Source: Bacillus sp. J37
GTDB lineage: Bacteria > Bacillota > Bacilli > Bacillales > Bacillaceae
Length of the DNA: 64,000 nt
Assembly: GCF_000518865.1 (NCBI RefSeq)
Contig: NZ_JAEK01000004.1
Coordinates: 62,001 to 126,000 of the forward strand
Direction: 5' to 3'
A model generated the notes under the pieces. The model was given only the letters and a program-made list of their open reading frames with translations, searched no databases and was not told the DNA's origin. The translations under genes were made by a program, and so were the position numbers. Each line of letters begins with the position of its first letter. The stretch's first letter is position 1. Below are positions 1 to 64,000 of this stretch, piece after piece.

Positions 1-1296
1 AACCTGCTTCAACTCAGAAATAACCTGATCTAAATTACTCGCCTTCCGGATGCTTTGAGTATATTTGAAGATACTATCCTGATAATTGTATTTCTCAGAA
101 AATCGCTTAAGCCTAAAACGGAAGTCGAAGATTTCTTTGATGTAGAAGACTAGGATCAGACAGAAAAAGATAGCTACTGAGAGCTGAATTTGATAAAAAT
201 CCGGGTTTTTTTCTTTTAGAGTGAGCATAATTCCTACCATTACAAAGGTTGGGATTACCGCTAACAATGAATAATATCTAATTCGTCCAAGTAAGAATTC
301 AATATCATATATTTTTGTTGCCAAAAATTGATACACAAGTGAAAATGGTATAAGTAATAAAAAGGTTGCCAATAAGGTCGGTGGGAACACATAATTTTGA
401 AAAATAATATAAGGGATTACATAAAATAATAAAAATGGTGAAAATGCTAATACATTTGTAACAATCAGCACTTTTACTATATATGCCTGCTCAGAATATT
501 TAATCTTTTTTAAACCAGTAAATTTAAGTACAAAAGTCAAAACTAGCATTACAAAGAACGTGGTTAAATTAATAAACTTATTAACTTGGAAATTAAAGTG
601 AATTATATCCTGTGCTATCTCCAAGCCTAGATTAATACCAACTATGATATATCCTAGCTTAATATAATTTATACTAAATAATTTCTTACCAAGCTCGAGA
701 AAATATTGATATAAAAAGTGAAGATAGCTTACTGGAACTAATAAAAATAAGCAAAGATTAACATACCTACTAATTATATCTCCCTTTGAAGAACCTGTGG
801 CACTTATATATGCTACTGCTATAATTAATAAAAATAAATTTAATAAATTTGCAGATTTAAGATTTGTCCTTTTATTTGATTTATAAATATAAAAACTACA
901 AAAAAGGCATAAAGTTAGAACAGTAAAGGGAATAATTATGATAAGTAAGCTTTGCGTACTAAAAATAGTTTCATTTTTTATTGAATATTCTTTGATTACT
1001 CCATTCCTAATAAGTGAAAATGACTCAACTTGTTCGATGACATTGAATTCAGTAATTGGTTTATGTTTAATAGGATCTTCACCATTAACTTCAACAACTA
1101 CATCTCCACTTTGGATACCTGCCTTTTCAGCCCATGATTTCGGTTCAATGAAAGTAATAGTTATCTCTTTATTTTCATTTATTTTTACATTCGCTCCAAC
1201 ATATGGATGGTTAATATTCAGTGTTGTTAAGTAAATAGAAAAGATAATACTTAAAATAACAAAGAATATGAATGTCTTGTTGAAGTTATTTCGCAT
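1..1296 (-). CDS. comP: ComP sensor histidine kinase, N-terminal part (cut by window edge)
   Basis: Membrane receptor kinase for the ComX pheromone; on binding it phosphorylates ComA. The frame is open from the ATG at 1296 to base 1 (432 codons) with no stop, so the kinase core lies outside the window. An AAGGGTG ribosome binding site precedes the ATG. Visible parts: a first membrane helix (about residues 5-27), an extracytoplasmic PDZ-like segment (about 35-85, with motif AGIQSGDVVVEVNG), then several hydrophobic helices up to about residue 380, which fits the known multi-pass ComP sensor. It starts 21 bp after the comX stop. Identity follows from position behind comQ and comX; ComP N-termini are known to diverge strongly between pherotypes. 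Confidence 0.93.
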   Translation of the reverse strand, partial: MRNNFNKTFIFFVILSIIFSIYLTTLNINHPYVGANVKINENKEITITFIEPKSWAEKAGIQSGDVVVEVNGEDPIKHKPITEFNVIEQVESFSLIRNGVIKEYSIKNETIFSTQSLLIIIIPFTVLTLCLFCSFYIYKSNKRTNLKSANLLNLFLLIIAVAYISATGSSKGDIISRYVNLCLFLLVPVSYLHFLYQYFLELGKKLFSINYIKLGYIIVGINLGLEIAQDIIHFNFQVNKFINLTTFFVMLVLTFVLKFTGLKKIKYSEQAYIVKVLIVTNVLAFSPFLLFYVIPYIIFQNYVFPPTLLATFLLLIPFSLVYQFLATKIYDIEFLLGRIRYYSLLAVIPTFVMVGIMLTLKEKNPDFYQIQLSVAIFFCLILVFYIKEIFDFRFRLKRFSEKYNYQDSIFKYTQSIRKASNLDQVISELKQV

Positions 1297-1317
1297 TACA
1301 AACACCCTTCACAAACA

Positions 1318-1476
1318 TTATATCCAGAAAGTACTAAACATCTTCCCTGCTTCCTTAATTCCCTCAATCAATCCTAAAACATCGTCTAAATCTACACCTA
1401 GTAAACTAGCTTCTCCATTCACTACTTTTTCTAATACATCTGGGTTTTCAACTAGAAAGTTTACGATTTCTTGCAT
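1318..1476 (-). CDS. comX: ComX pheromone precursor, 52 aa
   Basis: Precursor of the isoprenylated quorum-sensing peptide that activates ComP. The 52-residue product begins MQEIVNFLVENPDVLEK, matching the conserved ComX leader, and ends KMFSTFWI with a single Trp at the penultimate position, the residue ComQ prenylates in known ComX peptides. The ribosome binding site AAGGAGAG lies inside the last codons of comQ, 8 nt before the ATG, so the two genes are probably translationally coupled (2 nt between the comQ stop and the comX start). It is too short for most gene callers. Mature peptide length cannot be read from sequence. Confidence 0.95.
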   Translation of the reverse strand: MQEIVNFLVENPDVLEKVVNGEASLLGVDLDDVLGLIEGIKEAGKMFSTFWI

Positions 1477-1478
1477 AG

Positions 1479-2423
1479 TTATCTCTCCTTGTTTTCGGGA
1501 TTTAATTTTATGATCAAATGAGCAATTAAACGCTCACTTTGATTATGATTAATTGGTAATTGCCTGATCATCCGGGTTGCTTTGTTGATCGCAAGTTGTT
1601 TCATAACATTTAAGTATTGAGCGACTCCGGCATCGATCAGCTTTCGTTTTAGATTTAATGGGCTGCCAAAGTATTCGTTGATTGGCATGCCACTATTGAA
1701 GCCTTCTAAAATTTCTATGGCGTGATCATTGTATTTTTTTTGAAGATATAGATATGCCAGTGATTTCTTTTGTGAAGATACATCATTTTTGAGTGGATTA
1801 AATAGATCTCTAAAATCATTATCGATTTGCGCTGCAATACCTATTTGATATGAATATTCTTCTACAGCTGGAGAATTTGTGCCGGCAAGCAGCATGCCAC
1901 TTACTGAGGCAAGGGCTATTAATGAACCGGACTTGTTTTTCATGACTTCCAAACAGTCTTCCTCAGTCAAAATGGAGTTTTTTAAATCTACATGTTGTCC
2001 TTCCATTGCTTGAATAGAAAATTTGATGAATGCTTCTACTATCTGATACTTAAGCGAAGATTGGAGGGATAAAACAACGAGCTTGCTCAATGTATACAAA
2101 GTTGTTGCAGCATTAAGGGCTATTGGATGTTCAATTTTCATCCACGGCTCATCCACATTATCTAAATCTTCAAGATCATCAAGCATATCAAAAGATAAAA
2201 CGAGAAGCTCTACCGCAGCTGCTAATTGTGTAATTTCCTCATCATTTCCACCAAAAGATTGATAATGGATCAGTGTTAACTGTGCAAATGGAAGATCTTC
2301 TTTATTCGTTAAAAAAGAGAGTAAAAGATTCTTTAATTCAGTATTATTCACACATGAGGTAATGGTATTAATCATTTGTTGTTTCACTACCTTAGATGAT
2401 ATTTCTATTCCACTCACCTCCAT
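1479..2423 (-). CDS. comQ: ComQ isoprenyl transferase for ComX
   Basis: Polyprenyl-synthase-fold enzyme that prenylates the conserved Trp of pre-ComX and is needed for its processing. The 314-residue product has the first Asp-rich motif DDLED (about 82-86) and a second one DNDFRD (about 201-206), both used for Mg-diphosphate binding in this family. Length is normal for ComQ (about 300). The start is uncertain: the ATG at 2423 lacks a clear ribosome binding site, while a GGAGGTGA lies just inside the frame; an in-frame ATG at residue 17 is the alternative. First gene of a comQ-comX-comP operon. Upstream, repeat copy R1-A separates it from degQ. Confidence 0.95.
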   Translation of the reverse strand: MEVSGIEISSKVVKQQMINTITSCVNNTELKNLLLSFLTNKEDLPFAQLTLIHYQSFGGNDEEITQLAAAVELLVLSFDMLDDLEDLDNVDEPWMKIEHPIALNAATTLYTLSKLVVLSLQSSLKYQIVEAFIKFSIQAMEGQHVDLKNSILTEEDCLEVMKNKSGSLIALASVSGMLLAGTNSPAVEEYSYQIGIAAQIDNDFRDLFNPLKNDVSSQKKSLAYLYLQKKYNDHAIEILEGFNSGMPINEYFGSPLNLKRKLIDAGVAQYLNVMKQLAINKATRMIRQLPINHNQSERLIAHLIIKLNPENKER

Positions 2424-2518
2424 ATGCTTATATTACTATATACCTGGTATTTTTAATAGAAAAAGAATCTATTATACCTATTATCTAATACATTTTTACC
2501 CCAACGACCAAAATATGT

Positions 2519-2728
2519 CAAGATCAAAGGCGCTTGCTCCTTGATGAGCCTAGCGCATATGAGTAGAAGACGTTCTTTGTCTTCATTTCATTTGTGGCTA
2601 GACCCTAAAGGCAGTCTAAAATCGCGACCCTCAATCTCCACCATGTCTGCACTTGCACGTCCTGTGCTTCAGAGCTGGATGTCGCGGCTTATCCACAGTT
2701 CGAAGAAAAAGAATTTTATAGTTTCCTA
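2519..2728 (+). repeat. Dispersed repeat family R1, copy A
   Basis: A roughly 210 bp non-coding element lying between comQ and degQ. It shares long blocks with copy B at 3558: AGAAGACGTTCTTTGTCTTC, TTTGTGGCTAGACCCTA, TGCACTTGCA.GTCCTGTGCTTC and AGCTGGATGTC, and ends in TTATCCA.AG.TC then TTTATAGTTTCC. Its 3' end sits about 10 bp from the degQ terminator. Short open frames within it are not conserved between copies, so it is not read as a gene. Confidence 0.85.
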
Positions 2729-2735
2729 AACAAAA

Positions 2736-2762
2736 AAAAACTTGGCTATCAGCCAAGTTTCT
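2736..2762 (-). terminator. Intrinsic terminator of degQ
   Basis: On the minus strand the stem AAACTTGGCT / AGCCAAGTTT with a 3-nt loop is followed by a run of T. It begins at the degQ stop codon. Confidence 0.9.
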
Positions 2763-2902
2763 TAAGATACATTTAAAAATGCATATTTATCATATTTGTC
2801 AATACTTTTATTAAGCAGTTCAAGCGACTGTTTTGATTCTTTTAGCTCTTTTTCAATTCGAAGTAATAACTCAGTCATTTCATCGATTTTCTTCTGATTC
2901 AC
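2762..2902 (-). CDS. degQ: DegQ degradation-enzyme regulator, 46 aa
   Basis: Small regulator that stimulates phospho-transfer from DegS to DegU and so raises exoenzyme and related output. The frame runs from a GTG preceded by AGGAG at 9 nt spacing to a TAA abutting a terminator, and encodes 46 residues, the same length as B. subtilis DegQ. The pattern LLLRIEKELKESKQSLELLN then KSIDKYDKY aligns with B. subtilis DegQ as I recall it (LLFRLENDIKETTDSL, NKSIDQLDKY). Predicted as one amphipathic helix. It sits upstream of comQ as in B. subtilis, and a ComA box lies 115 bp upstream of the start. It was missed by long-ORF criteria. Confidence 0.93.
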   Translation of the reverse strand: MNQKKIDEMTELLLRIEKELKESKQSLELLNKSIDKYDKYAFLNVS

Positions 2903-3016
2903 AGTTTCACACTCCTCATAGATTGGTAACAAAACCAAACCAGTTTAACGTGTTTTCATATATCAATTTTAATTCAATTACGATCTGTTCGCACCGAAAA
3001 TAATTCGTAAGGCATA

Positions 3017-3032
3017 ATGCGTGATACCGCAA
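3017..3032 (-). promoter_or_regulatory. Candidate ComA box upstream of degQ
   Basis: Minus strand TTGCGGTATCACGCAT matches the ComA consensus TTGCGG-N4-CCGCAA at 10 of 12 positions, including the whole first half-site. A further half-site TTGCGT lies 5 bp upstream (3038-3043). degQ is a known ComA target in B. subtilis, so this closes the ComX-ComP-ComA-DegQ circuit. The -35/-10 pair downstream is not obvious, as is common for activator-dependent promoters. The rest of 2903-3170 holds no gene that I can support. Confidence 0.75.
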
Positions 3033-3170
3033 CTAAAACGCAATAGTCCAAATTATACATTTTCGCCCCTAACTTTATTGTTCTTTTCACCTGTTTTATG
3101 TCATTTTAAATAACCAACATACTATTCGGCATTGTATACCTACTATAAGGGGGTAGATCGAACGATTCAA

Positions 3171-3206
3171 AAAAAGATCCGCACGAATATACCATGCAGA
3201 TCTTTA
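3171..3206 (-). terminator. Intrinsic terminator after the gene at 3217
   Basis: Minus strand stem AAAGATCTGCA / TGCGGATCTTT with an 11-nt loop, followed by TTTT, just beyond the stop of the 74-residue gene. Confidence 0.85.
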
Positions 3207-3216
3207 CAGATTATTT

Positions 3217-3441
3217 TTATACAGTTAATATGTTCGTTTCAAAAATATGATGTGCCTCTTCCATTGCTAAATTCATCAATTCAGCTTTCTTTTCAATAGG
3301 TCCATGATACTCTAAGGTGTAATCTTCTATACCTGTCTTTGAAAACAAGCATTCCATTGTTACTTTACAATTGTCCTTTTCCACCGAAAACACCGCAACC
3401 ATCTTATCGTCCAGTACAAAAAATGTTGGCTGCCTACGCAT
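3217..3441 (-). CDS. Conserved small protein of unknown function, 74 aa
   Basis: I do not recognise this family with certainty. The 74-residue protein is soluble (no membrane helix or signal), with beta-rich patterning in the first half (FFVLDDKMVAVFSVEKDNCKVTMECLFS) and a charged helix at the C-terminus (KKAELMNLAMEEAHHIFETN). GGAGG lies 13 nt before the ATG, a slightly long spacing. It has its own terminator and stands alone between degQ and yuxH, the place where B. subtilis carries yuzC, but the resemblance to that protein could not be established from memory. Confidence 0.75.
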   Translation of the reverse strand: MRRQPTFFVLDDKMVAVFSVEKDNCKVTMECLFSKTGIEDYTLEYHGPIEKKAELMNLAMEEAHHIFETNILTV

Positions 3442-3557
3442 AGAGTGTTCAAGACCTCCTTATTTAAGTATCAAATTGTTGAGGACATTCAATTTTTGCC
3501 AGTCTACCAGTACAATTCTACATAAATGATCTTATTCCTTCCTTTTCTTATTCTATA

Positions 3558-3784
3558 ATGAACAAAAGCGCAAGCGCCTTGATCAGCCTCGGGCAAATAA
3601 GACGCAAATGAATAGAAGACGTTCTTTGTCTTCAATTCATTTGTGGCTAGACCCTAGAGGCAGTCAATAACGCGACATCCTGTCGAAATGACTGCACTTG
3701 CATGTCCTGTGCTTCGGGGCTAGGCACTGAAGCTGGATGTCAAAGCGCTTATCCAAAGCTCAAGAATTTTATATTTTCGCTAAC
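3558..3784 (+). repeat. Dispersed repeat family R1, copy B (longest copy)
   Basis: About 227 bp, beginning AACAAAAGCGCAAGCGCCTT and carrying a GGGGCTAGGCACTGAAGCTG block near the 3' end that copy A lacks. It fills most of the 367 bp gap between the 74-residue gene and yuxH. Its 3' end (TTTATATTTTCG) abuts the yuxH terminator. No conserved reading frame. Confidence 0.87.
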
Positions 3785-3785
3785 C

Positions 3786-3826
3786 AAAAAAAATGAGTGC
3801 CCGTTAGACTAACTGGCACTCACTTT
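3786..3826 (-). terminator. Intrinsic terminator of yuxH
   Basis: Minus strand stem GTGAGTGCC / GGGCACTCAT followed by a run of T. The left arm overlaps the last codons of yuxH. Confidence 0.88.
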
Positions 3827-5029
3827 CATTAATTTTGAAGCCCATTCAATGGCCTTTATATAAAAATGATTGATTTCTTCTTGAGAAATCGGTAAGTCTT
3901 TGATATCCCAATCCGCTTTTTCGATTTGAATAGACCAACCTAATACCTTATGTAAATCGTTTTCTTTTCCAAGAAGGGCATCTTGTATATCATCAGATAG
4001 TGGCAAATCTTTTAATACCTCTGATATACTTCTGTGCATCAATGTATCAATTAAAGAAAACATGCCTGTTAACATATATGGAGCAGAATGTGAGTTCCCA
4101 AGATAATGAGCAATTTGTTCGCACAATTTCCCACGAACCAAAGATAATTTAATAACCTCCTGCATGTCATGATCATCAGGTTCTTTCATACTCTTTAGTG
4201 ATAATACATAAATCCACTTTTTTAATTCATTTAACCCCAGTAAAACAATCGCCTGCTTAATTGACTCTATTTTATTTACAGGACGAAATGCGGGAGAATT
4301 GATTAGTTTTAGCAATTTGTAAGAAATGGAGATATCTTGTTCAATGGAAGTTGCGATCACATCTATATCAGGCTCTGTTTTTGATAGTTCAGCTAATATG
4401 TGATAATACGTTTTTAGATATACGGGTACATCATGACTGGAAATAATATTAGGACGACTAAAAAAATAGCCCTGGAAATACGTATAACCAGCATGTTTTG
4501 CAAATAAAAAGTCGTCTCTCGTTTCGACCTTTTCAGCCAGGAGCGTAATATTGTGCGGCTGATATTTTCTTACCATTTCTTCTTGAAACTGTTTCGTTGT
4601 TTGAAGAAAATCAACTTTAATAATATCAATATACTGTATCAGTTTTGGAAAGTAATCAGATTGTTCTTGTATTAAAAAATCGTCTAAAGCAATTGTATAG
4701 CCCAATTCCTTTAATTCTTTACAGGTGTAAATTAAGTCCTCATCTATAGCAACATTTTCTAATATTTCAACCACAATTGAACCTGGATTAAAAAAAGTCG
4801 GTACTTTGGACTTTAACAAACTTTCAGTGAAGTTAACAAAACATCTCTTTCCCTCTGACAGGTCATGTAATCCTATATTCAAGAAACTATTAATAATCAC
4901 TTCTGTAGTCGCTTGATCACCATCAATCTCTGGGAAGACATTTTCATTACTCCCTCTATATAGAAGCTCATAGGCGATAGCTTCTTCTTTTAAGTTAAAA
5001 ATTGGCTGTCTTGCGACAAAAACTTCCAT
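3809..5029 (-). CDS. yuxH: EAL-HDOD domain protein, putative c-di-GMP phosphodiesterase YuxH
   Basis: Predicted cytosolic protein with an N-terminal EAL domain (about 1-200) and a C-terminal HDOD domain (about 205-400). EAL domains hydrolyse c-di-GMP. Here the substrate and metal motifs are present in order: AYELLYRG, NFTE, VEILENV, IALDDF, IIKVDF and LLAEKVET. The last differs from the usual AEGVE, so activity is likely but not certain. The start MEVFVARQPIF is chosen because GGGGG lies 7 nt upstream and because YuxH relatives begin there; about 406 residues, close to the B. subtilis length. Monocistronic, with its own terminator. HDOD domains usually act in output or protein contact. Confidence 0.9.
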   Translation of the reverse strand: MEVFVARQPIFNLKEEAIAYELLYRGSNENVFPEIDGDQATTEVIINSFLNIGLHDLSEGKRCFVNFTESLLKSKVPTFFNPGSIVVEILENVAIDEDLIYTCKELKELGYTIALDDFLIQEQSDYFPKLIQYIDIIKVDFLQTTKQFQEEMVRKYQPHNITLLAEKVETRDDFLFAKHAGYTYFQGYFFSRPNIISSHDVPVYLKTYYHILAELSKTEPDIDVIATSIEQDISISYKLLKLINSPAFRPVNKIESIKQAIVLLGLNELKKWIYVLSLKSMKEPDDHDMQEVIKLSLVRGKLCEQIAHYLGNSHSAPYMLTGMFSLIDTLMHRSISEVLKDLPLSDDIQDALLGKENDLHKVLGWSIQIEKADWDIKDLPISQEEINHFYIKAIEWASKLMKVSAS

Positions 5030-5177
5030 CATTGATCCCCCATACAACATAACCAATAATTTCTAATTAACTCTATTCTACTACAGATTTTTAAATAGTG
5101 AATCATTTATTTATGAATATTTTCTTATACCCACAACTATTATCCTATATTTTTAAAATGTTCAAGCTCATATTCTC

Positions 5178-5294
5178 TTATAAAAAACGAAAAAATGTTA
5201 ATGTCAATTTCAACCATCCAAAAAAAGATAGCCACAGTGGAATACTGAGTAGCGTTGCCCAAAGCATTCCTTTAAAAAAGTTTTCTTCATGCAT
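5178..5294 (-). CDS. Small single-pass membrane protein, 38 aa
   Basis: I do not recognise the family. From ATG at 5294 the product is MHEENFFKGMLWATLLS followed by IPLWLSFFGWLKLTLTFFRF-L: a short acidic N-terminus and one strongly hydrophobic helix with a basic tail. An AAGGGTGTGAGAGGT stretch upstream can serve as ribosome binding site. It lies between yuxH and the hpaB-like gene, and a cre-like site lies about 70 bp upstream of its start. Possible roles as a regulatory membrane peptide are speculation. Confidence 0.6.
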   Translation of the reverse strand: MHEENFFKGMLWATLLSIPLWLSFFGWLKLTLTFFRFL

Positions 5295-5362
5295 ACCTCT
5301 CACACCCTTGAAAAGAGATTATTAGCTATATTTTTTCCATAGAGCTTCAATATAAAACATTT

Positions 5363-5376
5363 AGAAAACGCTTACA
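5363..5376. promoter_or_regulatory. Candidate cre site (CcpA)
   Basis: AGAAAACGCTTACA matches the cre consensus TGWAANCGNTNWCA at all defined positions except the first. It lies between two divergent genes, about 70 bp upstream of the small membrane protein gene and 160 bp upstream of the hpaB-like gene, so either could be the target. Confidence 0.5.
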
Positions 5377-5537
5377 TTTTGTTTTTTGTTATTATTACTA
5401 ACATTATTCACCTATTGCCCTTTCAATTCCTTTAATAACTCTTCATCAATTTCCAACATTGTTTTTACCTTCTGTATGCTCACCCTCAAAATTTACTGAC
5501 ATATAGTAGTTACATATGATGCAAGGAGTGAAAATCA

Positions 5538-6989
5538 ATGCCTGCGATTGATGGAGAACAATACTTAAACCGTATGAATGAACTGAAGCCAAATGTATGG
5601 ATAAAAGGTGAAAAGATACATGGCATATTATCTCAACATCCTGCTTATAAGGGAGCTATGCAAGCAAAAGCATCTCTTTATGATATGCAGCTTTCTCTTG
5701 AGCTGGTTTCAAAAATGACGTATCCGTCACCTGCTACCTCACAAAGAGTGGGATTATCTTTCTTACAGCCAAAGTCAAAAGAAGATCTAGAGTCTAGAAG
5801 ATTTATGATAAAGACATGGGCAAAGAAAACAGCTGGACTAATGGGAAGAACACCCGATTACTTAAATACGGTTTTGATGACCTTTGCCGCTTCTGCTTCA
5901 TTACTTAAAGAACAAGATGAAGAGTTCTCCAAAAATTTGCTGAAGATGTATGAAACAGCTCGCGAAAATGATCTTTCCTTTACCCATAGCTTTATTAACC
6001 CGCAAATAAACCGATCACTAAACTATGAAGAAAATACTAACCAGCCCATTGCTACTAAGATTATGAAAAAGACTGCAGATGGCTTAATTGTTCAGGGAGC
6101 AAGAATGTTGGCTACACAGGGTGGCATGACCGATGAAATTTTAATTTTACCGACTGGACAAAGTGATGAATATGCTTTTTGCTTCAGTATTCCAACCGAT
6201 ACTAAGGGAGTAAAATTTATTTGCCGTGATCCTTTCGTTCAAGATGAATCAACCTTTAATCATCCACTTTCTTCTCGTTTTCATGAAATGGATACAATGA
6301 TTGTGTTCGATAAAGTATTAGTTCCTTGGAATCGTGTCTTTTTTTATCATCGACAAGACTTGGCTCTTAAGCTCTTTTCAAGAAGCAGCTTCACTCCACA
6401 TACTCTTCATCAGGTTATTATTAGACAAATAGTCAAAACCGAATTTATCCTTGGTTTAGCACAAAAAATGATTATGACGTTAAATATCACAGAATTCCAC
6501 CATATCCAAGATAAAATCAGTGAGTTGATTATCGGGTTGGAAACAATGAAGGCTTTACTGGATCGTTCTGAGCTCGAGGCAAGAATTGATGAATGGGGAA
6601 CAATGGTACCAAATAGTCATTCTTTATTTGTTGCATCTAATTTATTTCCTAAACTGTATCCACGTATGATGGAGATTATACAGTTGATAGGGGCTGGTGG
6701 TTTGGTAGCCATTCCATCTGAAGAGGATTTTGCATCTGATATATCCGCAGACATTAACCGTTATTGTCAGGGATCTGCTTGTGATGCCAAGACAAAATCG
6801 AAAGTATTTAGACTTGCCTGGGACTTAACGATGAGCAGCTTTGGCACACGTCAAACACAATATGAACGCTATTTTTTTGGAGATCCTGTTCGATTATCCT
6901 CAACACTTTATAATGGATATCCTCGGGAAGAATATATTCGTGAAGTAGAGGAATTTTTAGAGCTAGGAATAGATAAAGAGGCCTTTTGA
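5538..6989 (+). CDS. HpaB-family 4-hydroxyphenylacetate 3-monooxygenase, oxygenase component
   Basis: FADH2-dependent aromatic hydroxylase of the 4-hydroxyphenylacetate 3-hydroxylase/HpaB family; the best B. subtilis counterpart I recall is YoaI. The 483-residue length is typical. Family features seen: N-terminal GEQYLNRMNELKPNVWIKGE, central THSFINPQINR, the ATQGGMTDEILILP stretch, and a C-terminal YERYFFGDPVR followed by YNGYPREE. A GGAG ribosome binding site is 8 nt upstream of the ATG. These enzymes need a separate flavin reductase; none is encoded nearby. In B. subtilis this position holds yueI-yueK, so this gene is an accessory replacement. The true substrate cannot be inferred. Confidence 0.88.
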   Translation: MPAIDGEQYLNRMNELKPNVWIKGEKIHGILSQHPAYKGAMQAKASLYDMQLSLELVSKMTYPSPATSQRVGLSFLQPKSKEDLESRRFMIKTWAKKTAGLMGRTPDYLNTVLMTFAASASLLKEQDEEFSKNLLKMYETARENDLSFTHSFINPQINRSLNYEENTNQPIATKIMKKTADGLIVQGARMLATQGGMTDEILILPTGQSDEYAFCFSIPTDTKGVKFICRDPFVQDESTFNHPLSSRFHEMDTMIVFDKVLVPWNRVFFYHRQDLALKLFSRSSFTPHTLHQVIIRQIVKTEFILGLAQKMIMTLNITEFHHIQDKISELIIGLETMKALLDRSELEARIDEWGTMVPNSHSLFVASNLFPKLYPRMMEIIQLIGAGGLVAIPSEEDFASDISADINRYCQGSACDAKTKSKVFRLAWDLTMSSFGTRQTQYERYFFGDPVRLSSTLYNGYPREEYIREVEEFLELGIDKEAF

Positions 6990-7007
6990 TTTAAGCCTCT
7001 TTTTTTG
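6975..7007 (+). terminator. Intrinsic terminator of the hpaB-like gene
   Basis: Stem AAAGAGGC / GCCTCTTT followed by a run of T, overlapping the last codons of the gene. Confidence 0.88.
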
Positions 7008-7015
7008 TTATGCAA

Positions 7016-7264
7016 TTACATTTCACTAACCCACTGTTGTACTTTTCTGGCCAGTTCATCTGCTGTCTCTTGTTCCGTACTTTTTGCTAATGAAGTAATT
7101 AAACGACTGTACAGCTCGTCCCTTTTTTCTTCATAGGAAATTGTCGTAGACCATTCAATTTCTGGAATTGCGATTAAGCTGTATTCCTCTTTTTTATTTT
7201 CATAAATATACACATTTGTAATAGTAATATTGTCGTTCTTCACATTTGCTTTTCTAATTTTCAT
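7016..7264 (-). CDS. yueH: YueH family protein, 82 aa
   Basis: Small cytosolic protein of unknown function conserved in Bacillus. The start MKIRKANVKNDNITITNVYI is chosen because AAAGGATG lies 6 nt before it; the longer frame from 7285 has no ribosome binding site. The 82-residue length equals B. subtilis YueH as I recall it, and the block VYIYENKKEEYSLIAIPEIE is the recognisable part. Next genes yueG, yueF and yueE keep the B. subtilis order. Confidence 0.82.
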   Translation of the reverse strand: MKIRKANVKNDNITITNVYIYENKKEEYSLIAIPEIEWSTTISYEEKRDELYSRLITSLAKSTEQETADELARKVQQWVSEM

Positions 7265-7340
7265 TCGAATCATCCTTTCAACCATCTATGAAAATATTAT
7301 AATCGATGTCCAAACGAATTTCAGCTGTCAGGAATTTTCT

Positions 7341-7411
7341 AGGAACAAAAGCGCTGGAGCCGGATGTAAGTGCACTCATTCACAGTTCAAAAAAATTTAT
7401 AGTTTCCTGAG
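7341..7411 (+). repeat. Dispersed repeat family R1, copy C (truncated)
   Basis: A 70 bp fragment: the 5' tip AACAAAAGCGCTGGAGC joined to the 3' end (GGATGTAAGTGCACTCATTC, CACAGTTC, TTTATAGTTTCCT). The inner half of the element is missing. It sits between yueH and yueG, about 12 bp from the hairpin downstream of yueG. Confidence 0.75.
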
Positions 7412-7422
7412 CGGTAAGAAAG

Positions 7423-7465
7423 AAGAACTGCTTATCAAGCATCCTTCACCAGATAAGCAGTTCTT
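7423..7465 (-). terminator. Strong hairpin downstream of yueG
   Basis: A perfect 14 bp inverted repeat, AAGAACTGCTTATC / GATAAGCAGTTCTT, with a 15-nt loop, 7 bp beyond the yueG stop. On the minus strand it is followed by CTTTCTTAC, a weak T-rich tail, so it may stop or protect yueG mRNA. Confidence 0.7.
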
Positions 7466-7471
7466 TATGAT

Positions 7472-7693
7472 TTAAAAATTAAAAATGTTAGTTTGATCTA
7501 TTACATCACTATCTTCAAAATTTGTGATATTAAAAACATTTTGTGTATTGGTGAAATCCCCCGTATTAGCAACCCCAGAGCCTAAAGATGACTTATTTGA
7601 GGATTTAGGAGATAAACTAAACGTATCTCCAATTTTAAAGACTGCAGAACTATTAATACTAGTTAATTCAATGGGACCAACAAAAGCCGGCAT
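7472..7693 (-). CDS. yueG: GerPA/GerPF-family spore germination protein YueG
   Basis: A 73-residue protein of the GerPA/GerPF family. It starts MPAFVGPIELTSINSSAVFK, with the family pattern of a short beta strand, SSAVFKIGD and a Ser/Asn-rich middle (SLSPKSSNKSSLGSG), and ends with Asn-rich repeats. Family members act in spore coat permeability to germinants. AAGGGGAAAAAG lies upstream of the ATG at 7693. It keeps the B. subtilis position between yueH and yueF. Expression in the mother cell late in sporulation is expected from family knowledge; no promoter was identified. Confidence 0.87.
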   Translation of the reverse strand: MPAFVGPIELTSINSSAVFKIGDTFSLSPKSSNKSSLGSGVANTGDFTNTQNVFNITNFEDSDVIDQTNIFNF

Positions 7694-7775
7694 TATCTTT
7701 TTCCCCTTCCGTTATCTAAATGAATAATGAGAGCAATACATTATCTTATGTGTTTGGTAAAAGAAGGGTTCTTGC

Positions 7776-8891
7776 CTATTCGTTTACACGACTGCTAATG
7801 ATATCTTCCCTGGACTTTGCTCTTAATTTAATCAAACGTACCACATTCAATGTAACTGCTTTTAGGACAGCATAAGTAGGTACTGCTAGTATCATTCCGA
7901 TAATTCCGCCAAAACTGCCCGCTCCGATTAACAATAATATGATCGTTAATGGATGAGTGTTTAGGCGTTTTCCAATAATAAGAGGAGACAAAAGATTCCC
8001 ATCAATCTGTTGTACGACGGTCACAACCAGGGCTGCAAGCAATGCTTTCGTAGGAGAGTCCAGCAAAGCAATCACAACCGCTGGAGTAGCACCAATAAAT
8101 GGTCCAACATATGGAATAATATTGGTAACTGCCACTACGATTCCAAGAACTAAGGCGTAATCTAAACCAATGATCATATAACCAATATAACATCCAAGTC
8201 CAACTGCTAAAGACACAATCAGCTGTCCTTGAATATACGTTGCAAGTGTTTCGTATAAGTCTTTTAAAATTTTCAGACCCTCTCCACGGTATGTGGATGG
8301 AAATAGTTTTACTGCTTCACCAGAAAATTTATGACCATCCTTTAGCATGTAAAATAGAATAAAAGGAACAGTAATAATTGTTAACGTGATATTTGTTACT
8401 ACACCTAGTAATTTTGAAAAACTTGAAGTAATATTTTCCGGTAAACTTGTTGCATAACCAGTTAACGTCTGTTCAATTTGATTTAATGACACATACTCCT
8501 GCTCCATTAACCAAGTGAACCAGTGTGATTGAGACATACTTAAAATAAAATCCGTGATTTCTCTAGCATATGTAGGAAAATTACTGATTAAATCTGACAC
8601 CTGTTGGGTAACAATAGGTCCAATGAAAGAAATAATACCGGTTACAACCCCAACAAACACAATATACGGTATTAAAATGGCCAATGTTCTGGGTACCTTG
8701 TTTCTTTCGAGTAATTTTACAAGGGGATTAAAAATAAAGAATAAGATCCCGGCAATCAATATTGGAAAGAATAAGGTCGAAGCAAATACAATAATCGGCT
8801 CAAATAAAAAAGAGACCTTTGTACCCACATAGACAATTAGAAGCAATAATAAAATTTGTAATGTCCAAAAATGAACCTTTGATTTTAACAC
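7776..8891 (-). CDS. yueF: AI-2E family transporter YueF
   Basis: Integral membrane protein of the AI-2E transporter (UPF0118) family, about 371 residues. Hydrophobic segments cluster at the N-terminus (about 1-75), after a soluble loop at about 75-140, and in a C-terminal block with the family motif GLDYALVLGIVVAVTNIIPY followed by VGPFIG. GTG at 8891 is preferred because GGAGG lies 7 nt upstream; the ATG at 8939 has no such site. Substrate unknown; family members range from autoinducer export to Na+/H+ exchange. Confidence 0.88.
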   Translation of the reverse strand: MLKSKVHFWTLQILLLLLIVYVGTKVSFLFEPIIVFASTLFFPILIAGILFFIFNPLVKLLERNKVPRTLAILIPYIVFVGVVTGIISFIGPIVTQQVSDLISNFPTYAREITDFILSMSQSHWFTWLMEQEYVSLNQIEQTLTGYATSLPENITSSFSKLLGVVTNITLTIITVPFILFYMLKDGHKFSGEAVKLFPSTYRGEGLKILKDLYETLATYIQGQLIVSLAVGLGCYIGYMIIGLDYALVLGIVVAVTNIIPYVGPFIGATPAVVIALLDSPTKALLAALVVTVVQQIDGNLLSPLIIGKRLNTHPLTIILLLIGAGSFGGIIGMILAVPTYAVLKAVTLNVVRLIKLRAKSREDIISSRVNE

Positions 8892-9143
8892 ACATTCTCC
8901 TCCAGTTTTTATTCTGTCTTTCGTCAACATTATAGGCATGTTAAACCAATATTAACCAAGGCATGATCAAGTATATACATGTATACGTACCAAAATAAAA
9001 ATTGTTTCACCTTTTTGTTATTTCATCCTATTAATCTACATACTTACCTTGTACTTTGCTTATATTTTGCTATCTTCATCTTATCTTCTGTATATCTTTC
9101 AGTCAAACATTCAACAGCATATCTTTTGAACACTTGGATACTG

Positions 9144-9172
9144 AAAAACAGACCTTTATTGGGTCTGTTTCA
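9144..9172 (-). terminator. Intrinsic terminator of yueE
   Basis: Minus strand stem AAACAGACC / GGTCTGTTT with a 7-nt loop and following T residues, 10 bp after the yueE stop. Confidence 0.85.
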
Positions 9173-9181
9173 TTGTATGAA

Positions 9182-9712
9182 CTATACAGATTGGCGATAT
9201 TCAGACATAATCTGCTCAATCTTATAATCCAATCGTTCTATTTGTTTAAAAGCATCCTCATACTTCATTTTGCGGTAATGATGTTTACCAAATGGTTCCT
9301 CATCCATTTCATCTGCTAGTCTAACAATTTGCTGTAATGTGTTTTTCTTCATAGAATTTTCCGGTAAATATGAATCTGTATGCAGGAGAATCGCAAGAGC
9401 AATTTCCTTGGCATATTTCCGGTCCTCTCCAAGCCTGATTAAGAGCTTATGAGCACGCTCAGCCCCTTTAATTGCATGGATATCATTTTTGACATAGGCA
9501 TCATAATCCCATTCTCCATTGGTATACCATTCATAATGTCCAATATCATGAAGTAATCCCGCCTTAGCGGCTAGGTCAGGATTTACGTCATACTTATTAG
9601 CGAGCTGAACAGCATATTGGGCAACTGTAATTGCATGTGAAACTCCTGAACGGGTTAGATATTTTTGTGCAATAGGATGTGTGAATATATCGATCAAGCT
9701 TACTCGTCGCAT
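9182..9712 (-). CDS. yueE: HD-domain phosphohydrolase YueE
   Basis: Predicted metal-dependent phosphohydrolase, 176 residues. The HD signature is visible: His in GVSHAITVAQYA (about 25), the HD pair in GLLHDIGHYEW (about 55), and a downstream Asp in RLADEMDEEP. GGAGGGTTACC precedes the ATG. The substrate is unknown. In B. subtilis yueE lies next to yueD; here a histidine kinase gene has come between them. Confidence 0.87.
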   Translation of the reverse strand: MRRVSLIDIFTHPIAQKYLTRSGVSHAITVAQYAVQLANKYDVNPDLAAKAGLLHDIGHYEWYTNGEWDYDAYVKNDIHAIKGAERAHKLLIRLGEDRKYAKEIALAILLHTDSYLPENSMKKNTLQQIVRLADEMDEEPFGKHHYRKMKYEDAFKQIERLDYKIEQIMSEYRQSV

Positions 9713-9933
9713 GGTAACCCTCCTATTTTTTCATGTTGGTCAATCTTACTATATACATATAACGCTATACGTTTGATATTCAGAATAATCTAACACATTT
9801 ATAAAACTTCTTCAAGGAAATTGTTATATTATCTAACGTTTATCCCTGTTAATAAAGGATGCTTTTATTATTTATATGATATGAATTGAATTTTGTAACA
9901 TTCCCTCCTAAAAAAGGGTCTTTGATTACGGAA

Positions 9934-9964
9934 TAAAAAAAGAAACCACATATGCAGTTTCTTT
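9934..9964 (-). terminator. Intrinsic terminator of the sensor kinase gene
   Basis: Minus strand stem AAGAAAC / GTTTCTT with a 10-nt loop, followed by TTTTTTTATT. Confidence 0.82.
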
Positions 9965-9969
9965 TCAAG

Positions 9970-11064
9970 TTAAGGTTTATATGGTATTTTCACTTCGAAC
10001 AATGTTGAATATTTATTTGATTCCACATTAATCGTACCGCCATATTTGAGCACAACTTGTTTTACAATACTAAGTCCGTCCCCTCTTGGAATTCCTCTTT
10101 TTTCCGCTTTGGTCGAATAGCCCGCCTGAAAAATTTTGTTAAGGTTTTCCTTTGAAATGGTCGGCCCAATATTCTCTACTTTAAAGATATATTTATTTTG
10201 AGTAACACGAGCTTCAATATTGATGAACCTCTCAGATTCAAGTCCTAAAAGTGTGGCATCAAAGGCATTATCTATTAAATTCGAAAATATTTTAATTAAA
10301 TCAATCGTATGTATATGCTTAAACAAATGATCATCAACATGGAGATGCATATCTACCTTTTCATTTTGTGCTCTTGCCCACTTGGACTGGAGCAAAATGA
10401 AGAGTGCCGGATTCTCGATAACAACAGGCAATTCCATTGTTTCTACTTCTGTTGTTAATGAGTTCACATATTCGTATGCCCGATCTTCGCGGCCAATCTT
10501 CATTAATCCCTGGATAACTTGAATATGGTTAAGAAAATCATGACGGATTGATCGCATTGTATGAAGCATTGACTGAAACTCACCCTGGTAGGTCTCCTCT
10601 GCATCCCCGACCTGGGAGTTCACTTTTTTTCGGTACCAAATTTGAAAAGCTATAAATATACTAAAAGACAACAGAACTAACACACCACTCATAATGAATG
10701 AGGGAATACTTTTTTGCATAACATCCTGTTTTACCTTCTCAACTGATTCATATGTTAACTCCACATCAAGGGACCCAGTATATCCCTCTTCACTCTTTTT
10801 TCTATTTTGAGTTTTTAATAATTCCTCTAAACTAGCAGTATCCCAAAATTCTAACTCGTGGTTTGAAGTTGGCATCGCTAAATGCCCAATTGTCAGATCG
10901 ATCGTTTTAATTGTATTTAAATAAGTAACATACAAATTAAATGCAGAAAACATCATGATAAGAAACATGGTTACAGAGATAATGACGGCATACTTTTTCT
11001 TTTTATTTTGTCTAATATTCAGCCACCTCTGTCCCTCGAACTCCCTAATGAAAAACTCTATCAA
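9970..11064 (-). CDS. Orphan sensor histidine kinase (Spo0B/GHKL type)
   Basis: Membrane-bound kinase with two helices (about 25-48 and 124-145) flanking a short extracytoplasmic sensor, then a DHp helix with the phospho-acceptor in SIRHDFLNHIQVIQGL (about 170) and a C-terminal ATPase domain with N-box NLIDNAFDAT and G-box GDGLSIVKQVVLKYGG. The RHDxxNHxQ pattern is of the Spo0B/CitA/AgrC class. No response regulator is adjacent. The longest frame starts at a TTG with no ribosome binding site; GAGGTGG lies about 15 codons in, so the N-terminus may be slightly shorter. It is an insertion relative to the B. subtilis yueE-yueD order. Confidence 0.88.
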   Translation of the reverse strand: MIEFFIREFEGQRWLNIRQNKKKKYAVIISVTMFLIMMFSAFNLYVTYLNTIKTIDLTIGHLAMPTSNHELEFWDTASLEELLKTQNRKKSEEGYTGSLDVELTYESVEKVKQDVMQKSIPSFIMSGVLVLLSFSIFIAFQIWYRKKVNSQVGDAEETYQGEFQSMLHTMRSIRHDFLNHIQVIQGLMKIGREDRAYEYVNSLTTEVETMELPVVIENPALFILLQSKWARAQNEKVDMHLHVDDHLFKHIHTIDLIKIFSNLIDNAFDATLLGLESERFINIEARVTQNKYIFKVENIGPTISKENLNKIFQAGYSTKAEKRGIPRGDGLSIVKQVVLKYGGTINVESNKYSTLFEVKIPYKP

Positions 11065-11236
11065 ATCAATATCTATAGTTAATATACAACAGTTGACATT
11101 TTATAGGGTATTTTTTTCTTTATTTTCTAATTTTTTCTACTATCAGAAAGTATATAAATTCCCAAATACTCTTCCTAAATTAACATTATACAGCAAAAAT
11201 AATCCTTTTGTCATATCTAATCATAGAACTTTGAAC

Positions 11237-11989
11237 CTACAAAAATTCTTTTATATCATATACCCTACCATTTTCTAACGGACCAGATAAAAGATTCATT
11301 AATGTCTTTGCTACAAAACTCGGAGAACGAAGCAGCCCCTTTTCATGATATTCCTCAAATTGATATAGAGATGAGAATTCATCCTTAGTTGCTTTTCTAA
11401 TTGTTCCTTGCATGTCTGTATCCATAATTCCCGGCGAAAATGCAATTGATATGATATTTGTTCCTTTCTCTTCTTGTTCAACCCCAACCGTTTTAGTATA
11501 CATATTTAGTCCGGCTTTGGTGCTACAATAAGCACTCCATCCTGGAACCGGTCGATTCGCGGCTCCTGATGTGATATTCACAATTACAACATTCGCAGAG
11601 GTCCCTTTTGTTTCGCGAATCAACGCCTCACTTATTAATATCGGTGTTAGGAGGTTGAGATGAACATGCAGGATTAATTCCTCTCGCTTAGCATTACCAG
11701 CTCCTTTAATCGGGTTTACCGTGCCGGCGTTATTAATCAGTGTCATTTTTTGTGCACGATCGATATCCATCATCGATAATAGTTGGTCTATTATCGATGA
11801 AAGCTGCTGTATATCTGATAAATCACATTCAATAAATGATAAAGGAATTTGCTTTTCTGATGCGACTTTTTCAAGCTTTGTGTTTTTGGTTCTTGACAAA
11901 CAAATGATCTTGCAATCTTGATCAGTTATTTCATTTACAATTGCTTCACCTAACCCTCGAGAGGCGCCTGTTACAATATAATAATTCAT
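11237..11989 (-). CDS. yueD: Short-chain dehydrogenase YueD (benzil reductase type)
   Basis: NADPH-dependent short-chain reductase of 250 residues, similar to sepiapterin/benzil reductases. Motifs: cofactor site VTGASRGLGEAI at the N-terminus, NNAG (about 87), catalytic Ser in NITSGAANRP, and YCSTKAG with the catalytic Tyr and Lys. B. subtilis YueD reduces benzil in vitro; the physiological substrate is unknown. The ribosome binding site is weak (GCGAG). In B. subtilis the next genes are the yukEDCBA-yueBC type VII secretion operon, which is missing here. Confidence 0.88.
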   Translation of the reverse strand: MNYYIVTGASRGLGEAIVNEITDQDCKIICLSRTKNTKLEKVASEKQIPLSFIECDLSDIQQLSSIIDQLLSMMDIDRAQKMTLINNAGTVNPIKGAGNAKREELILHVHLNLLTPILISEALIRETKGTSANVVIVNITSGAANRPVPGWSAYCSTKAGLNMYTKTVGVEQEEKGTNIISIAFSPGIMDTDMQGTIRKATKDEFSSLYQFEEYHEKGLLRSPSFVAKTLMNLLSGPLENGRVYDIKEFL

Positions 11990-12166
11990 TTATGTCAGCT
12001 CGCTTTCAGTTGGATCGTTCTTCCAGTTCCTACTTCTTTTTAGCACATGCTACCAAGGAATGCAAGAAGTTCAATACCTCATATTTGCCTTTGACAAACT
12101 AGAACCTTAATACTAAGCTAAAATCAACATATACATATATAAATTGCTAAATAAAGTGGGGATAAC

Positions 12167-13399
12167 ATGACAGGATTTTCTAAGGATCCATTTAACTACC
12201 ATTTTGAACGCCTTGAGGATGTAGCAGAAAAGATTAGTGAAGTCCTTCAATGTCCAATTACAATAGAAGATGTAAATCATCGATTATTAGCATACAGCAC
12301 CCATGATGACAGAACCGATCCTGCCCGAATCTCCACTATAATAGGTCGAAGAGTTCCTGAAAAAGTCATTAACAGCTTATGGAAAGATGGAACCATTCCT
12401 AAACTCCTTCATACAGATGAGCCTATACGAGTTAAACATATTGATGAGGTTGGCCTTGGCAATCGCATTGCGATTTCTATTTGGAAAAATGATGAGGTAC
12501 TGGGTTTTATCTGGGCTTTGGAAATTGAAAAGCAGCTCCAGCAATCAGACCTGCTTCTTTTGAAAAAAGCGGCAAGAGCTGTCAAAAACAAAATGTTGAA
12601 ATTACAAGTTCGTAAAACCAAGAAAGAAGAAAGGAATCAAGAATTTTTTTGGAAGCTCCTCACGGGTCATGTCTCAACAGAGCATGAAATTACTCAAAGT
12701 TTCCATGAACTAAACTTACATGTCCCCTCTCCGTTTTCGGTAGTCATTTATAAGTTTCCTCAGGAAATAAATGAAGAGACAGAAAAGAAACTTTCTTACC
12801 TGCTCCAAACCACTCAGCAGGTAACCATTCTTTTATATACATTTGATTTTGATGAACTCATCATTTTATTATCAGCAAAGAGTTCTGCACCCCTAACGGA
12901 TATCAAACATTTTACTTATTCTACTATTCGTCAGCTTAATGAAAGATATCAATTTAAAAATGTAACGGCAAGTATGGGTGGGATTTTTTCATCACCGGTC
13001 TTTATTGAAAAAAGCTATAAGGAAGCGGTAGCTGTACATTCACTTAAAAAAAGGTTTCCTAAAGAAACAACGGAATTAACCAGTTTTTCCGAGCTTGGCT
13101 TTTATCAGTACCTGGATATTTTATACAACCAACGAAAAGAATCAGGCCATCAACATTATTCGCTGACAAAATTAAAAGAATACGATCAACGGCATAGTAC
13201 TAATCTTGTTCACACACTTGAAGTGTTTCTTGACCATGACAGCAACGTCCACGATGCTTCAAAAGCACTTAACATTCATATTAATACATTAAATTATCGA
13301 CTAAAGAGAATTTCAGAAATCGGTGAACTAAATCTTAAAAATATGAACCAAAAGATCACCATTTACTTACATTTAAAGCTCGATCATATGCCTTTGTGA
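12167..13399 (+). CDS. adeR: AdeR, PucR-type activator of ald
   Basis: Transcriptional regulator of 410 residues. The N-terminal half is a GAF/sensor-like region, the middle (about 135-280) a GGDEF-like CdaR fold, and the C-terminus a PucR helix-turn-helix (VHDASKALNIHINTLNYRLK). In B. subtilis AdeR activates the alanine dehydrogenase gene that follows it. GTGGGGA lies 4 nt before the ATG. Only 126 bp separate it from ald in the same direction, with an AT-rich promoter-like stretch at 13430-13500. Confidence 0.9.
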   Translation: MTGFSKDPFNYHFERLEDVAEKISEVLQCPITIEDVNHRLLAYSTHDDRTDPARISTIIGRRVPEKVINSLWKDGTIPKLLHTDEPIRVKHIDEVGLGNRIAISIWKNDEVLGFIWALEIEKQLQQSDLLLLKKAARAVKNKMLKLQVRKTKKEERNQEFFWKLLTGHVSTEHEITQSFHELNLHVPSPFSVVIYKFPQEINEETEKKLSYLLQTTQQVTILLYTFDFDELIILLSAKSSAPLTDIKHFTYSTIRQLNERYQFKNVTASMGGIFSSPVFIEKSYKEAVAVHSLKKRFPKETTELTSFSELGFYQYLDILYNQRKESGHQHYSLTKLKEYDQRHSTNLVHTLEVFLDHDSNVHDASKALNIHINTLNYRLKRISEIGELNLKNMNQKITIYLHLKLDHMPL

Positions 13400-13525
13400 T
13401 TTTTCACAAAAGAATTCAAAACCTTTCTCGTTTTTAAACAAAGATATTTATATAATTTTTATTTATACTTGCTTTATTAAATAGAAATTATATAAATATT
13501 GCGTTCAAAGGAGGAAGGTTTATTT

Positions 13526-14659
13526 ATGATTATCGGGGTTCCAAAAGAAATAAAAAATAATGAAAATCGGGTAGCCTTAACACCTGGCGGGGTCACACAG
13601 TTAGTTGCGTTTGGACATCGTGTCTTAATTGAAGATCACGCAGGTGTTGGAAGCGGTTTCGAGAATGAGGATTACAAACAAGCAGGTGCTGAAATTGTAG
13701 ATAACGCAGAGAAAGTATGGGCAAATTCCGAAATGGTTATGAAAGTAAAAGAACCTCTGCCGTCTGAATATGCATACTTTCGAAAGGGATTAATTTTATT
13801 CACGTATCTACATCTTGCTGCAGAGCCTGAATTAGCCCAAGCTTTAAAAGATCGTGGTGTAACAGCAATCGCTTATGAAACAGTTACCGTAAATCGTGCA
13901 CTGCCATTGCTTACCCCAATGAGTGAGGTTGCCGGACGGATGGCGGCACAAATTGGAGCGCAATTTCTAGAAAAACCTAAAGGCGGAAAAGGCATTTTAT
14001 TAGCAGGTGTTCCCGGAGTGAGTCGTGGAAAAGTGACGATTATTGGGGGTGGTGTAGTCGGTACGAATGCAGCGAAGATGGCAATTGGCTTAGGTGCTGA
14101 TGTGACGATCATTGATTTAAGTGCAGACCGTTTACGTCAATTGGATGATATATTTGGTACACAAATTAAAACATTAATGTCAAACCCAATGAACATTGCA
14201 ACATCTGTAACTGAAGCTGATTTACTTATTTGTGCGGTATTAATACCAGGAGCTAAAGCACCAACTCTCGTTACGGAAGAAATGGTCCAAGCAATGAAGA
14301 CGGGTTCTGTCATTGTTGATGTTGCGATCGATCAAGGCGGAATCGTTGAAACCGTAGACCATATTACAACACATGATAACCCAACATATGAAAAACACGG
14401 TGTCTTACATTATGCGGTTGCTAATATGCCGGGAGCTGTACCACGTACCTCAACAATTGCTCTTACAAATGTTACAGTACCGTACGCATTACAAATGGCC
14501 AATACAGGTCCATACCGAGCGATTAATGAAAGTCCTGCACTTCAAGCAGGAGTGAATGTTATGGACGGGGAAATCACATATAAAGCTGTTGCTGATGATC
14601 TTGGATTTATATATAAGCCAGTTACTGAAGTTTTAAAAAGGGAACATTTAACAAAGTAA
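13526..14659 (+). CDS. ald: Alanine dehydrogenase
   Basis: NAD-dependent enzyme interconverting L-alanine and pyruvate plus ammonia; required in Bacillus for alanine use and normal sporulation. It has 377 residues from the ATG at 13526, which follows GGAGGAAGGTTTATTT; a frame opening at 13499 lacks support. Motifs: [20 protein letters not shown] at the N-terminus, catalytic region around YLHLAAEP, and the Rossmann motif [20 protein letters not shown] at about 170. Located directly after its activator adeR. Confidence 0.96.
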
Positions 14660-14763
14660 TAATAGCTCAATTTAAAAAGCTGTTAAAACAAGTTTAATTA
14701 GATTTCACTTTTCCTTCATCATTTTTGTTGTTGGCCGATACAAATGGTAAGGGGGGTGAAACC

Positions 14764-14937
14764 TTGGATATTGCAGCCCTATCAATCGGATTAAATCAAG
14801 CATCACTAAATCAAAATGTGAGCATTGCACTAGCTAAAAAAGTAATGGAAACTTCACAGCAAAGTAATGAACAACTGTTAAAAGCTATGGAAGCCCCACA
14901 CCCCAATTTAGGAAAAAGCATTGACGTAAAAGGTTAA
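14764..14937 (+). CDS. YjfB-like putative motility protein, 57 aa
   Basis: Small protein with the YjfB family pattern MDIAALSIGLNQASLNQNVS then IALAKKVMETSQQSNEQLLK. The TTG at 14764 is chosen as start because GGGGGGTGA lies 4 nt before it; the longer frame from 14725 is untranslated leader. The family is annotated as putative motility protein in databases, without a proven function as far as I know. It stands alone with its own terminator. Confidence 0.82.
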   Translation: MDIAALSIGLNQASLNQNVSIALAKKVMETSQQSNEQLLKAMEAPHPNLGKSIDVKG

Positions 14938-14940
14938 ATC

Positions 14941-14970
14941 AAAAGTCCCTGTATGAATATGGGGACTTTT
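14941..14970 (+). terminator. Intrinsic terminator of the yjfB-like gene
   Basis: Stem AAAAGTCCC / GGGACTTTT with a 12-nt loop, 3 bp after the stop codon. Confidence 0.8.
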
Positions 14971-15286
14971 GAAGTCCTATTGTATCCTAATTGGTGACAA
15001 AAACCTTCCTTAAATGTCGAAATACCACTAACAATTTCCCTTATAACCCACCCATCATTTGGAAAAGCTGATGTTATCAGGTAAGACTAGACACAATCAT
15101 CCTCTCAGCATAGTTGCTCTACTATTCATCCACGTCTTGCCTGTAAGTGAATTTTTATCCTACTTCCCCTACTCTTTTTTATAATGATTTCGTATATTTT
15201 ATAAAAGCGTTTTTATCATTTCTTGAAAATCGATGAACAATTAATAGAAAAATTAATAGTATAGTACAACCTCCGAATTATTTTTT

Positions 15287-15316
15287 GACAGTTATCTTTG
15301 GGTAACTGTCTTTTTT
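15287..15316 (+). terminator. Orphan plus-strand terminator in a gene-free stretch
   Basis: Stem GACAGTTA / TAACTGTC with loop TCTTTGGG and a tail of six T. The preceding yjfB-like gene already has its own terminator 320 bp upstream, so this one has no assigned gene. The 418 bp stretch 14938-15355 also holds an imperfect inverted repeat CAGGTAAGAC ... GTCTTGCCTG (about 15078-15144) and a TATAGT hexamer at about 15260, and no supportable reading frame. Confidence 0.7.
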
Positions 15317-15355
15317 ACATCCTATATTAATTCATCTATTCATCTGCTCTATGCC

Positions 15356-15955
15356 TCAATCAAAACTGTACCTTTGCTCAAGCCAAGGGTCACCATCCAT
15401 ATGATAGCCGTTTCTTTCCCAAAAGCCGGGATGATTATGCTCTGTAAACTGGATTCCTCTTATCCATTTTGCGCTCTTCCAAAAATAGAGATGAGGGATA
15501 ACGGCTCGAAGCGGGAAACCATGTTCAGGAGTTAACGGTTCATTGTTAAAGCTATGAGCTAGTAAAGTTGTTTCTCTCATAAAGTCATCAATTGATAGAT
15601 TCGTCGTCCATCCCTCTTCTGCATAGAGGATAACGTATCTGGCATGTGGATAAACAGTAATTCCTTCTAATAAATCTACCGTTTTAACTCCCTGCCAACA
15701 CGCATCTAATTTTGACCACCCCGTAACACAATGAATATCATTTATTTGTTCTGACTGAGGGTATTCCTCTTTAAGTTCCTTTAACGTAAGAAGCTTGGGA
15801 TAATTGACTAATCCATAAATTTGTAAATTCCACTTACTTATATCTTCATAGTAAGGAACATTTCCCGTATGTAAAACCGGAAATGTCGTTGTAACATTTT
15901 GATTTGGTGGAACCCTCCCGGAAGGATGTGTTTTTTTCTGTTTTCCAAAATACAT
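15356..15955 (-). CDS. yuiH: Molybdopterin-dependent oxidoreductase YuiH (sulfite-oxidase fold)
   Basis: Protein of 199 residues with the sulfite oxidase molybdopterin-binding domain. The Mo-ligand Cys is in INDIHCVTGWSKLD (about residue 77); further family blocks are GWTTNLSID and HGFPLRAVIPHLYFWKSAKW. No Tat signal or membrane anchor, so cytosolic, and no heme or dimerisation domain. GGAGGAATTGTC precedes the ATG. It is divergent from bioY, the same arrangement as yuiH-yuiG in B. subtilis. The substrate is unknown. Confidence 0.88.
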   Translation of the reverse strand: MYFGKQKKTHPSGRVPPNQNVTTTFPVLHTGNVPYYEDISKWNLQIYGLVNYPKLLTLKELKEEYPQSEQINDIHCVTGWSKLDACWQGVKTVDLLEGITVYPHARYVILYAEEGWTTNLSIDDFMRETTLLAHSFNNEPLTPEHGFPLRAVIPHLYFWKSAKWIRGIQFTEHNHPGFWERNGYHMDGDPWLEQRYSFD

Positions 15956-15978
15956 GACAATTCCTCCATCACTTTATT

Positions 15979-16009
15979 ATGTTAACTCACAATAAAAATA
16001 AGTTGACAA
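15979..16009. promoter_or_regulatory. Candidate BirA operator at the bioY promoter
   Basis: Inverted repeat ATGTTAACT - 13 bp - AGTTGACAA, resembling the Bacillus biotin operator (TTGTTAAC ... GTTAACAA). The right half contains TTGACA, which can be the -35 of bioY with TATTCT 18 bp downstream, so a bound repressor would block the promoter. Confidence 0.65.
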
Positions 16010-16066
16010 TCTTTTCTGGATTATATTATTCTTTTTTTAAGGATTTGTTTAGAAGGGGGAAATACA

Positions 16067-16654
16067 ATGAAACGAAAATTATCTACATACGATATATCAT
16101 TAGTCGGTATGTTTGCAGCACTAATGGCTATTGGTGCTAATATTACGTCTTGGGCGCCATTTCTTCAAGTAGCAGGTGTTCCATTATCAATGCAGCCCTT
16201 TTTCTGTATATTAGCAGGGCTTTTATTAGGGAGCAGGCTTGGTGCACTGTCGATGATTATTTACGCATTAGTTGGAATTGCTGGCGCGCCTGTTTTCGCT
16301 CAGTTTAGCGGTGGAATTAGTGTAATTTTCCAAAGCACCGGCGGATTTATTTTATCTTATATTGTGGCTGCTTATGCAGCAGGTAAAATTCTGGAGGTCA
16401 GTAAAGAAAAGAAACTGACTGTTTTTATGGCTGCCTCATTTGTAGGAATTGTTCTTATTTATATTGTCGGGACAACGTATATGTGGCTTGCCTTAAATGT
16501 TTGGTTGAATGCTCCGATGTCATACGGAGCTGCTTGGGGAGTTATGGCATGGTTTATTGTGAAAGATGTTGCTTTTACAGTTTTAGGTGCACTTCTTGCT
16601 CCCCGTATTTATTATGCTGTAACGAAGGCGGTTAATAAAAAAATTGCTGCTTAA
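16067..16654 (+). CDS. bioY: BioY biotin transporter
   Basis: S component of an ECF-type biotin uptake system, 195 residues with about six membrane helices. Family blocks: GANITSWAPFLQVAGVPLSM, QPFFCILAGLLLGSRLGALS, and YALVGIAGAPVFAQF.GG. GGGGGAAATACA precedes the ATG. No energising EcfAT genes are adjacent, which is usual for BioY using a shared module. Biotin control is suggested by the BirA-like operator upstream. Confidence 0.92.
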   Translation: MKRKLSTYDISLVGMFAALMAIGANITSWAPFLQVAGVPLSMQPFFCILAGLLLGSRLGALSMIIYALVGIAGAPVFAQFSGGISVIFQSTGGFILSYIVAAYAAGKILEVSKEKKLTVFMAASFVGIVLIYIVGTTYMWLALNVWLNAPMSYGAAWGVMAWFIVKDVAFTVLGALLAPRIYYAVTKAVNKKIAA

Positions 16655-16660
16655 TGTATA

Positions 16661-16712
16661 AAAAAGGGCTGACCCAAAAGTCTAGATTTTAGACCTTGGG
16701 TTAGCCCTTTTT
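16661..16712 (+). terminator. Intrinsic terminator of bioY
   Basis: Long stem AAAAAGGGCTGACCCAA / TTGGGTTAGCCCTTTTT, nearly perfect, flanked by A and T runs. Confidence 0.9.
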
Positions 16713-16755
16713 CATACTTTGATCTTTTTAATCCAGACAAAACGTAAAAACTAGG

Positions 16756-16890
16756 ACGTTCCATTGCGCTCCAGACACTCCATGCTTCGGGGAGGAAGTT
16801 GAGCCTCCCTCGGCTTCTCCTGTGAGGTCTTAACCTCCCCTCTACTTCCCGCAGGAGTCGAGTGTCTTCCGCTTCATTTCACTATAGAGT
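16756..16890. repeat. Dispersed repeat family R2, full-length copy
   Basis: A 135 bp GC-richer element beginning GACGTTCCATTGCGCTCCAG and containing GACACTCC ... GGAGTCGAGTGTC near its ends, with inner complementary blocks (GGGGAGGAAGT ... ACTTCCCG and GAGCCTCCCTCGGCTTCTCC). It can fold over its whole length. It fills most of the 309 bp gap between bioY and the next gene; similar structured elements are common between genes in Bacillaceae. Confidence 0.75.
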
Positions 16891-16963
16891 TCAATATTAT
16901 TCAAATGCAACAATCTTTATGAAAACTGGCTTTAGAAAAAACACTATACAAAGCATTTTTTAT

Positions 16964-17509
16964 TTATTTAATACTTTCATCATATCTTTCTAAGTATTGT
17001 TGCTCTTGTTCTTCTGACATGATACCGGTTGCTTTTCCGATTGTTCCTCCTTGAATGCTCCAGATGGCATTGTGATCTTCATCTGCTTGTGAGAAATCGC
17101 CTTCCTTCCAGCGGGTTAATATGTCCATCATTACTTCCTCATGTTCATATTGACCATTTTCTACAACATTGAATAGAAACAAGACTCGCTCATCTGTCAT
17201 TTCGTAATGTAACCACTTTTCATCTGCAATTACCTTTTGATGAGACATTCCGTGCATATAATTAAGAATATCATCTTCAGATAAAGATGCCTGCTCACTT
17301 CCGAACGGGTTATTACTCATTACTACTTCTTCAGATACAACCTCCTCTGGAGTTTTCGCGCTTTCTTCAACGTCTTCTACCTTCTGGGCAGTTGTTGGTG
17401 TTGTTTTTTGATTCAACATATCAAAAAGAATATACCCTAAAAACCCGAAACAGACAGCAACAACTACTACACTAGCTATTATCCACTTATGCTTTTTTAT
17501 CCAAGACAC
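16964..17509 (-). CDS. DUF6241-like membrane-anchored protein
   Basis: Protein of about 181 residues with one N-terminal membrane helix (WIIASVVVVAVCFGFLGYIL), an acidic linker (EDVEESAKTPEEVVSEEVV) and a C-terminal domain outside the membrane with the motif NPFGSEQASLSEDDILNYMH then GMSHQKVIADEKW, which I associate with DUF6241. The GTG at 17509 is chosen because GGAGGGTG precedes it by 5 nt. Function unknown; it stands alone between two repeats. Confidence 0.75.
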   Translation of the reverse strand: MSWIKKHKWIIASVVVVAVCFGFLGYILFDMLNQKTTPTTAQKVEDVEESAKTPEEVVSEEVVMSNNPFGSEQASLSEDDILNYMHGMSHQKVIADEKWLHYEMTDERVLFLFNVVENGQYEHEEVMMDILTRWKEGDFSQADEDHNAIWSIQGGTIGKATGIMSEEQEQQYLERYDESIK

Positions 17510-17756
17510 GATAACACCCTCCATAGAAGTATTTTACTTGTTAGCTTAATCAATAGCTTATCTATCAAAAGAATAATGATTTCATAAGATAAAGATAGTC
17601 TAGTATCATCATACAATGGATAAATTAGGTTAAACAAGAAAAGACTTTGTCGAAATAAATCAGATTCATATTTTTTTACTATTCTGCTCTATTATATGTA
17701 TAATGTTTACTAGTTTTGGTTATAAAAATAGTAGAGTACATGAAAGAGGTGTGAAT

Positions 17757-17954
17757 ATGAAAACATTAGTTGTAAAAAAATATTTCTTAGATATAAAAGA
17801 TAGAGAGGCATTCGAGAGAGAGATACTTGAGCACCATCCCGAATTGATAGAAAAGATACTTGGATGGGATGACGAAGAACTGGTGGAACATTTACATATA
17901 ATTAAGAAAAGCACAAGCGCCTCGATCAGCACCGACGAGCATAAGGCGATTTGA
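17757..17954 (+). CDS. Small unknown protein whose C-terminus is encoded by a repeat
   Basis: A 65-residue product starting MKTLVVKKYFLDIKDREAFE, with AAAGAGGTGTGAAT before the ATG. The first 49 residues are a charged alpha-helical protein (LEHHPELIEKILGWDDEELV). From about residue 50 (KKSTSASISTDEHKAI) the frame reads into repeat R1-D, which also supplies the stop codon, so the native C-terminus has been replaced or extended by the insertion. I do not recognise the family. Confidence 0.6.
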   Translation: MKTLVVKKYFLDIKDREAFEREILEHHPELIEKILGWDDEELVEHLHIIKKSTSASISTDEHKAI

Positions 17955-18056
17955 AATAGCAGCGTTCTTTGCCTTCAATCCCAAATTGACTAGACCCTGG
18001 AGGGGCTAGGCGCTGGAGCTAGACACCTGCACTATGTACAAAATTTGAAACTTCCT
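17905..18056 (+). repeat. Dispersed repeat family R1, copy D
   Basis: About 152 bp beginning AAGAAAAGCACAAGCGCCTC, with the family blocks CGTTCTTTGCCTTCAAT, TGACTAGACCCTGGAG, GGGGCTAGGCGCTGGAGCTA and GACACCTGCACT, ending AAACTTCCT. The 5' end overlaps the end of a small gene; the 3' end lies 10 bp from the yuiF terminator. Confidence 0.85.
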
Positions 18057-18065
18057 TTTCTGTTC

Positions 18066-18102
18066 GAAAAAAAAACTTGGTAAATTAAAACCAAGTTTTT
18101 TC
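18066..18102 (-). terminator. Intrinsic terminator of yuiF
   Basis: Stem AAAACTTGGT / ACCAAGTTTT with an 8-nt loop, bounded by A and T runs, so it can act in both directions. Confidence 0.87.
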
Positions 18103-18114
18103 CTTTATGTTCTT

Positions 18115-19449
18115 CTATAGAATTATAGCTGCAATCCAACCGAAAATAATAAGTGGAATATTATAGTGAACAAAGGTCGGCACACATGTATCCCAAATAT
18201 GATGATGATTCCCATCTGCAGCTAAACCAGATGTTGGACCAAGTGTACTGTCAGATGCAGGTGAGCCTGCATCTCCAAGTGCTGCAGCTGTTCCTACTAT
18301 CGCAACTGTTGCCATTGGGCTAAATCCTAACTCAAGACATAGTGGTACGAAAATAGTCGTGATAATAGGAATTGTCGAAAAGGATGAACCAATCCCCATT
18401 GTGATGAGAAGGCCAACAATTAACATTAACAATGCACCAAGTGCCTGATTTCCATCAATTAACCCGGCAGCATCTTCTACAAGCTTTTCAACATGGCCAG
18501 TTTCTTTTAACACACTAGCAAATCCTGATGCTGTAATCATAACGAAGCCAATAAACGCCATCATCTTCATTCCTTTTGTCATCATAGCATCTGCTTCATT
18601 ACGCCTTAGTACACCACCAATATATAAAATACTTAAGCCGGCTAACGCACCAAAAATCATCCCTTCAACCTCAAGCTTTTGGGATAAAAAGAGTTGAACG
18701 GAGAGTGATACAAATATGGCGAAAACGGCAATAGTAATACTTCTTTTTGTATACACTTGTGTCACTTGTTGACCTGATATTTCACGGGTTTCATATTGTC
18801 TTTTTTTACGATAAGTAAAGAAAACCGCTATAAGCAGGCCACACACCATGCCAATAGCCGGGATGGCCATTGCTGTTGGAATAGAAGATAAGGAAACAGT
18901 TAATCCACTCTCCTGCATATTCGTTTGCATAATGCCGTGAAAGATGGCCCCAAATCCAACAGGTAAAAACATATATGGCGTAATTAATCCAAATGTCATA
19001 ACTGCTGCAATTAATCGTCGATCTACTTCAAGCTGATTCAAAACTTTCAAAAGGGGCGGAATAAGCACCGGGATAAAGGCAATATGTACCGGTACCAGGT
19101 TTTGAGAAAAAATCGCCATCATTAAGATTAGAAATACAATAAGTGCCTTAGATAACGTTTTTCTTCTCGCTTCTCCCTCACGACCAACAATTTTAATCAC
19201 ACTAGAAACCATCGCATCTGGTAATCCTGTTTTCGTTAATGCAACAGCAAATGCTCCTAGTAAGGCATAACTTAGTGCTACAGTAGCATTTCCACCTAAA
19301 CCGTTTGTAAACGTCTCAATCGTTGCGGCTAACCCTAAACCTCCTGTTAGACCACCTATTAAAGCTCCAATCACAAGAGCAAAAACAACATTTATTCTTA
19401 ATAAACTTAAAATTAGCATAACAATTACTGCTATTATAACTGCATTCAC
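18115..19449 (-). CDS. yuiF: Na+/H+ antiporter-family amino acid permease YuiF
   Basis: Polytopic membrane protein of 444 residues in the Na+/H+ antiporter-like transporter family. It has about 11-12 hydrophobic helices and the C-terminal family block [23 protein letters not shown] at 19449 is taken as start ([20 protein letters not shown]), since GGGGG lies 8 nt before it and B. subtilis YuiF begins similarly. Substrate is probably an amino acid or cation; not determinable here. Neighbours are the repeat R1-D and the c-di-GMP riboswitch locus. Confidence 0.87.
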
Positions 19450-19723
19450 CGTCAAGACCCCCGAAATCCTTTAGTTTGCTAATATAGTAGAGAAATAAAA
19501 CATCGGAATTAAACTTATCATATTTGCTTGAAATCTGTCAATTAGTATATCAAGATATTAAATACTAGCTCCTTTTTAAAACACGCAAGCCTTCGGCACC
19601 CCGATGAATATAAAAGCCCTTTCATTTTCCTTTTCTTAAAAACTTTAACTTTTTATATTAAAATCATTTCCAGTTTGTCCGATATAAAAACTGGTCAAGT
19701 GTAACATTCGTAATTTTTGGCCA

Positions 19724-19798
19724 AACAACGGCAAACTTATTGAAAAATAAGGACGCAAAACTATGGGTCTAAGGCAATCGCTATGGCTGCCAAGTTGC
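19724..19798 (+). ncRNA. c-di-GMP-I riboswitch (GEMM aptamer)
   Basis: The sequence carries the class I signature in order: CAAC closing strand, GGCAAAC, hairpin CTTATT-GAAA-AATAAG with a GNRA tetraloop, GGACGCAAA, ACTATGGGTCTAAGG, a second hairpin, then GGCTGCCAAGTTG which re-closes with CAAC. These match the Vc2-type aptamer core (GGCAAACC, GAAA loop, GGGACGCAAAGCC, GGCCUAAACC). Downstream, CCAAG at the aptamer 3' end can pair with CTTGG (19820-19824), and TCCTC (19839-19843) can pair with GAGGA of the ribosome binding site (19855-19859), which suggests translational control of the next gene. About 175 bp of AT-rich sequence upstream (19550-19723) holds no gene. Confidence 0.9.
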
Positions 19799-19867
19799 AA
19801 ATGCTAATTTTATTCCCTTCTTGGTTGTTCACCTTAGATCCTCGCTACAAAAGAGAGGAGACATACA

Positions 19868-20215
19868 ATGTCAAAAGGTAATTATGAAATTAAAGTAAAT
19901 CATGGTGCAAAAATTGTGGAGATGTTTATTGGCGGTACATTTACTCCAACAGATGTGCAAAACTTCGTCAGTGATTATCAGAAAGAGGTTTCAGCAATTA
20001 ACGCTCCTGTTTTTACTCTTGAGATCGATTGTTCCTATATGGACCTTCTTAAACAAGAAATGATTCCAAGCTTAGAAAATTCCTACAAGATGTATAAGGA
20101 ATCCGGATTCAAAAAAGTTATTTTCAAAATTAAACAAAATCCTGTGTTAAAACTTCAATTAAATCGCCTTGCAAGAAATACAGGATTAACCAATGCTGAA
20201 GTAATGGAAGGTTAA
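19868..20215 (+). CDS. STAS-like small protein under c-di-GMP riboswitch control
   Basis: A 115-residue soluble protein that I do not recognise as a named family. The order of predicted elements (strands NYEIKV and KIVEMFIGG, helix TPTDVQNFVSDYQKEVSAI, strand FTLEID, helix, strand KKVIFKI, final helix) is that of a STAS/SpoIIAA-type fold. A possible phosphorylation Ser after the third strand (IDCSYMD) is suggestive only. The GAGAGGAG ribosome binding site can be masked by an upstream TCCTC. It is followed by a terminator-like hairpin and then the FabH-like gene. Role in c-di-GMP response is inferred from the leader alone. Confidence 0.8.
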   Translation: MSKGNYEIKVNHGAKIVEMFIGGTFTPTDVQNFVSDYQKEVSAINAPVFTLEIDCSYMDLLKQEMIPSLENSYKMYKESGFKKVIFKIKQNPVLKLQLNRLARNTGLTNAEVMEG

Positions 20216-20224
20216 TAACTTTTT

Positions 20225-20266
20225 AGGATGAATCAAAGTACTATCCCTTGACTCATCCTCTTTTTT
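20225..20266 (+). terminator. Terminator-like hairpin between the STAS-like and FabH-like genes
   Basis: Stem AGGATGA-A-TCAA / TTGA-C-TCATCCT with an 11-nt loop and a tail of six T. There is almost no room for a promoter between it and the next gene, so it probably reduces rather than abolishes downstream transcription. Confidence 0.75.
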
Positions 20267-20295
20267 ATTTCACACAAATATAGGAGGAATACACT

Positions 20296-21282
20296 TTGCA
20301 ATATGTAAAAATACATTCTGTTGATATTTATCATCCTACAAAAGTTGTTGATAACACATATTTTATCAATCATTTTCAACAGAGAGAAAAAGATATTACA
20401 CGGTTTCTTGATCATATGGGAAGAAAAAAACGTTATATCATTGATAATCCAGATGAGAATAGTTTAACAATGGCAATTGAAGCAGCCAAACGGGTTCTTA
20501 CTAAAGCAAATATGAGTGGAAAAGATATTGATTTAATTATGTTCTCATCACAAATTCCTGAATACACATTCCCTACAAATGCTACATATTTACATGATGC
20601 AATTGGGGCTGGCTCACAAACCATTCTATTAGATTCAAATGCCAATTGCGCCGGTATGACTGTCGCCGTCGATTATACTTCAAGGTATATGTTAACAAGT
20701 AAGGATATCAAAACTGCCTTAATAGTCGGGTCAGATTATAACTCGATCATTAGCGACCCTGAAGATGAAATAACATTTTCGAATTTTGGTGATGCAGCGG
20801 CAGCTGTTATATTAGAAAAAACGGATGATGAAACAGGTTTTATTGACTCCATTTATTTTACAGACTCGATTAATAAGGATAAAATTTTATATCCCGCAAA
20901 AGGCTTATCCAATGTTCTACAAAACATGGAACAAGGAAAGTATATCAAGTGGCTTCCTTTTGATGGGAATATCGCCCTGCCTCCCACTTATGAAATGATC
21001 CAAAAACTATTGGACCGTAATAGTTTACAAGCAAGTGATATCAGTTGTTATTGCTTTTCTCAATTTTCTTTAGCCAATATTTTAAAAATACAAGAGAAGT
21101 TTGACATACATGATAAACAAATTGTTTATGTTGGTGATCGTTTCGGATATACGGGAACCTCCAGCCCGTTTTTGGTATTACACGAAGCAATAAATAGGGG
21201 AACAGTTAAAAGAGGGGATTATATTTTATTTTGGACAATCGGTTCCGGATACCAATTAGTATCCATGTTATTTAAATATTAA
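20296..21282 (+). CDS. FabH-like (KAS III superfamily) protein with altered catalytic triad
   Basis: Thiolase-fold protein of 328 residues. The nucleophile region is kept (SNANCAGMTVAVDYTSRYML, Cys about 115), and GSDYNSII and FSNFGDAAAAVIL match the family. The usual His motif (HQAN) reads FSLAN and the usual Asn motif (GNTSAAS) reads GYTGTSS, so His and Asn of the Cys-His-Asn triad appear lost. That argues against standard decarboxylating condensation and for acyl transfer or another role. TTG start with AGGAGG at 8 nt. Downstream of the c-di-GMP riboswitch and STAS-like gene. It is not the housekeeping fabH. Confidence 0.85.
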   Translation: MQYVKIHSVDIYHPTKVVDNTYFINHFQQREKDITRFLDHMGRKKRYIIDNPDENSLTMAIEAAKRVLTKANMSGKDIDLIMFSSQIPEYTFPTNATYLHDAIGAGSQTILLDSNANCAGMTVAVDYTSRYMLTSKDIKTALIVGSDYNSIISDPEDEITFSNFGDAAAAVILEKTDDETGFIDSIYFTDSINKDKILYPAKGLSNVLQNMEQGKYIKWLPFDGNIALPPTYEMIQKLLDRNSLQASDISCYCFSQFSLANILKIQEKFDIHDKQIVYVGDRFGYTGTSSPFLVLHEAINRGTVKRGDYILFWTIGSGYQLVSMLFKY

Positions 21283-21291
21283 TAAAAGTGT

Positions 21292-21340
21292 AAAAACATC
21301 ACGAGTGACAGGTACATTCTTTAAGTAACTGCCACTCGTG
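21292..21340 (-). terminator. Terminator between the FabH-like gene and pepA
   Basis: Stem CACGAGTG-A-CAG / CTG-C-CACTCGTG. On the minus strand it is followed by ATGTTTTTAC, so it best serves pepA. Confidence 0.7.
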
Positions 21341-21371
21341 TTCGCCAACAAATTCCTACACTTAAATACTG

Positions 21372-22880
21372 TTATTGACCAACTTCAAACCTCTCAACAA
21401 ATGTTGCTAGTGTTCTTGCCATTACACCTGTTGCTCCTGATGGGCCAAGTTCGCTTTCTTTTGACGTTGTTGCTGTACCCGCAATATCAAGATGTACCCA
21501 TGGTGTATGTTCAGCAAATTCACCTATAAAGGTTCCTGCCATAATCGCATGCCCTTCTCGACCGGGTGAATTATTCAGATCAGCCATTTTACTATTTCGA
21601 ACTCTTTTTTTATCGTTTTCCGAAATCGGCAAACGCCAAACAGGCTCATCACATTCATGGGATGCTTGAAGAACTTGTTCAAATATCTCTTCATTATTTG
21701 TCATGGCACCAGTCGTTTCAGTACCTAAAGCAATGATGACTCCTCCTGTTAAAGTGGCTACATCTACTAAGTAATTCGCTCCATGGAATTTAGCATATGT
21801 AACGCCGTCTGCTAGAGCCAAACGACCTTCTGCATCCGTATTTAGGACCTCAATCGTTTTGCCGCTTAAAGAAACAATGACATCATCGGGCTTAAATGCT
21901 CCTCCACTTATCATATTGTCTGTTGATGGAATAACAGCTACAACATTTTGTTCAGGCCTTGTTTCACCAATAATCTCCATGGCTCCAAGCACTGCGGCGG
22001 CACCACCCATATCTGTTTTCATGCCGACAATTCCATCCTTAGGTTTGATAGAGTAACCACCTGTATCATAGGTAATTCCTTTTCCAACAAGTCCAATAAC
22101 ATCTTTCCATTCTTCTTTTCCTTGATACTTTAACACAATCATTTTTGGAGGCTCTTCTGACCCTTTGTTGACAGCTAACAGGGCCCCCATCCCAAGGCGC
22201 TCCATATCTTCCTTTTCAAGGATCTCGTACTCAAAATTATATCTCTTGGCAAGCTCTACAGAATACGAGGCTAATTCTGTCGCTGTTAACAGATTAGGTG
22301 GCATATTCGTTAGTGTTCTTGCACTGTTTGTGCCTGTTCCAAATGCATACCCAACCTCGAGACTTGATTTTATTTCATCCAGCTTTCCATTTTCTGAAAA
22401 GATATAAACCGTTTCAATCTTTTTTTCAGGTTCATTAGATTTTAGCTTATAATCTAAAATTTTATATGTCGCGAGGACAGAAGCCTCTGAAAGCGCGTGG
22501 GCAATATCATTTATGTCATTTTCTTCATTGTGAAAAGAATCAAGTGCAATCGCAATACTTTGATGTTTTGCCTTTTGAAGGGTTTGAAATAACTCTCCAA
22601 ATGCTCTCTTTAATTGATCAAAGGTTAGGTTCTCCTCTTTTCCCAAACCAACAAAGTATATACGTTTAAAAGAATGCTTCCCGAGGGTATGTAGCTTAGT
22701 AATAGATTTGTATTTTGTTTGCAGGTCTCCGTCTTTTAATAACTGGGATAGATCTCCTTGTAGTTGCTCATCGATCTTACTAGCTAAACCTGTTAGTTTG
22801 CTTGTTTTTTGATATAGTCCAATAACAAGTGTTTCTTGATCTTTGATTTGCTCTAATTGATGATGTACTTTAAATATCAT
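21372..22880 (-). CDS. pepA: Leucyl aminopeptidase (M17) PepA
   Basis: Cytosolic zinc/manganese aminopeptidase of 502 residues removing N-terminal residues from peptides. The C-terminal catalytic domain shows the metal and active-site motifs [25 protein letters not shown] and the family signature [25 protein letters not shown] precedes the ATG. It equals B. subtilis yuiE in position (between yuiF and yuiD). The N-terminal third is the typical variable domain. Confidence 0.95.
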
Positions 22881-23182
22881 CTCTGCACCTCCATATATGT
22901 ATACAGTTCCATTTTAAAGCACAAAGTTTAAAAAGTATAATAAGGTGTAAATGAATAAGTGAAAAAGGTTTTCTGAACAAATTCTTTTCACGAGTAGAAG
23001 ATGCAGGATGGTTATATGCTATAATGAAGGAAATCTTTTATCTTTTATCTATTATCTATTTACAGTTTAGAGAGGTTTTATGCTGTTGAATCTAGGGCAT
23101 TAGATCAAGGTGAAATGACTCCAATCACTCTGTTTAAATAGATGAATACTTCGTTTGAATGCAGAATGAAAGGAGCTTAACA
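22881..23182. other. Intergenic region between divergent pepA and yuiD
   Basis: About 300 bp holding the promoters of both genes. I see a GTATAAT-like hexamer near 22936 (both orientations AT-rich) and no conserved hairpin, repeat or reading frame that I can support. Confidence 0.4.
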
Positions 23183-23662
23183 TTGGAATTACTATATAAT
23201 TTTCCCTTACTCGCTTCTCTGGCGGCTATTTTCTTTGCACAATTCATTAAAGTTCCGATCTACTTTATTGTTTCAAAAAGATTGGATTGGTCTTTAATCA
23301 CGAGTACAGGAGGAATGCCGAGTTCGCATTCAGCTGCTGTTACTGCCCTTTCAACAGGTGTTGCACTTGATCATGGCCTGGATTCCTCCATCTTTGCTAT
23401 TTCGGCTGTATTCGCCATTATTACCATGTTTGATGCAACCGGAGTCAGAAGACATGCTGGTGAGCAAGCAACTGTACTTAATCAACTTGTATTAGATTTC
23501 AATAAATTCGTCGAAGAAGCAAAGGTTTGGCCTAAAAAGGCTGAACAGGATAAACAAAAGAAATTAAAAGAACTGCTTGGTCATCAACCAATTGAAGTAT
23601 TTTTTGGGGGATTAACAGGTATATTACTTGCTTTACTATTGCATTATCTTTTTATGATGTAG
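23183..23662 (+). CDS. yuiD: DUF212 (divergent PAP2) membrane protein YuiD
   Basis: Membrane protein of 159 residues in the divergent PAP2/DUF212 family. The family motif TSTGGMPSSHSAAVTAL (about 40-57) and TMFDATGVRRHAGEQA are clear; hydrophobic helices flank both. The TTG at 23183 is chosen (MELLYNFPLLASLAA) because AAAGGAG lies 8 nt before it. The enzymatic role is not known; PAP2-like residues suggest a lipid phosphatase-like fold. Confidence 0.88.
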   Translation: MELLYNFPLLASLAAIFFAQFIKVPIYFIVSKRLDWSLITSTGGMPSSHSAAVTALSTGVALDHGLDSSIFAISAVFAIITMFDATGVRRHAGEQATVLNQLVLDFNKFVEEAKVWPKKAEQDKQKKLKELLGHQPIEVFFGGLTGILLALLLHYLFMM

Positions 23663-23697
23663 ATACAGGGCTAAAACGAAATGATGCGTACATAGAG

Positions 23698-23730
23698 AAA
23701 AGCTAATGGCTGCGTACCATTAGCTTTTTG
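23698..23730. terminator. Bidirectional terminator between yuiD and yuiC
   Basis: Stem AAAAGCTAATGG / CCATTAGCTTTTT with a 7-nt loop, A run on one side and T run on the other, between convergent genes. Confidence 0.85.
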
Positions 23731-24418
23731 TTTTACTTTTTATATATTTTTGCCTAAATACCTGCATAGATTCTTCTTCATTTAAATTTTTTAATTGTTC
23801 TTCTGTTAATGTTCCATCACCCATTTGTACAACGTAGACATCCAATTGTTTTTTTCCCCAGCTATTATACACGTCTTTTACTGTTTCATAATAAAGATCC
23901 AATCGGTTTCCTTTTATTGCTCCACCTTTATCAGCTACAACTCCATAACCATACCCTGGAATAAAGAGGATAGTCCCTAGAGGGAAAACGTCTAAATCAG
24001 CTGCAACCGTTGAATATAGGTCACGTTTTACTTTAACACCTGAATATGTAATTCCATAGCTTGGATGATTAGGACTTTTACCTGTTGATTCTACACCCGC
24101 TGTATATCCTGTTGCCACTACTTTTTTCACCGGGTATTGTGACCAATCAATAGCTTCTTCTAATGACATATCTTGATTTACCGTCTCAACACGTGAAGAT
24201 ATCTCTGTTTGGACAGATGGTTCACTATTCATTGTCTTAAATGTGAGTCCTAAAACACGAAATGTACCACTTTTTTCACCATTTGTATGATCTTTAGCAT
24301 ACCAATTCACCACATCTTTTGCTTCTACTCCGGATATAACTTCAAAAGTTGTCGTTAGTGCACAAAGAAATAATATCGACATGAAAAGCCTTCTACACAC
24401 TCTTTTTATACTGATCAT
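23720..24418 (-). CDS. yuiC: 3D-domain cell-wall protein YuiC (stationary-phase survival type)
   Basis: Secreted or membrane-anchored protein with an N-terminal hydrophobic helix ([18 protein letters not shown]) and a C-terminal 3D domain (about 125-210) with the Asp residues in [20 protein letters not shown] and QLDVYV. B. subtilis YuiC is a lytic-transglycosylase-like Sps protein structurally related to MltA. The ATG at 24418 ([11 protein letters not shown]) is preferred, with GGGAAG before it; about 232 residues. The longer frame upstream lacks a ribosome binding site. Confidence 0.87.
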
Positions 24419-24583
24419 ATCTTCCCTATTCACTCCTCTCACAAATCTATTCGTTCCCAATTTGGTGAGGAAATATTCATTTTTAACGGGAAACATACTC
24501 TACCAGTTTGAATGTGTTCTTTATTTCCCATGGGCTATTTTTACATACTTTGTTGTTATTTAAGGTCTTTCAACATAAGTACA

Positions 24584-24606
24584 GGTTCGTTCCGTTGCGC
24601 TCCATA
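24584..24606 (+). repeat. Dispersed repeat family R2, 5' fragment
   Basis: GTTCGTTCCGTTGCGCTCCA matches the 5' end of the full R2 copy (GACGTTCCATTGCGCTCCAG), then the similarity stops at the yuiB terminator. Confidence 0.55.
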
Positions 24607-24607
24607 C

Positions 24608-24653
24608 AACAAAAAGGCTGATCATCAACAATATGATGATCAGCCCTTTTGTT
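24608..24653 (-). terminator. Strong terminator of yuiB
   Basis: A 20 bp stem, AACAAAAAGGCTGATCATCA / TGATGATCAGCCCTTTTGTT, with one mismatch and a 6-nt loop, 7 bp after the yuiB stop. Confidence 0.85.
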
Positions 24654-24659
24654 ATGTTA

Positions 24660-24980
24660 TTAAAACATTTGGTAACCTCTTTTTCGAAGCATTTTAATGA
24701 TTATGCCAGAAAGAATTGCTCCAAATAGTCCTGAAGATAAAATCAGTATGTCAGCTAAAGCTAATGACAGAATTTTATTTCCTAACGCTGAAAATGAGGC
24801 ACCGGGTTTTTGAAAATATTCAATAAATCTTACATTATCTATAATAAAAATACAGACAATCGGGTACACAATTGCCATAATCCAAGACATGCGTAAGAGC
24901 ATATTTAATAAAAATCCAATACCGAAAAATAAAACTAAAAATAATAGCATTGATATTAGTAAAACAGGTAAGCTTAACAT
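24660..24980 (-). CDS. yuiB: YuiB family membrane protein, 106 aa
   Basis: Small membrane protein of unknown function with three hydrophobic helices (LPVLLISMLLFLVLFFGIGF, WIMAIVYPIVCIFII and ADILILSSGLFGAILSGIII). The ATG at 24980 is chosen because GGAGGTGATAGAC precedes it; the length then equals B. subtilis YuiB. It lies between yuiC and yuiA in the conserved order. Confidence 0.85.
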   Translation of the reverse strand: MLSLPVLLISMLLFLVLFFGIGFLLNMLLRMSWIMAIVYPIVCIFIIDNVRFIEYFQKPGASFSALGNKILSLALADILILSSGLFGAILSGIIIKMLRKRGYQMF

Positions 24981-25055
24981 GTCTATCACCTCCATTACAC
25001 CAACTTTAGTGTACTGAACAAAAGATAGACAGTCAATCATAACTAAGTGAACTTT

Positions 25056-25181
25056 TTATGACTTCTTCCCTGTTCCCTCACAGCTTTTACAAGTTTCGGA
25101 GCCACCTAAGATCAATTGAAAATATCCTTTTCCATCACAGTACGGACATTCCTTCGTCTCTACCTTAGTTGTTGTACTCAT
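25056..25181 (-). CDS. yuiA: YuiA, DnaJ-type zinc-finger-like peptide, 41 aa
   Basis: Short protein MSTTTKVETKECPYCDGKGY then FQLILGGSETCKSCEGTGKK-S. Two CxxCxGxG-type motifs (CPYCDGKG and CKSCEGTG) are the pattern of a DnaJ central zinc finger, so one zinc site is likely. AAAGGAGAGACTTTAT precedes the ATG. It is too short for most gene callers but is conserved beside yuiB in Bacillus. Function unknown. Confidence 0.88.
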   Translation of the reverse strand: MSTTTKVETKECPYCDGKGYFQLILGGSETCKSCEGTGKKS

Positions 25182-25333
25182 ATAAAGTCTCTCCTTTAGA
25201 AATAAATGGTTGTAATATAATATACCAATTATTCTGACAATAATAAAGGAAGAAAACCTAACACAGATGTTTATGTAAGCGAATACAACGTATATTTCCT
25301 TTAGATTTCTTTATCTTGCTTTTTTTTAGAAAA

Positions 25334-25819
25334 TTACAAAAATAAAGTATAGGAACTATAGCCAAATTGATTCCCCGGATGAAAGTGATCATATTTAATT
25401 AATTTCGGCTTTATATTTCTATTTGCTAAATCTTTAATCAAATTCGATGAATCAGGATTCATGACTAATTCTTCGGGAAGCATGAAGATTACTTCCTCCA
25501 GCTCTTTCTCTTGAGTAACAATATCCTTTGTTATGGCAGTTACAGAAAAAATAATCATGTTATCACTTATGTGGTCTCCAATTACACCTGACCTAATCCC
25601 AACTACTCCATTAACTGTAGCTGTAATCCCTGTCTCTTCTTTAATTTCTCTTAATACTGCTTCATCAATCGTTTCACCCTGCTCGACAAATCCGGCAGGA
25701 AGGGACCACAGTCCTTTTAGTCCACCATACTTTTTCTTAACAACAAGCCACTCACCATTCTCATTCTCTACAATACCTGAAACAGCAAGCCAGACATTTC
25801 CCCTTTTAGAGTGACTCAA
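25334..25819 (-). CDS. Nudix hydrolase, 161 aa
   Basis: Hydrolase of nucleoside diphosphates linked to another moiety. The Nudix box is complete: GFVEQGETIDEAVLREIKEE followed by TG (about residues 42-64), preceded by GLWSLPAG. TTG start with AAGGAG about 11 nt upstream. The C-terminal FHPGNQFGYSSYTLFL is distinctive but I cannot assign a substrate. It is inserted between yuiA and yumB relative to the B. subtilis order as I recall it. Confidence 0.88.
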   Translation of the reverse strand: MSHSKRGNVWLAVSGIVENENGEWLVVKKKYGGLKGLWSLPAGFVEQGETIDEAVLREIKEETGITATVNGVVGIRSGVIGDHISDNMIIFSVTAITKDIVTQEKELEEVIFMLPEELVMNPDSSNLIKDLANRNIKPKLIKYDHFHPGNQFGYSSYTLFL

Positions 25820-25877
25820 CTATCCCACTTCTCCTTTTTAAAAGGGACAAGAGCAAAAGCTCTTGTCCCCAACTATA

Positions 25878-27104
25878 TTATAGAATATTAAATTTACCTT
25901 TTTTCAGTACCAATGATGGTCCACCAACCATATATAATGCACGGTTATCGATCATTTTCTTCATAAATGATGCTTTTGTTCCAACAAGTTTTTTACCGAA
26001 CACAACACCAACTGCATCATCTTCACCAAGGGAAGCTACAGATCCTTTAATGTCTGGTGTAAAAGTACCCATTTCTCCGCGTCCGCGAATGGCAACTGCC
26101 AAGTTTTTCGCACAAGTTTCACCTTGTTGCATCGCAATTTGAGCTGTTGGAGGATATGGACGATTAATTTCTTCGTTGATAATTAATGAACAATCTCCGA
26201 TGATGAATACTTCATCATGTCCTGGAGCACGTAAGTATCCATCAACTTTTACACGGCCACGCATGTTTTCAAAGCCTGCTTCTTCCACAACGCTGTTACC
26301 ACGTACACCTGCAGCCCATACAACCGTACCAGCTTTAATGGTTTCAAGCTCCTCACCTTTTGCAACGATGATTCCATCTTCGATACATTCTTTAATAGCT
26401 GTACCGATCATGAATTCTACACCTTTCTTTTGAAGGTGATTTACAGCATAATCAACTAACTCAGGATCAAATCCAGGGAGTGCTGATGGTGCTGCTTCAA
26501 CACAAAGGATACGCACTTTCTTGAAATCAATATCATATTCTTTGCAAAGCTCAGGAATTCTGTTTCCAAGTTCACCTAAGAACTCGATACCCGTGAATCC
26601 TGCTCCACCTACTACGATAGTTAAACGTTCATCCTTCTTCTCTGCTTCCATATTGTAAGTTGCAAATTGGTATTCAAGATGCTCACGTAATTGTCTAGCT
26701 GAGTCAATGCTTGTGATTCCAAATGCAAATTCTTTTAATCCTTTAATACCGAAAGTTTCAGGATGTGCACCTAATGAGATCACTAAATAGTCATACTCAA
26801 CCTCACCGTTTTCTAACACAACCTTTTTTGCTTCTTTATCGATTGAAACAACTGTGTCTTTCACAAACTTCACACGATTATTGTCAATGATATCTTTAAT
26901 TTGATAGCGAGCTCGATCGTGATGTAGTGTACCTGCTGAAGCTTCATGTAACCATGTTGTTTCATAGTGATAATCATTTTTATTCACTAACGTAATCTCT
27001 GCTTCATCAACACTAATTTGTTTTTGTAAACGAGTAATTGTAATTAATCCACCATAACCTGCACCTAAAATAACGACTCTTGGCTTTCTCACCGATACAT
27101 CCAC
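25878..27104 (-). CDS. yumB: NADH dehydrogenase-like flavoprotein YumB
   Basis: Type II NADH dehydrogenase-like pyridine nucleotide-disulfide oxidoreductase of about 404-408 residues. The FAD motif is [14 protein letters not shown] at the N-terminus; the NAD motif is [17 protein letters not shown] (about 160); GEVFIIGD-type FAD closure reads [11 protein letters not shown]. No membrane helix; membrane contact would be peripheral. GTG at 27104 is the listed start; GTG at 27092 ([10 protein letters not shown]) with AGGTGG upstream is equally possible. Synteny with yumC matches B. subtilis. Confidence 0.9.
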
Positions 27105-27329
27105 CTTTTCCTTAGAATTGTTGTCAAATTCGAATGATGTTTATTACTATAGTCCACCGAATCACAACATTTTATTTAGTTTAAGAGATAAAACTTTGTG
27201 AAATGATTCACTTACCAAAACACACGTTGGTTATTTTCTCTTAGAAATACATATAAATATATATAATTACGCCTATACTCCATATTATCTATACTATCAT
27301 TTTTTTTCAAGTAGTTTTTTCTTACAAGG

Positions 27330-27357
27330 TAGTATATTTTTTTTTGAAAATATACTA
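27330..27357. promoter_or_regulatory. Palindrome overlapping the probable yumC -10
   Basis: Perfect 11 bp arms TAGTATATTTT / AAAATATACTA with a 6 bp centre. The right arm runs into TATAAT (27356-27361), the likely -10 element of yumC, so it is placed as an operator. No regulator can be named. The rest of 27105-27470 is AT-rich with no gene. Confidence 0.5.
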
Positions 27358-27470
27358 TAATTTAGAATATTTCGCTACTTTTAAATTATAGCTACAAAGT
27401 TGGTAGGACATGAAATAACAGAGCTGGATATGATAAGATTCTGACATAGATGAAAAAAGGAGGATGTTTT

Positions 27471-28463
27471 GTGAAAGAAGATACGAAAGTTTATGATATA
27501 ACCATTATCGGGGGAGGTCCTGTAGGATTATTTACAGCTTTCTATGGAGGAATGCGACAAGCAAGTGTCAAAATTATTGAGAGTCTTCCACAATTAGGTG
27601 GACAGCTTTCTACATTATATCCAGAAAAATACATATATGATGTTGCAGGCTTTCCAAAAGTAAGAGCTCAGGAACTTGTAGACAATTTAAAAGAACAAAT
27701 GGGACAGTTTTCCCCTACAATCGTTCTGGAACAAGCAGTAGAACAACTTGATAAACAAGCAGACGGTGTTTTTAAGCTTACCACTAACAGTGAGGTTCAT
27801 TATACGAAAACAATTATTATCACGGCTGGAAACGGCGCGTTCCAACCTAGAAAATTAGAGCTAGAGAATGCTGAAAAATATGAAAGTGAAAATTTACATT
27901 ATTTTGTAGATGATTTAAATAAATTTGCTGGTCGAAATGTAGCAATCCTTGGCGGAGGTGATTCTGCTGTTGATTGGGCACTAATGCTAGAACCTATTGC
28001 CAAAAATGTAAAATTAATTCATCGACGTGATAAATTCAGAGCTCATGAGCATAGTGTTGAGCTTTTAAAAAAATCCAATGTTGATATTCTTACACCATTT
28101 GTCCCATCAGAGGTTGTCGGTGAAACAGCCATTACCCAATTAGTTTTAGAAGAGGTAAAAGGTGACCGTAAAGAAGTGATCGAAATTGATGACCTTATCG
28201 TGAATTACGGCTTTGTTTCTTCGCTAGGTCCAATTAAAACTTGGGGTTTAACCATCGAAAAAAATTCTATTGTGGTTAATTCCAAAATGGAAACAAATAT
28301 TGAAGGAATTTATGCCGCCGGAGATATTTGTACGTATGATGGTAAAGTCAAGCTCATTGCAAGTGGATTCGGTGAAGCACCAACAGCTGTAAATAATGCA
28401 AAAGCCTTTTTGGATCCTAAAGCACGTGTTCAGCCTTTACACAGTACCAGCCTTTTTAATTAA
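27471..28463 (+). CDS. yumC: Ferredoxin/flavodoxin-NADP+ reductase YumC
   Basis: Thioredoxin-reductase-like ferredoxin-NADP reductase, 330 residues. FAD motif [22 protein letters not shown] motif [15 protein letters not shown] (about 155), and [14 protein letters not shown] near the C-terminus. It lacks the CxxC of thioredoxin reductases, as expected for this family. GTG at 27471 is the start, with AAAGGAGG 7 nt upstream. It supplies reduced ferredoxin or recycles NADPH; in Firmicutes this enzyme is usually essential. Confidence 0.93.
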
Positions 28464-28469
28464 CTATAA

Positions 28470-28508
28470 GAAAAAACGACTACTGAATCTTCAAGTAGTC
28501 GTTTTTTT
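28470..28508. terminator. Bidirectional terminator between yumC and yutM
   Basis: Stem AAAAAACGACTACT / AGTAGTCGTTTTTT with an 11-nt loop (with one spacer base), between convergent genes. Confidence 0.88.
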
Positions 28509-28511
28509 ATG

Positions 28512-28874
28512 TTAACATTCTTCCGGAGTACCAGTATTTGTTGCTGTTCTGAAAGATGAACCACATCCGCATGAAGCAATTGCATTTGGATTATCAATGG
28601 TGAAGCCGCCGCCCATCATGGACTGTTTGAAATCAATAATTGTACCATTTAAAATCGGGGCATCTTCTTTTTTGATAAGTACTGTCATTCCATGCTGTTC
28701 TAGAACTTGATCTTCTTCGCTAATCTCATGCTCAAAGCCCATACCATAGGAAAGACCGCTGCAACCTCCACCTTTGACTCCCACACGAAGATAAGCATTT
28801 TCTTCCTCATGTTCTTTCATCATATCTTTTATCTGAAAAGCAGCTGCTTCTGTAATTTTCACAATATCGCTCAT
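28512..28874 (-). CDS. yutM: A-type iron-sulfur carrier YutM (HesB/IscA family)
   Basis: Fe-S carrier of 120 residues. The three Cys ligands are present: GGGCSGLSYGMGF (first Cys about 43) and SCGCGSSFR (CxC near the C-terminus). ATG at 28874 (MSDIVKITEAAAFQIKDMMK) has GGAGG 9 nt upstream and gives the usual length. Works with the suf system and YutI in this same window to load target proteins. Confidence 0.92.
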   Translation of the reverse strand: MSDIVKITEAAAFQIKDMMKEHEEENAYLRVGVKGGGCSGLSYGMGFEHEISEEDQVLEQHGMTVLIKKEDAPILNGTIIDFKQSMMGGGFTIDNPNAIASCGCGSSFRTATNTGTPEEC

Positions 28875-28971
28875 TAACATATACCTCCTCGCTCTTTATG
28901 AAAGGATCTATTTATAGTATACATCTAATAGTACTCATCACTCAAATAATTCACTCTAGAGGTCACATATA

Positions 28972-29835
28972 TTACCTTCTCAAGAAAAAAGTACCTGTAC
29001 ACACAACTTCTGCCGGTCCAGTCATTAAAACGGTACCTGTTTTTGTCCAATTGATTAACAGATCTCCTCCCGCTAGGTGGACAGTTGTTTCTTCTCCTTG
29101 GGAAGTATGACCATTAAGTACCGATGAAACCACTGCAGCACACGCTCCTGTACCACACGCTTGGGTAACACCGGATCCTCTTTCCCATACCCTAAAATGA
29201 AGCTCATTTTTTGATACAACTTCTACAAACTCTACGTTAACTCCCTCAGGGAAACGTTCATCTTTTTCGACAATAGGACCCAGACTTGTAACAGGGGCTT
29301 GATTAATATTATCTACATAAAAGATAAGATGTGGATTTCCCATCGAGACTGCTGTTGCCTGGTAAGATTTACCCGCAAATTCCATCGGTTCATTAATCGT
29401 TTTTTCTTGATTCTCGCCTGCCATTGGTAGATCTGCCTTAAGTAATCTTGGTTCCCCCATATCAACTGTTACTAACTCGACTACGTCATTTTCAACATGC
29501 ACTTTTGCTTCAACAAGTCCTGATAATGTTTCGATTTTGAATGTTTCATTTGTTACTAATTTATGTTCGAATGCATATTTAGCAACACATCTTAACCCGT
29601 TCCCACAATTTTTCCCTTCAGATCCATCATTATTAAAAATTCTCATTTTTATTTCCGCTCTGTCGGAAGGGCAAATGAGAATTAGCCCATCAGATCCAAT
29701 ACCTGTATAAACACTGGATACTTGTCTTGCAATCTCTGATAAAGATTCTTCCTTAAGTTGTTCCTCAAAAAGATTCACGTATATATAGCTATTACCTAAA
29801 CCGTGCATTTTTGTAAATTGAAAAGAACTCATCAT
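28972..29835 (-). CDS. dapF: Diaminopimelate epimerase
   Basis: Converts LL- to meso-diaminopimelate in lysine and peptidoglycan synthesis. The 286-287 residue protein has both catalytic Cys motifs, [16 protein letters not shown] (about 76) and [13 protein letters not shown] (about 226), and N-terminal [22 protein letters not shown] precedes tandem ATG codons. B. subtilis carries dapF (yutL) in the same place beside yutM. Confidence 0.96.
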
Positions 29836-30056
29836 ACGCCTCCAAAACTCTTTATTTTTACTAGTATAAGACGATAAAAGTATGAAAACAATAAAAATAT
29901 CCCCCGTTTATTAAGTAAAAGCTACCTGTAAAGCGCAGGAAGCTTTTACTTAATGACTTTTTACCTATATAAACTAAAAACTAGTCCATTATTCATATGA
30001 TTCTGGTATAATCAGATCATATATTATCGTTCACAAACTTATTAGGAGTGATTCCT

Positions 30057-30752
30057 ATGAATAAAGAACTAGAATACTTATATGATCGAAAAGTTGAGTG
30101 TCAAATCTGTAAAAATACATATGTGACAAAAAAAGTAAGAACACGTTTTATACGTGCTCATCGACATGATACTGATTTTTGTTCATTTTATACTTCAACA
30201 AAGACTAATCCTCTGTTGTATTACGTTTCTGTTTGCCCAGTGTGTGGCTTTTCATCTTCAGAAGAATGTTCCGACTATTTTCCACCAATGGCAAAGGATC
30301 TCATTAAACAGAAAATCTGTCATAATTGGCAAAGAAAAGATTATGGTCAAGAACGTACATTAGACATGTCCATTAATTCATACAAATTAGCAATATACTG
30401 CGCGACGATAAAAAAGGAAAAACATATTGCACTTGGTGGTCTTTATATACGACTTGCCTGGTTATATAGAACTGAACAGGTAAATCCTCAAGAAGAACAG
30501 CGTTTTTTAAGGCTCGCCCTTGATGAATATATTTTATCCTATTCTGTAGGTGATTTTACCGATACACCTTTCTCTGAGACCAAGCTGCTTTACTTAATTG
30601 GAGATGTAAGTAGACGAGTTGGATTAGAAGGACAAGCAACACGCTATTTTTCACGAGTCATTGAAAAACAAAAGGAAACGATTGAAAAAGGAATTGTTCA
30701 AATGGCGAAGGATCGCTGGAGTGAAATGCGGGAAGCAAAAAAATCAGGGTAA
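30057..30752 (+). CDS. DUF2225 zinc-ribbon protein
   Basis: Cytosolic protein of 231 residues in the DUF2225 family. Two CxxC pairs at the N-terminus (CQICKNTY at about 17 and CPVCGFSS at about 62) suggest a metal site; the rest is helical, TPR-like (RFLRLALDEYILSYSVGDFT). ATG at 30057 has TTAGGAGTGATTCCT before it. TATAAT at about 30009 may be the -10. Function unknown. Confidence 0.85.
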   Translation: MNKELEYLYDRKVECQICKNTYVTKKVRTRFIRAHRHDTDFCSFYTSTKTNPLLYYVSVCPVCGFSSSEECSDYFPPMAKDLIKQKICHNWQRKDYGQERTLDMSINSYKLAIYCATIKKEKHIALGGLYIRLAWLYRTEQVNPQEEQRFLRLALDEYILSYSVGDFTDTPFSETKLLYLIGDVSRRVGLEGQATRYFSRVIEKQKETIEKGIVQMAKDRWSEMREAKKSG

Positions 30753-30776
30753 AAAGCCACAAAAAGTGGCTTTTTT
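30751..30776. terminator. Bidirectional terminator between the DUF2225 gene and yuzB
   Basis: Stem AAAAAGCCAC / GTGGCTTTTT with a 5-nt loop and a T run; it overlaps the last codon of yuzB on the other strand. Confidence 0.87.
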
Positions 30777-31011
30777 AAAACATTGGATTTTCTTCTAAAA
30801 ATGTATACACATTCTCGACTAGCTCATCTGGCGTGTCACCCATGACCATTTCTCCATTTACTAACGCATATAATGAATGGCCACATTTGCCACAATAGCT
30901 TAAACAACCATATTCTATAATATCTAAATTAGGGTCCTTTTCCAGCTTCTCTAACGCTGCTTGTCCCCCATTAGCTAAATTACTTATACAAAATTCAATA
31001 ATTGGCTTCAT
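30775..31011 (-). CDS. yuzB: YuzB, DUF1450 protein, 78 aa
   Basis: Small cytosolic protein with four Cys ([30 protein letters not shown]) in the arrangement of the DUF1450 family, a thioredoxin-like [2Fe-2S] ferredoxin-like pattern (CxxxxCxxC). GAGAGGTGGG precedes the ATG. A 17 bp palindrome lies in its leader. Position between dapF and yutJ is conserved. Confidence 0.87.
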
Positions 31012-31430
31012 TTATTCCCACCTCTCCAATGTTTATCCTAATAGGATAAGCATTAATACGTCAAATTTTATTATACTCTATGTTTTCTATCGAAAATTAT
31101 ATATTTCAATTCATAGACCATTATACATCTGGAAACTTTTTTGTATAAAGTATAGAAATAGGATTGTAAACACTATCTAAATAATACATAATTGTGTTGT
31201 ACTGTATCTTAGAATAATTCATTTCACAAAAAAAGAAAACGTTCTTTCAGCATTTATATTGTAAAAAATGCGAATCTCGTTATACTTTTTATGGCATTTT
31301 TTAATTATACGTAAGAAAAAATATATATTTTAAGGTATAGGGTTATCTCTTTCTTATTCATTCATTTATGTAATACAACATTATTTTCAAAGAGTTTTTA
31401 AAAAAAGTGGGGAAAAAGGAGTATTAAAAA
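31012..31430. other. 419 bp AT-rich region between divergent yuzB and yutJ
   Basis: Contains the palindrome TTATCCTA-A-TAGGATAA (31033-31049) 22 bp upstream of yuzB, and a hairpin AAAAAATGC / GCATTTTTT with a 22-nt loop (31263-31302). No supportable reading frame. Promoters of both genes must lie here. Confidence 0.5.
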
Positions 31431-32498
31431 ATGAAGAACCTAGTTATCCTTGGTGGAGGGTACGGCGGAATGAGAGTCTTACTTCGCTTGCTTCCGAATC
31501 AGCTGCCTGACGATGTGCAAATTACTCTTATTGATAAAAACCCTTATCACTGTCTGAAAACTGAATATTATGCTCTGGCAGCAGGGACTATTTCCGATCA
31601 TCATATTCGTGTATCCTTTCCGGAGCACCCTAGACTTCAAACTGAATTTGGCACAATTACAAAAGTTGATCCTAACAAAAAGGAAGTTATTCTAGACGAG
31701 GATCGTGCTATATCATATGATGATCTTATTATCGGTTTAGGGTGTGAAGATAAATACCACAATGTTCCTGGTGCTGATGAGTACACATATAGCATCCAAT
31801 CAATCGACCAATCTCGTAAAGCATACCAAAAATTAAATAATTTACAAGCTGATGCAACTGTTGCCATAGTTGGGGCAGGATTAAGCGGTGTTGAGCTTGC
31901 CAGTGAGCTTAGAGAAAGTCGCAAAGATTTAAAAATAAAGTTATTTGACCGAAGCAAACACATTCTTTCCAGCTTTCCGGAAAGATTAAGCACTTATGTA
32001 GCTAATTGGTTCACTGAACATGGTGTTGAAATTATAAGTGAAGCCAATATTACTAAGGTAGAACCAAATATCGTATTTAATCATGATCAACCATTTGAAT
32101 GTGATGCGATTGTTTGGACAGCCGGTATACAGCCAAATAAAGTTGTCAGGGATCTTGATGTTGAAAAAGATAATCAAGGAAGAGTTAAATTAACGACCCA
32201 GCATTTCATCCCTCAATATGAAGATATATTTGTCGTAGGTGACTGTGCAAGTCTGCCACATGCTCCCAGTGCTCAGCTAGCTGAAGCACAAGCTGAACAA
32301 ATAGTTCAAGTTTTACTTAAAAAATGGAATAACGAGCCTCTTCCTGAAAATTTCCCACCATTTAAATTAAAGGGAGTTTTAGGATCATTAGGAAAGAAAC
32401 AAGGCTTCGGACTTGTTAATGACAGACCTTTAATGGGTCGTGTTCCACGATTATTAAAATCCGGTGTTCTTTGGATGTACAAATATCATAACGGATAA
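31431..32498 (+). CDS. yutJ: NADH dehydrogenase-like flavoprotein YutJ
   Basis: Second NDH-2-like pyridine nucleotide oxidoreductase in the window, 355 residues. FAD motif LVILGGGYGGMRVLLRLL, NAD motif VAIVGAGLSGVELASEL (about 143), and YEDIFVVGDCASLP. About 50 residues shorter than YumB, with the C-terminal membrane-binding part reduced (ends SGVLWMYKYHNG). AAAAAGGAG precedes the ATG. The electron acceptor is not known. Confidence 0.9.
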   Translation: MKNLVILGGGYGGMRVLLRLLPNQLPDDVQITLIDKNPYHCLKTEYYALAAGTISDHHIRVSFPEHPRLQTEFGTITKVDPNKKEVILDEDRAISYDDLIIGLGCEDKYHNVPGADEYTYSIQSIDQSRKAYQKLNNLQADATVAIVGAGLSGVELASELRESRKDLKIKLFDRSKHILSSFPERLSTYVANWFTEHGVEIISEANITKVEPNIVFNHDQPFECDAIVWTAGIQPNKVVRDLDVEKDNQGRVKLTTQHFIPQYEDIFVVGDCASLPHAPSAQLAEAQAEQIVQVLLKKWNNEPLPENFPPFKLKGVLGSLGKKQGFGLVNDRPLMGRVPRLLKSGVLWMYKYHNG

Positions 32499-32499
32499 T

Positions 32500-32534
32500 A
32501 TAAACACACACACTCGTCGAGTGTGTGTGTTTAT
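32500..32534. terminator. Perfect 17 bp palindrome after yutJ
   Basis: Arms ATAAACACACACACTCG / CGAGTGTGTGTGTTTAT around a single T, starting next to the yutJ stop. It has no long T run; it is read as the yutJ terminator because of position, and repeat R1-E begins right behind it. Confidence 0.65.
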
Positions 32535-32537
32535 CGT

Positions 32538-32640
32538 CTAGGAAATTATAAAATTCTTGAACTGTGGATAAGTGCGCGACATCCAGCTCAGCGGTTTATT
32601 TGCCCTAGGCTGATCAAGGCACTTGCGCTTTTGTTCTGTT
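32538..32640 (-). repeat. Dispersed repeat family R1, copy E (internally deleted)
   Basis: Read on the minus strand: GAACAAAAGCGCAAGTGCCT, TTGATCAGCCTAGGGCAAAT, then AGCTGGATGTCGCGCACTTA, TCCACAGTTCAAGAATTTTA and TAATTTCCTA. The central 100 bp of copy B are missing. It lies between convergent yutJ and yuzD, with its 3' end beside the yutJ palindrome. Confidence 0.85.
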
Positions 32641-32642
32641 CA

Positions 32643-32963
32643 TCACTGACCTACATATCCGTACCTCTCCATTTCTTCGTAAATGGTCTTCAGTCGCGGG
32701 TTTCCTTCACCAACAACCTTGCCTTCAATCACAACTAGTGGATAAAAATATTCATCATCTAAAATCTTTTGAACAAATTCCTGTTTTTCTTCATCATGTT
32801 GAGGTTTATCAATATCAATATAAGTGATATGAAAAGGCTGATTATTAAATTTTCGTTTCAGTGCTGCATCAAGCCATTCATATGTTTCCTTTGCTGATGG
32901 TAAATTAACACAGCTTGGACAAAGTACCTCTGCACCATATACACTAATTTCAACTTTTTTCAC
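32643..32963 (-). CDS. yuzD: YuzD, DUF1462 thioredoxin-fold protein
   Basis: Cytosolic 106-residue protein with a thioredoxin-like fold signature: VEISVYGAEVLCPSCVNLPS carries a CxxC at about 13-16, followed by YEWLDAALKRKF and FHITYIDID. GTG at 32963 is chosen, with GGTGGTGTTAGA before it. It neighbours yutI (NifU-like), suggesting an Fe-S or redox role, which is inference. Confidence 0.87.
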   Translation of the reverse strand: MKKVEISVYGAEVLCPSCVNLPSAKETYEWLDAALKRKFNNQPFHITYIDIDKPQHDEEKQEFVQKILDDEYFYPLVVIEGKVVGEGNPRLKTIYEEMERYGYVGQ

Positions 32964-33186
32964 TCTAACACCACCGCTCTTTTCTACATTGTATTCCATT
33001 TCTTAAAATCTTTCCATCTTCATCATTTGGGTATACTTACTAATGTAAACAGGTGGTTATCTCTTACGTTTATAAAGGAAATATGATAAACTATACTCGA
33101 TTACTTAATGAAAAAAATAAATCATTCGATTAGATTTTTCTCGCGATTTCAAATATAATATGAAATAAGGAAAGGAGTCGATCATA

Positions 33187-33426
33187 ATGACAACTGAAAC
33201 TGCAATGTTTGAACAAGTTCAAGAAGTTCTAGATAAATTACGTCCATTCTTACTTCGTGACGGAGGAGATTGTGAACTTGTTGATGTAGAAGATGGTATT
33301 GTAAAACTTCGCCTTTTAGGTGCTTGTGGAAGCTGCCCAAGCTCAACAATCACATTAAAAGCTGGTATAGAACGTGCATTATTAGAAGAAGTACCAGGAG
33401 TTGTAGAAGTAGAGCAAGTGTTTTAA
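33187..33426 (+). CDS. yutI: NifU-like Fe-S scaffold YutI
   Basis: NifU C-terminal domain protein of 79 residues, with the cluster-binding CxxC in [40 protein letters not shown] is the typical N-terminal block. AAAGGAGTCGATCATA precedes the ATG. Expected to hold and pass on [4Fe-4S] clusters, alongside the SUF system encoded 21 kb further on. Confidence 0.93.
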
Positions 33427-33429
33427 TGC

Positions 33430-33468
33430 AAGAGTCCGGCATGCCTCTATGGTGTACCGGACTCTTTT
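33430..33468 (+). terminator. Intrinsic terminator of yutI
   Basis: Stem AAGAGTCCGG / CCGGACTCTT followed by TTTA, 3 bp after the stop. Confidence 0.87.
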
Positions 33469-33481
33469 ACCATAACTATAC

Positions 33482-33515
33482 AAAAAGGATTCGGGTCAAT
33501 GTCCGAATCCTTTTT
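33482..33515 (-). terminator. Intrinsic terminator of hom-thrC-thrB
   Basis: Stem AAAAAGGATTCGG / CCGAATCCTTTTT with an 8-nt loop; usable in both directions. Confidence 0.87.
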
Positions 33516-33518
33516 CAA

Positions 33519-34439
33519 CTATATATTCTTTATCTCCTGCACCTGCTCTACTCGACAGCCAACTACATCAATCTCCAAGCTTTCAACATTACAATTTACA
33601 AAATCTTTCGCAAGTGTTTGAGCAAGGTCATTTCCCTTTCCTTTTGCTGTGAAACAAATGACAGTTGGACCTGCCCCGCTTAGCGCTGAACCGTAGGCAC
33701 CCAGATGTTGAATTTTTTCTTGAACAGCTTGAATCTCCGGAATCAGCTTGCCGCGATATGGTTGATGAAATAGGTCTTTAACCATCATCTCTCCAACAAG
33801 GTTCCAGTTATTTGTAAGAAGTCCAGCCACGAGCATATTGCTAATTGCACTAGCTTCTACAGCGTTTTTATAGGATAGTTCTTGTGGCAAAACATTTCTT
33901 GCGTCACTTGTGAATACCTCGTATTTCGGAATCACGACAACCGTATCTACATCGATATTCTTTACACAAACCAAGTTTGTTTTTTCATCCTGGTGTAAAC
34001 CAATAACCAAACCTCCGTATAATGACGCCCCAACATTGTCAGGATGTCCTTCTTCAAGACTTGCAACCCGAAGCTTTTCTTCATCACTCAATTGCAACTG
34101 ACAAAGCTGATTAGCAAGCTCAATCCCGGCAATAATAGCAGCCGCACTGCTTCCAATTCCTCTTGCCATAGGAATGTCACTCCACACCTTTACCTCACAA
34201 GGAGGAAGGGTCTTGTTGTACGTTTCTGCAACTTGTATAGCAACCTTAGCAATTAAATTATCTTCATTTGTAGGTAGATCCTTTACATGCTCTGTCATCG
34301 GCAAAAAAAGCAATTTGTCTGCTTTTTTCACCTCAAGTGTTAAATACTTACCAAGAGCAAGACCGACAGAATCAAAGCCAGGACCCAAATTAGCTGTACT
34401 TCCCGGAACGATAATTCTTAACATGTCCCCTTCAATCAT
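33519..34439 (-). CDS. thrB: Homoserine kinase
   Basis: GHMP-family kinase forming O-phosphohomoserine, 306 residues. N-terminal [23 protein letters not shown] loop [17 protein letters not shown] (about 92) and C-terminal [17 protein letters not shown] are clear. Its ATG overlaps the thrC stop (ATGA), indicating translational coupling; an internal ATG at residue 6 after AAGGGGAC is the alternative start. Last gene of hom-thrC-thrB. Confidence 0.96.
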
Positions 34440-35497
34440 TGTACCGGCACTCCACTTAATTGCTGTAAGAATGCTTCTTCATCATTAGGAAGAACGATCG
34501 GCTTAATTTCAGAAACATCAATCGCTGTGTTAGGATCTTTTAATCCATTACCAGTTAAAACAGCTACTACCTTGCTTCCTTCTGCAATATGACCTAATTT
34601 GCGATGTTTGATAAGACCTGCAATTGAAGCACATGAACCAGGTTCAGCAAATACACCTTCCTCACGGGCAATTAATTGATAAGCCTCTAGAATTTCTTCG
34701 TCAGTTACAGAATCAATTCGACCGTTGGATTCTTCTTTCGCTTTAACTGCTGTTTCCCAGCTGGCTGGATTTCCGATACGTATCGCAGTTGCTACTGTTT
34801 CAGGATTCTCAATTGGTTCACCGCGAACAATTGCTGCTGCACCTTCTGCCTGGAAACCGTGAATTTTCGGTAAGCCAGTTTGTTTTTTCTCATTATATTC
34901 CTTGAATCCTTTCCAGTACGCAGTAATATTACCTGCATTTCCTACAGGAATAGCCAAATAATCCGGAGCACTTCCCAATTGCTCACAAACTTCAAATGCA
35001 GCTGTTTTTTGACCTTCAATACGGTAAGGATTAACAGAGTTAACAAGTGTAATCGGTAGCTTTTTACTTATGTTACGAACCATTGTTAACGCATGATCAA
35101 AGTTTCCTTGAATCGCGTAAATATCAGCACCATACATAACTGCTTGAGCTAATTTTCCGAAGGCAATTTTCCCGTCAGGAATAAGAACGATACACTTCAT
35201 ATTGGCTCTGGCTGCATAAGCTGCTGCAGCTGCTGATGTGTTTCCTGTAGAAGCACAGATAACTGTATCACTGCCTTCTTCTTTTGCTTTAGCAACTGCC
35301 ATAACCATTCCACGGTCTTTAAATGAGCCGGTAGGGTTTGTTCCCTCTGTTTTCACATAAAGCTCCACACCCAGCTTTTCAGAAAGCTTAGGAAGATGGA
35401 TAAGTGGTGTATTTCCTTCTTGAAGTGTTAATTTAGGTGTTTTTTCTGAAACTGGTAAAAACTCTGCAAATTCTTGAATTAAGCCTTTCCACATCAT
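34436..35497 (-). CDS. thrC: Threonine synthase
   Basis: PLP enzyme converting O-phosphohomoserine to threonine, 353 residues. The PLP Lys lies in [20 protein letters not shown] (about 59); [19 protein letters not shown] and [15 protein letters not shown] are family blocks. The 4 bp overlap with hom and the ATGA overlap with thrB show one transcription and translation unit. Confidence 0.96.
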
Positions 35498-36792
35498 ACT
35501 AATTCGTTCCCTTCTACACGGTAAGTACTTTTTACTTCTTCTACTACATCTAAATCATTCAGGAGTTGTAATATTTCTTCAAAGTCACTTTGTGCAGCTT
35601 TATGTGTGACAATGACAATTTCTGCAAGATTACTATTTTTTATTGGTAACTGCAGGATTTTCTCAAAGCTTACGCCTCTCTCAGAGAAAAGGGATGTAAT
35701 ATTTGCAAAAGCTCCAACTTGATCTTTCGCACTAATTCTTAAAAAGTGTTGAGCGTAAATATGCTCAGGGCTTTTTAATTGTTTTTCATATTGGGGTGCT
35801 ACCGCACTTCTTCCGTTAACATCAAGTCTCATATTTTTCATTACACCAACTAAATCGGACACAACAGCTGTTGCAGTTGGTAAGCTTCCTGCTCCAGGAC
35901 CATAAAACATTGTTTCTCCTACAGCTTCACCATACACATAAACCGCATTGTACTCATCATTAACTGATGCTAGCGGATGTGTTTCAGGTAATAATGTCGG
36001 CTCAACTGATACTTCGATTTTTCCGTTTTCACGCTCAGCGATTCCAATAAGTTTCATAGTGTAACCTAGACGTTTACTATAACTAATATCATCATCTGTT
36101 ACACTTGAAATCCCATTTACATTCACATCATCTAAATCAACATGCATCGAGAAACCAAGTCTGGCAAGGATAGCCATTTTTCTCGCCGCATCCAATCCTT
36201 CTACATCTGAGGTAGGATCCGCTTCCGCATAGCCTAAGTCCTGTGCTTCTTTTAGCACTTCATCATATGCACTACCGAATTTGGACATCTTTGTGAGAAT
36301 AAAGTTTGTTGTTCCATTCACAATTCCCATCATTTTTGTAATTCGATCAGATGCTAATCCATCTACTAAACTACGTAAAATTGGGATACCTCCTGCAACA
36401 CTTGCCTCATAAAATAAATCACAGCCGTTTTCTGTCGCAATTGATAATAATTCTGTTCCGTACACCGCCATTAAGTCCTTGTTCGCTGTTACAACATGTT
36501 TTTTTGCTTTTAACGCTTCGATCAATTGCTTGCGTGTTTCTTCCACGCCACCCATTACTTCAATGACAACGTCAATATCAGGGTTATGAATAACATCTTC
36601 TACATTTGTTGTAAGCATTTCTTTATCGATATGAACTTGACGCTCTTTTTCTAAATTTTTCACGACAACTTTCTTTACTTTTACCGGACATCCTACTTGA
36701 TGCATAAGTTTATCTTGATGGTCTTCAATAATTTTCACAACACCACTACCAACCGTACCGAGACCTAAAAGTCCAACATGAATTGCCTCCAC
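35494..36792 (-). CDS. hom: Homoserine dehydrogenase with ACT domain
   Basis: NAD(P)-dependent reduction of aspartate semialdehyde to homoserine; branch point to Thr and Met. The 432-residue protein has the Rossmann motif [17 protein letters not shown], the substrate block [20 protein letters not shown], and a C-terminal ACT domain ([20 protein letters not shown]) for feedback inhibition. First gene of the operon; a good SigA-type promoter lies 75-105 bp upstream. Confidence 0.96.
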
Positions 36793-36866
36793 ACTACTCC
36801 ACTCCTTCTTGTATATCCGTAAAGTACAACTGTACTCTCATAAAAGACACTAATAATATACTTGTC

Positions 36867-36895
36867 ATTATAAGATGCTTAGAACTGTTTTACAA
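36867..36895 (-). promoter_or_regulatory. Predicted SigA promoter of hom-thrC-thrB
   Basis: Minus strand TTGTAA - 17 bp - TATAAT. The -10 is perfect and the spacing optimal. Confidence 0.75.
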
Positions 36896-36918
36896 GGGTG
36901 AATTTTCAGTTTTTTAAA

Positions 36919-36932
36919 TTAAAACGTTTTCA
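36919..36932. promoter_or_regulatory. Cre-like palindrome upstream of the hom promoter
   Basis: Minus strand TGAAAACGTTTTAA fits TGWAANCGNTNWCA at all but one defined position. It lies 24 bp upstream of the -35 of hom, a position compatible with activation or with no function. Confidence 0.4.
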
Positions 36933-36965
36933 CTTCAAAAAAAATATAAATGAACACTTTTTTAA

Positions 36966-37934
36966 TTAAATAACCACCCTTGTTTTTGGCTCATTTCCAT
37001 TAAGAACTGCTGCTATATTCATTGCGCAAAGCTTCATCATGGCGTACCTTGTTTCATAGCTTGCGCTTCCGATATGCGGGAGAGCCACAACATTATGTAA
37101 TCCAACAAGAGGATGCTCGGCACCAATTGGTTCATTTAAAAAGACGTCAAGCCCTGCTCCTGCTATTTCACCATTTACAAGAGCATCATACAAGTCATCT
37201 TCATTTACAACAGCTCCCCGACTCGCATTGATAAATATGCTTGAGTTTTTCATTTTTTGAAAGGCATCTTTATTAAAAAGCTCTCTTGTTTCGGCAGTTA
37301 AGGGTGCGAGACATACAATAAAATCTGATGCAGTAACCAATTCATCAAATGATCGATAAGTTGCACCTAGTGTTTTTTCAGCTTTTTCATTTCTTGAACG
37401 ATTATGATAAAGAATGTCCATCCCAAAACCTGTTGCACGCTTGGCGACAGCCTGTCCTATTTTACCCATTCCGACAATGCCAATCGTTTTATGGTGAACA
37501 TCATGTCCTGCTAACAATAATGGTCCCCAGCTTTTCCATTGATTTTGTTTAACATATTCAGAAGCTTCCATTAAACGCCTTGCTGTTGAGAGCAATAATC
37601 CAAATGTCAGGTCGGCAGTTGTGTCAGTTAATATATCAGGGGTATTACACACAACAATACCTTTTGAGTTGGCATATTGAACATCAATATTATCAAATCC
37701 TACCGCAAGATTAGCGATCACTTTCAATTGGCCTGACTTATCGAGTAATTCCTTATCGATAGAATCTGAAAGCATTGTTAATAAACCATCTGCCTTTTCA
37801 GCCTTTTCAAGTAAAATTTCACGGGGACAAGGTATTTCCTCTTCCTTCCACATGTCAACATCAGCCACTTCATATAGCGGTTTTAACTGTTCTTCTGAGC
37901 ATTTTCTCGTAATATAGATGTAAGGTCTTTTCAT
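36966..37934 (-). CDS. D-2-hydroxyacid dehydrogenase (glyoxylate/hydroxypyruvate reductase type)
   Basis: NAD(P)-dependent reductase of 322 residues. NAD motif IGIVGMGKIGQAVAKRA (about 150), the Arg motif NASRGAVVNEDDL, Glu in FLNEP and catalytic His in NVVALPHIGSAS are present. It resembles YvcT-type glyoxylate/gluconate reductases; exact substrate unknown. ATG at 37934 is chosen, with GAGGTG 7 nt upstream. It is inserted between hom and yutH relative to B. subtilis. Confidence 0.9.
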   Translation of the reverse strand: MKRPYIYITRKCSEEQLKPLYEVADVDMWKEEEIPCPREILLEKAEKADGLLTMLSDSIDKELLDKSGQLKVIANLAVGFDNIDVQYANSKGIVVCNTPDILTDTTADLTFGLLLSTARRLMEASEYVKQNQWKSWGPLLLAGHDVHHKTIGIVGMGKIGQAVAKRATGFGMDILYHNRSRNEKAEKTLGATYRSFDELVTASDFIVCLAPLTAETRELFNKDAFQKMKNSSIFINASRGAVVNEDDLYDALVNGEIAGAGLDVFLNEPIGAEHPLVGLHNVVALPHIGSASYETRYAMMKLCAMNIAAVLNGNEPKTRVVI

Positions 37935-37981
37935 CTTTTTCACCTCTTCTATTAAATGAACTACCTTTATTTTATCATAAT

Positions 37982-38019
37982 AAAAAAGAATCCTCCCTAT
38001 AAGTATTGGAGGAGTCTTA
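37982..38019 (-). terminator. Intrinsic terminator of yutH
   Basis: Stem AAGACTCCTCC / GGGAGGATTCTT (with G-T pairs) followed by TTTTTATT. Confidence 0.8.
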
Positions 38020-38025
38020 ATGATA

Positions 38026-39036
38026 TTATGAGTTTGTCGTTAACCACTCTATGTTTGGAAGTATGATTCTTTTTGTCTTCATGGATAACATGCTCGCATA
38101 GGCTCGTAAGAAAGCTTCATATTGTGCAGAATCATTTAGAATACGGTTTAATTCTTCTTCAAATAATGGTTTTACATCTTCGGGTGATAAATAGTATTCT
38201 TCCACACATTCAAAGTAATGGATAGGAAATAATAATCGGCTGTAAATTAATCTCCAGGAAAATGGAGATAATGGCGATGTTCTATCATACTCTTCCAGAA
38301 ATCGAAAGCCTTCCAGCTTTAGCTGCTCTTGTTTTTCAAAGTAAAGATGTCTCATATATTCTGCTATATCCCTACTAGCGTGGTCAAACACCCAATCAAC
38401 AGGCGATTTAATCATCAATGCCGGATTCCAAGTTGTTGAATGAAATCTTTGGTGACAAATGGTTCCTGAGTCATTTGGAAGTGGTTCCTCATCCAGTTCT
38501 GTGTCTACTAAATATTGAATCGCATTTTCCGCCAGCCCTAAATAATATGGAAATGATTCAACAAACATTTTTTCAAATTGAGTGAGTGGTTGTGTTTGGA
38601 CTTTTCCTCTCCAAAACATTTCTAATTGATCTAACCGTTTCTCCCATAAGACTTTCCACTGGCCGATACGCTGGGTCTTCGTAACTTGATAAGGATAGAC
38701 CCTTGCTTTCGCGTGGAAACGAGCTAGGTCTCTTCCAGGCTGTGTTGAGCGCCCTTCTGTATAGGCTGAGCATTTCATTACGACATACCTTACTTGATTT
38801 TCTTCAAAAAACAAATGGTTTTTTTTGGTCAATACAAAACTTGCAACATATGGTTCTCTTTTTTCAATCATAAATTGACTTAATTGATATAGTTCAAATA
38901 ATTCCTCTTCTTCTATATGCGAAACTGGTACAATCACAAATTGGGTTTGATGTAGACGAAATGAATCATATCGTCCAACCTTTTCGAATTCTGTTACCTT
39001 AATACCATACTCATCATATATTGTTTTTTTCACCAC
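38026..39036 (-). CDS. yutH: Spore coat-associated protein YutH (CotS-related)
   Basis: Protein of 336 residues related to the CotS/YsxE/YutH spore coat family, which has a kinase-like fold with altered catalytic residues. Recognisable parts: CHQRFHSTTWNPALMIKSP, VDWVFDHASRDIAEYMRHLY, and LSPFSWRLIYSRLLFPIHYF. GGGGGGAAAT precedes tandem GTG codons. A CGATAGAATA element about 30 bp upstream resembles a SigE -10 (CATACAAT-like), fitting mother-cell expression; this is a weak match. Confidence 0.87.
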   Translation of the reverse strand: MVKKTIYDEYGIKVTEFEKVGRYDSFRLHQTQFVIVPVSHIEEEELFELYQLSQFMIEKREPYVASFVLTKKNHLFFEENQVRYVVMKCSAYTEGRSTQPGRDLARFHAKARVYPYQVTKTQRIGQWKVLWEKRLDQLEMFWRGKVQTQPLTQFEKMFVESFPYYLGLAENAIQYLVDTELDEEPLPNDSGTICHQRFHSTTWNPALMIKSPVDWVFDHASRDIAEYMRHLYFEKQEQLKLEGFRFLEEYDRTSPLSPFSWRLIYSRLLFPIHYFECVEEYYLSPEDVKPLFEEELNRILNDSAQYEAFLRAYASMLSMKTKRIILPNIEWLTTNS

Positions 39037-39300
39037 ATTTCCCCCCTGTATTGCATTCCCTATTCTATCGTAATCATTTAGTTGGAAGTTTATGATTAAA
39101 TGAGGAAGGGAGAAGCCCTTTTTTGGAGAAGTATACTATAAGGATCGGTTTCTATTTACAGCATAAACGATTACCAATCCTTGATTTCGTTAAGAATGGT
39201 AAAAGTTCATTGTTTTTAAAGTTTACATGCATATATCCAAGCATGGCATCATACAATGAATGAATACACCATATGCAAAATAAAAGAATGGGTGATCAAG

Positions 39301-39801
39301 ATGAAAAGCAATGAAAAAATGGATTTTGTAGAAAAAACAGCTAGAGATTGGTTAGTCAAAAGAGGAGTCAAAATAGAAGATATAGCAGACCTCGTTTATT
39401 TTCTTCAAGAAAAATATCATCCGAATTTATCAATGGACGATTGCATTGAAAATGTAGACAGAGTCCTGACAAAAAGAGAAGTTCAAAATGCCATTCTTAC
39501 TGGAATACAGTTTGACATACTTTCTGAAAAAGGCCAATTAGAGGAACCATTACAATCAATCATAGCAACTGATGAGAGCTTGTATGGTGTAGACGAAATT
39601 TTAGCCTTTTCGATTGTCAATATATATGGATCAATCGGTTTCACAAATTATGGATATATCGATAAAATGAAACCAGGTATATTACAGGCACTAAACGATA
39701 AGTCATCAGGACAATGCCATACTTTTTTAGATGATATTGTTGGAGCTATTGCGGCGGCTGCTTCAAGCAGACTTGCTCATAGAGCTAAAAATGTGGAATA
39801 A
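39301..39801 (+). CDS. yutG: Phosphatidylglycerophosphatase A-related protein YutG
   Basis: Protein of 166 residues in the PgpA family, which dephosphorylates phosphatidylglycerophosphate. Family blocks: TARDWLVKRGVKIEDIADLV, LAFSIVNIYGSIGFTNYGYI, and the C-terminal CHTFLDDIVGAIAAAASSRL. Bacillus YutG is a short, soluble-looking member. ATG at 39301 follows GGGTGATCAAG; the longer frame from 39256 is not supported. Confidence 0.87.
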   Translation: MKSNEKMDFVEKTARDWLVKRGVKIEDIADLVYFLQEKYHPNLSMDDCIENVDRVLTKREVQNAILTGIQFDILSEKGQLEEPLQSIIATDESLYGVDEILAFSIVNIYGSIGFTNYGYIDKMKPGILQALNDKSSGQCHTFLDDIVGAIAAAASSRLAHRAKNVE

Positions 39802-39822
39802 GCTTTGAAATATTGAAAAACA

Positions 39823-39877
39823 GGAAAAGCCATCAGACAGGTTAGAAGATGCTAATCGATGTCCATATGGTTTTTCC
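39823..39877. terminator. Terminator-like hairpin between convergent yutG and yutF
   Basis: Stem GGAAAAGCCAT / ATGGTTTTTCC with a 33-nt loop that can fold further. Confidence 0.6.
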
Positions 39878-39883
39878 TTATGT

Positions 39884-40660
39884 TTATGATTGAAGCAAGT
39901 TTAAATAATCTGTTAATGAATCAACTGAGTATGTTGGTTTTTGTTCGTATCGCTCTAAATGCACCCTTGTCGTAACCCCTGTATGAACAAGCAATGTATC
40001 CAATCCACAGTTCATTCCAGCTTTTATATCTGTATCATAATTATCCCCTACCATGATCACCTTGTCCGAATCCATCCCAAGAACTTGTATTGCCTGTTCA
40101 ACAATAATTTTTTCCGGCTTCCCAATGAAAATCGGTTTTGTATTGGTCGAAACAGAAACAACTGAGGTTAGAGCTCCATTTCCAGGTAAAAGACCTCTTT
40201 CTGTCGGAATTGCAATATCTGCATTTGTTGAGATAAAGGTGGCTCCATTGCGTACCGCAATACATGCCTTCGCAAGCTTTTCATAGGAAAGTTCCCTATC
40301 AATTCCAGTAACAACAAAATCGGGATTTTCTTCTACAATCTGCAGTCCACTTGATTGAAGGGCTTGTTTTAACCCCTCTTCTCCTATCATATATACAGAA
40401 GCATTTGCCTTTTTTTGAGCTATAAAGTTGGCTGTTGCCTGACTAGTTGTGAACACACGATCTTCTGTTGCTAAAATATCAAATTCATTTAGCTTTTTCG
40501 CCACACGTTCAGGTGGCTGTGATGAATTATTTGTAACAAACAAATATGGTATGTTGTTCTCTGCTAAATAGTGAACAAATCGACTTGCATCTTCAATTCT
40601 CTCCGTCCCTCTATACATCGTCCCATCTAAATCTATAAGGTAACCACCATAGGTTTTCAA
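39884..40660 (-). CDS. yutF: HAD-superfamily phosphatase YutF (NagD-like)
   Basis: HAD-IIA phosphatase of 258 residues. Catalytic motif I YLIDLDGTMYRGTERI, motif II FVTNNSSQPPERVAKKL, motif III Lys in IGKPEKIIVEQA and motif IV MVGDNYDTDIKAGMNCG are intact. TTG start with AAAAGGAGG 7 nt upstream. The natural substrate is uncertain; p-nitrophenyl phosphate and nucleotides are used by relatives. Confidence 0.92.
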   Translation of the reverse strand: MKTYGGYLIDLDGTMYRGTERIEDASRFVHYLAENNIPYLFVTNNSSQPPERVAKKLNEFDILATEDRVFTTSQATANFIAQKKANASVYMIGEEGLKQALQSSGLQIVEENPDFVVTGIDRELSYEKLAKACIAVRNGATFISTNADIAIPTERGLLPGNGALTSVVSVSTNTKPIFIGKPEKIIVEQAIQVLGMDSDKVIMVGDNYDTDIKAGMNCGLDTLLVHTGVTTRVHLERYEQKPTYSVDSLTDYLNLLQS

Positions 40661-40845
40661 TTTAAATTCCTCCTTTTCCTCAATAGAAAGAAGGATGACT
40701 TCATCGTCACCCTTTAGCTCTATTTTATACCACCTTAACGGGCAGTATATCTCCCACTTTAAGATACGAGTAAAACAGAGAAGATAAACTGTCCGTAAAG
40801 ATCCGATAAGTCTCGCTAAGCCACTCCACTGATGGAAGTCTCACT

Positions 40846-41292
40846 TTATTTATTTAAAGGTATAAAAGCTGAAACCGGACCAAGCTCATTTTCCAGATAA
40901 TTTTTAACGTCGTATGAAAAACTAACTAAACCTTGTTTATGAGAAGAAATAGTCGTTACCAGTTCCTGATGATCGATTTCAATGTAATCTTGAACAAGTT
41001 TTTTTCTAAGCATAATAACCTGCTTTAAATGATGGGCATTTCCTTCATTTACTACTTTTTCATCCAGCAGAATGTCAATGATATCCTCATAGCTTCCAGG
41101 GTCTCTCATAATAAAGCCATCAATCATCGCATTACCAACATCAATGATCGTCTCAATAAACATATGACAAATACGCTCAAGTGCTGCTTTTTCCAAGTCA
41201 CTGCTCCAAGTGGACTGTTGTTCAAACAGTTTAATCTTTTTATTTAAAAAGTCTAGCTTTGCTTCAATCTGTCCCCGATCAACAAAATACAA
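40846..41292 (-). CDS. yutE: HepT-like (DUF86) protein YutE
   Basis: All-helical HepT/DUF86 protein of 148 residues. HepT toxins carry RX4HXY; here the site reads RKKLVQDY, so the His is Gln. As I recall, B. subtilis YutE also has Gln there. No MNT nucleotidyltransferase partner is adjacent, so it is not a complete toxin-antitoxin pair. TTG start with GGAAGGTGA upstream. Function unknown. Confidence 0.85.
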   Translation of the reverse strand: MYFVDRGQIEAKLDFLNKKIKLFEQQSTWSSDLEKAALERICHMFIETIIDVGNAMIDGFIMRDPGSYEDIIDILLDEKVVNEGNAHHLKQVIMLRKKLVQDYIEIDHQELVTTISSHKQGLVSFSYDVKNYLENELGPVSAFIPLNK

Positions 41293-41304
41293 AATATCAC
41301 CTTC

Positions 41305-42615
41305 CTATAATAAAGCAACACGTTCTTTCTCCAAAATACCAGGCTTTGCATAGAAATAGCCTTGCGCCAAGTCTACCTGGTTTCTCTTCAGAACATCTGC
41401 TTCTTCCTTCTTTTCAATTCCTTCCGCTACTACAAGCGAACCAGTTTCACGAGCAATTAATATAAGGCCTTTTAACATCGATTCCTTTACCTTGTTCGTG
41501 TCAATGTCTTGAATAACTGAGCGGTCAATCTTGATAATATCAGGTAGAATTTCACTTATTGTATGTAAACTTGAATAACCGGCACCTGTATCATCAACCG
41601 CAATTCGAAACCCCTTTTTACGCAATTGCTTAATATTATCATGGAAAAAGTTTAAACCTTCAATGGAATCTCTTTCTGTTACTTCAAAAATCATCTTTTT
41701 AGGATTAATATCAGGATGACGTGTTAACAACTTGTCAAGTCCTGCTATGAATCGTTTATTCCCAAGAGTGATCGGAGTAAAGTTAAGGAATACATCATCC
41801 ACACATCCAACAGCATCAATTAATTGAAATGATTTTTCCAACACTAATAACTCAAGGTCATAAATTAGATTTGACTGTCTGGCAAGGGAAAATAGCTGGA
41901 GTGGATTTTCAAGTGCTGTCCCTTTAGGACCTCTTGTTAAAAACTCCCATGCTTCAATTTGATTGCTAGATAAATCAATGATGGGCTGTGCCAACAACGA
42001 TATATCCCGTTTTTGAATAATCTCCCGCATTTCCAGTAGTGTTTCAATATATCGGGATTGTATTCGTTTTTCCGCCATGGCAACTGCTTGTTGCTGAGCT
42101 GTATATAAAGCTTCTTGTGTAGTGGAATATGTTCTTTCGATAAACATATATCCAACTTCAAAGGATTGCTTAAAATATGGATATTTTGTAAACATATACT
42201 TTTCTAATTTCGGAAGAAGAATTCTAATTAATTTCTCAATATGTATAACACTTTGTTTGTCATCGTTAATCTTAAAAAAGATCGTAAGACCTTCACTATA
42301 ATAATCATGCACAACTAGAAGATCCTCACAGAAAGGGGAATGCTCAACTACTTCCCTAAATCCTTCCCTAAGCACGCTTTTATATTCTTTGAGCTGTACT
42401 GGTTCGAATTGCTGGGAAAATTCACGTAAGTTTGAAATGGTGATCACAACGACAGCAACCTGATTTCCTTGTGTCATTGCTTGATAGACACCTTCTAAGA
42501 TTGGGTCCCTTAGTACAAATTTGGGTGGATAATACTTTAATTTATTTTGACGCACAAAAAGTTTACTCCACTTTTTCAACCTGCTTATATGCTTATCACA
42601 AGACCCACTCATCAT
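41305..42615 (-). CDS. EAL-domain protein with degenerate GGDEF-like N-terminus
   Basis: Predicted c-di-GMP phosphodiesterase of 436 residues. The N-terminal part (about 50-180) has GGDEF-like layout, but the motif position reads YYSEGLTIFF, so no cyclase activity is expected. The EAL domain (about 190-430) keeps the catalytic residues: EAWEFLTRG, LNFTP, FEVTERDS, IAVDDTGAGYSS, IIKIDRS and VVAEGIE. No membrane segment. AAGGG lies 10 nt before the first ATG. It sits between yutE and yutD, an addition relative to B. subtilis as I recall it. Confidence 0.88.
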   Translation of the reverse strand: MMSGSCDKHISRLKKWSKLFVRQNKLKYYPPKFVLRDPILEGVYQAMTQGNQVAVVVITISNLREFSQQFEPVQLKEYKSVLREGFREVVEHSPFCEDLLVVHDYYSEGLTIFFKINDDKQSVIHIEKLIRILLPKLEKYMFTKYPYFKQSFEVGYMFIERTYSTTQEALYTAQQQAVAMAEKRIQSRYIETLLEMREIIQKRDISLLAQPIIDLSSNQIEAWEFLTRGPKGTALENPLQLFSLARQSNLIYDLELLVLEKSFQLIDAVGCVDDVFLNFTPITLGNKRFIAGLDKLLTRHPDINPKKMIFEVTERDSIEGLNFFHDNIKQLRKKGFRIAVDDTGAGYSSLHTISEILPDIIKIDRSVIQDIDTNKVKESMLKGLILIARETGSLVVAEGIEKKEEADVLKRNQVDLAQGYFYAKPGILEKERVALL

Positions 42616-42782
42616 ATGTACTCAACCCTTCTGGCATTAACCTATACATACGTCATATTTTATCATATTTTTCTATCTTTCGACTGATTTCCCGGAAAAA
42701 TTTATTACCTCAGACATTTATGTTAGGAAAAGGATTTGTTATGATAACAATAGTCTTAGGTTAAGATTAAAGGAGAGATACC

Positions 42783-43049
42783 ATGTCTGAACGCTTTTTT
42801 TTATATGATGATACTGTTGAAACTAAAACACGTTTCGTCAGTTTTATGGGGGATAACCAGCGATTTGATTTAGCAGTTATTCAAAGTGACCGATATTATG
42901 GAAAACAGCTTGTATTGGATATACAAAGTAACCGTTTTGCCATTATTGGAGAAGATGACCTAAAGGAACCAGGTTATATAGAGCATGCCTTTAACTTAAA
43001 TGAAGAAAATGCAGAGGAGCTTCGTGATTTCTTATTTGAGATCGTTTAA
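42783..43049 (+). CDS. DUF3055 family protein, 88 aa
   Basis: Small conserved cytosolic protein with the family opening MSERFFLYDDTVETKTRFVS and the blocks DLAVIQSDRYYGKQLVLDIQ and GYIEHAFNL. AAAGGAGAGATACC precedes the ATG. Function unknown. It lies divergent from the EAL gene, between it and yutD. Confidence 0.83.
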   Translation: MSERFFLYDDTVETKTRFVSFMGDNQRFDLAVIQSDRYYGKQLVLDIQSNRFAIIGEDDLKEPGYIEHAFNLNEENAEELRDFLFEIV

Positions 43050-43077
43050 TGTAAGAATAATTTGAAAAGAAAAATGT

Positions 43078-43111
43078 AAAAACCCCCAATTAAACATAAG
43101 AGGGGGTTTTC
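43078..43111. terminator. Bidirectional terminator after the DUF3055 gene
   Basis: Stem AAAAACCCCC / GGGGGTTTT with a 14-nt loop, between convergent genes. Confidence 0.87.
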
Positions 43112-43126
43112 GCATGCCAAGTATAC

Positions 43127-43402
43127 TTATTTCTTTACTTTTTTCAAAACAAAATATGCACAGCCAAAGTTACAATACTCAAAAATGTACTCCTCAAGGG
43201 TACTGATTTTTGTGTCGTATGTAGCTTTTTGATTTTGATCATCGAAAAAGCCTCTTAGCCTTAACTGATTATATCCCCAATCTCCCACAATAAAATCATA
43301 TTTATTTAAAATTTCACTGTATCTTTCTTTGAATGCTTCTTCATTAAATCCATTTTTTTCTTCTTTGACTAATTCAAAAAATTGATTCTGAACAGTTATC
43401 AT
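43127..43402 (-). CDS. yutD: YutD, DUF1027 protein, 91 aa
   Basis: Small conserved protein with the block FIVGDWGYNQLRLRGFFDDQ and the C-terminal EYCNFGCAYFVLKKVKK, which match YutD/DUF1027. ATG at 43402 (MITVQNQFFELVKEEKNGFN) is preferred because GAGGTGAAAATC precedes it. Function unknown. Divergent from yutC as in B. subtilis. Confidence 0.88.
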   Translation of the reverse strand: MITVQNQFFELVKEEKNGFNEEAFKERYSEILNKYDFIVGDWGYNQLRLRGFFDDQNQKATYDTKISTLEEYIFEYCNFGCAYFVLKKVKK

Positions 43403-43518
43403 GATTTTCACCTCATCCATATTCACTATTCTTATCATAATCGAAACAACCTCAACCATCAATTGCTATGCAATTTTCCTCTTCCTTTGGAAACGATAAA
43501 GACGAGGAGGTGCTACTG

Positions 43519-44205
43519 TTGATAAAAACAAAATTAGCAGCCACTGTTTTAGGCTTATCATTATTAACCGCTTGTCAATATGGCGCAGAAGAAGATACAT
43601 CTTTCATGCATGAAAACGGAAACACCATTAATGTTAGTGACCGAACTGACTTGTACAATGAAGAGGGAGTTCCGAACGGAAATGACAAAGGGGCAAGCTT
43701 TGGATTTGTTCGTCACCAAAAAAGCGGAATTCCTCAAGATGTTGCCTACACACCAACTCCTGGAATGAATCGTGAGCAGGTAGCTAATACAATTAGTAGT
43801 CTAAGCGTTCAGCTTCCGAATGTAAATGATGTTGCGACATTGGTGACTGATGAAGAGGTATTAGTCGCTTATGACACGGACTCAAAGGATCGAAATGAAA
43901 CAGCCGATCAAGTCAAAAAGACAGCATTATCAGTCGTTCCACGATATTATCACGTGTATGTGTCAGATAATCCTAATATGATTCAACAAATACAAGCATA
44001 TAGTCCACTCGATTCAACAAGCCGTGACATTGATGAAATCCTAAACGATACAATTCACAAAATGCTTGAATCTCCACAAGGCCGTGATCTTAACAAAGGG
44101 GAAAATGCAAACGGTGAGGGTTATGGAGAAATGAATGAGGATATTGATGACGATATGAAAGATGATTACGAAAAAGTCCGTTATGAAAAGGATAAAATGC
44201 AATAG
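43519..44205 (+). CDS. yutC: YhcN/YlaJ-family sporulation lipoprotein YutC
   Basis: Lipoprotein of 228 residues: signal LAATVLGLSLLTAC with the lipobox LTAC, an acidic mature N-terminus, then the YhcN/YlaJ domain (GMNREQVANTISSLSVQLPN ... LVTDEEVLVAYDTD). TTG at 43519 is chosen because GGAGGTG lies 6 nt upstream. The C-terminus is strongly charged. Family members are made during sporulation and found at the spore membrane or cortex. Confidence 0.88.
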   Translation: MIKTKLAATVLGLSLLTACQYGAEEDTSFMHENGNTINVSDRTDLYNEEGVPNGNDKGASFGFVRHQKSGIPQDVAYTPTPGMNREQVANTISSLSVQLPNVNDVATLVTDEEVLVAYDTDSKDRNETADQVKKTALSVVPRYYHVYVSDNPNMIQQIQAYSPLDSTSRDIDEILNDTIHKMLESPQGRDLNKGENANGEGYGEMNEDIDDDMKDDYEKVRYEKDKMQ

Positions 44206-44214
44206 TATCAATTG

Positions 44215-44246
44215 GTGAACTGCCCTCAGGGTAGTTCACTTTTTTA
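44215..44246 (+). terminator. Intrinsic terminator of yutC
   Basis: Stem GTGAACTGCCCT / GGTAGTTCAC with a short loop, then TTTTTTATTT. Confidence 0.88.
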
Positions 44247-44345
44247 TTTCCGCTGAAAAAACTTAGTATTCGCTGATATATTTTGACAAACGCCGATATA
44301 TTATCAATTTAGCTGATAATAGCGTATCTTCAATATTGGGAAACG

Positions 44346-44390
44346 AAAAAAAGGAGAGAGAAACCAAAATCAGGCTTCTCACTCCTTTTT
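44346..44390 (-). terminator. Intrinsic terminator of lipA
   Basis: Minus strand AAAAAGGAGTGAGAAGCC / GGTTTCTCTCTCCTTTTTTT with a small loop, 4 bp after the lipA stop. Confidence 0.85.
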
Positions 44391-44393
44391 CAA

Positions 44394-45290
44394 TTAAGCA
44401 TGAGCTTGTTTTTGTTTTGCTGCTGAGTTTACTTGCTCATCAGCATGATAGGAAGACCGAACAAGCGGACCTGCTTCACAATGGCTGAAGCCCTTGCTTA
44501 GAGCAATTTCACGTAGTTCTGCAAATTCATCCGGATGGTAGTACTTTTGGACTTTTAAGTGCTTTTTCGTTGGTTGTAAATATTGACCAATTGTCATAAT
44601 GTCAACATCGTGTGCTCTTAAATCGTCCATTGTTTCAATGATTTGTTCTTTTGTCTCTCCTAACCCGATCATGATACTCGATTTTGTAGGAATATCAGGT
44701 TGCATTTCTTTCGCGCGCTTTAAAAATTCCAATGAGCGGTCATATTTTGCACGAGCACGGACCCTTGGAGTAAGCTCACGAACTGTTTCAATATTGTGAT
44801 TTAAAATGTCAGGCTTGGCGTCCATTAAAATTTTAAGGTTTTCATATACGCCACCCATATCAGAAGGTAATACTTCAATAGATGTGAATGGGCTTTTGCG
44901 TCTAATGGCACGTACTGTTTCAGCAAACACATTTGCTCCACCATCTTTTAAATCATCACGGGCCACAGCTGTCACAACTGCATGCTTCAAATTCATTAGT
45001 GCAACAGAATCTGCCACGCGTTCTGGTTCTGCTAAATCAAGCTCTGTTGGAAGACCCGTTTTAACCGCACAGAATCTGCAGGCACGTGTACAAACTGCAC
45101 CTAATATCATAAATGTTGCCGTACGGCGAACCGCCCAACATTCATGGATATTTGGGCATTTCGCTTCTTCACATACGGTGTGAAGATTTTTTTCTCTCAT
45201 TAGTTTTTTTAGATCTGTATAGTTTTCGTTCGTATTTAGTTTTATTTTCAACCATTCTGGCTTACGTAAATATTCTTCCTTCTTCGCCAT
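44394..45290 (-). CDS. lipA: Lipoyl synthase
   Basis: Radical-SAM enzyme inserting two sulfurs into protein-bound octanoate, 298 residues. The auxiliary cluster Cys are in [14 protein letters not shown] and the radical-SAM triad in [10 protein letters not shown]. The C-terminal RSSYHADE motif carries the conserved Ser ligand. ATG at 45290 has GGAGATGAATCAG upstream and gives the B. subtilis length. Depends on Fe-S supply from genes such as suf and yutI in this window. Confidence 0.97.
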
Positions 45291-45568
45291 CTGATTCATC
45301 TCCAATATGTATTCTATATCGATTTATTCCTCAAAACATTACCATATACGTTTACCACTTTATCATAAGGTCATGTGTTGGACAAGGAAAAGGAACGTAT
45401 GTAATTTCTAACATTTTCTATTAATGAAATAGAAAATGAAAACCAAACTATAAAAAGAAACTTTGATATGGGTATTCCTTATTACCAGTATTACCTATCA
45501 TTTTCCTACTTAACCAAGAACAGGGTATCGAGCTGTCACCAGAGAATTTAAGAAAGGAGCTCATTACA

Positions 45569-46570
45569 GTGAAAAAAGTGGCCTCACTCATCATCATCTT
45601 TATGGTGATTCAACTTTCAGTCCAGACGAGTGTCTTTGGGGCTGAAAAGACAGATCAACAAAAAGAATACGAAAAGCTAATGAGCTTATATAGAAAAGTT
45701 GAGACAATTACATCTATTCCATGGTATGTATTAGCTGCTGTTGATCAATATGAACGAAATGTCCGTCACTCAAGAAAGGATATTCCTAAAGCTGATGGAT
45801 CAATTGAAATATATATTAAACCTGAGGTATGGGCTGGTCCATTAAACCCAAATCCAGATGATAAAAATCCAGCAAGTATAGGTCTTTTTGGTGGAATTGG
45901 GGAAGATGGTGATGGTGACAAAAAAGCCGATCCAAAAAATGATGAAGATGTTTTGTATTCATTTGCCCATTATCTGCAATCATACGGGACTGATTTAGAA
46001 AATCTAAAGATTGGCTTGTGGGATTATTACCAACGCGATAAGTCTGTGGGACTTATTTTAGGTCATATGAAATTGTATAAACATTATGGCCGCCTAGATT
46101 TAGGCAAGCACACTTTCCCTGTTCCGCTAGGTCATAATTTCAGCTACAAGAACACCTGGGGTGATGCACGTGGCTGGGGAGGGCGAAGAATCCATGAAGG
46201 AACTGATATCTTTGCAAACTATGGTGTGCCTGTTAGGTCAACATGTTATGGAGTCATCGAAATGAAAGGTTGGAACCGTTTTGGTGGATGGAGAGTTGGA
46301 ATTAGGGACATTAACAATACCTATCATTATTTTGCCCACCTAAATGGTTTTGCAGATGGCCTTAACGTGGGACAGATTGTTGAACCAGGTCAATTAATCG
46401 GATCAGTTGGAAGCTCCGGCTATGGTCCTCCAGGTACAGCAGGGAAATTCCCACCTCATTTACATTATGGATTATACAAAGATAACGGGCGAACTGAATG
46501 GTCATTTGATCCTTTTCCACATCTTAAGTCATGGGAAAGAGCAGATCGAGCGGAAAGAAGAAAAAAATAA
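45569..46570 (+). CDS. lytH: Sporulation L-Ala-D-Glu endopeptidase LytH (M23)
   Basis: Secreted peptidase of 333 residues with a signal peptide (KKVASLIIIFMVIQLSVQTS VFGA) and a C-terminal LytM/M23 domain. The zinc ligands are in RRIHEGTDIFANYG (HxxxD) and PHLHYGLY (HxH). LytH trims cortex peptides during sporulation in B. subtilis. GTG start with AAAGGAGCTCATTACA. The 278 bp upstream may hold a SigK-type promoter but I could not place one reliably. Confidence 0.92.
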   Translation: MKKVASLIIIFMVIQLSVQTSVFGAEKTDQQKEYEKLMSLYRKVETITSIPWYVLAAVDQYERNVRHSRKDIPKADGSIEIYIKPEVWAGPLNPNPDDKNPASIGLFGGIGEDGDGDKKADPKNDEDVLYSFAHYLQSYGTDLENLKIGLWDYYQRDKSVGLILGHMKLYKHYGRLDLGKHTFPVPLGHNFSYKNTWGDARGWGGRRIHEGTDIFANYGVPVRSTCYGVIEMKGWNRFGGWRVGIRDINNTYHYFAHLNGFADGLNVGQIVEPGQLIGSVGSSGYGPPGTAGKFPPHLHYGLYKDNGRTEWSFDPFPHLKSWERADRAERRKK

Positions 46571-46598
46571 GAGGCTGATTTCCAATTAATCAGCCTCC
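46571..46598 (+). terminator. Intrinsic terminator of lytH
   Basis: Stem GAGGCTGATT / AATCAGCCTC with a 7-nt loop, directly after the stop codon. Confidence 0.85.
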
Positions 46599-46609
46599 TT
46601 CTTTATTTA

Positions 46610-46714
46610 TTATTTTTGTTTCGCTTTAATTACTGCGTTAGCTATACTAGCCGCCAGGCCACCCCATACAACAACAACACCTATTACCATCATTACGATA
46701 GCAGACGTACTCAT
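46610..46714 (-). CDS. MetS-like small subunit of NSS transporter, 34 aa
   Basis: Peptide MSTSAIVMMVIGVVVVWGGL then AASIANAVIKAKQK: one membrane helix with a short positive tail, the pattern of the methionine/alanine importer small subunit (MetS) family. Its ATG overlaps the stop of the NSS transporter gene (ATGA), so the two are translationally coupled, as for MetP-MetS of Corynebacterium. It is too short for standard gene finding. Confidence 0.87.
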   Translation of the reverse strand: MSTSAIVMMVIGVVVVWGGLAASIANAVIKAKQK

Positions 46715-48228
46715 GATCGAGATACCCCCTTACTTGATGATGCTACTGTGCCACCTTGTTTTCTACGTGAAATGGAGAATAAAACTCCAATAAAGATTGC
46801 TCCGAATGCAACTGTCCATCCCCAATTAAATAGGAATTCGCGTGGGTAATCACCATATTCGCTTGTTAAGTTTGTTCTTAAATTATCAAACATCATATAT
46901 CCTAATACAATTGGAGTAATGACGCCTAAACAAATTCTCCACCAAGCCCCAAGCTGTATATCGGAAATTTCATTTGCATGGTTTTGAATGTTCTTTAATT
47001 CTTTAGCAAACCATGCAATCGCAAGAACTTCGATTAAACCAGCTAATGTAACACCAAATGTATTGATGAAATAATCAACTGAATCTAAGAAATATAGTCC
47101 ACCTCTAGTAGCAAATATTAATGAACAAAGTGCTGCTAAACCGCCCCCAATGGCAACTGCCTTTGTACGTGAAATATTAAACTTCTCTTGAAGACCTGCA
47201 ACATATGTTTCAATGATTGAAATTAAAGATGTTAAACCAGCTAAGATCAATGAACCGAAGAATAAAAATCCGAATAATCCGTTAAATGCAGGAAATTCAT
47301 TAATAATTTGCGGGAATACGACAAACGCTAAACCAACTCCAGAAGAAACGACTTCTGCAACCGGAACACCTTGTTGTGCCGCCATAAATCCTAACGCACT
47401 AAATACACCTATACCTGCAAGCACTTCAAATGCTGAATTACCAAATCCAGTAATAAACGCATTATTTGTAATATCCGATTTTTTTGGTAGATAACTTGAA
47501 TAAGTAATCATAATAGCAAATGCAATAGATAAACTAAAGAAAATTTGACCATAAGCTGCAACCCAAACTTTACCGTCTAATATACTGCTCCAGTCAGGTT
47601 TGAAAAAAGCCTCTAATCCTTGTGCTGCACCATCAAGTGTAATTGCGCGAACAACTATAATCCCAAACATGACTACTAGTACTGGAATAAATACTTTGTT
47701 TATAGCTTCTATTCCTTTTTTAACACCGGCAAATAGTACCCCCAAAGCAACAATCCATACTAAAAGCATTGGAATCAAAACACCTGGCACTAAACCGCCG
47801 AAATCACCAGGGGTATCAGCTAATTTTAAATATTCACCAAATAGGAATCCTTCTGTATCACTGCCCCAGTTTTGATTAAATGAAAAAATTGAATAAGATG
47901 ATGCCCAAGCAATAATAACCGGGTAATAACAGGAAATCACAAATGAGATTGCTAATTGCCACCAGCCTAACCATTCTTTCCCTTTACTTATTTTTGCAAA
48001 TGTCATCGGAGCTGAACTGCGATATTTATGTCCTAATGTAAATTCCATGATCAATAACGGGATCCCTGCCGTTAATAAAGCAAACAAATATGGTAAGAAG
48101 AATGCTCCTCCTCCATTTTCATATGCTGTTGCAGGAAATCTCCAAATGTTCCCTAAACCTACTGCAGAACCAACGGCTGCTAGAATAAAGCCTGCCCTAG
48201 TCCCCCACTGTGGGCGATTATCCATCAT
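46711..48228 (-). CDS. Sodium-dependent NSS-family amino acid transporter
   Basis: Polytopic transporter of 505 residues in the neurotransmitter:sodium symporter family. The first helix has the signature RAGFILAAVGSAVGLGNIWR followed by FP, and later helices include SSYSIFSFN, FSLSIAFAIMITYSSYLPKK and GSLILAGLTSLISIIETYVA. GAGGAGG precedes tandem ATG codons at 48228. The coupled MetS-like subunit suggests methionine or alanine uptake. No riboswitch was seen in its leader. Confidence 0.9.
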   Translation of the reverse strand: MMDNRPQWGTRAGFILAAVGSAVGLGNIWRFPATAYENGGGAFFLPYLFALLTAGIPLLIMEFTLGHKYRSSAPMTFAKISKGKEWLGWWQLAISFVISCYYPVIIAWASSYSIFSFNQNWGSDTEGFLFGEYLKLADTPGDFGGLVPGVLIPMLLVWIVALGVLFAGVKKGIEAINKVFIPVLVVMFGIIVVRAITLDGAAQGLEAFFKPDWSSILDGKVWVAAYGQIFFSLSIAFAIMITYSSYLPKKSDITNNAFITGFGNSAFEVLAGIGVFSALGFMAAQQGVPVAEVVSSGVGLAFVVFPQIINEFPAFNGLFGFLFFGSLILAGLTSLISIIETYVAGLQEKFNISRTKAVAIGGGLAALCSLIFATRGGLYFLDSVDYFINTFGVTLAGLIEVLAIAWFAKELKNIQNHANEISDIQLGAWWRICLGVITPIVLGYMMFDNLRTNLTSEYGDYPREFLFNWGWTVAFGAIFIGVLFSISRRKQGGTVASSSKGVSRS

Positions 48229-48619
48229 TTTTCCTCCTCTTTTGTTTCTCTTTTTAAAAAGTGGAAACAATTAGAAATTATATAATATTCTGATTATTTA
48301 TTATAATCTATACATAGTATAAATGGACTTTATTCCTATGTCTATAAAAAAATTTGTAAAAATACTATTTTAAGATGATGTTTTCAGAAATTTTAAATAG
48401 TTTTAAAGAAATATAGAAATAGTTTATACATCACACTACATATTCTCTTTTTCTTTATTTATTTAGTTCATAAAAGTACGAAAGTGAAATTTTTATCTTA
48501 AAAATATTTTTATTATTCATATTATTACTTCTAACAAGAAAGATAAATTACTATTGATAACATAATAAATCATTGGAAGAAAATGGATTAAACCAAATCT
48601 TTCTTTCGTAAAGTACGTA
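48229..48619. other. AT-rich intergenic region upstream of the NSS transporter
   Basis: About 390 bp of very AT-rich sequence without a supportable frame, repeat or riboswitch. Several TATAAT-like hexamers occur near 48275-48305 (minus strand), probably including the promoter of the NSS gene. Confidence 0.4.
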
Positions 48620-48650
48620 ATAAGAGAAAAGAGAGAGCTATGCCCTCTCT
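48620..48650 (-). terminator. Terminator at the end of the NhaC-family gene
   Basis: Minus strand stem AAAGAGAG / CTCTCTTT with a 9-nt loop, followed by TCTCTTATT; it overlaps the stop codon. Confidence 0.7.
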
Positions 48651-50203
48651 TTAACCACTTGCTTTTGTTTTTTTGCAAAGATTGTAATAAATGCTCCCAC
48701 TAAAAGAATGATACTAACAAAGCCAATTACACTGCTTCCTGTTAAGCCTAATAGCAGATAACCGACTGCTGCTATTCCACCACCTATAATCGCATAAGGC
48801 AATTGTGTCATAACGTGATCTATATGATGACTTCCCGCTCCTGTCGAGGATAGAATGGTTGTATCAGAAATAGGTGAACAATGGTCTCCTAGTACTGAGC
48901 CTGCAAGAACTGCTGCCATTGCCGGAAGAAGCATATTAATATCCGTAGCTGCTGTAATTTCTCCCGCAATTGGTAGCATAATTCCGAATGTACCCCAAGA
49001 TGTACCTGTTGCAAATGCCATAAATGCAGCGAGAACAAACATAACAACTGGTAGATATGATAGATCTAAATTAGATTTTTCTACTATTCCTGCCAAATAT
49101 TCACCCGTACTCAGTTGGCCGATCAAATCAACAATAACCCATGCAAATAAAAGAATATAAATCGCCGGTAGCATGGATTTAATTCCTTCTTTCAACGCTA
49201 AAGGTAAGTAACTAGCCTTTATTCCTTTCGCTAAGAACAGAATGATCGTAATAGCTAATCCAAAAAGCCCGCCATATAACAGGGATGCAGAAACATCAGT
49301 ATTTTCAAATATCGTAAAAATTGTTACATCCGCTTTATCTTCAATCGCACTATATCCTGTGTACAACATAGATGAAACTGTTCCAATAATTAGGGATATA
49401 ATTGGCCAAACAAGATTTCCTATTGTACCTTTGTCACTAGTTGGCAAGTCTTCTTTCACTTCACCAAGTACCTCTTTAGTAGGATCAACAACTTGACCTG
49501 TCTCAATTGCCCGATTTTCATGAATTTTCATTGGGCCGATATTAATATTGAATACAGCAACAGCAAAAACTAAAGCTAAAGCTGAGATAACATAATAATT
49601 CATCGGAATCATCACCATGAAAGCACCTAATGGCGTATACTCTGATACTCCGTGTGTTGTTAGAATTGTCGCAATCATCGCTATAATATAAGCACCCCAG
49701 CTTGATACAGGTGAAACAACACAAACTGGAGCGGAGGTTGAATCAATAATATAAGCTAGCTTTGCTCTGGATACTTTTTGGCGATCGGTAATCGGGCGAC
49801 TTACCTGCCCAACTGCAAGTGCATTAAAATAATCATCGATAAAAATTAAGATTCCAAGCAATGCTGCTGTTAACTGTGCACCAGCACGTGTTTTTACACG
49901 TTTTTTTGCCCACTCACCAAAAGCACGGCTCCCTCCTGAAATAGAGATAAGTGCTGTAACAACTCCTAAGATTAGCAGGAATAAAATAATATAAACATTC
50001 CAAGTATTCACTTCTCCGTCAGAATAAAAAACACCTTGAATTGCCTTTAATATAACCATTCCTGTACCTGTAATTGAAAATTCTTCAATCAATAACGCCG
50101 CTGATATTATCCCTACTCCTAGAGATAATAAAACTCTTCTTGTCAAAATCACCATTAAAATGGCGATAATTGGTGGAATAATAGAAAAAATAGTTCCTGC
50201 CAT
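48638..50203 (-). CDS. NhaC-family transporter under lysine riboswitch control, probable lysine transporter
   Basis: Membrane protein of 521 residues with about 12 helices. Family blocks: FIDDYFNALAVGQVSRPITD and GDHCSPISDTTILSSTGAGS. Homology alone says Na+/H+ antiporter; the lysine riboswitch in its leader argues for lysine import, as described for LysW-type NhaC-family proteins. ATG at 50203 is chosen because the upstream ATG at 50227 lies inside the terminator stem; GGGAGG is 12 nt before it, inside the same stem. Confidence 0.88.
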   Translation of the reverse strand: MAGTIFSIIPPIIAILMVILTRRVLLSLGVGIISAALLIEEFSITGTGMVILKAIQGVFYSDGEVNTWNVYIILFLLILGVVTALISISGGSRAFGEWAKKRVKTRAGAQLTAALLGILIFIDDYFNALAVGQVSRPITDRQKVSRAKLAYIIDSTSAPVCVVSPVSSWGAYIIAMIATILTTHGVSEYTPLGAFMVMIPMNYYVISALALVFAVAVFNINIGPMKIHENRAIETGQVVDPTKEVLGEVKEDLPTSDKGTIGNLVWPIISLIIGTVSSMLYTGYSAIEDKADVTIFTIFENTDVSASLLYGGLFGLAITIILFLAKGIKASYLPLALKEGIKSMLPAIYILLFAWVIVDLIGQLSTGEYLAGIVEKSNLDLSYLPVVMFVLAAFMAFATGTSWGTFGIMLPIAGEITAATDINMLLPAMAAVLAGSVLGDHCSPISDTTILSSTGAGSHHIDHVMTQLPYAIIGGGIAAVGYLLLGLTGSSVIGFVSIILLVGAFITIFAKKQKQVVKERA

Positions 50204-50207
50204 AATG

Positions 50208-50245
50208 TTAAAAAGCCTCCCATTCATTAATAATGGAAGGCTCTG
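50208..50245 (-). terminator. Expression-platform terminator of the lysine riboswitch
   Basis: Minus strand stem AGCCTTCCATT / AATGGGAGGCT with a 7-nt loop, then TTTTT. It also buries the GGGAGG ribosome binding site of the transporter gene. Confidence 0.85.
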
Positions 50246-50321
50246 AATTGATCATAGGATAATTTGTCATTCTTACATCCTAAAGAATAGAAAATAACAA
50301 TATTTCTTACTATGTTATCCT

Positions 50322-50512
50322 CCATCTCGATCAGTAGCCCTCCATTATAGATTTCTATAATGACAGTATTACCTTTATTTAAAGTAATACCAGCAAATGT
50401 AACCTGACTAGCAAACATTTACTTCGGCAAAAAACCCTTTCCAATATGATCTTCGATGTCATACTCCCATATTGTACTCTTGTTTTCTGCGCCTCTACCT
50501 CATCATGAGATA
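50322..50512 (-). ncRNA. Lysine riboswitch (L box)
   Basis: The minus strand shows the L-box core in order: GAGGTAGAGGCGCAGA, AAGAGTA, GGGAGT, GGAAAGGG, GCCGAAGTAAATG, CATTTGCTGG, GTATTACT ... GGTAATAC, CTGTCATTATAGA ... ATCTATAATGGAGGGCTACT. This matches the B. subtilis lysC leader pattern (GATAGAGGTGCG, AAGAGTA, GAAAGGGG, GCCGAAGC, TTTGCTGG, GCTGTCA, TGGAGGGCTA). A terminator follows about 75 nt downstream, before the transporter start codon. A 63-codon frame across this region is spurious. Confidence 0.93.
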
Positions 50513-50553
50513 AGGTGATGTAGGTCAATATTTAGTATTATAAAATTATTCTA

Positions 50554-50580
50554 CCAAAATAGTTGATTAAGAACAACTAT
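50554..50580 (-). terminator. Intrinsic terminator of yunB
   Basis: Minus strand stem ATAGTTG / CAACTAT with an 8-nt loop and TTTT tail, overlapping the yunB stop. Confidence 0.75.
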
Positions 50581-51314
50581 GGTTTTTTTGGTAATTCAAT
50601 AGAATGGTCTGCATCTTCTCCACTGTTATAATATTCAGGTACTTCTCCTTGCTCTGTTTGGATGACAACCGGAATAGTATTTACTGCTTTTACTACATCT
50701 GTAGCAAACGGAATCACTACCTGTACACTTACTTCTACAAATATAGCAATTTCATGTACAGCATTATTAATTCCGTATTCCTCTGTTGTTCTTTTAATAT
50801 CTGTAAATACATCTCCTATTAAATAGTACTCGATTGGTATTCCCGGTCCGAGTGTACTCAATATTGAGTTACCTGTAATTTTTCCTAAAGGAATTTCATA
50901 AATAATTCCAGTATTACTACCCTCTTCATTAAGCGTCATTCCATGGAAATTGTTTCTTTCTATTTCCCCAAGCTTTTTTGTTACATTATCAGTTACTCTT
51001 TTCTTTGCCATTGTTACAGCTCGTTGATTAAATGTGAATGAATTTACATTTCCGTCAGAATCTTTATCAATTGTAACTAAATTCTCTTGTTCTTCATTAG
51101 TTAATATTTCTTCTTCAACTGCATCATGAATGATCGTGGTTGCAACTTTATTTGCTTCTAACCTCGCAATCTTCATCATGGTGGATTCGATCTGAACGTT
51201 TACAATCCAAAAGCTTATGGAAGTGATCAATATAAAAATAACAGTTGTTAGTAATACAACATAACGAAAAGGTAAAGGCCCTCTACGCGGGCGTCGTCCG
51301 CGAAATTTAGCCAA
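50577..51314 (-). CDS. yunB: Sporulation protein YunB
   Basis: Protein of 245 residues with a basic N-terminus (FRGRRPRRGP), one membrane helix (YVVLLTTVIFILITSISFWI) and an extracytoplasmic domain with GKITGNSILSTLGPGIPIEY and FVEVSVQVVIPFATD. YunB is a mother-cell sporulation protein in B. subtilis needed for efficient spore formation; its molecular role is not known. TTG start with AAAGGAGGG upstream. A CATACATGCATAAAC stretch in the leader resembles a SigE -10 weakly. Confidence 0.9.
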   Translation of the reverse strand: MAKFRGRRPRRGPLPFRYVVLLTTVIFILITSISFWIVNVQIESTMMKIARLEANKVATTIIHDAVEEEILTNEEQENLVTIDKDSDGNVNSFTFNQRAVTMAKKRVTDNVTKKLGEIERNNFHGMTLNEEGSNTGIIYEIPLGKITGNSILSTLGPGIPIEYYLIGDVFTDIKRTTEEYGINNAVHEIAIFVEVSVQVVIPFATDVVKAVNTIPVVIQTEQGEVPEYYNSGEDADHSIELPKKP

Positions 51315-51401
51315 AACAAATCCCTCCTTTACAAGCTATGTTTATGCATGTATGGAGGGATGTACGCTAATTTTTTATGATATTTTTCTCTCCAAGACGC
51401 G

Positions 51402-51704
51402 CTACATCATTTTAAGTAGAGCATCTCTTCCTTTTGTACCGACGGTAATGCCACGCTTTTCAGCCTCATAAGTGACTGATTCTAAAGGGGCCTCGAGAAG
51501 TTGCTCAATGGTGCGGACTCCTACCGCACGCCCCGCAATAATTCCCCTATCTTTAAGCTTTTCATTTAATAATGCAACATCAAGCGCGCCGCACATAATA
51601 TATCCCTTTTCGTTTGTGATTGCCATAAAATTTGTTTTAGGCAACGCAACCGTAATAGCAGTAAATTGGTTTCCATCAATGACGATTGGTGTCATAGTGA
51701 CCAT
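51402..51704 (-). CDS. yunC: YunC, DUF1805 protein, 100 aa
   Basis: Small conserved protein with the blocks LPKTNFMAITNEKGYIMCGA and LDVALLNEKLKDRGIIAGRA then VGVRTIEQLL, typical of YunC/DUF1805. ATG at 51704 gives the usual length of about 100; AAAGGAG lies 12 nt upstream. Follows yunD in the same direction. Function unknown. Confidence 0.9.
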   Translation of the reverse strand: MVTMTPIVIDGNQFTAITVALPKTNFMAITNEKGYIMCGALDVALLNEKLKDRGIIAGRAVGVRTIEQLLEAPLESVTYEAEKRGITVGTKGRDALLKMM

Positions 51705-51770
51705 TATTTCTCTACACTCCTTTCTTGTTATATTTTTATGAACAAAGAAAGGATACGTGTAGATCAATGC

Positions 51771-53174
51771 CTATAGCTTCGTGGATTTCTTGCCTAATTT
51801 CCAGGCTAAAAGATCTCGGAGCAACTCAGGCATATAGAAGATTTTTTTCTCGGCATACCCGATTTCCGGATATAATGGTCCAAGTGTAAACATATCAATT
51901 GTTGCTACAGCATAAATGCGATCTGCTTGAATCTTTTCACCATTTATAAAGATGTCTGTTACATGCTCCTTACCATCCTGTAAAACTTTCATTCGAACAT
52001 CAATTCCATCAAATACCATTCGTCCCATTACTTTCCCTCTAAATCCTAATCCCTTTAATTTTAATTGTTCCATGTTTTCATCTCTTGACTGGACGATCAC
52101 TTCTTTTAAAACATCACCTTTTAAGAAAACTTTACATGGGTTAATAGGATGAGGACATATTCGGTGGAGATCCTTTCTTGTAACGGGACCTTTTTGTAAG
52201 GGCTCTAAAATAATCCCGGAATTCACCATAGCTACTTCACCATCACACCATTCTTTAATGGCCTGAACAAGGAGCTTCGGAAAAGTAGAGTCTTGAAACC
52301 AATCAAGAGATAAATTTTCTCTTGATGTACCTACAACTTCTGAAAGAATTTGATCACTTGCTAAACTCGTTTGCTGCAACCATTGAACCGTTTCTTCACA
52401 AACTTCTTTTTCATGATCCATAGGATAAACACTTGCTTTATGAGTCATTATCTTTTTTTCTTCTGTATCGATTGTTAAGGAAATATGACCGATGTAACGC
52501 CCATATTTTCCTGCTCCTGCTATTAGAGTTTGGTTGATCTCTTTTCCCTCTGGTAGTACGTGATGGGTATGGCCCCCTATAATAACATCAATATCCGGAA
52601 ACTCATTTGCAATGATTTCATCATCACTAATTCCTAAATGGGACATAAGAACAATAATATCAACCTGATCCTTAACCTGGTGAATGGTTTCTGTTAAACT
52701 TTGAAAAGGATCTTTAACTTTCCAACCTAATAATTCATAAAATTTCTCATAAAAAACAGTTACACCTAATAATGCGATTTTCGTTCCATTATGTAATGTT
52801 AAAATATGATATGGCACAACCCATTTAGGTCTCTCTCCTAATTCTGTATAAAGGTTAGAAAGAATGACCGGAAACTGCGCATCCTCATAAAGCATATCAA
52901 GATCATCATGTGAAAATGTAATACCTTCGTTGTTTCCAATGGTCACTGCATCATACTGCAAATGATTTAATAAATGAACATTTGCCTTCCCTTTTGTTGC
53001 CTCCGTAATTGGATGAAAGCGATCAGCATGGTCACCAATATCGAGTAAAATCATTTGTTCCTGTTGTTCGGCGTGATATGCTTTTTTTGTCTTTAGAAAC
53101 TGAACAATGGATGGCCAGTTTTCAAAATGACTATGTAAATCGTTTGTATGATATAGATGAACCGTCTCTAACAT
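51771..53174 (-). CDS. yunD: 5'-nucleotidase family metallophosphatase YunD
   Basis: Two-domain nucleotidase-like enzyme of 467 residues without a signal peptide, so cytosolic, unlike secreted 5'-nucleotidases. Metal motifs: YHTNDLHSHFENW, LDIGDHADR, IGNNEGITF, VLMSHLG and IGGHTHHVLP. The C-terminal nucleotidase domain has VAMVNSGIILEPL. AAGGAGAGAGGAAT precedes the ATG. Substrate unknown. Confidence 0.92.
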   Translation of the reverse strand: MLETVHLYHTNDLHSHFENWPSIVQFLKTKKAYHAEQQEQMILLDIGDHADRFHPITEATKGKANVHLLNHLQYDAVTIGNNEGITFSHDDLDMLYEDAQFPVILSNLYTELGERPKWVVPYHILTLHNGTKIALLGVTVFYEKFYELLGWKVKDPFQSLTETIHQVKDQVDIIVLMSHLGISDDEIIANEFPDIDVIIGGHTHHVLPEGKEINQTLIAGAGKYGRYIGHISLTIDTEEKKIMTHKASVYPMDHEKEVCEETVQWLQQTSLASDQILSEVVGTSRENLSLDWFQDSTFPKLLVQAIKEWCDGEVAMVNSGIILEPLQKGPVTRKDLHRICPHPINPCKVFLKGDVLKEVIVQSRDENMEQLKLKGLGFRGKVMGRMVFDGIDVRMKVLQDGKEHVTDIFINGEKIQADRIYAVATIDMFTLGPLYPEIGYAEKKIFYMPELLRDLLAWKLGKKSTKL

Positions 53175-53227
53175 ATTCCTCTCTCCTTATTTACTGTGCC
53201 AACTACATGAGACCATACAAAAATGAC

Positions 53228-54091
53228 CTAGTCTTCATCTGAAAACAAGCTTAACTGTTTTTCAGCAAGTCCGGAATATTGTATTCCTAATAATGATATC
53301 ATCATCTTTGCATTATCTGCAGCATCACCACCAGAGTTATTATTAAAAAGCATATAAATTGTTTCTGTGCGGCTTTTAATTTTTGATAGATGTTCTTGCC
53401 ATTCTTGCAATTCCTGTTCATTATATCTGTATAAATATCGTACATCCCGCCAGTCATCACCATTAGCAGGCTTGTTCCATCCATATACATTACGGCCATG
53501 AAGTCGAATCAATGTCTTATGGGGATTTGTTGGCTGTAATACAGTAGGTATCGATCTTTCGCCAGCCTGCGGTTCATCAACGATACTATGAATCCACCCC
53601 TCAGACTCCATAAAACGTAATGTTTTTTCATAGTAAGTTGGTGAAAACCAGGAACGATTACGAAATTCAAGCGCAACCTCTGTATCTCCCATTATTTCTC
53701 GACACCATTTTAAATAAGCTACATTCTCCTTTGTACAAGAAAACCATGGTGGAAATTGAAACAGCACCATTGCAAGTTTATTGGATGCCTTTAACGGTTC
53801 GAGTGACTTGAGGTAAGCATTGAACATATCAATTTTATTGTCAAAAGGAATTTCCCCCCGAAGATGACCTGTCATTCCTTGATAGGCTTTTGCAATAAAT
53901 TGAAAGGTTTCTGGTGTATCTCTGACCCACTTCTCCATATTACGCTCTGGTTGAATGGCATAAAATGATGAATCAATTTCAACAGTTGGAAAATGAGCAG
54001 AGTATTCCTGTAATTTACTTTTTGTATTTGAGTTCACGTAGAGAGAATCATGATCTCCCCAACCGGTTAATCCTATTTGAATGGTTGACAT
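53228..54091 (-). CDS. yunF: DUF72 family protein YunF
   Basis: TIM-barrel-like protein of 287 residues. The family blocks IQIGLTGWGDHDSLY, FPTVEIDSSFYAIQPERNME, VALEFRNRSWFSP and the C-terminal YMLFNNNSGGDAADNAKMM are clear. GGGTGATTCTGA precedes the ATG. Function unknown. B. subtilis has it near sufB too. Confidence 0.92.
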   Translation of the reverse strand: MSTIQIGLTGWGDHDSLYVNSNTKSKLQEYSAHFPTVEIDSSFYAIQPERNMEKWVRDTPETFQFIAKAYQGMTGHLRGEIPFDNKIDMFNAYLKSLEPLKASNKLAMVLFQFPPWFSCTKENVAYLKWCREIMGDTEVALEFRNRSWFSPTYYEKTLRFMESEGWIHSIVDEPQAGERSIPTVLQPTNPHKTLIRLHGRNVYGWNKPANGDDWRDVRYLYRYNEQELQEWQEHLSKIKSRTETIYMLFNNNSGGDAADNAKMMISLLGIQYSGLAEKQLSLFSDED

Positions 54092-54164
54092 TCAGAATCA
54101 CCCTGAAATAAAGTTTTAGATTTTCTACCCATACTATACCACGTTCATAGATAGAAAGTTTAAG

Positions 54165-54221
54165 AAAAGCGCTAGAGCTAGACACCTACACTCGTACACA
54201 TTGTATACTTTATTACCTGTT
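54165..54221 (+). repeat. Dispersed repeat family R1, copy F (short remnant)
   Basis: AGAAAAGCGCTAGAGCTAGA then CACCTACACTCGTACACATT: the 5' tip fused to the 3' end (compare GCTGGAGCTAGACACCTGCACT in copy D). It ends next to the sufB terminator. Confidence 0.7.
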
Positions 54222-54258
54222 AAAAAAAGGAACCGACATAATTGTCAGTCCCGTTTTG
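54222..54258 (-). terminator. Intrinsic terminator of the suf operon
   Basis: Minus strand stem GGGACTGACA / TGTCGGTTCC (with G-T pairs), 4-nt loop, TTTTTTT tail, beyond the sufB stop. Confidence 0.88.
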
Positions 54259-54268
54259 TTTCATTATA

Positions 54269-55666
54269 TTAACCGATAGAACCTTCCATTTCGAACTTGA
54301 TCAAACGGTTCATTTCTACTGCATATTCCATTGGAAGCTCTTTTGTAAATGGCTCGATAAAGCCCATTACGATCATTTCAGTTGCTTCTTCTTCTGAAAT
54401 ACCACGGCTCATGAGATAGAATAATTGCTCTTCTGATACTTTTGATACTTTTGCTTCGTGCTCCAGTGAGATATTGTCATTTAAAATCTCATTGTATGGA
54501 ATGGTATCAGATGTTGATTGGTTATCCATTATTAGTGTATCACATTCAATATTTGATCTTGCTCCTTCAGCTTTACGTCCAAAGTGAACAATACCACGGT
54601 ATGTTACTTTACCACCTTGTTTTGAGATGGATTTAGATACGATGGTTGATGATGTGTTTGGTGCAAGGTGAATCATTTTGGCCCCTGCATCCTGGTGTTG
54701 TCCTTTACCAGCTAAAGCAATTGATAATGTCATACCTCTTGCACCTTCACCTCTAAGGATAACTGCAGGGTATTTCATTGTTAATTTCGAACCAATGTTA
54801 CCATCAATCCATTCCATTGTTGCATTCGCATCACAAACCGCACGCTTTGTTACAAGATTAAATACATTGTTTGCCCAGTTTTGGATTGTCGTATAACGGC
54901 AATATCCTCCGTCTTTTACAATGATTTCAACAACTGCACTGTGAAGTGAGTTTGTTGTGTAAACTGGAGCTGTACAACCTTCAACATAGTGAACATGTGC
55001 GCCTTCATCAACAATGATTAACGTACGCTCGAATTGACCCATGTTTTCAGAGTTAATACGGAAGTATGCTTGTAATGGAGTATCCACTTTTACGCCTTTT
55101 GGTACATAAATGAATGAGCCACCAGACCATACCGCTGAATTTAATGCAGAGAACTTATTGTCTGCCGGTGGAATAACTTTTCCGAAATGCTCGCGGAAAA
55201 TATCTTCGTTTTCTTTTAGAGCTGTATCCGTATCTTTGAAAACTATTCCAAGATCTTCAAGATCTTCCTTCATGTTGTGGTAAACAACCTCTGATTCATA
55301 TTGAGCTGATACACCAGCTAAATACTTTTGTTCAGCTTCTGGGATACCTAATTTATCAAATGTAGCTTTGATTTCTTCAGGTACCTCATCCCAAGAGCGT
55401 TCCGATTTCTCAGAAGGTTTTACATAATACGTAATTTCATCGAAATTTAATGACGCCATATCTCCGCCCCATTGCGGCATTGGCATATTATAGAAATGCT
55501 CTAAAGATTTCAAACGGAAATCAAGCATCCATTGTGGCTCATTTTTCATACGAGAAATTTCTTCCACTATCTCTTTCGTTAATCCTCGTTCAGAACGGAA
55601 GATGGAAACATCCTTGTCAGCAAAACCATACTTGTAATCGCCGATTTCAGGTGCTTTTTTTGCCAT
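54269..55666 (-). CDS. sufB: SufB, Fe-S scaffold subunit
   Basis: Scaffold of the SufBCD complex on which Fe-S clusters are built, 465 residues. Family blocks: [40 protein letters not shown] and the conserved [20 protein letters not shown] near the C-terminus. TTGGAGTGAATGTAG precedes the ATG. Last gene of sufC-sufD-sufS-sufU-sufB, the usual Bacillus order. Confidence 0.96.
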
Positions 55667-55706
55667 CTACATTCACTCCAATCCAGTTAGATTTATAAGC
55701 GTAAAA

Positions 55707-58655
<2,949 letters not shown>

Positions 58656-58678
58656 ACGTCTCATACTCCCCCTTACAA

Positions 58679-59464
58679 TTATGCTTCTTGTCCGACAGTT
58701 TCGTCTTCAATACCTAATTCTTGCTTAATCCAGTCATATCCTTCTGCTTCCAGACGTTGAGCTAATTCAGGCCCACCTGATTTTACTACACGACCCTGCA
58801 TCATAACATGGACTTTATCTGGAGTAATGTAGTTTAATAAGCGTTGGTAGTGAGTGATCATTAAGCAGCCGAATTCCTCACTGCGCATTTTGTTGATTCC
58901 TTTTGCTACAACTTTTAATGCATCGATATCAAGACCAGAATCGATTTCATCTAAGATCGCAATTTTTGGTTCAATCATCATTAACTGAAGAATTTCGTTA
59001 CGTTTTTTCTCTCCGCCAGAAAATCCTTCATTTAAATAACGTTGTGCCATGTCTTGATCCATTTCAAGCTCTTCCATATTCGCATCCATTTTACGGATAA
59101 ATTTCATTAATGAAATCTCGTCTCCTTCTTCGCGACGAGCATTAATTGAAGAACGTAAGAAGTCAGCATTTGTAACCCCGCTGATTTCACTTGGGTATTG
59201 CATTGCTAAGAACAGACCTGCACGAGCACGCTCGTCAACTTCCATTTCAAGTACATCTTCACCATCCAATGTGATGCTTCCTTTTGTCACTTCATATTTA
59301 GGGTGACCCATAATTGCTGAAGATAAAGTTGATTTTCCCGTTCCGTTCGGTCCCATAATTGCGTGGAACTCTCCGCCTTTTATTTCAAGATTTACACCTT
59401 TAAGAATTTCTTTTCCATCAATTTCTACGTGTAAATCCTTAATGATTAATGTAGAACCTGCCAT
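58679..59464 (-). CDS. sufC: SufC, ATPase of the Fe-S scaffold
   Basis: ABC-type cytosolic ATPase of 261 residues. Walker A GPNGTGKSTLSSAI, signature LNEGFSGGEKKRNEI, Walker B PKIAILDEIDSGLD. ATG at 59464 (MAGSTLIIKDLHVEIDGKEI) follows GGAGGGTTTTCAAT; the longer frame upstream is leader. First gene of the operon. Confidence 0.96.
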   Translation of the reverse strand: MAGSTLIIKDLHVEIDGKEILKGVNLEIKGGEFHAIMGPNGTGKSTLSSAIMGHPKYEVTKGSITLDGEDVLEMEVDERARAGLFLAMQYPSEISGVTNADFLRSSINARREEGDEISLMKFIRKMDANMEELEMDQDMAQRYLNEGFSGGEKKRNEILQLMMIEPKIAILDEIDSGLDIDALKVVAKGINKMRSEEFGCLMITHYQRLLNYITPDKVHVMMQGRVVKSGGPELAQRLEAEGYDWIKQELGIEDETVGQEA

Positions 59465-59498
59465 ATTGAAAACCCTCCATGTTATATAAAGTTTACTA

Positions 59499-59529
59499 AT
59501 TCTCATTTTATTCTCATTCTAATATTATA
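59499..59529 (-). promoter_or_regulatory. suf operon promoter region with 9 bp direct repeats
   Basis: Minus strand TATAAT at 59524-59529, with only poor -35 candidates upstream. Directly downstream are two copies of AATGAGAAT spaced exactly 11 bp apart (59499-59507 and 59510-59518), one helix turn, in the expected initially transcribed region. The wider 59465-59765 stretch holds no gene. Confidence 0.55.
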
Positions 59530-59765
59530 ACAAATGAAAAGTGAACACAACCTTTATGAAATCTAGTCGAAAATTGTCGTGTGATAAATCCATGTCTTTC
59601 ATACATTTACACTACAATAATATGTACATAGAGAAATTAGCCAGTTTCTACTATATAACACATTTCTCTGTGAATCTACCCTTTAGGTACCTTGTTTATT
59701 TTCGTCCTTTCTACTAGAAAACATTCTCTTGGGGATAAAATTTATTCAACTTAAAATTTAATGGT

Positions 59766-59803
59766 CAAAAATAAAAGAAGAATCAGTGTTACCCACTGAT
59801 TCT
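59766..59803 (-). terminator. Intrinsic terminator of the small gene at 59821
   Basis: Minus strand stem GAATCAGTG / CACTGATTC with a 5-nt loop, then TTCTTTTATTTTT. Confidence 0.87.
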
Positions 59804-59820
59804 CCGCTCATCTATAAATC

Positions 59821-60021
59821 CTACCTTTTCATTTTCCGTTCAAGATCTGCATAAATCAACTGACTTTTTCGGTATTCTTCTTCCCGACTCATTTCAACAT
59901 CCATGCGTTTATCATGCTTTCTAGCATACTCTGCATATCCCATTCCGTGAGACTGATGCATCGCCTTTTCCATTTCCGGAGTAAATTTCAGGTCGAGTGA
60001 AGCTTGATTCGAGTGAATAAT
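59821..60021 (-). CDS. Small highly charged protein, probable ATT start, 66 aa
   Basis: Unrecognised family. The frame encodes IHSNQASLDLKFTPEMEKAM, then HQSHGMGYAEYARKHDKRMD and VEMSREEEYRKSQLIYADLE, ending RKMKR. It is closed upstream by TGA and contains no ATG until residue 17, while AAAGGA sits exactly 7 nt before an ATT codon at 60021; no ribosome binding site fits the internal ATG. The gene has its own terminator. If ATT is not used, the product would be about 50 residues from the ATG at 59973. Hydrophilic, helical, probably cytosolic or spore-related; that is inference. Confidence 0.6.
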   Translation of the reverse strand: MIHSNQASLDLKFTPEMEKAMHQSHGMGYAEYARKHDKRMDVEMSREEEYRKSQLIYADLERKMKR

Positions 60022-60193
60022 GAATCAATCCTTTCAGCTTATTATTTATTACATAATAAGCATAGCAAGAATTTTCACTCAACTCAAAGTTCGTAAGATA
60101 ATCTCACAAACCATACTGTCTCATTACGAATCATTTTGTCAGATTAGATACACTATCTGTTGTTTTTCTCATTGATTCTCTATTTTACTCAAC

Positions 60194-60565
60194 TTATTGC
60201 TTTAATTGATTCAATTCTTGAATACATTCCTGAACAAGTGTAACAGCTTGGCTCATCGCAGCTCCTCCACCAAAAGCTGCTGTAACACCGACTGCTTCCA
60301 GGATTTCATCTTCACTTGCCCCGTTATCAAGACATCCTTTTGCATGGTAAATAATACAATATTCGTCTTGAGTATTAATCGCAATTCCTAAAGCAATTAA
60401 ATGCTTTTCCTTCTTAGAAAGTTTTCCTTCCTTAAAACATGCCTCTGTAAATGCATTGTAATGTGTTGCAATGTCCGGCATTTTTTGAGTGAACATGCCT
60501 AAACCCATTTTATATTCATGTAAAGCAGCTTCAGTAGAGGTCATAAGTTCTTCATTCTGTTCCAT
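60194..60565 (-). CDS. yurZ: Carboxymuconolactone decarboxylase/AhpD-like protein YurZ
   Basis: CMD-family protein of 123 residues. The block [20 protein letters not shown] then [14 protein letters not shown] is typical; the single Cys before YH and the Cys after KG are not the CxxC of AhpD, so peroxidase-type activity is uncertain. ATG at 60565 is chosen because GGAG lies 9 nt upstream and the upstream part of the frame runs through the metQ terminator. B. subtilis has yurZ next to suf too. Confidence 0.88.
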
Positions 60566-60641
60566 TTTACACAGCTCCAATCTAATTTCATCATCAGGTT
60601 TAGTATGCATGTTTCCTTTGAATGTATTCAAAGGACTGCAT

Positions 60642-60673
60642 GAAAAAAGAGACCTGCCATTAGACAGATCTCC
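60642..60673 (-). terminator. Intrinsic terminator of metNPQ
   Basis: Minus strand stem GAGATCTGTC / GGCAGGTCTC with a 5-nt loop and a TTTTTT tail. Confidence 0.85.
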
Positions 60674-60683
60674 CTTTCTTTGA

Positions 60684-61535
60684 TTAATCATTTACTGGTA
60701 AAACAGAACCAGGATATTTTGTGGTAATGAATTCTTTAATCTCTTCAGATTTTAATACTTCTACTAAAGTTTTAATTTCTTCTTTATCTTTGTCTTCACT
60801 ACGGATAGCGATGATATTTGCATAAGGATTATTTTCTCCCGCTTCTAGAGCAACTGCATCTTCCGCCGGATTTAACCCAGCTGCTAATGCATAGTTTCCA
60901 TTGATAATAACAGCAGCACCCTCATCATTTTCATATGCACTTGCCAACATTTCAGGTGCAACACTATCATCAATTTCCAGATTTTTTTCATTTTCTACAA
61001 TATCATCTTTTGTTGCGTTAATTTTTTCAACATCCGGATTAAGCTTAATTAACCCTTTTTCTTCAAGTAGAGCTAACACGCGTCCCATTTCCGCAACGTT
61101 ATTGCTCATGATAATTTTTGCACCTTCCGGTAAGTCGGCAACATCTTTATATTCTTTTGAGTATATACCAAATGGCTCAATATGAATTGCTCCAGCATTT
61201 TCAATTTCAAAACCATTTTCTTTCACAGCATTATCTAAATACGGTACATGTTGAAAGTAGTTTGCATCAAGATCACCATTGTCTAGCGCAGGGTTAATTA
61301 ATGGATAATCAGAAAACTCTTCAATTTTCAATTCAATCCCTTTTTCTTCTAGTAGCGGTTTTGCTTCTTCCAGGATCTCAGCATGCGGAACTGTAGTAGC
61401 TCCAACTGTTAGAACTTTTGTTTCTTGTTCTGTGTTGCCTTCAGTTGATTCTTGTGATCCATTATCTTCCCCGCCGCAAGCAACTAAAAGAATGGCAAAA
61501 ATCGTAAATACAGTAGATAGTAAGTACTTTTTCAC
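60684..61535 (-). CDS. metQ: MetQ, methionine-binding lipoprotein
   Basis: Substrate-binding lipoprotein of the D/L-methionine ABC importer, 283 residues. Signal and lipobox [16 protein letters not shown] (LVAC), followed by NlpA-family blocks [20 protein letters not shown] and [23 protein letters not shown] start with AGGAGG. Third gene of metN-metP-metQ. Confidence 0.95.
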
Positions 61536-61547
61536 TTCGTTTTCCTC

Positions 61548-62216
61548 CTAACGTTTATCAATAGCTTTAACTAATATATCTCCAATAAATTGGATAATAA
61601 ACACAATAATTAAGATAAAGATTGTCGCAACAATTGTTACTTCAAAATTATTTCTCTGGAAACCTTCACGGTATGCCAGGTCACCTAATCCTCCTGCCCC
61701 AACAACACCTGCCATTGCCGTATAGCCAACTAAAGCGATGGCTGTAACAGTTATTCCAGAAACTAGTGCCGGAAGTGATTCAGGTAAAAGGACTTTCCAC
61801 ATGATTGTGGATGTTTTTGCCCCCATAGATTTTGCAGCTTCAATAACCCCTTTATCCACTTCTCTTAAAGCAAGCTCTACCATTCTTGCATAAAAAGGAG
61901 CTGCCCCGATAATTAAGGCGGGGAGTGCAGCATTTGCACCAAGGATAGAGCCAACAATCACTTTTGTCATCGGTAAAAGCAAAATAACTAAAATAATAAA
62001 CGGTATTGAACGAAAGATGTTTACTATTCCGGAAAGAATGGTGTTAAAAACAGTGTTACCCCATATGTTGCCCTTCGATGTTAAAAATAATAGAAGACCT
62101 AGGATGATTCCAATCAATAAGGTTGCCACAACTGAAACACCTGTCATATAAGTCGTCTCATATGTTGCTTCCCATACCTTTTCCCAATTCACATTTGGAA
62201 GAAACTGTTCAAGCAT
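61548..62216 (-). CDS. metP: MetP, methionine ABC permease
   Basis: Five-helix permease of 222 residues. The EAA-type loop reads GVIEAAKSMGAKTSTIMWKV and the MetI-family ending is GFQRNNFEVTIVATIFILII. Overlaps the end of metN by 8 bp. Works with MetN and MetQ. Confidence 0.95.
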   Translation of the reverse strand: MLEQFLPNVNWEKVWEATYETTYMTGVSVVATLLIGIILGLLLFLTSKGNIWGNTVFNTILSGIVNIFRSIPFIILVILLLPMTKVIVGSILGANAALPALIIGAAPFYARMVELALREVDKGVIEAAKSMGAKTSTIMWKVLLPESLPALVSGITVTAIALVGYTAMAGVVGAGGLGDLAYREGFQRNNFEVTIVATIFILIIVFIIQFIGDILVKAIDKR

Positions 62217-63234
62217 TCACCAGCACCTCCACTTCAACTTGTTGTTCTTTAATAAATGCTACAGTACGATCGATTTCTTCTTGTTTTCCATCTACATGTA
62301 AAAACAACGAACCATATGATCCATTTTGAGTTTGAGAGATTTTACCTTGAAGAATATTTACTTCGATCTGAAAATTTCGAATGATATTCGTAATTAACGG
62401 CCTCTCTGCTCCCTCACCTACAAATGTTAGCTGCAGTACTTTTCCAGAATCATAATTCTTTAACAAATGCTCCACTGCTTCCTTCGTATCGTCCGGTTCG
62501 GAAATTTGCTTTACAAATGTTCTTGTAATTGGTTTTTGCGGGTTTTTAAATACATCTAAAACATTTCCTTGTTCCACTACCTCACCATTTTCCATCACTG
62601 CAACACGATGACAAATCTTACGAATAACATGCATTTCGTGTGTAATGAGAACAATGGTTAAACCTAAACGTTTATTAATATCGACTAATAACTCCAGAAT
62701 CGAGTCAGTTGTTTGAGGATCCAGCGCTGAGGTTGCTTCATCACATAATAATACCTTTGGATTATTTGCTAGTGCTCTTGCTATACCCACACGCTGCTTT
62801 TGTCCACCACTTAATTGAGAAGGGTAAGCATTCTCCCGACCGTCCAAGCCAACAAGCTTGATTAATTCATCTACACGTCTTAGTCGTTCAGCTTTTTTCA
62901 CTCCGGCAATTTCTAATGGAAAGGCAATATTTTCACGAACTGTTCTTGACCATAACAAATTAAAATGCTGAAAAATCATGCTTATTTCTAAACGGGCTTT
63001 TCGGAGCTTCGCGCCTGAAGCAGAATCAATTCTACTGTCAGCTACTTTTACCTCTCCACTTGTTGGCTTTTCCAACCCATTTAATAGACGAATTAAAGAA
63101 CTTTTTCCCGCTCCACTATAACCAATAATCCCAAAGATCTCACCTTTCTCGATCTCAAGATTCACATTATTCACAGCTCTAACCTGGCCTGATTTTGTTT
63201 TATATATTTTATTGACATTTGATAATGTAATCAT
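62209..63234 (-). CDS. metN: MetN, methionine ABC ATPase with NIL domain
   Basis: ATPase of 341 residues. Walker A GYSGAGKSSLIRLLNGLE, signature LSGGQKQRVGIARAL, Walker B VLLCDEATSALD, and a C-terminal NIL domain (about 265-341), the regulatory methionine-sensing part. AAGAAGGTGACAGG precedes the ATG. First gene of the operon, behind a SAM riboswitch. Confidence 0.96.
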   Translation of the reverse strand: MITLSNVNKIYKTKSGQVRAVNNVNLEIEKGEIFGIIGYSGAGKSSLIRLLNGLEKPTSGEVKVADSRIDSASGAKLRKARLEISMIFQHFNLLWSRTVRENIAFPLEIAGVKKAERLRRVDELIKLVGLDGRENAYPSQLSGGQKQRVGIARALANNPKVLLCDEATSALDPQTTDSILELLVDINKRLGLTIVLITHEMHVIRKICHRVAVMENGEVVEQGNVLDVFKNPQKPITRTFVKQISEPDDTKEAVEHLLKNYDSGKVLQLTFVGEGAERPLITNIIRNFQIEVNILQGKISQTQNGSYGSLFLHVDGKQEEIDRTVAFIKEQQVEVEVLVNA

Positions 63235-63274
63235 CCTGTCACCTTCTTTCTAATTTCTTATTATTAAAGATAAA

Positions 63275-63305
63275 TAAAAAACCTTTCTACTAATGAGCAG
63301 AAAGG
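63275..63305 (-). terminator. SAM riboswitch terminator upstream of metN
   Basis: Minus strand stem CCTTTCTGCTC / TTAGTAGAAAGG core, followed by TTTTTTATTT; the attenuator of the S box. Confidence 0.9.
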
Positions 63306-63321
63306 CACTTATAAATCCTTT

Positions 63322-63428
63322 CTCTCATCTCTCAAAGCAATTGCTTTGCGTGAATTGGCACCATTTCAACATATGTTGTTGGTTGCCGGGCTTCGTCGGG
63401 CACTTCCCTCCACCTCTCTTGATAAGAG
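63322..63428 (-). ncRNA. SAM-I riboswitch (S box)
   Basis: Minus strand carries the S-box core: CTTATCAAGAGAGGTGGAGG, GACGAAGCCCGGCAACC, GGTGCCAATTC, GCAAAGCAATTGCTTTGAGA and GATGAG, which closes P1 with CTTATC. With the downstream terminator it turns off metNPQ when SAM is high. The remainder of 63235-63614 holds only this leader and the metY terminator. Confidence 0.95.
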
Positions 63429-63566
63429 CTTCTTATATTAAATTAAGTAAATGTCGGTTTTTAAATACGAGTGTGATTGTATCATGTGTTAAAAAATCAT
63501 GTCAATCAAAAACCTTTTGTTATAAAATTTGAAAAATTCTGGTTTATCTATAAAAAGCACCCCAAT

Positions 63567-63611
63567 ACAAAAAGAAATAGGATGACATAAGCGATCATCC
63601 TATTTCTTTTA
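63567..63611 (-). terminator. Intrinsic terminator of metY
   Basis: A 15 bp stem, AAAGAAATAGGATGA / TCATCCTATTTCTTT, with a 9-nt loop and TTTT tail. Confidence 0.88.
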
Positions 63612-63614
63612 ATT

Positions 63615-64000
63615 TTATATATTCACTTGTTCTAAACTTCTTATCCCTGTAGCCTTTTCAATAGCTTGTTCAAGGTCCTCAATCAAATCATCAATATGTT
63701 CTATTCCCACTGAAAGGCGAATTAAGTCTTCTTTAACTCCTGATTTCTTTAAATCCTCAACATTCAGTTGTTGATGTGTTGTACTTGCCGGATGGATAAT
63801 TAAGCTTTTGGCATCCCCTACATTTGCCACATGTGACCACAATTCAACAGAGTTTATTAAGGATGCTCCTGCTTCTCTTCCACCTTTAATGCCAAACACG
63901 ATGACTGCCCCTGCCCCCTTAGGAAGATATTTATCAGCCAAATCTTTTGCTGGATGATTCGGGCTTTCAGGGTATAGCACCCATTCTACAGCGGGATGGT
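63615..64000 (-). CDS. metY: O-acetylhomoserine sulfhydrylase, C-terminal part (cut by window edge)
   Basis: C-terminal 128 residues of a Cys/Met-metabolism PLP enzyme; the frame is open to the window edge. Recognisable blocks: HPAVEWVLYPESPNHP, GAVIVFGIKGGREAGASLIN, WSHVANVGDAKSLIIHPAST-THQQL and RLSVGIEHIDDLIEDLEQAI. The HPAVEWV and GAVIVFGIKGG forms favour O-acetylhomoserine sulfhydrylase (MetY, homocysteine synthase) over cystathionine synthases. The PLP Lys lies outside. Direct sulfhydrylation beside a methionine importer fits a methionine supply cluster. Confidence 0.9.
   Translation of the reverse strand, partial: HPAVEWVLYPESPNHPAKDLADKYLPKGAGAVIVFGIKGGREAGASLINSVELWSHVANVGDAKSLIIHPASTTHQQLNVEDLKKSGVKEDLIRLSVGIEHIDDLIEDLEQAIEKATGIRSLEQVNI

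Follow-up and report, generated by a model that had tools for sequence, protein, structure and literature searches.

A conserved STAS and KAS III-like gene pair in the Bacillales, preceded in several lineages by c-di-GMP riboswitches

A gene for a small STAS protein and an adjacent gene for a KAS III-like protein with Cys-Ser/Thr-Tyr at its active site form a conserved module across the Bacillales, and c-di-GMP riboswitches stand before it in several lineages; this is the strongest statement that the present analysis supports. KAS III proteins are textbook condensing enzymes, and c-di-GMP is the messenger by which cells choose to swim or to settle. The aptamer belongs to an established class; what appears to be new, as far as our searches go, is the KAS III-like clade with its bond to a STAS gene, no description of the pair having been found in a body of literature from which most subscription papers were outside reach. 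The locus shares its aptamer class with the known c-di-GMP-I (GEMM-I) regulons, and the available parts of two papers on such regulons (PMC3766115, PMC7266159) name no STAS-KAS pair. That a KAS III-like clade has kept the Cys, exchanged both helper residues and is nearly always encoded next to STAS suggests chemistry or signalling hidden under the annotation '3-oxoacyl-ACP synthase'.

Layout and genomic setting of the locus

The window, a stretch of 64,000 nt from Bacillus sp. J37 (contig NZ_JAEK01000004.1), carries an aptamer, a 65 nt leader, a 115-residue STAS reading frame, an 80 nt gap and a 328-residue KAS III-like reading frame, in that order:

19720..19802, + strand: c-di-GMP-I (GEMM-I) aptamer (Rfam RF01051; alignment of nine aptamers)
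19803..19867, + strand: leader and expression platform (sequence, terminator search, folding)
19868..20215, + strand: STAS/SpoIIAA-fold protein, 115 aa (reading frame, predicted model with fold searches, conserved partner)
20216..20295, + strand: gap between the two genes, containing a hairpin of terminator type (AGGATGA..TCATCCT) with a T-run behind it
20296..21282, + strand: KAS III-fold protein, 328 aa, with Cys118, Ser255 and Tyr285 (Pfam, predicted model, alignments)

The KAS III-like frame starts with TTG, preceded by AGGAGG, and the pair is flanked by genes for a yuiF-type Na+/H+ antiporter and, on the other strand, the leucyl aminopeptidase PepA. The distance from yuiF to the 3' end of pepA is 1.9 kb in the window, as against about 0.3-1.1 kb in 14 of 17 other genomes of the genus, a count that omits four carriers of the pair at the window's site and in which the other three genomes gave no clear placement within the flank. 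In three members of the genus (L038-L040) the pair lies at other sites, and yuiF lies near pepA there (L227, L224, L223).

Homologues of the KAS III-like protein on six plasmid records, at 35-49% identity, make plasmid-borne mobility of the locus possible. These are named '3-oxoacyl-ACP synthase', 'ketoacyl-ACP synthase III' or '3-oxoacyl-[acyl-carrier-protein] synthase III C-terminal domain-containing protein', and the STAS genes on the same records 'hypothetical protein'. Carriage as phage cargo was rejected, the STAS protein having no match at E 1e-3 in a phage collection.

Conservation of the pair and variability of its neighbours

A peptide-pattern scan of a species genome collection returned 106 relatives, the best 80 of which, from 79 genomes, were kept; in all 80 of these loci the KAS III-like gene is closely preceded, on its own strand, by a STAS gene that ends within about 0.5 kb of it. 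An order-wide sample contained the KAS III-like protein in 21 of 397 genomes (the host's own counted), at 22 places besides the window, several of them in the same genomes as the 80 loci; STAS was upstream at 20, downstream at one (L162, identical to L248) and absent at one (L161, identical to L247). In a phylum-wide sample 8 of 398 genomes matched, again counting the host's own, and the nine places besides the window comprised six with a STAS gene and three with none nearby (L204, L205, L207). Five loci were read on the six plasmid records, with STAS upstream at three, convergent at one (L165) and absent at one (L164). Where the order is swapped (L242, L248) or the genes converge (L229, L165) STAS and KAS are still adjacent, which argues for a functional tie and not a frozen operon. 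A riboswitch and a STAS gene occur at L057, in a genome (G016) with no KAS relative at E 1e-60, and no KAS remnant was found beside that riboswitch-STAS gene.

The neighbours of 27 loci amount to 54 proteins, and a Pfam scan at E 1e-5 took in 30 of them, belonging to 22 loci. These differ from locus to locus, including globin-reductase, PTS, catalase, glycoside hydrolases, permeases and regulators among others, with one chemoreceptor signalling protein (MCP; L087) and three acyl-related or GNAT proteins (two at L091, one at L096); an AMP-binding ligase gene follows the pair at L091, and an acyltransferase-3 gene precedes it at L096. Many Paenibacillus loci form a four-gene run encoding a TPP enzyme, a CMD protein, STAS and the KAS III-like protein, as identified by Pfam on L119 and recognised elsewhere by length and opening sequence. 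In Salinibacillus kushneri (L086, 1878-6981) three genes lie directly upstream of the pair, encoding an acyl-CoA ligase, a thioesterase and a protein that its opening sequence marks as KAS II-like.

A hairpin resembling a terminator lies between the STAS and KAS genes at 29 of 82 loci, the window included, where 51 of the 82 offered less than 60 nt to the scan and mononucleotide shuffles gave 7 of 410. This hairpin is perhaps an attenuator keeping KAS below STAS, and since it sits between the genes the STAS protein is probably made in excess over the enzyme in the species that have it, which would suit a role as adaptor or acceptor.

A rebuilt active site in the KAS III-like protein

The predicted model of the KAS III-like protein is a full-length KAS III fold (pLDDT 93.7), for which E. 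coli FabH is the top fold-search match (TM about 0.9, 26% identity); against the NCBI fabH model the protein scores 151 bits, the cut-off being 292. In the FabH alignment Cys118 falls at the nucleophile position, Ser255 at that of the His and Tyr285 at that of the Asn. Model and alignments thus confirm the KAS III fold and retained active-site Cys of the preliminary description. That account had further reported a broken triad; the break is real, but the motif opposite HQAN is SQFS and not, as had been read, FSLAN.

Cys, Ser or Thr, and Tyr fill the three positions in all 108 distinct family members aligned (105 Cys-Ser-Tyr and three Cys-Thr-Tyr; 127 rows before removal of duplicates), down to members at 34-40% identity to the window protein, and not one of the 108 has the catalytic His and Asn of KAS III condensing enzymes. 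The Cys and Gln256 are invariant in 115 of 115 rows, duplicates counted. Among ordinary relatives aligned for comparison, His is kept in 19 of 22 rows and Asn likewise in 19 of 22, three rows aligning badly. As Cys-Ser/Thr-Tyr is constant family-wide, the site is being maintained and is not decaying.

The family therefore has the full-length fold and nucleophilic Cys of FabH, from which it differs in having Ser/Thr and Tyr for His and Asn and in its tie to a STAS gene. It had been argued that KAS III proteins without the His/Asn pair tend to be acyltransferases, a rule that now looks unsafe: as described in the available part of PMC9573744, the KAS III-fold acyltransferases ChlB3 and CerJ use Cys-His-Asp, so keeping the His, which activates the Cys. 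These enzymes share the fold and the Cys nucleophile with the present protein; by that published description they would differ from the present family, which has no His at either FabH position.

The STAS protein

A STAS/SpoIIAA fold for the 115-residue protein, as first proposed, was upheld by its predicted model and by fold searches, in which SpoIIAA-like, SiaC and RsbS structures were nearest. Sequence searches for a solved relative gave nothing credible, the fold search succeeding where they did not, and the Pfam STAS model matches just 3 of 54 members (best E 0.038). A tree of the family, built on 119 columns, has few firm branches. Fold, length and topology are common to this protein, SpoIIAA/RsbV/RsbS and SiaC. 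SpoIIAA and RsbV are phosphorylated on a Ser or Thr at the start of helix 2; in the predicted model this helix begins at residue 63, the window protein reading Leu61-Lys62-Gln63, and Ser or Thr occupies positions 61, 62 and 63 in 16, 27 and 5 of 54 rows, so that no conserved phospho-acceptor was found at the place indicated by the predicted structure and the family would differ from SpoIIAA/RsbV in this respect. A further difference from SpoIIAA/RsbV/RsbS and SiaC lies in the gene that accompanies it, which encodes a KAS III-like enzyme here and a GNAT-like protein in relatives. A STAS-ACP complex has been reported for YchM. STAS-domain proteins that modulate partner enzymes, namely SiaC, HsbA and BgrV, are described in the available part of PMC8457831.

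An optional but recurrent riboswitch

A covariance search confirmed the complete c-di-GMP-I aptamer of the preliminary description, with 74.6 bits against RF01051, for which the gathering threshold is 35; it is the sole RNA at Rfam gathering level between 15000 and 25000. GGCAAA is present in all nine aligned aptamers, and all nine have G at what we take to be the position separating c-di-GMP from c-AMP-GMP binders.

When a riboswitch model built from these nine aptamers (R1) was searched against the best 80 of the 106 relatives, an aptamer was found to lead into the pair or its operon at 14 loci:

L061 and L062: Metabacillus
L069: Sediminibacillus albus
L083: Domibacillus enclensis
L085: Paenibacillus soyae
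L089: Paenibacillus nanensis
L103: Cytobacillus eiseniae
L119, L127, L135-L138 and L140: four-gene Paenibacillus run

In the seven Paenibacillus runs the aptamer is about 2.3-2.5 kb before STAS, ahead of the TPP enzyme gene. The match at L067 (position 753) is not adjacent to the pair; further cases are L156 and L157, from an added lineage, and L037 (G003), from the window's genus. Random placement of the aptamers, at least 354 in the 79 genomes, with the 3.5 kb upstream on the same strand as target, is expected to give 0.12 loci, as against the 14 of 80 observed, in six lineages. On a tree of the KAS proteins (99 rows, 18 labelled; a quick tree with SH-aLRT only) the riboswitch label changes at least seven times, at least five of the changes being forced by starred branches.

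The remaining 66 of the 80 loci lack a riboswitch, many of them in genomes with several aptamers elsewhere, and of the 29 genomes that make up one half of the set, 12 gave not a single c-di-GMP-I match. Within the four-gene Paenibacillus group, seven operons with an aptamer lie in genomes containing 6-9, and 15 without one (L117, L118, L120-L123, L125, L128-L134, L139) in genomes containing 0-2, which makes the loss in this group look genome-wide. Neither c-di-GMP-I nor c-di-GMP-II was matched in an all-family Rfam scan at E 0.5 of L068, L117, L120, L129 and L133, or in a gathering-level scan of the genome copies of L064, L066, L070 and L096 (L038-L041); c-di-GMP-II was thus covered at 9 of the 66 loci, the other 57 being checked for c-di-GMP-I only, in one genome search with tighter filters and among the matches listed.

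The riboswitch is therefore optional but recurrent, the STAS-KAS pair being the constant feature; the idea that the module always includes a riboswitch was rejected on account of the 66 loci without one. The suggested link between locus and c-di-GMP is real, although most homologues of the pair do without the riboswitch; they are not consistently riboswitch-less, and the pairing itself held at every one of the 80 loci.

Direction of control

A terminator-like hairpin followed by a T-run lies behind the aptamer in 14 of 19 leaders, which comprise 18 of KAS-linked units and the STAS-only L057 and include some near-copies. It is present in seven of seven leaders of the Paenibacillus run and seven of 12 elsewhere, that of L157 being weak (22 of 200 shuffles as good). 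No terminator was found in five leaders of the Metabacillus clade (the window, L061, L062, L037, L057), the window's having been searched over 120 nt, and a terminator there was rejected.

Were the 3' strand of the aptamer to act as antiterminator, ligand binding would free the terminator and the device would be an OFF switch. Antiterminator helices of 5-9 bp are possible in most terminator leaders, but in only 5 of the 20 tested do they outperform 95% of the shuffled aptamer ends: L156 (26 of 1000 shuffles as good), L157 (45 of 1000) and three leaders of a second operon type described below, L235 (10 of 1000), L236 (37 of 1000) and L237 (14 of 1000). L136 nearly stands out (74 of 1000) and L089 has none. 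Most of these helices are what chance gives, and repression by c-di-GMP is weakly favoured across the leaders. The earlier proposal that production depends on c-di-GMP had given no sign; OFF is the direction towards which the leaders lean slightly.

In the window, GCCAAG within the aptamer (19789-19794) is able to pair with CTTGGT (19820-19825), and a local hairpin, CCTC/GAGG, covers the Shine-Dalgarno (19853-19860). Folding with and without a constrained aptamer did not separate two states in the five Metabacillus-clade leaders; the constraint was taken from the way the P3 region folds locally, and for L061 and L057 this differs from the consensus helix. In the window, L061 and L062 the Shine-Dalgarno stays mostly paired in either state. 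It is partly open in L037 and L057, and in L037 formation of the aptamer opens it, if anything, slightly further. Metabacillus probably exerts this control at the level of translation, and its sign could be either.

A second STAS operon with a GNAT-like protein and a chemoreceptor

Members of the STAS family occur more widely than those of the KAS family, in 51 of 397 order genomes (the host's own counted). Fifty-six STAS places were listed and 20 stretches read in context, 18 of which are STAS places from that list or its genomes; no STAS frame was present in the selected reading frames of L240 and L241. The STAS profile A5 contained three non-KAS members, and homology was rechecked with A7, which has none; the window STAS sequence alone reaches non-KAS relatives at E 2e-7 to 4e-7.

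In other Bacillales families STAS is followed by a GNAT-like protein of 236-242 aa and an MCP, several of these loci also having a PLP decarboxylase gene, divergent in some. Pfam identified the MCP (MCPsignal) in L236 and L239 and the decarboxylase in L236, the other loci being alike by length and opening sequence. The GNAT-like protein has a weak Acetyltransf_1 match in five of nine members (best E 0.0007) and a weak PDB profile match to a GNAT-like viral protein (E 0.0017). Among ten such loci an aptamer lies directly upstream of STAS in five (L234-L237, L239), and L233 has a weak one of 30 bits; all six have a terminator behind it. At L231 and L058 an aptamer is nearby without reading into STAS, and L232 and L246 have none. 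MCP genes also lie beside the KAS-type loci L090, L103 and L087 and beside another STAS gene, L059. A combination of c-di-GMP control, STAS and a probable acyl-CoA enzyme hence recurs in two forms, the GNAT-like gene taking the position of KAS in the second. No paper on the STAS-GNAT-like-MCP operon was found among those that our searches listed. This operon and the repeated riboswitch linkage of the KAS III-like clade would relate the state of acyl-CoA to the way in which Gram-positive bacteria choose between swimming and settling.

Proposed mechanism and alternatives

The reading that we tentatively prefer, with somewhat less than even confidence, is that the locus is a c-di-GMP-controlled acyl-handling module in which a transacylating KAS III-like enzyme works with a STAS adaptor or acceptor. 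Cys118 of the KAS III-like protein would be acylated by acyl-CoA or acyl-ACP, and the group then passed to an acceptor without extension, given that the His/Asn pair for malonyl-ACP condensation is missing. The STAS protein, probably in excess, would be the acceptor or an adaptor presenting it, and c-di-GMP, acting through the leader, would set the amount of the pair, with a weak preference for lowering it when the cell settles. As ChlB3 and CerJ activate their Cys by a His (PMC9573744, available part), activation of Cys118 would have to come from elsewhere, perhaps, speculatively, from Tyr285 or Gln256. The acyl product or signal that had been ascribed to the locus is still an inference. The constant pairing, the invariant active site, the recurring riboswitch with its terminators, the hairpin separating the genes and the second operon type speak for this reading; the riboswitch-less loci, the KAS homologues with no STAS nearby, the STAS-only L057, the weak antiterminator statistics, the folding of the Metabacillus-clade leaders and the weak GNAT matches speak against it.

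A broader version of the same idea, which we consider unlikely, would join both operon types in a family of c-di-GMP-responsive 'acyl switches', with STAS itself receiving or carrying acyl groups from acyl-CoA enzymes that can replace one another, either KAS III-fold or GNAT-like with its own chemoreceptor, so that fatty-acyl or acetyl-CoA state would feed motility or chemotaxis only in swimming cells.

The main rival is a signalling module, an acyl-sensing partner switch, in which the KAS III-like protein would be a sensor of acyl-CoA or acyl-ACP that holds or releases STAS according to the acyl state of Cys118, with c-di-GMP setting the level of the pair; STAS would act here much as HsbA, BgrV and SiaC do with cyclases. 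The nearest structures to the STAS model, the known enzyme-modulating STAS partners (PMC8457831, available part), the loss of both condensation residues throughout the family and the presence of MCP genes next to some of the pairs and to several of the STAS relatives would all suit such a switch. Against these stand the unconserved phospho-acceptor place at the start of helix 2 and the neighbourhoods, as the 30 proteins scanned from 22 loci (Pfam, E 1e-5) include no match to a partner-switch kinase, PP2C phosphatase or sigma factor; we judge this reading improbable, if the best of the alternatives.

DarB, PpyS and PqsD make diffusible acyl products, and the KAS III-like protein may do likewise by unusual chemistry, helped by STAS and, in some species, by neighbours that supply precursors. 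The TPP enzyme and CMD genes upstream in the Paenibacillus run, the three genes ahead of the pair in S. kushneri, and the ligase and acyltransferase-3 genes at L091 and L096 fit a biosynthetic role, but the neighbours vary by locus, only 3 of 30 scanned being acyl-related, and the condensation residues are missing in every distinct member, which renders it less probable again. A last alternative, that the riboswitch is a relic or controls some other gene and that the pair is unrelated to c-di-GMP, draws on the many riboswitch-less loci and aptamer-free genomes. It was rejected as very improbable in the face of the excess over random placement, the recurrence of the riboswitch in six lineages and in L156 and L157, and the finding that what follows the aptamer is STAS or the operon to which STAS belongs.

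Additional observations

The window's own genome has a c-di-GMP-I(-GGC) riboswitch (L044, G000:C87, 8863-8947, - strand) directly upstream of a gene for the SinI anti-repressor (8681-8830, - strand; Pfam SinI, E 4e-13), where the SinI/SinR biofilm switch could receive direct input from c-di-GMP. Two more c-di-GMP-I-GGC riboswitches in this genome lie at L043 (8730-8812) and L042 (8907-8995), the proteins scanned near them giving no Pfam match. The genome labelled Paenibacillus sp. FJAT-29882 (L072) clusters with Peribacillus loiseleuriae, with which it shares the neighbouring genes, and its label may be wrong. At L041 three Rfam matches to BsrG, a type I toxin-antitoxin RNA, stand in a row (6378-7574, - strand).
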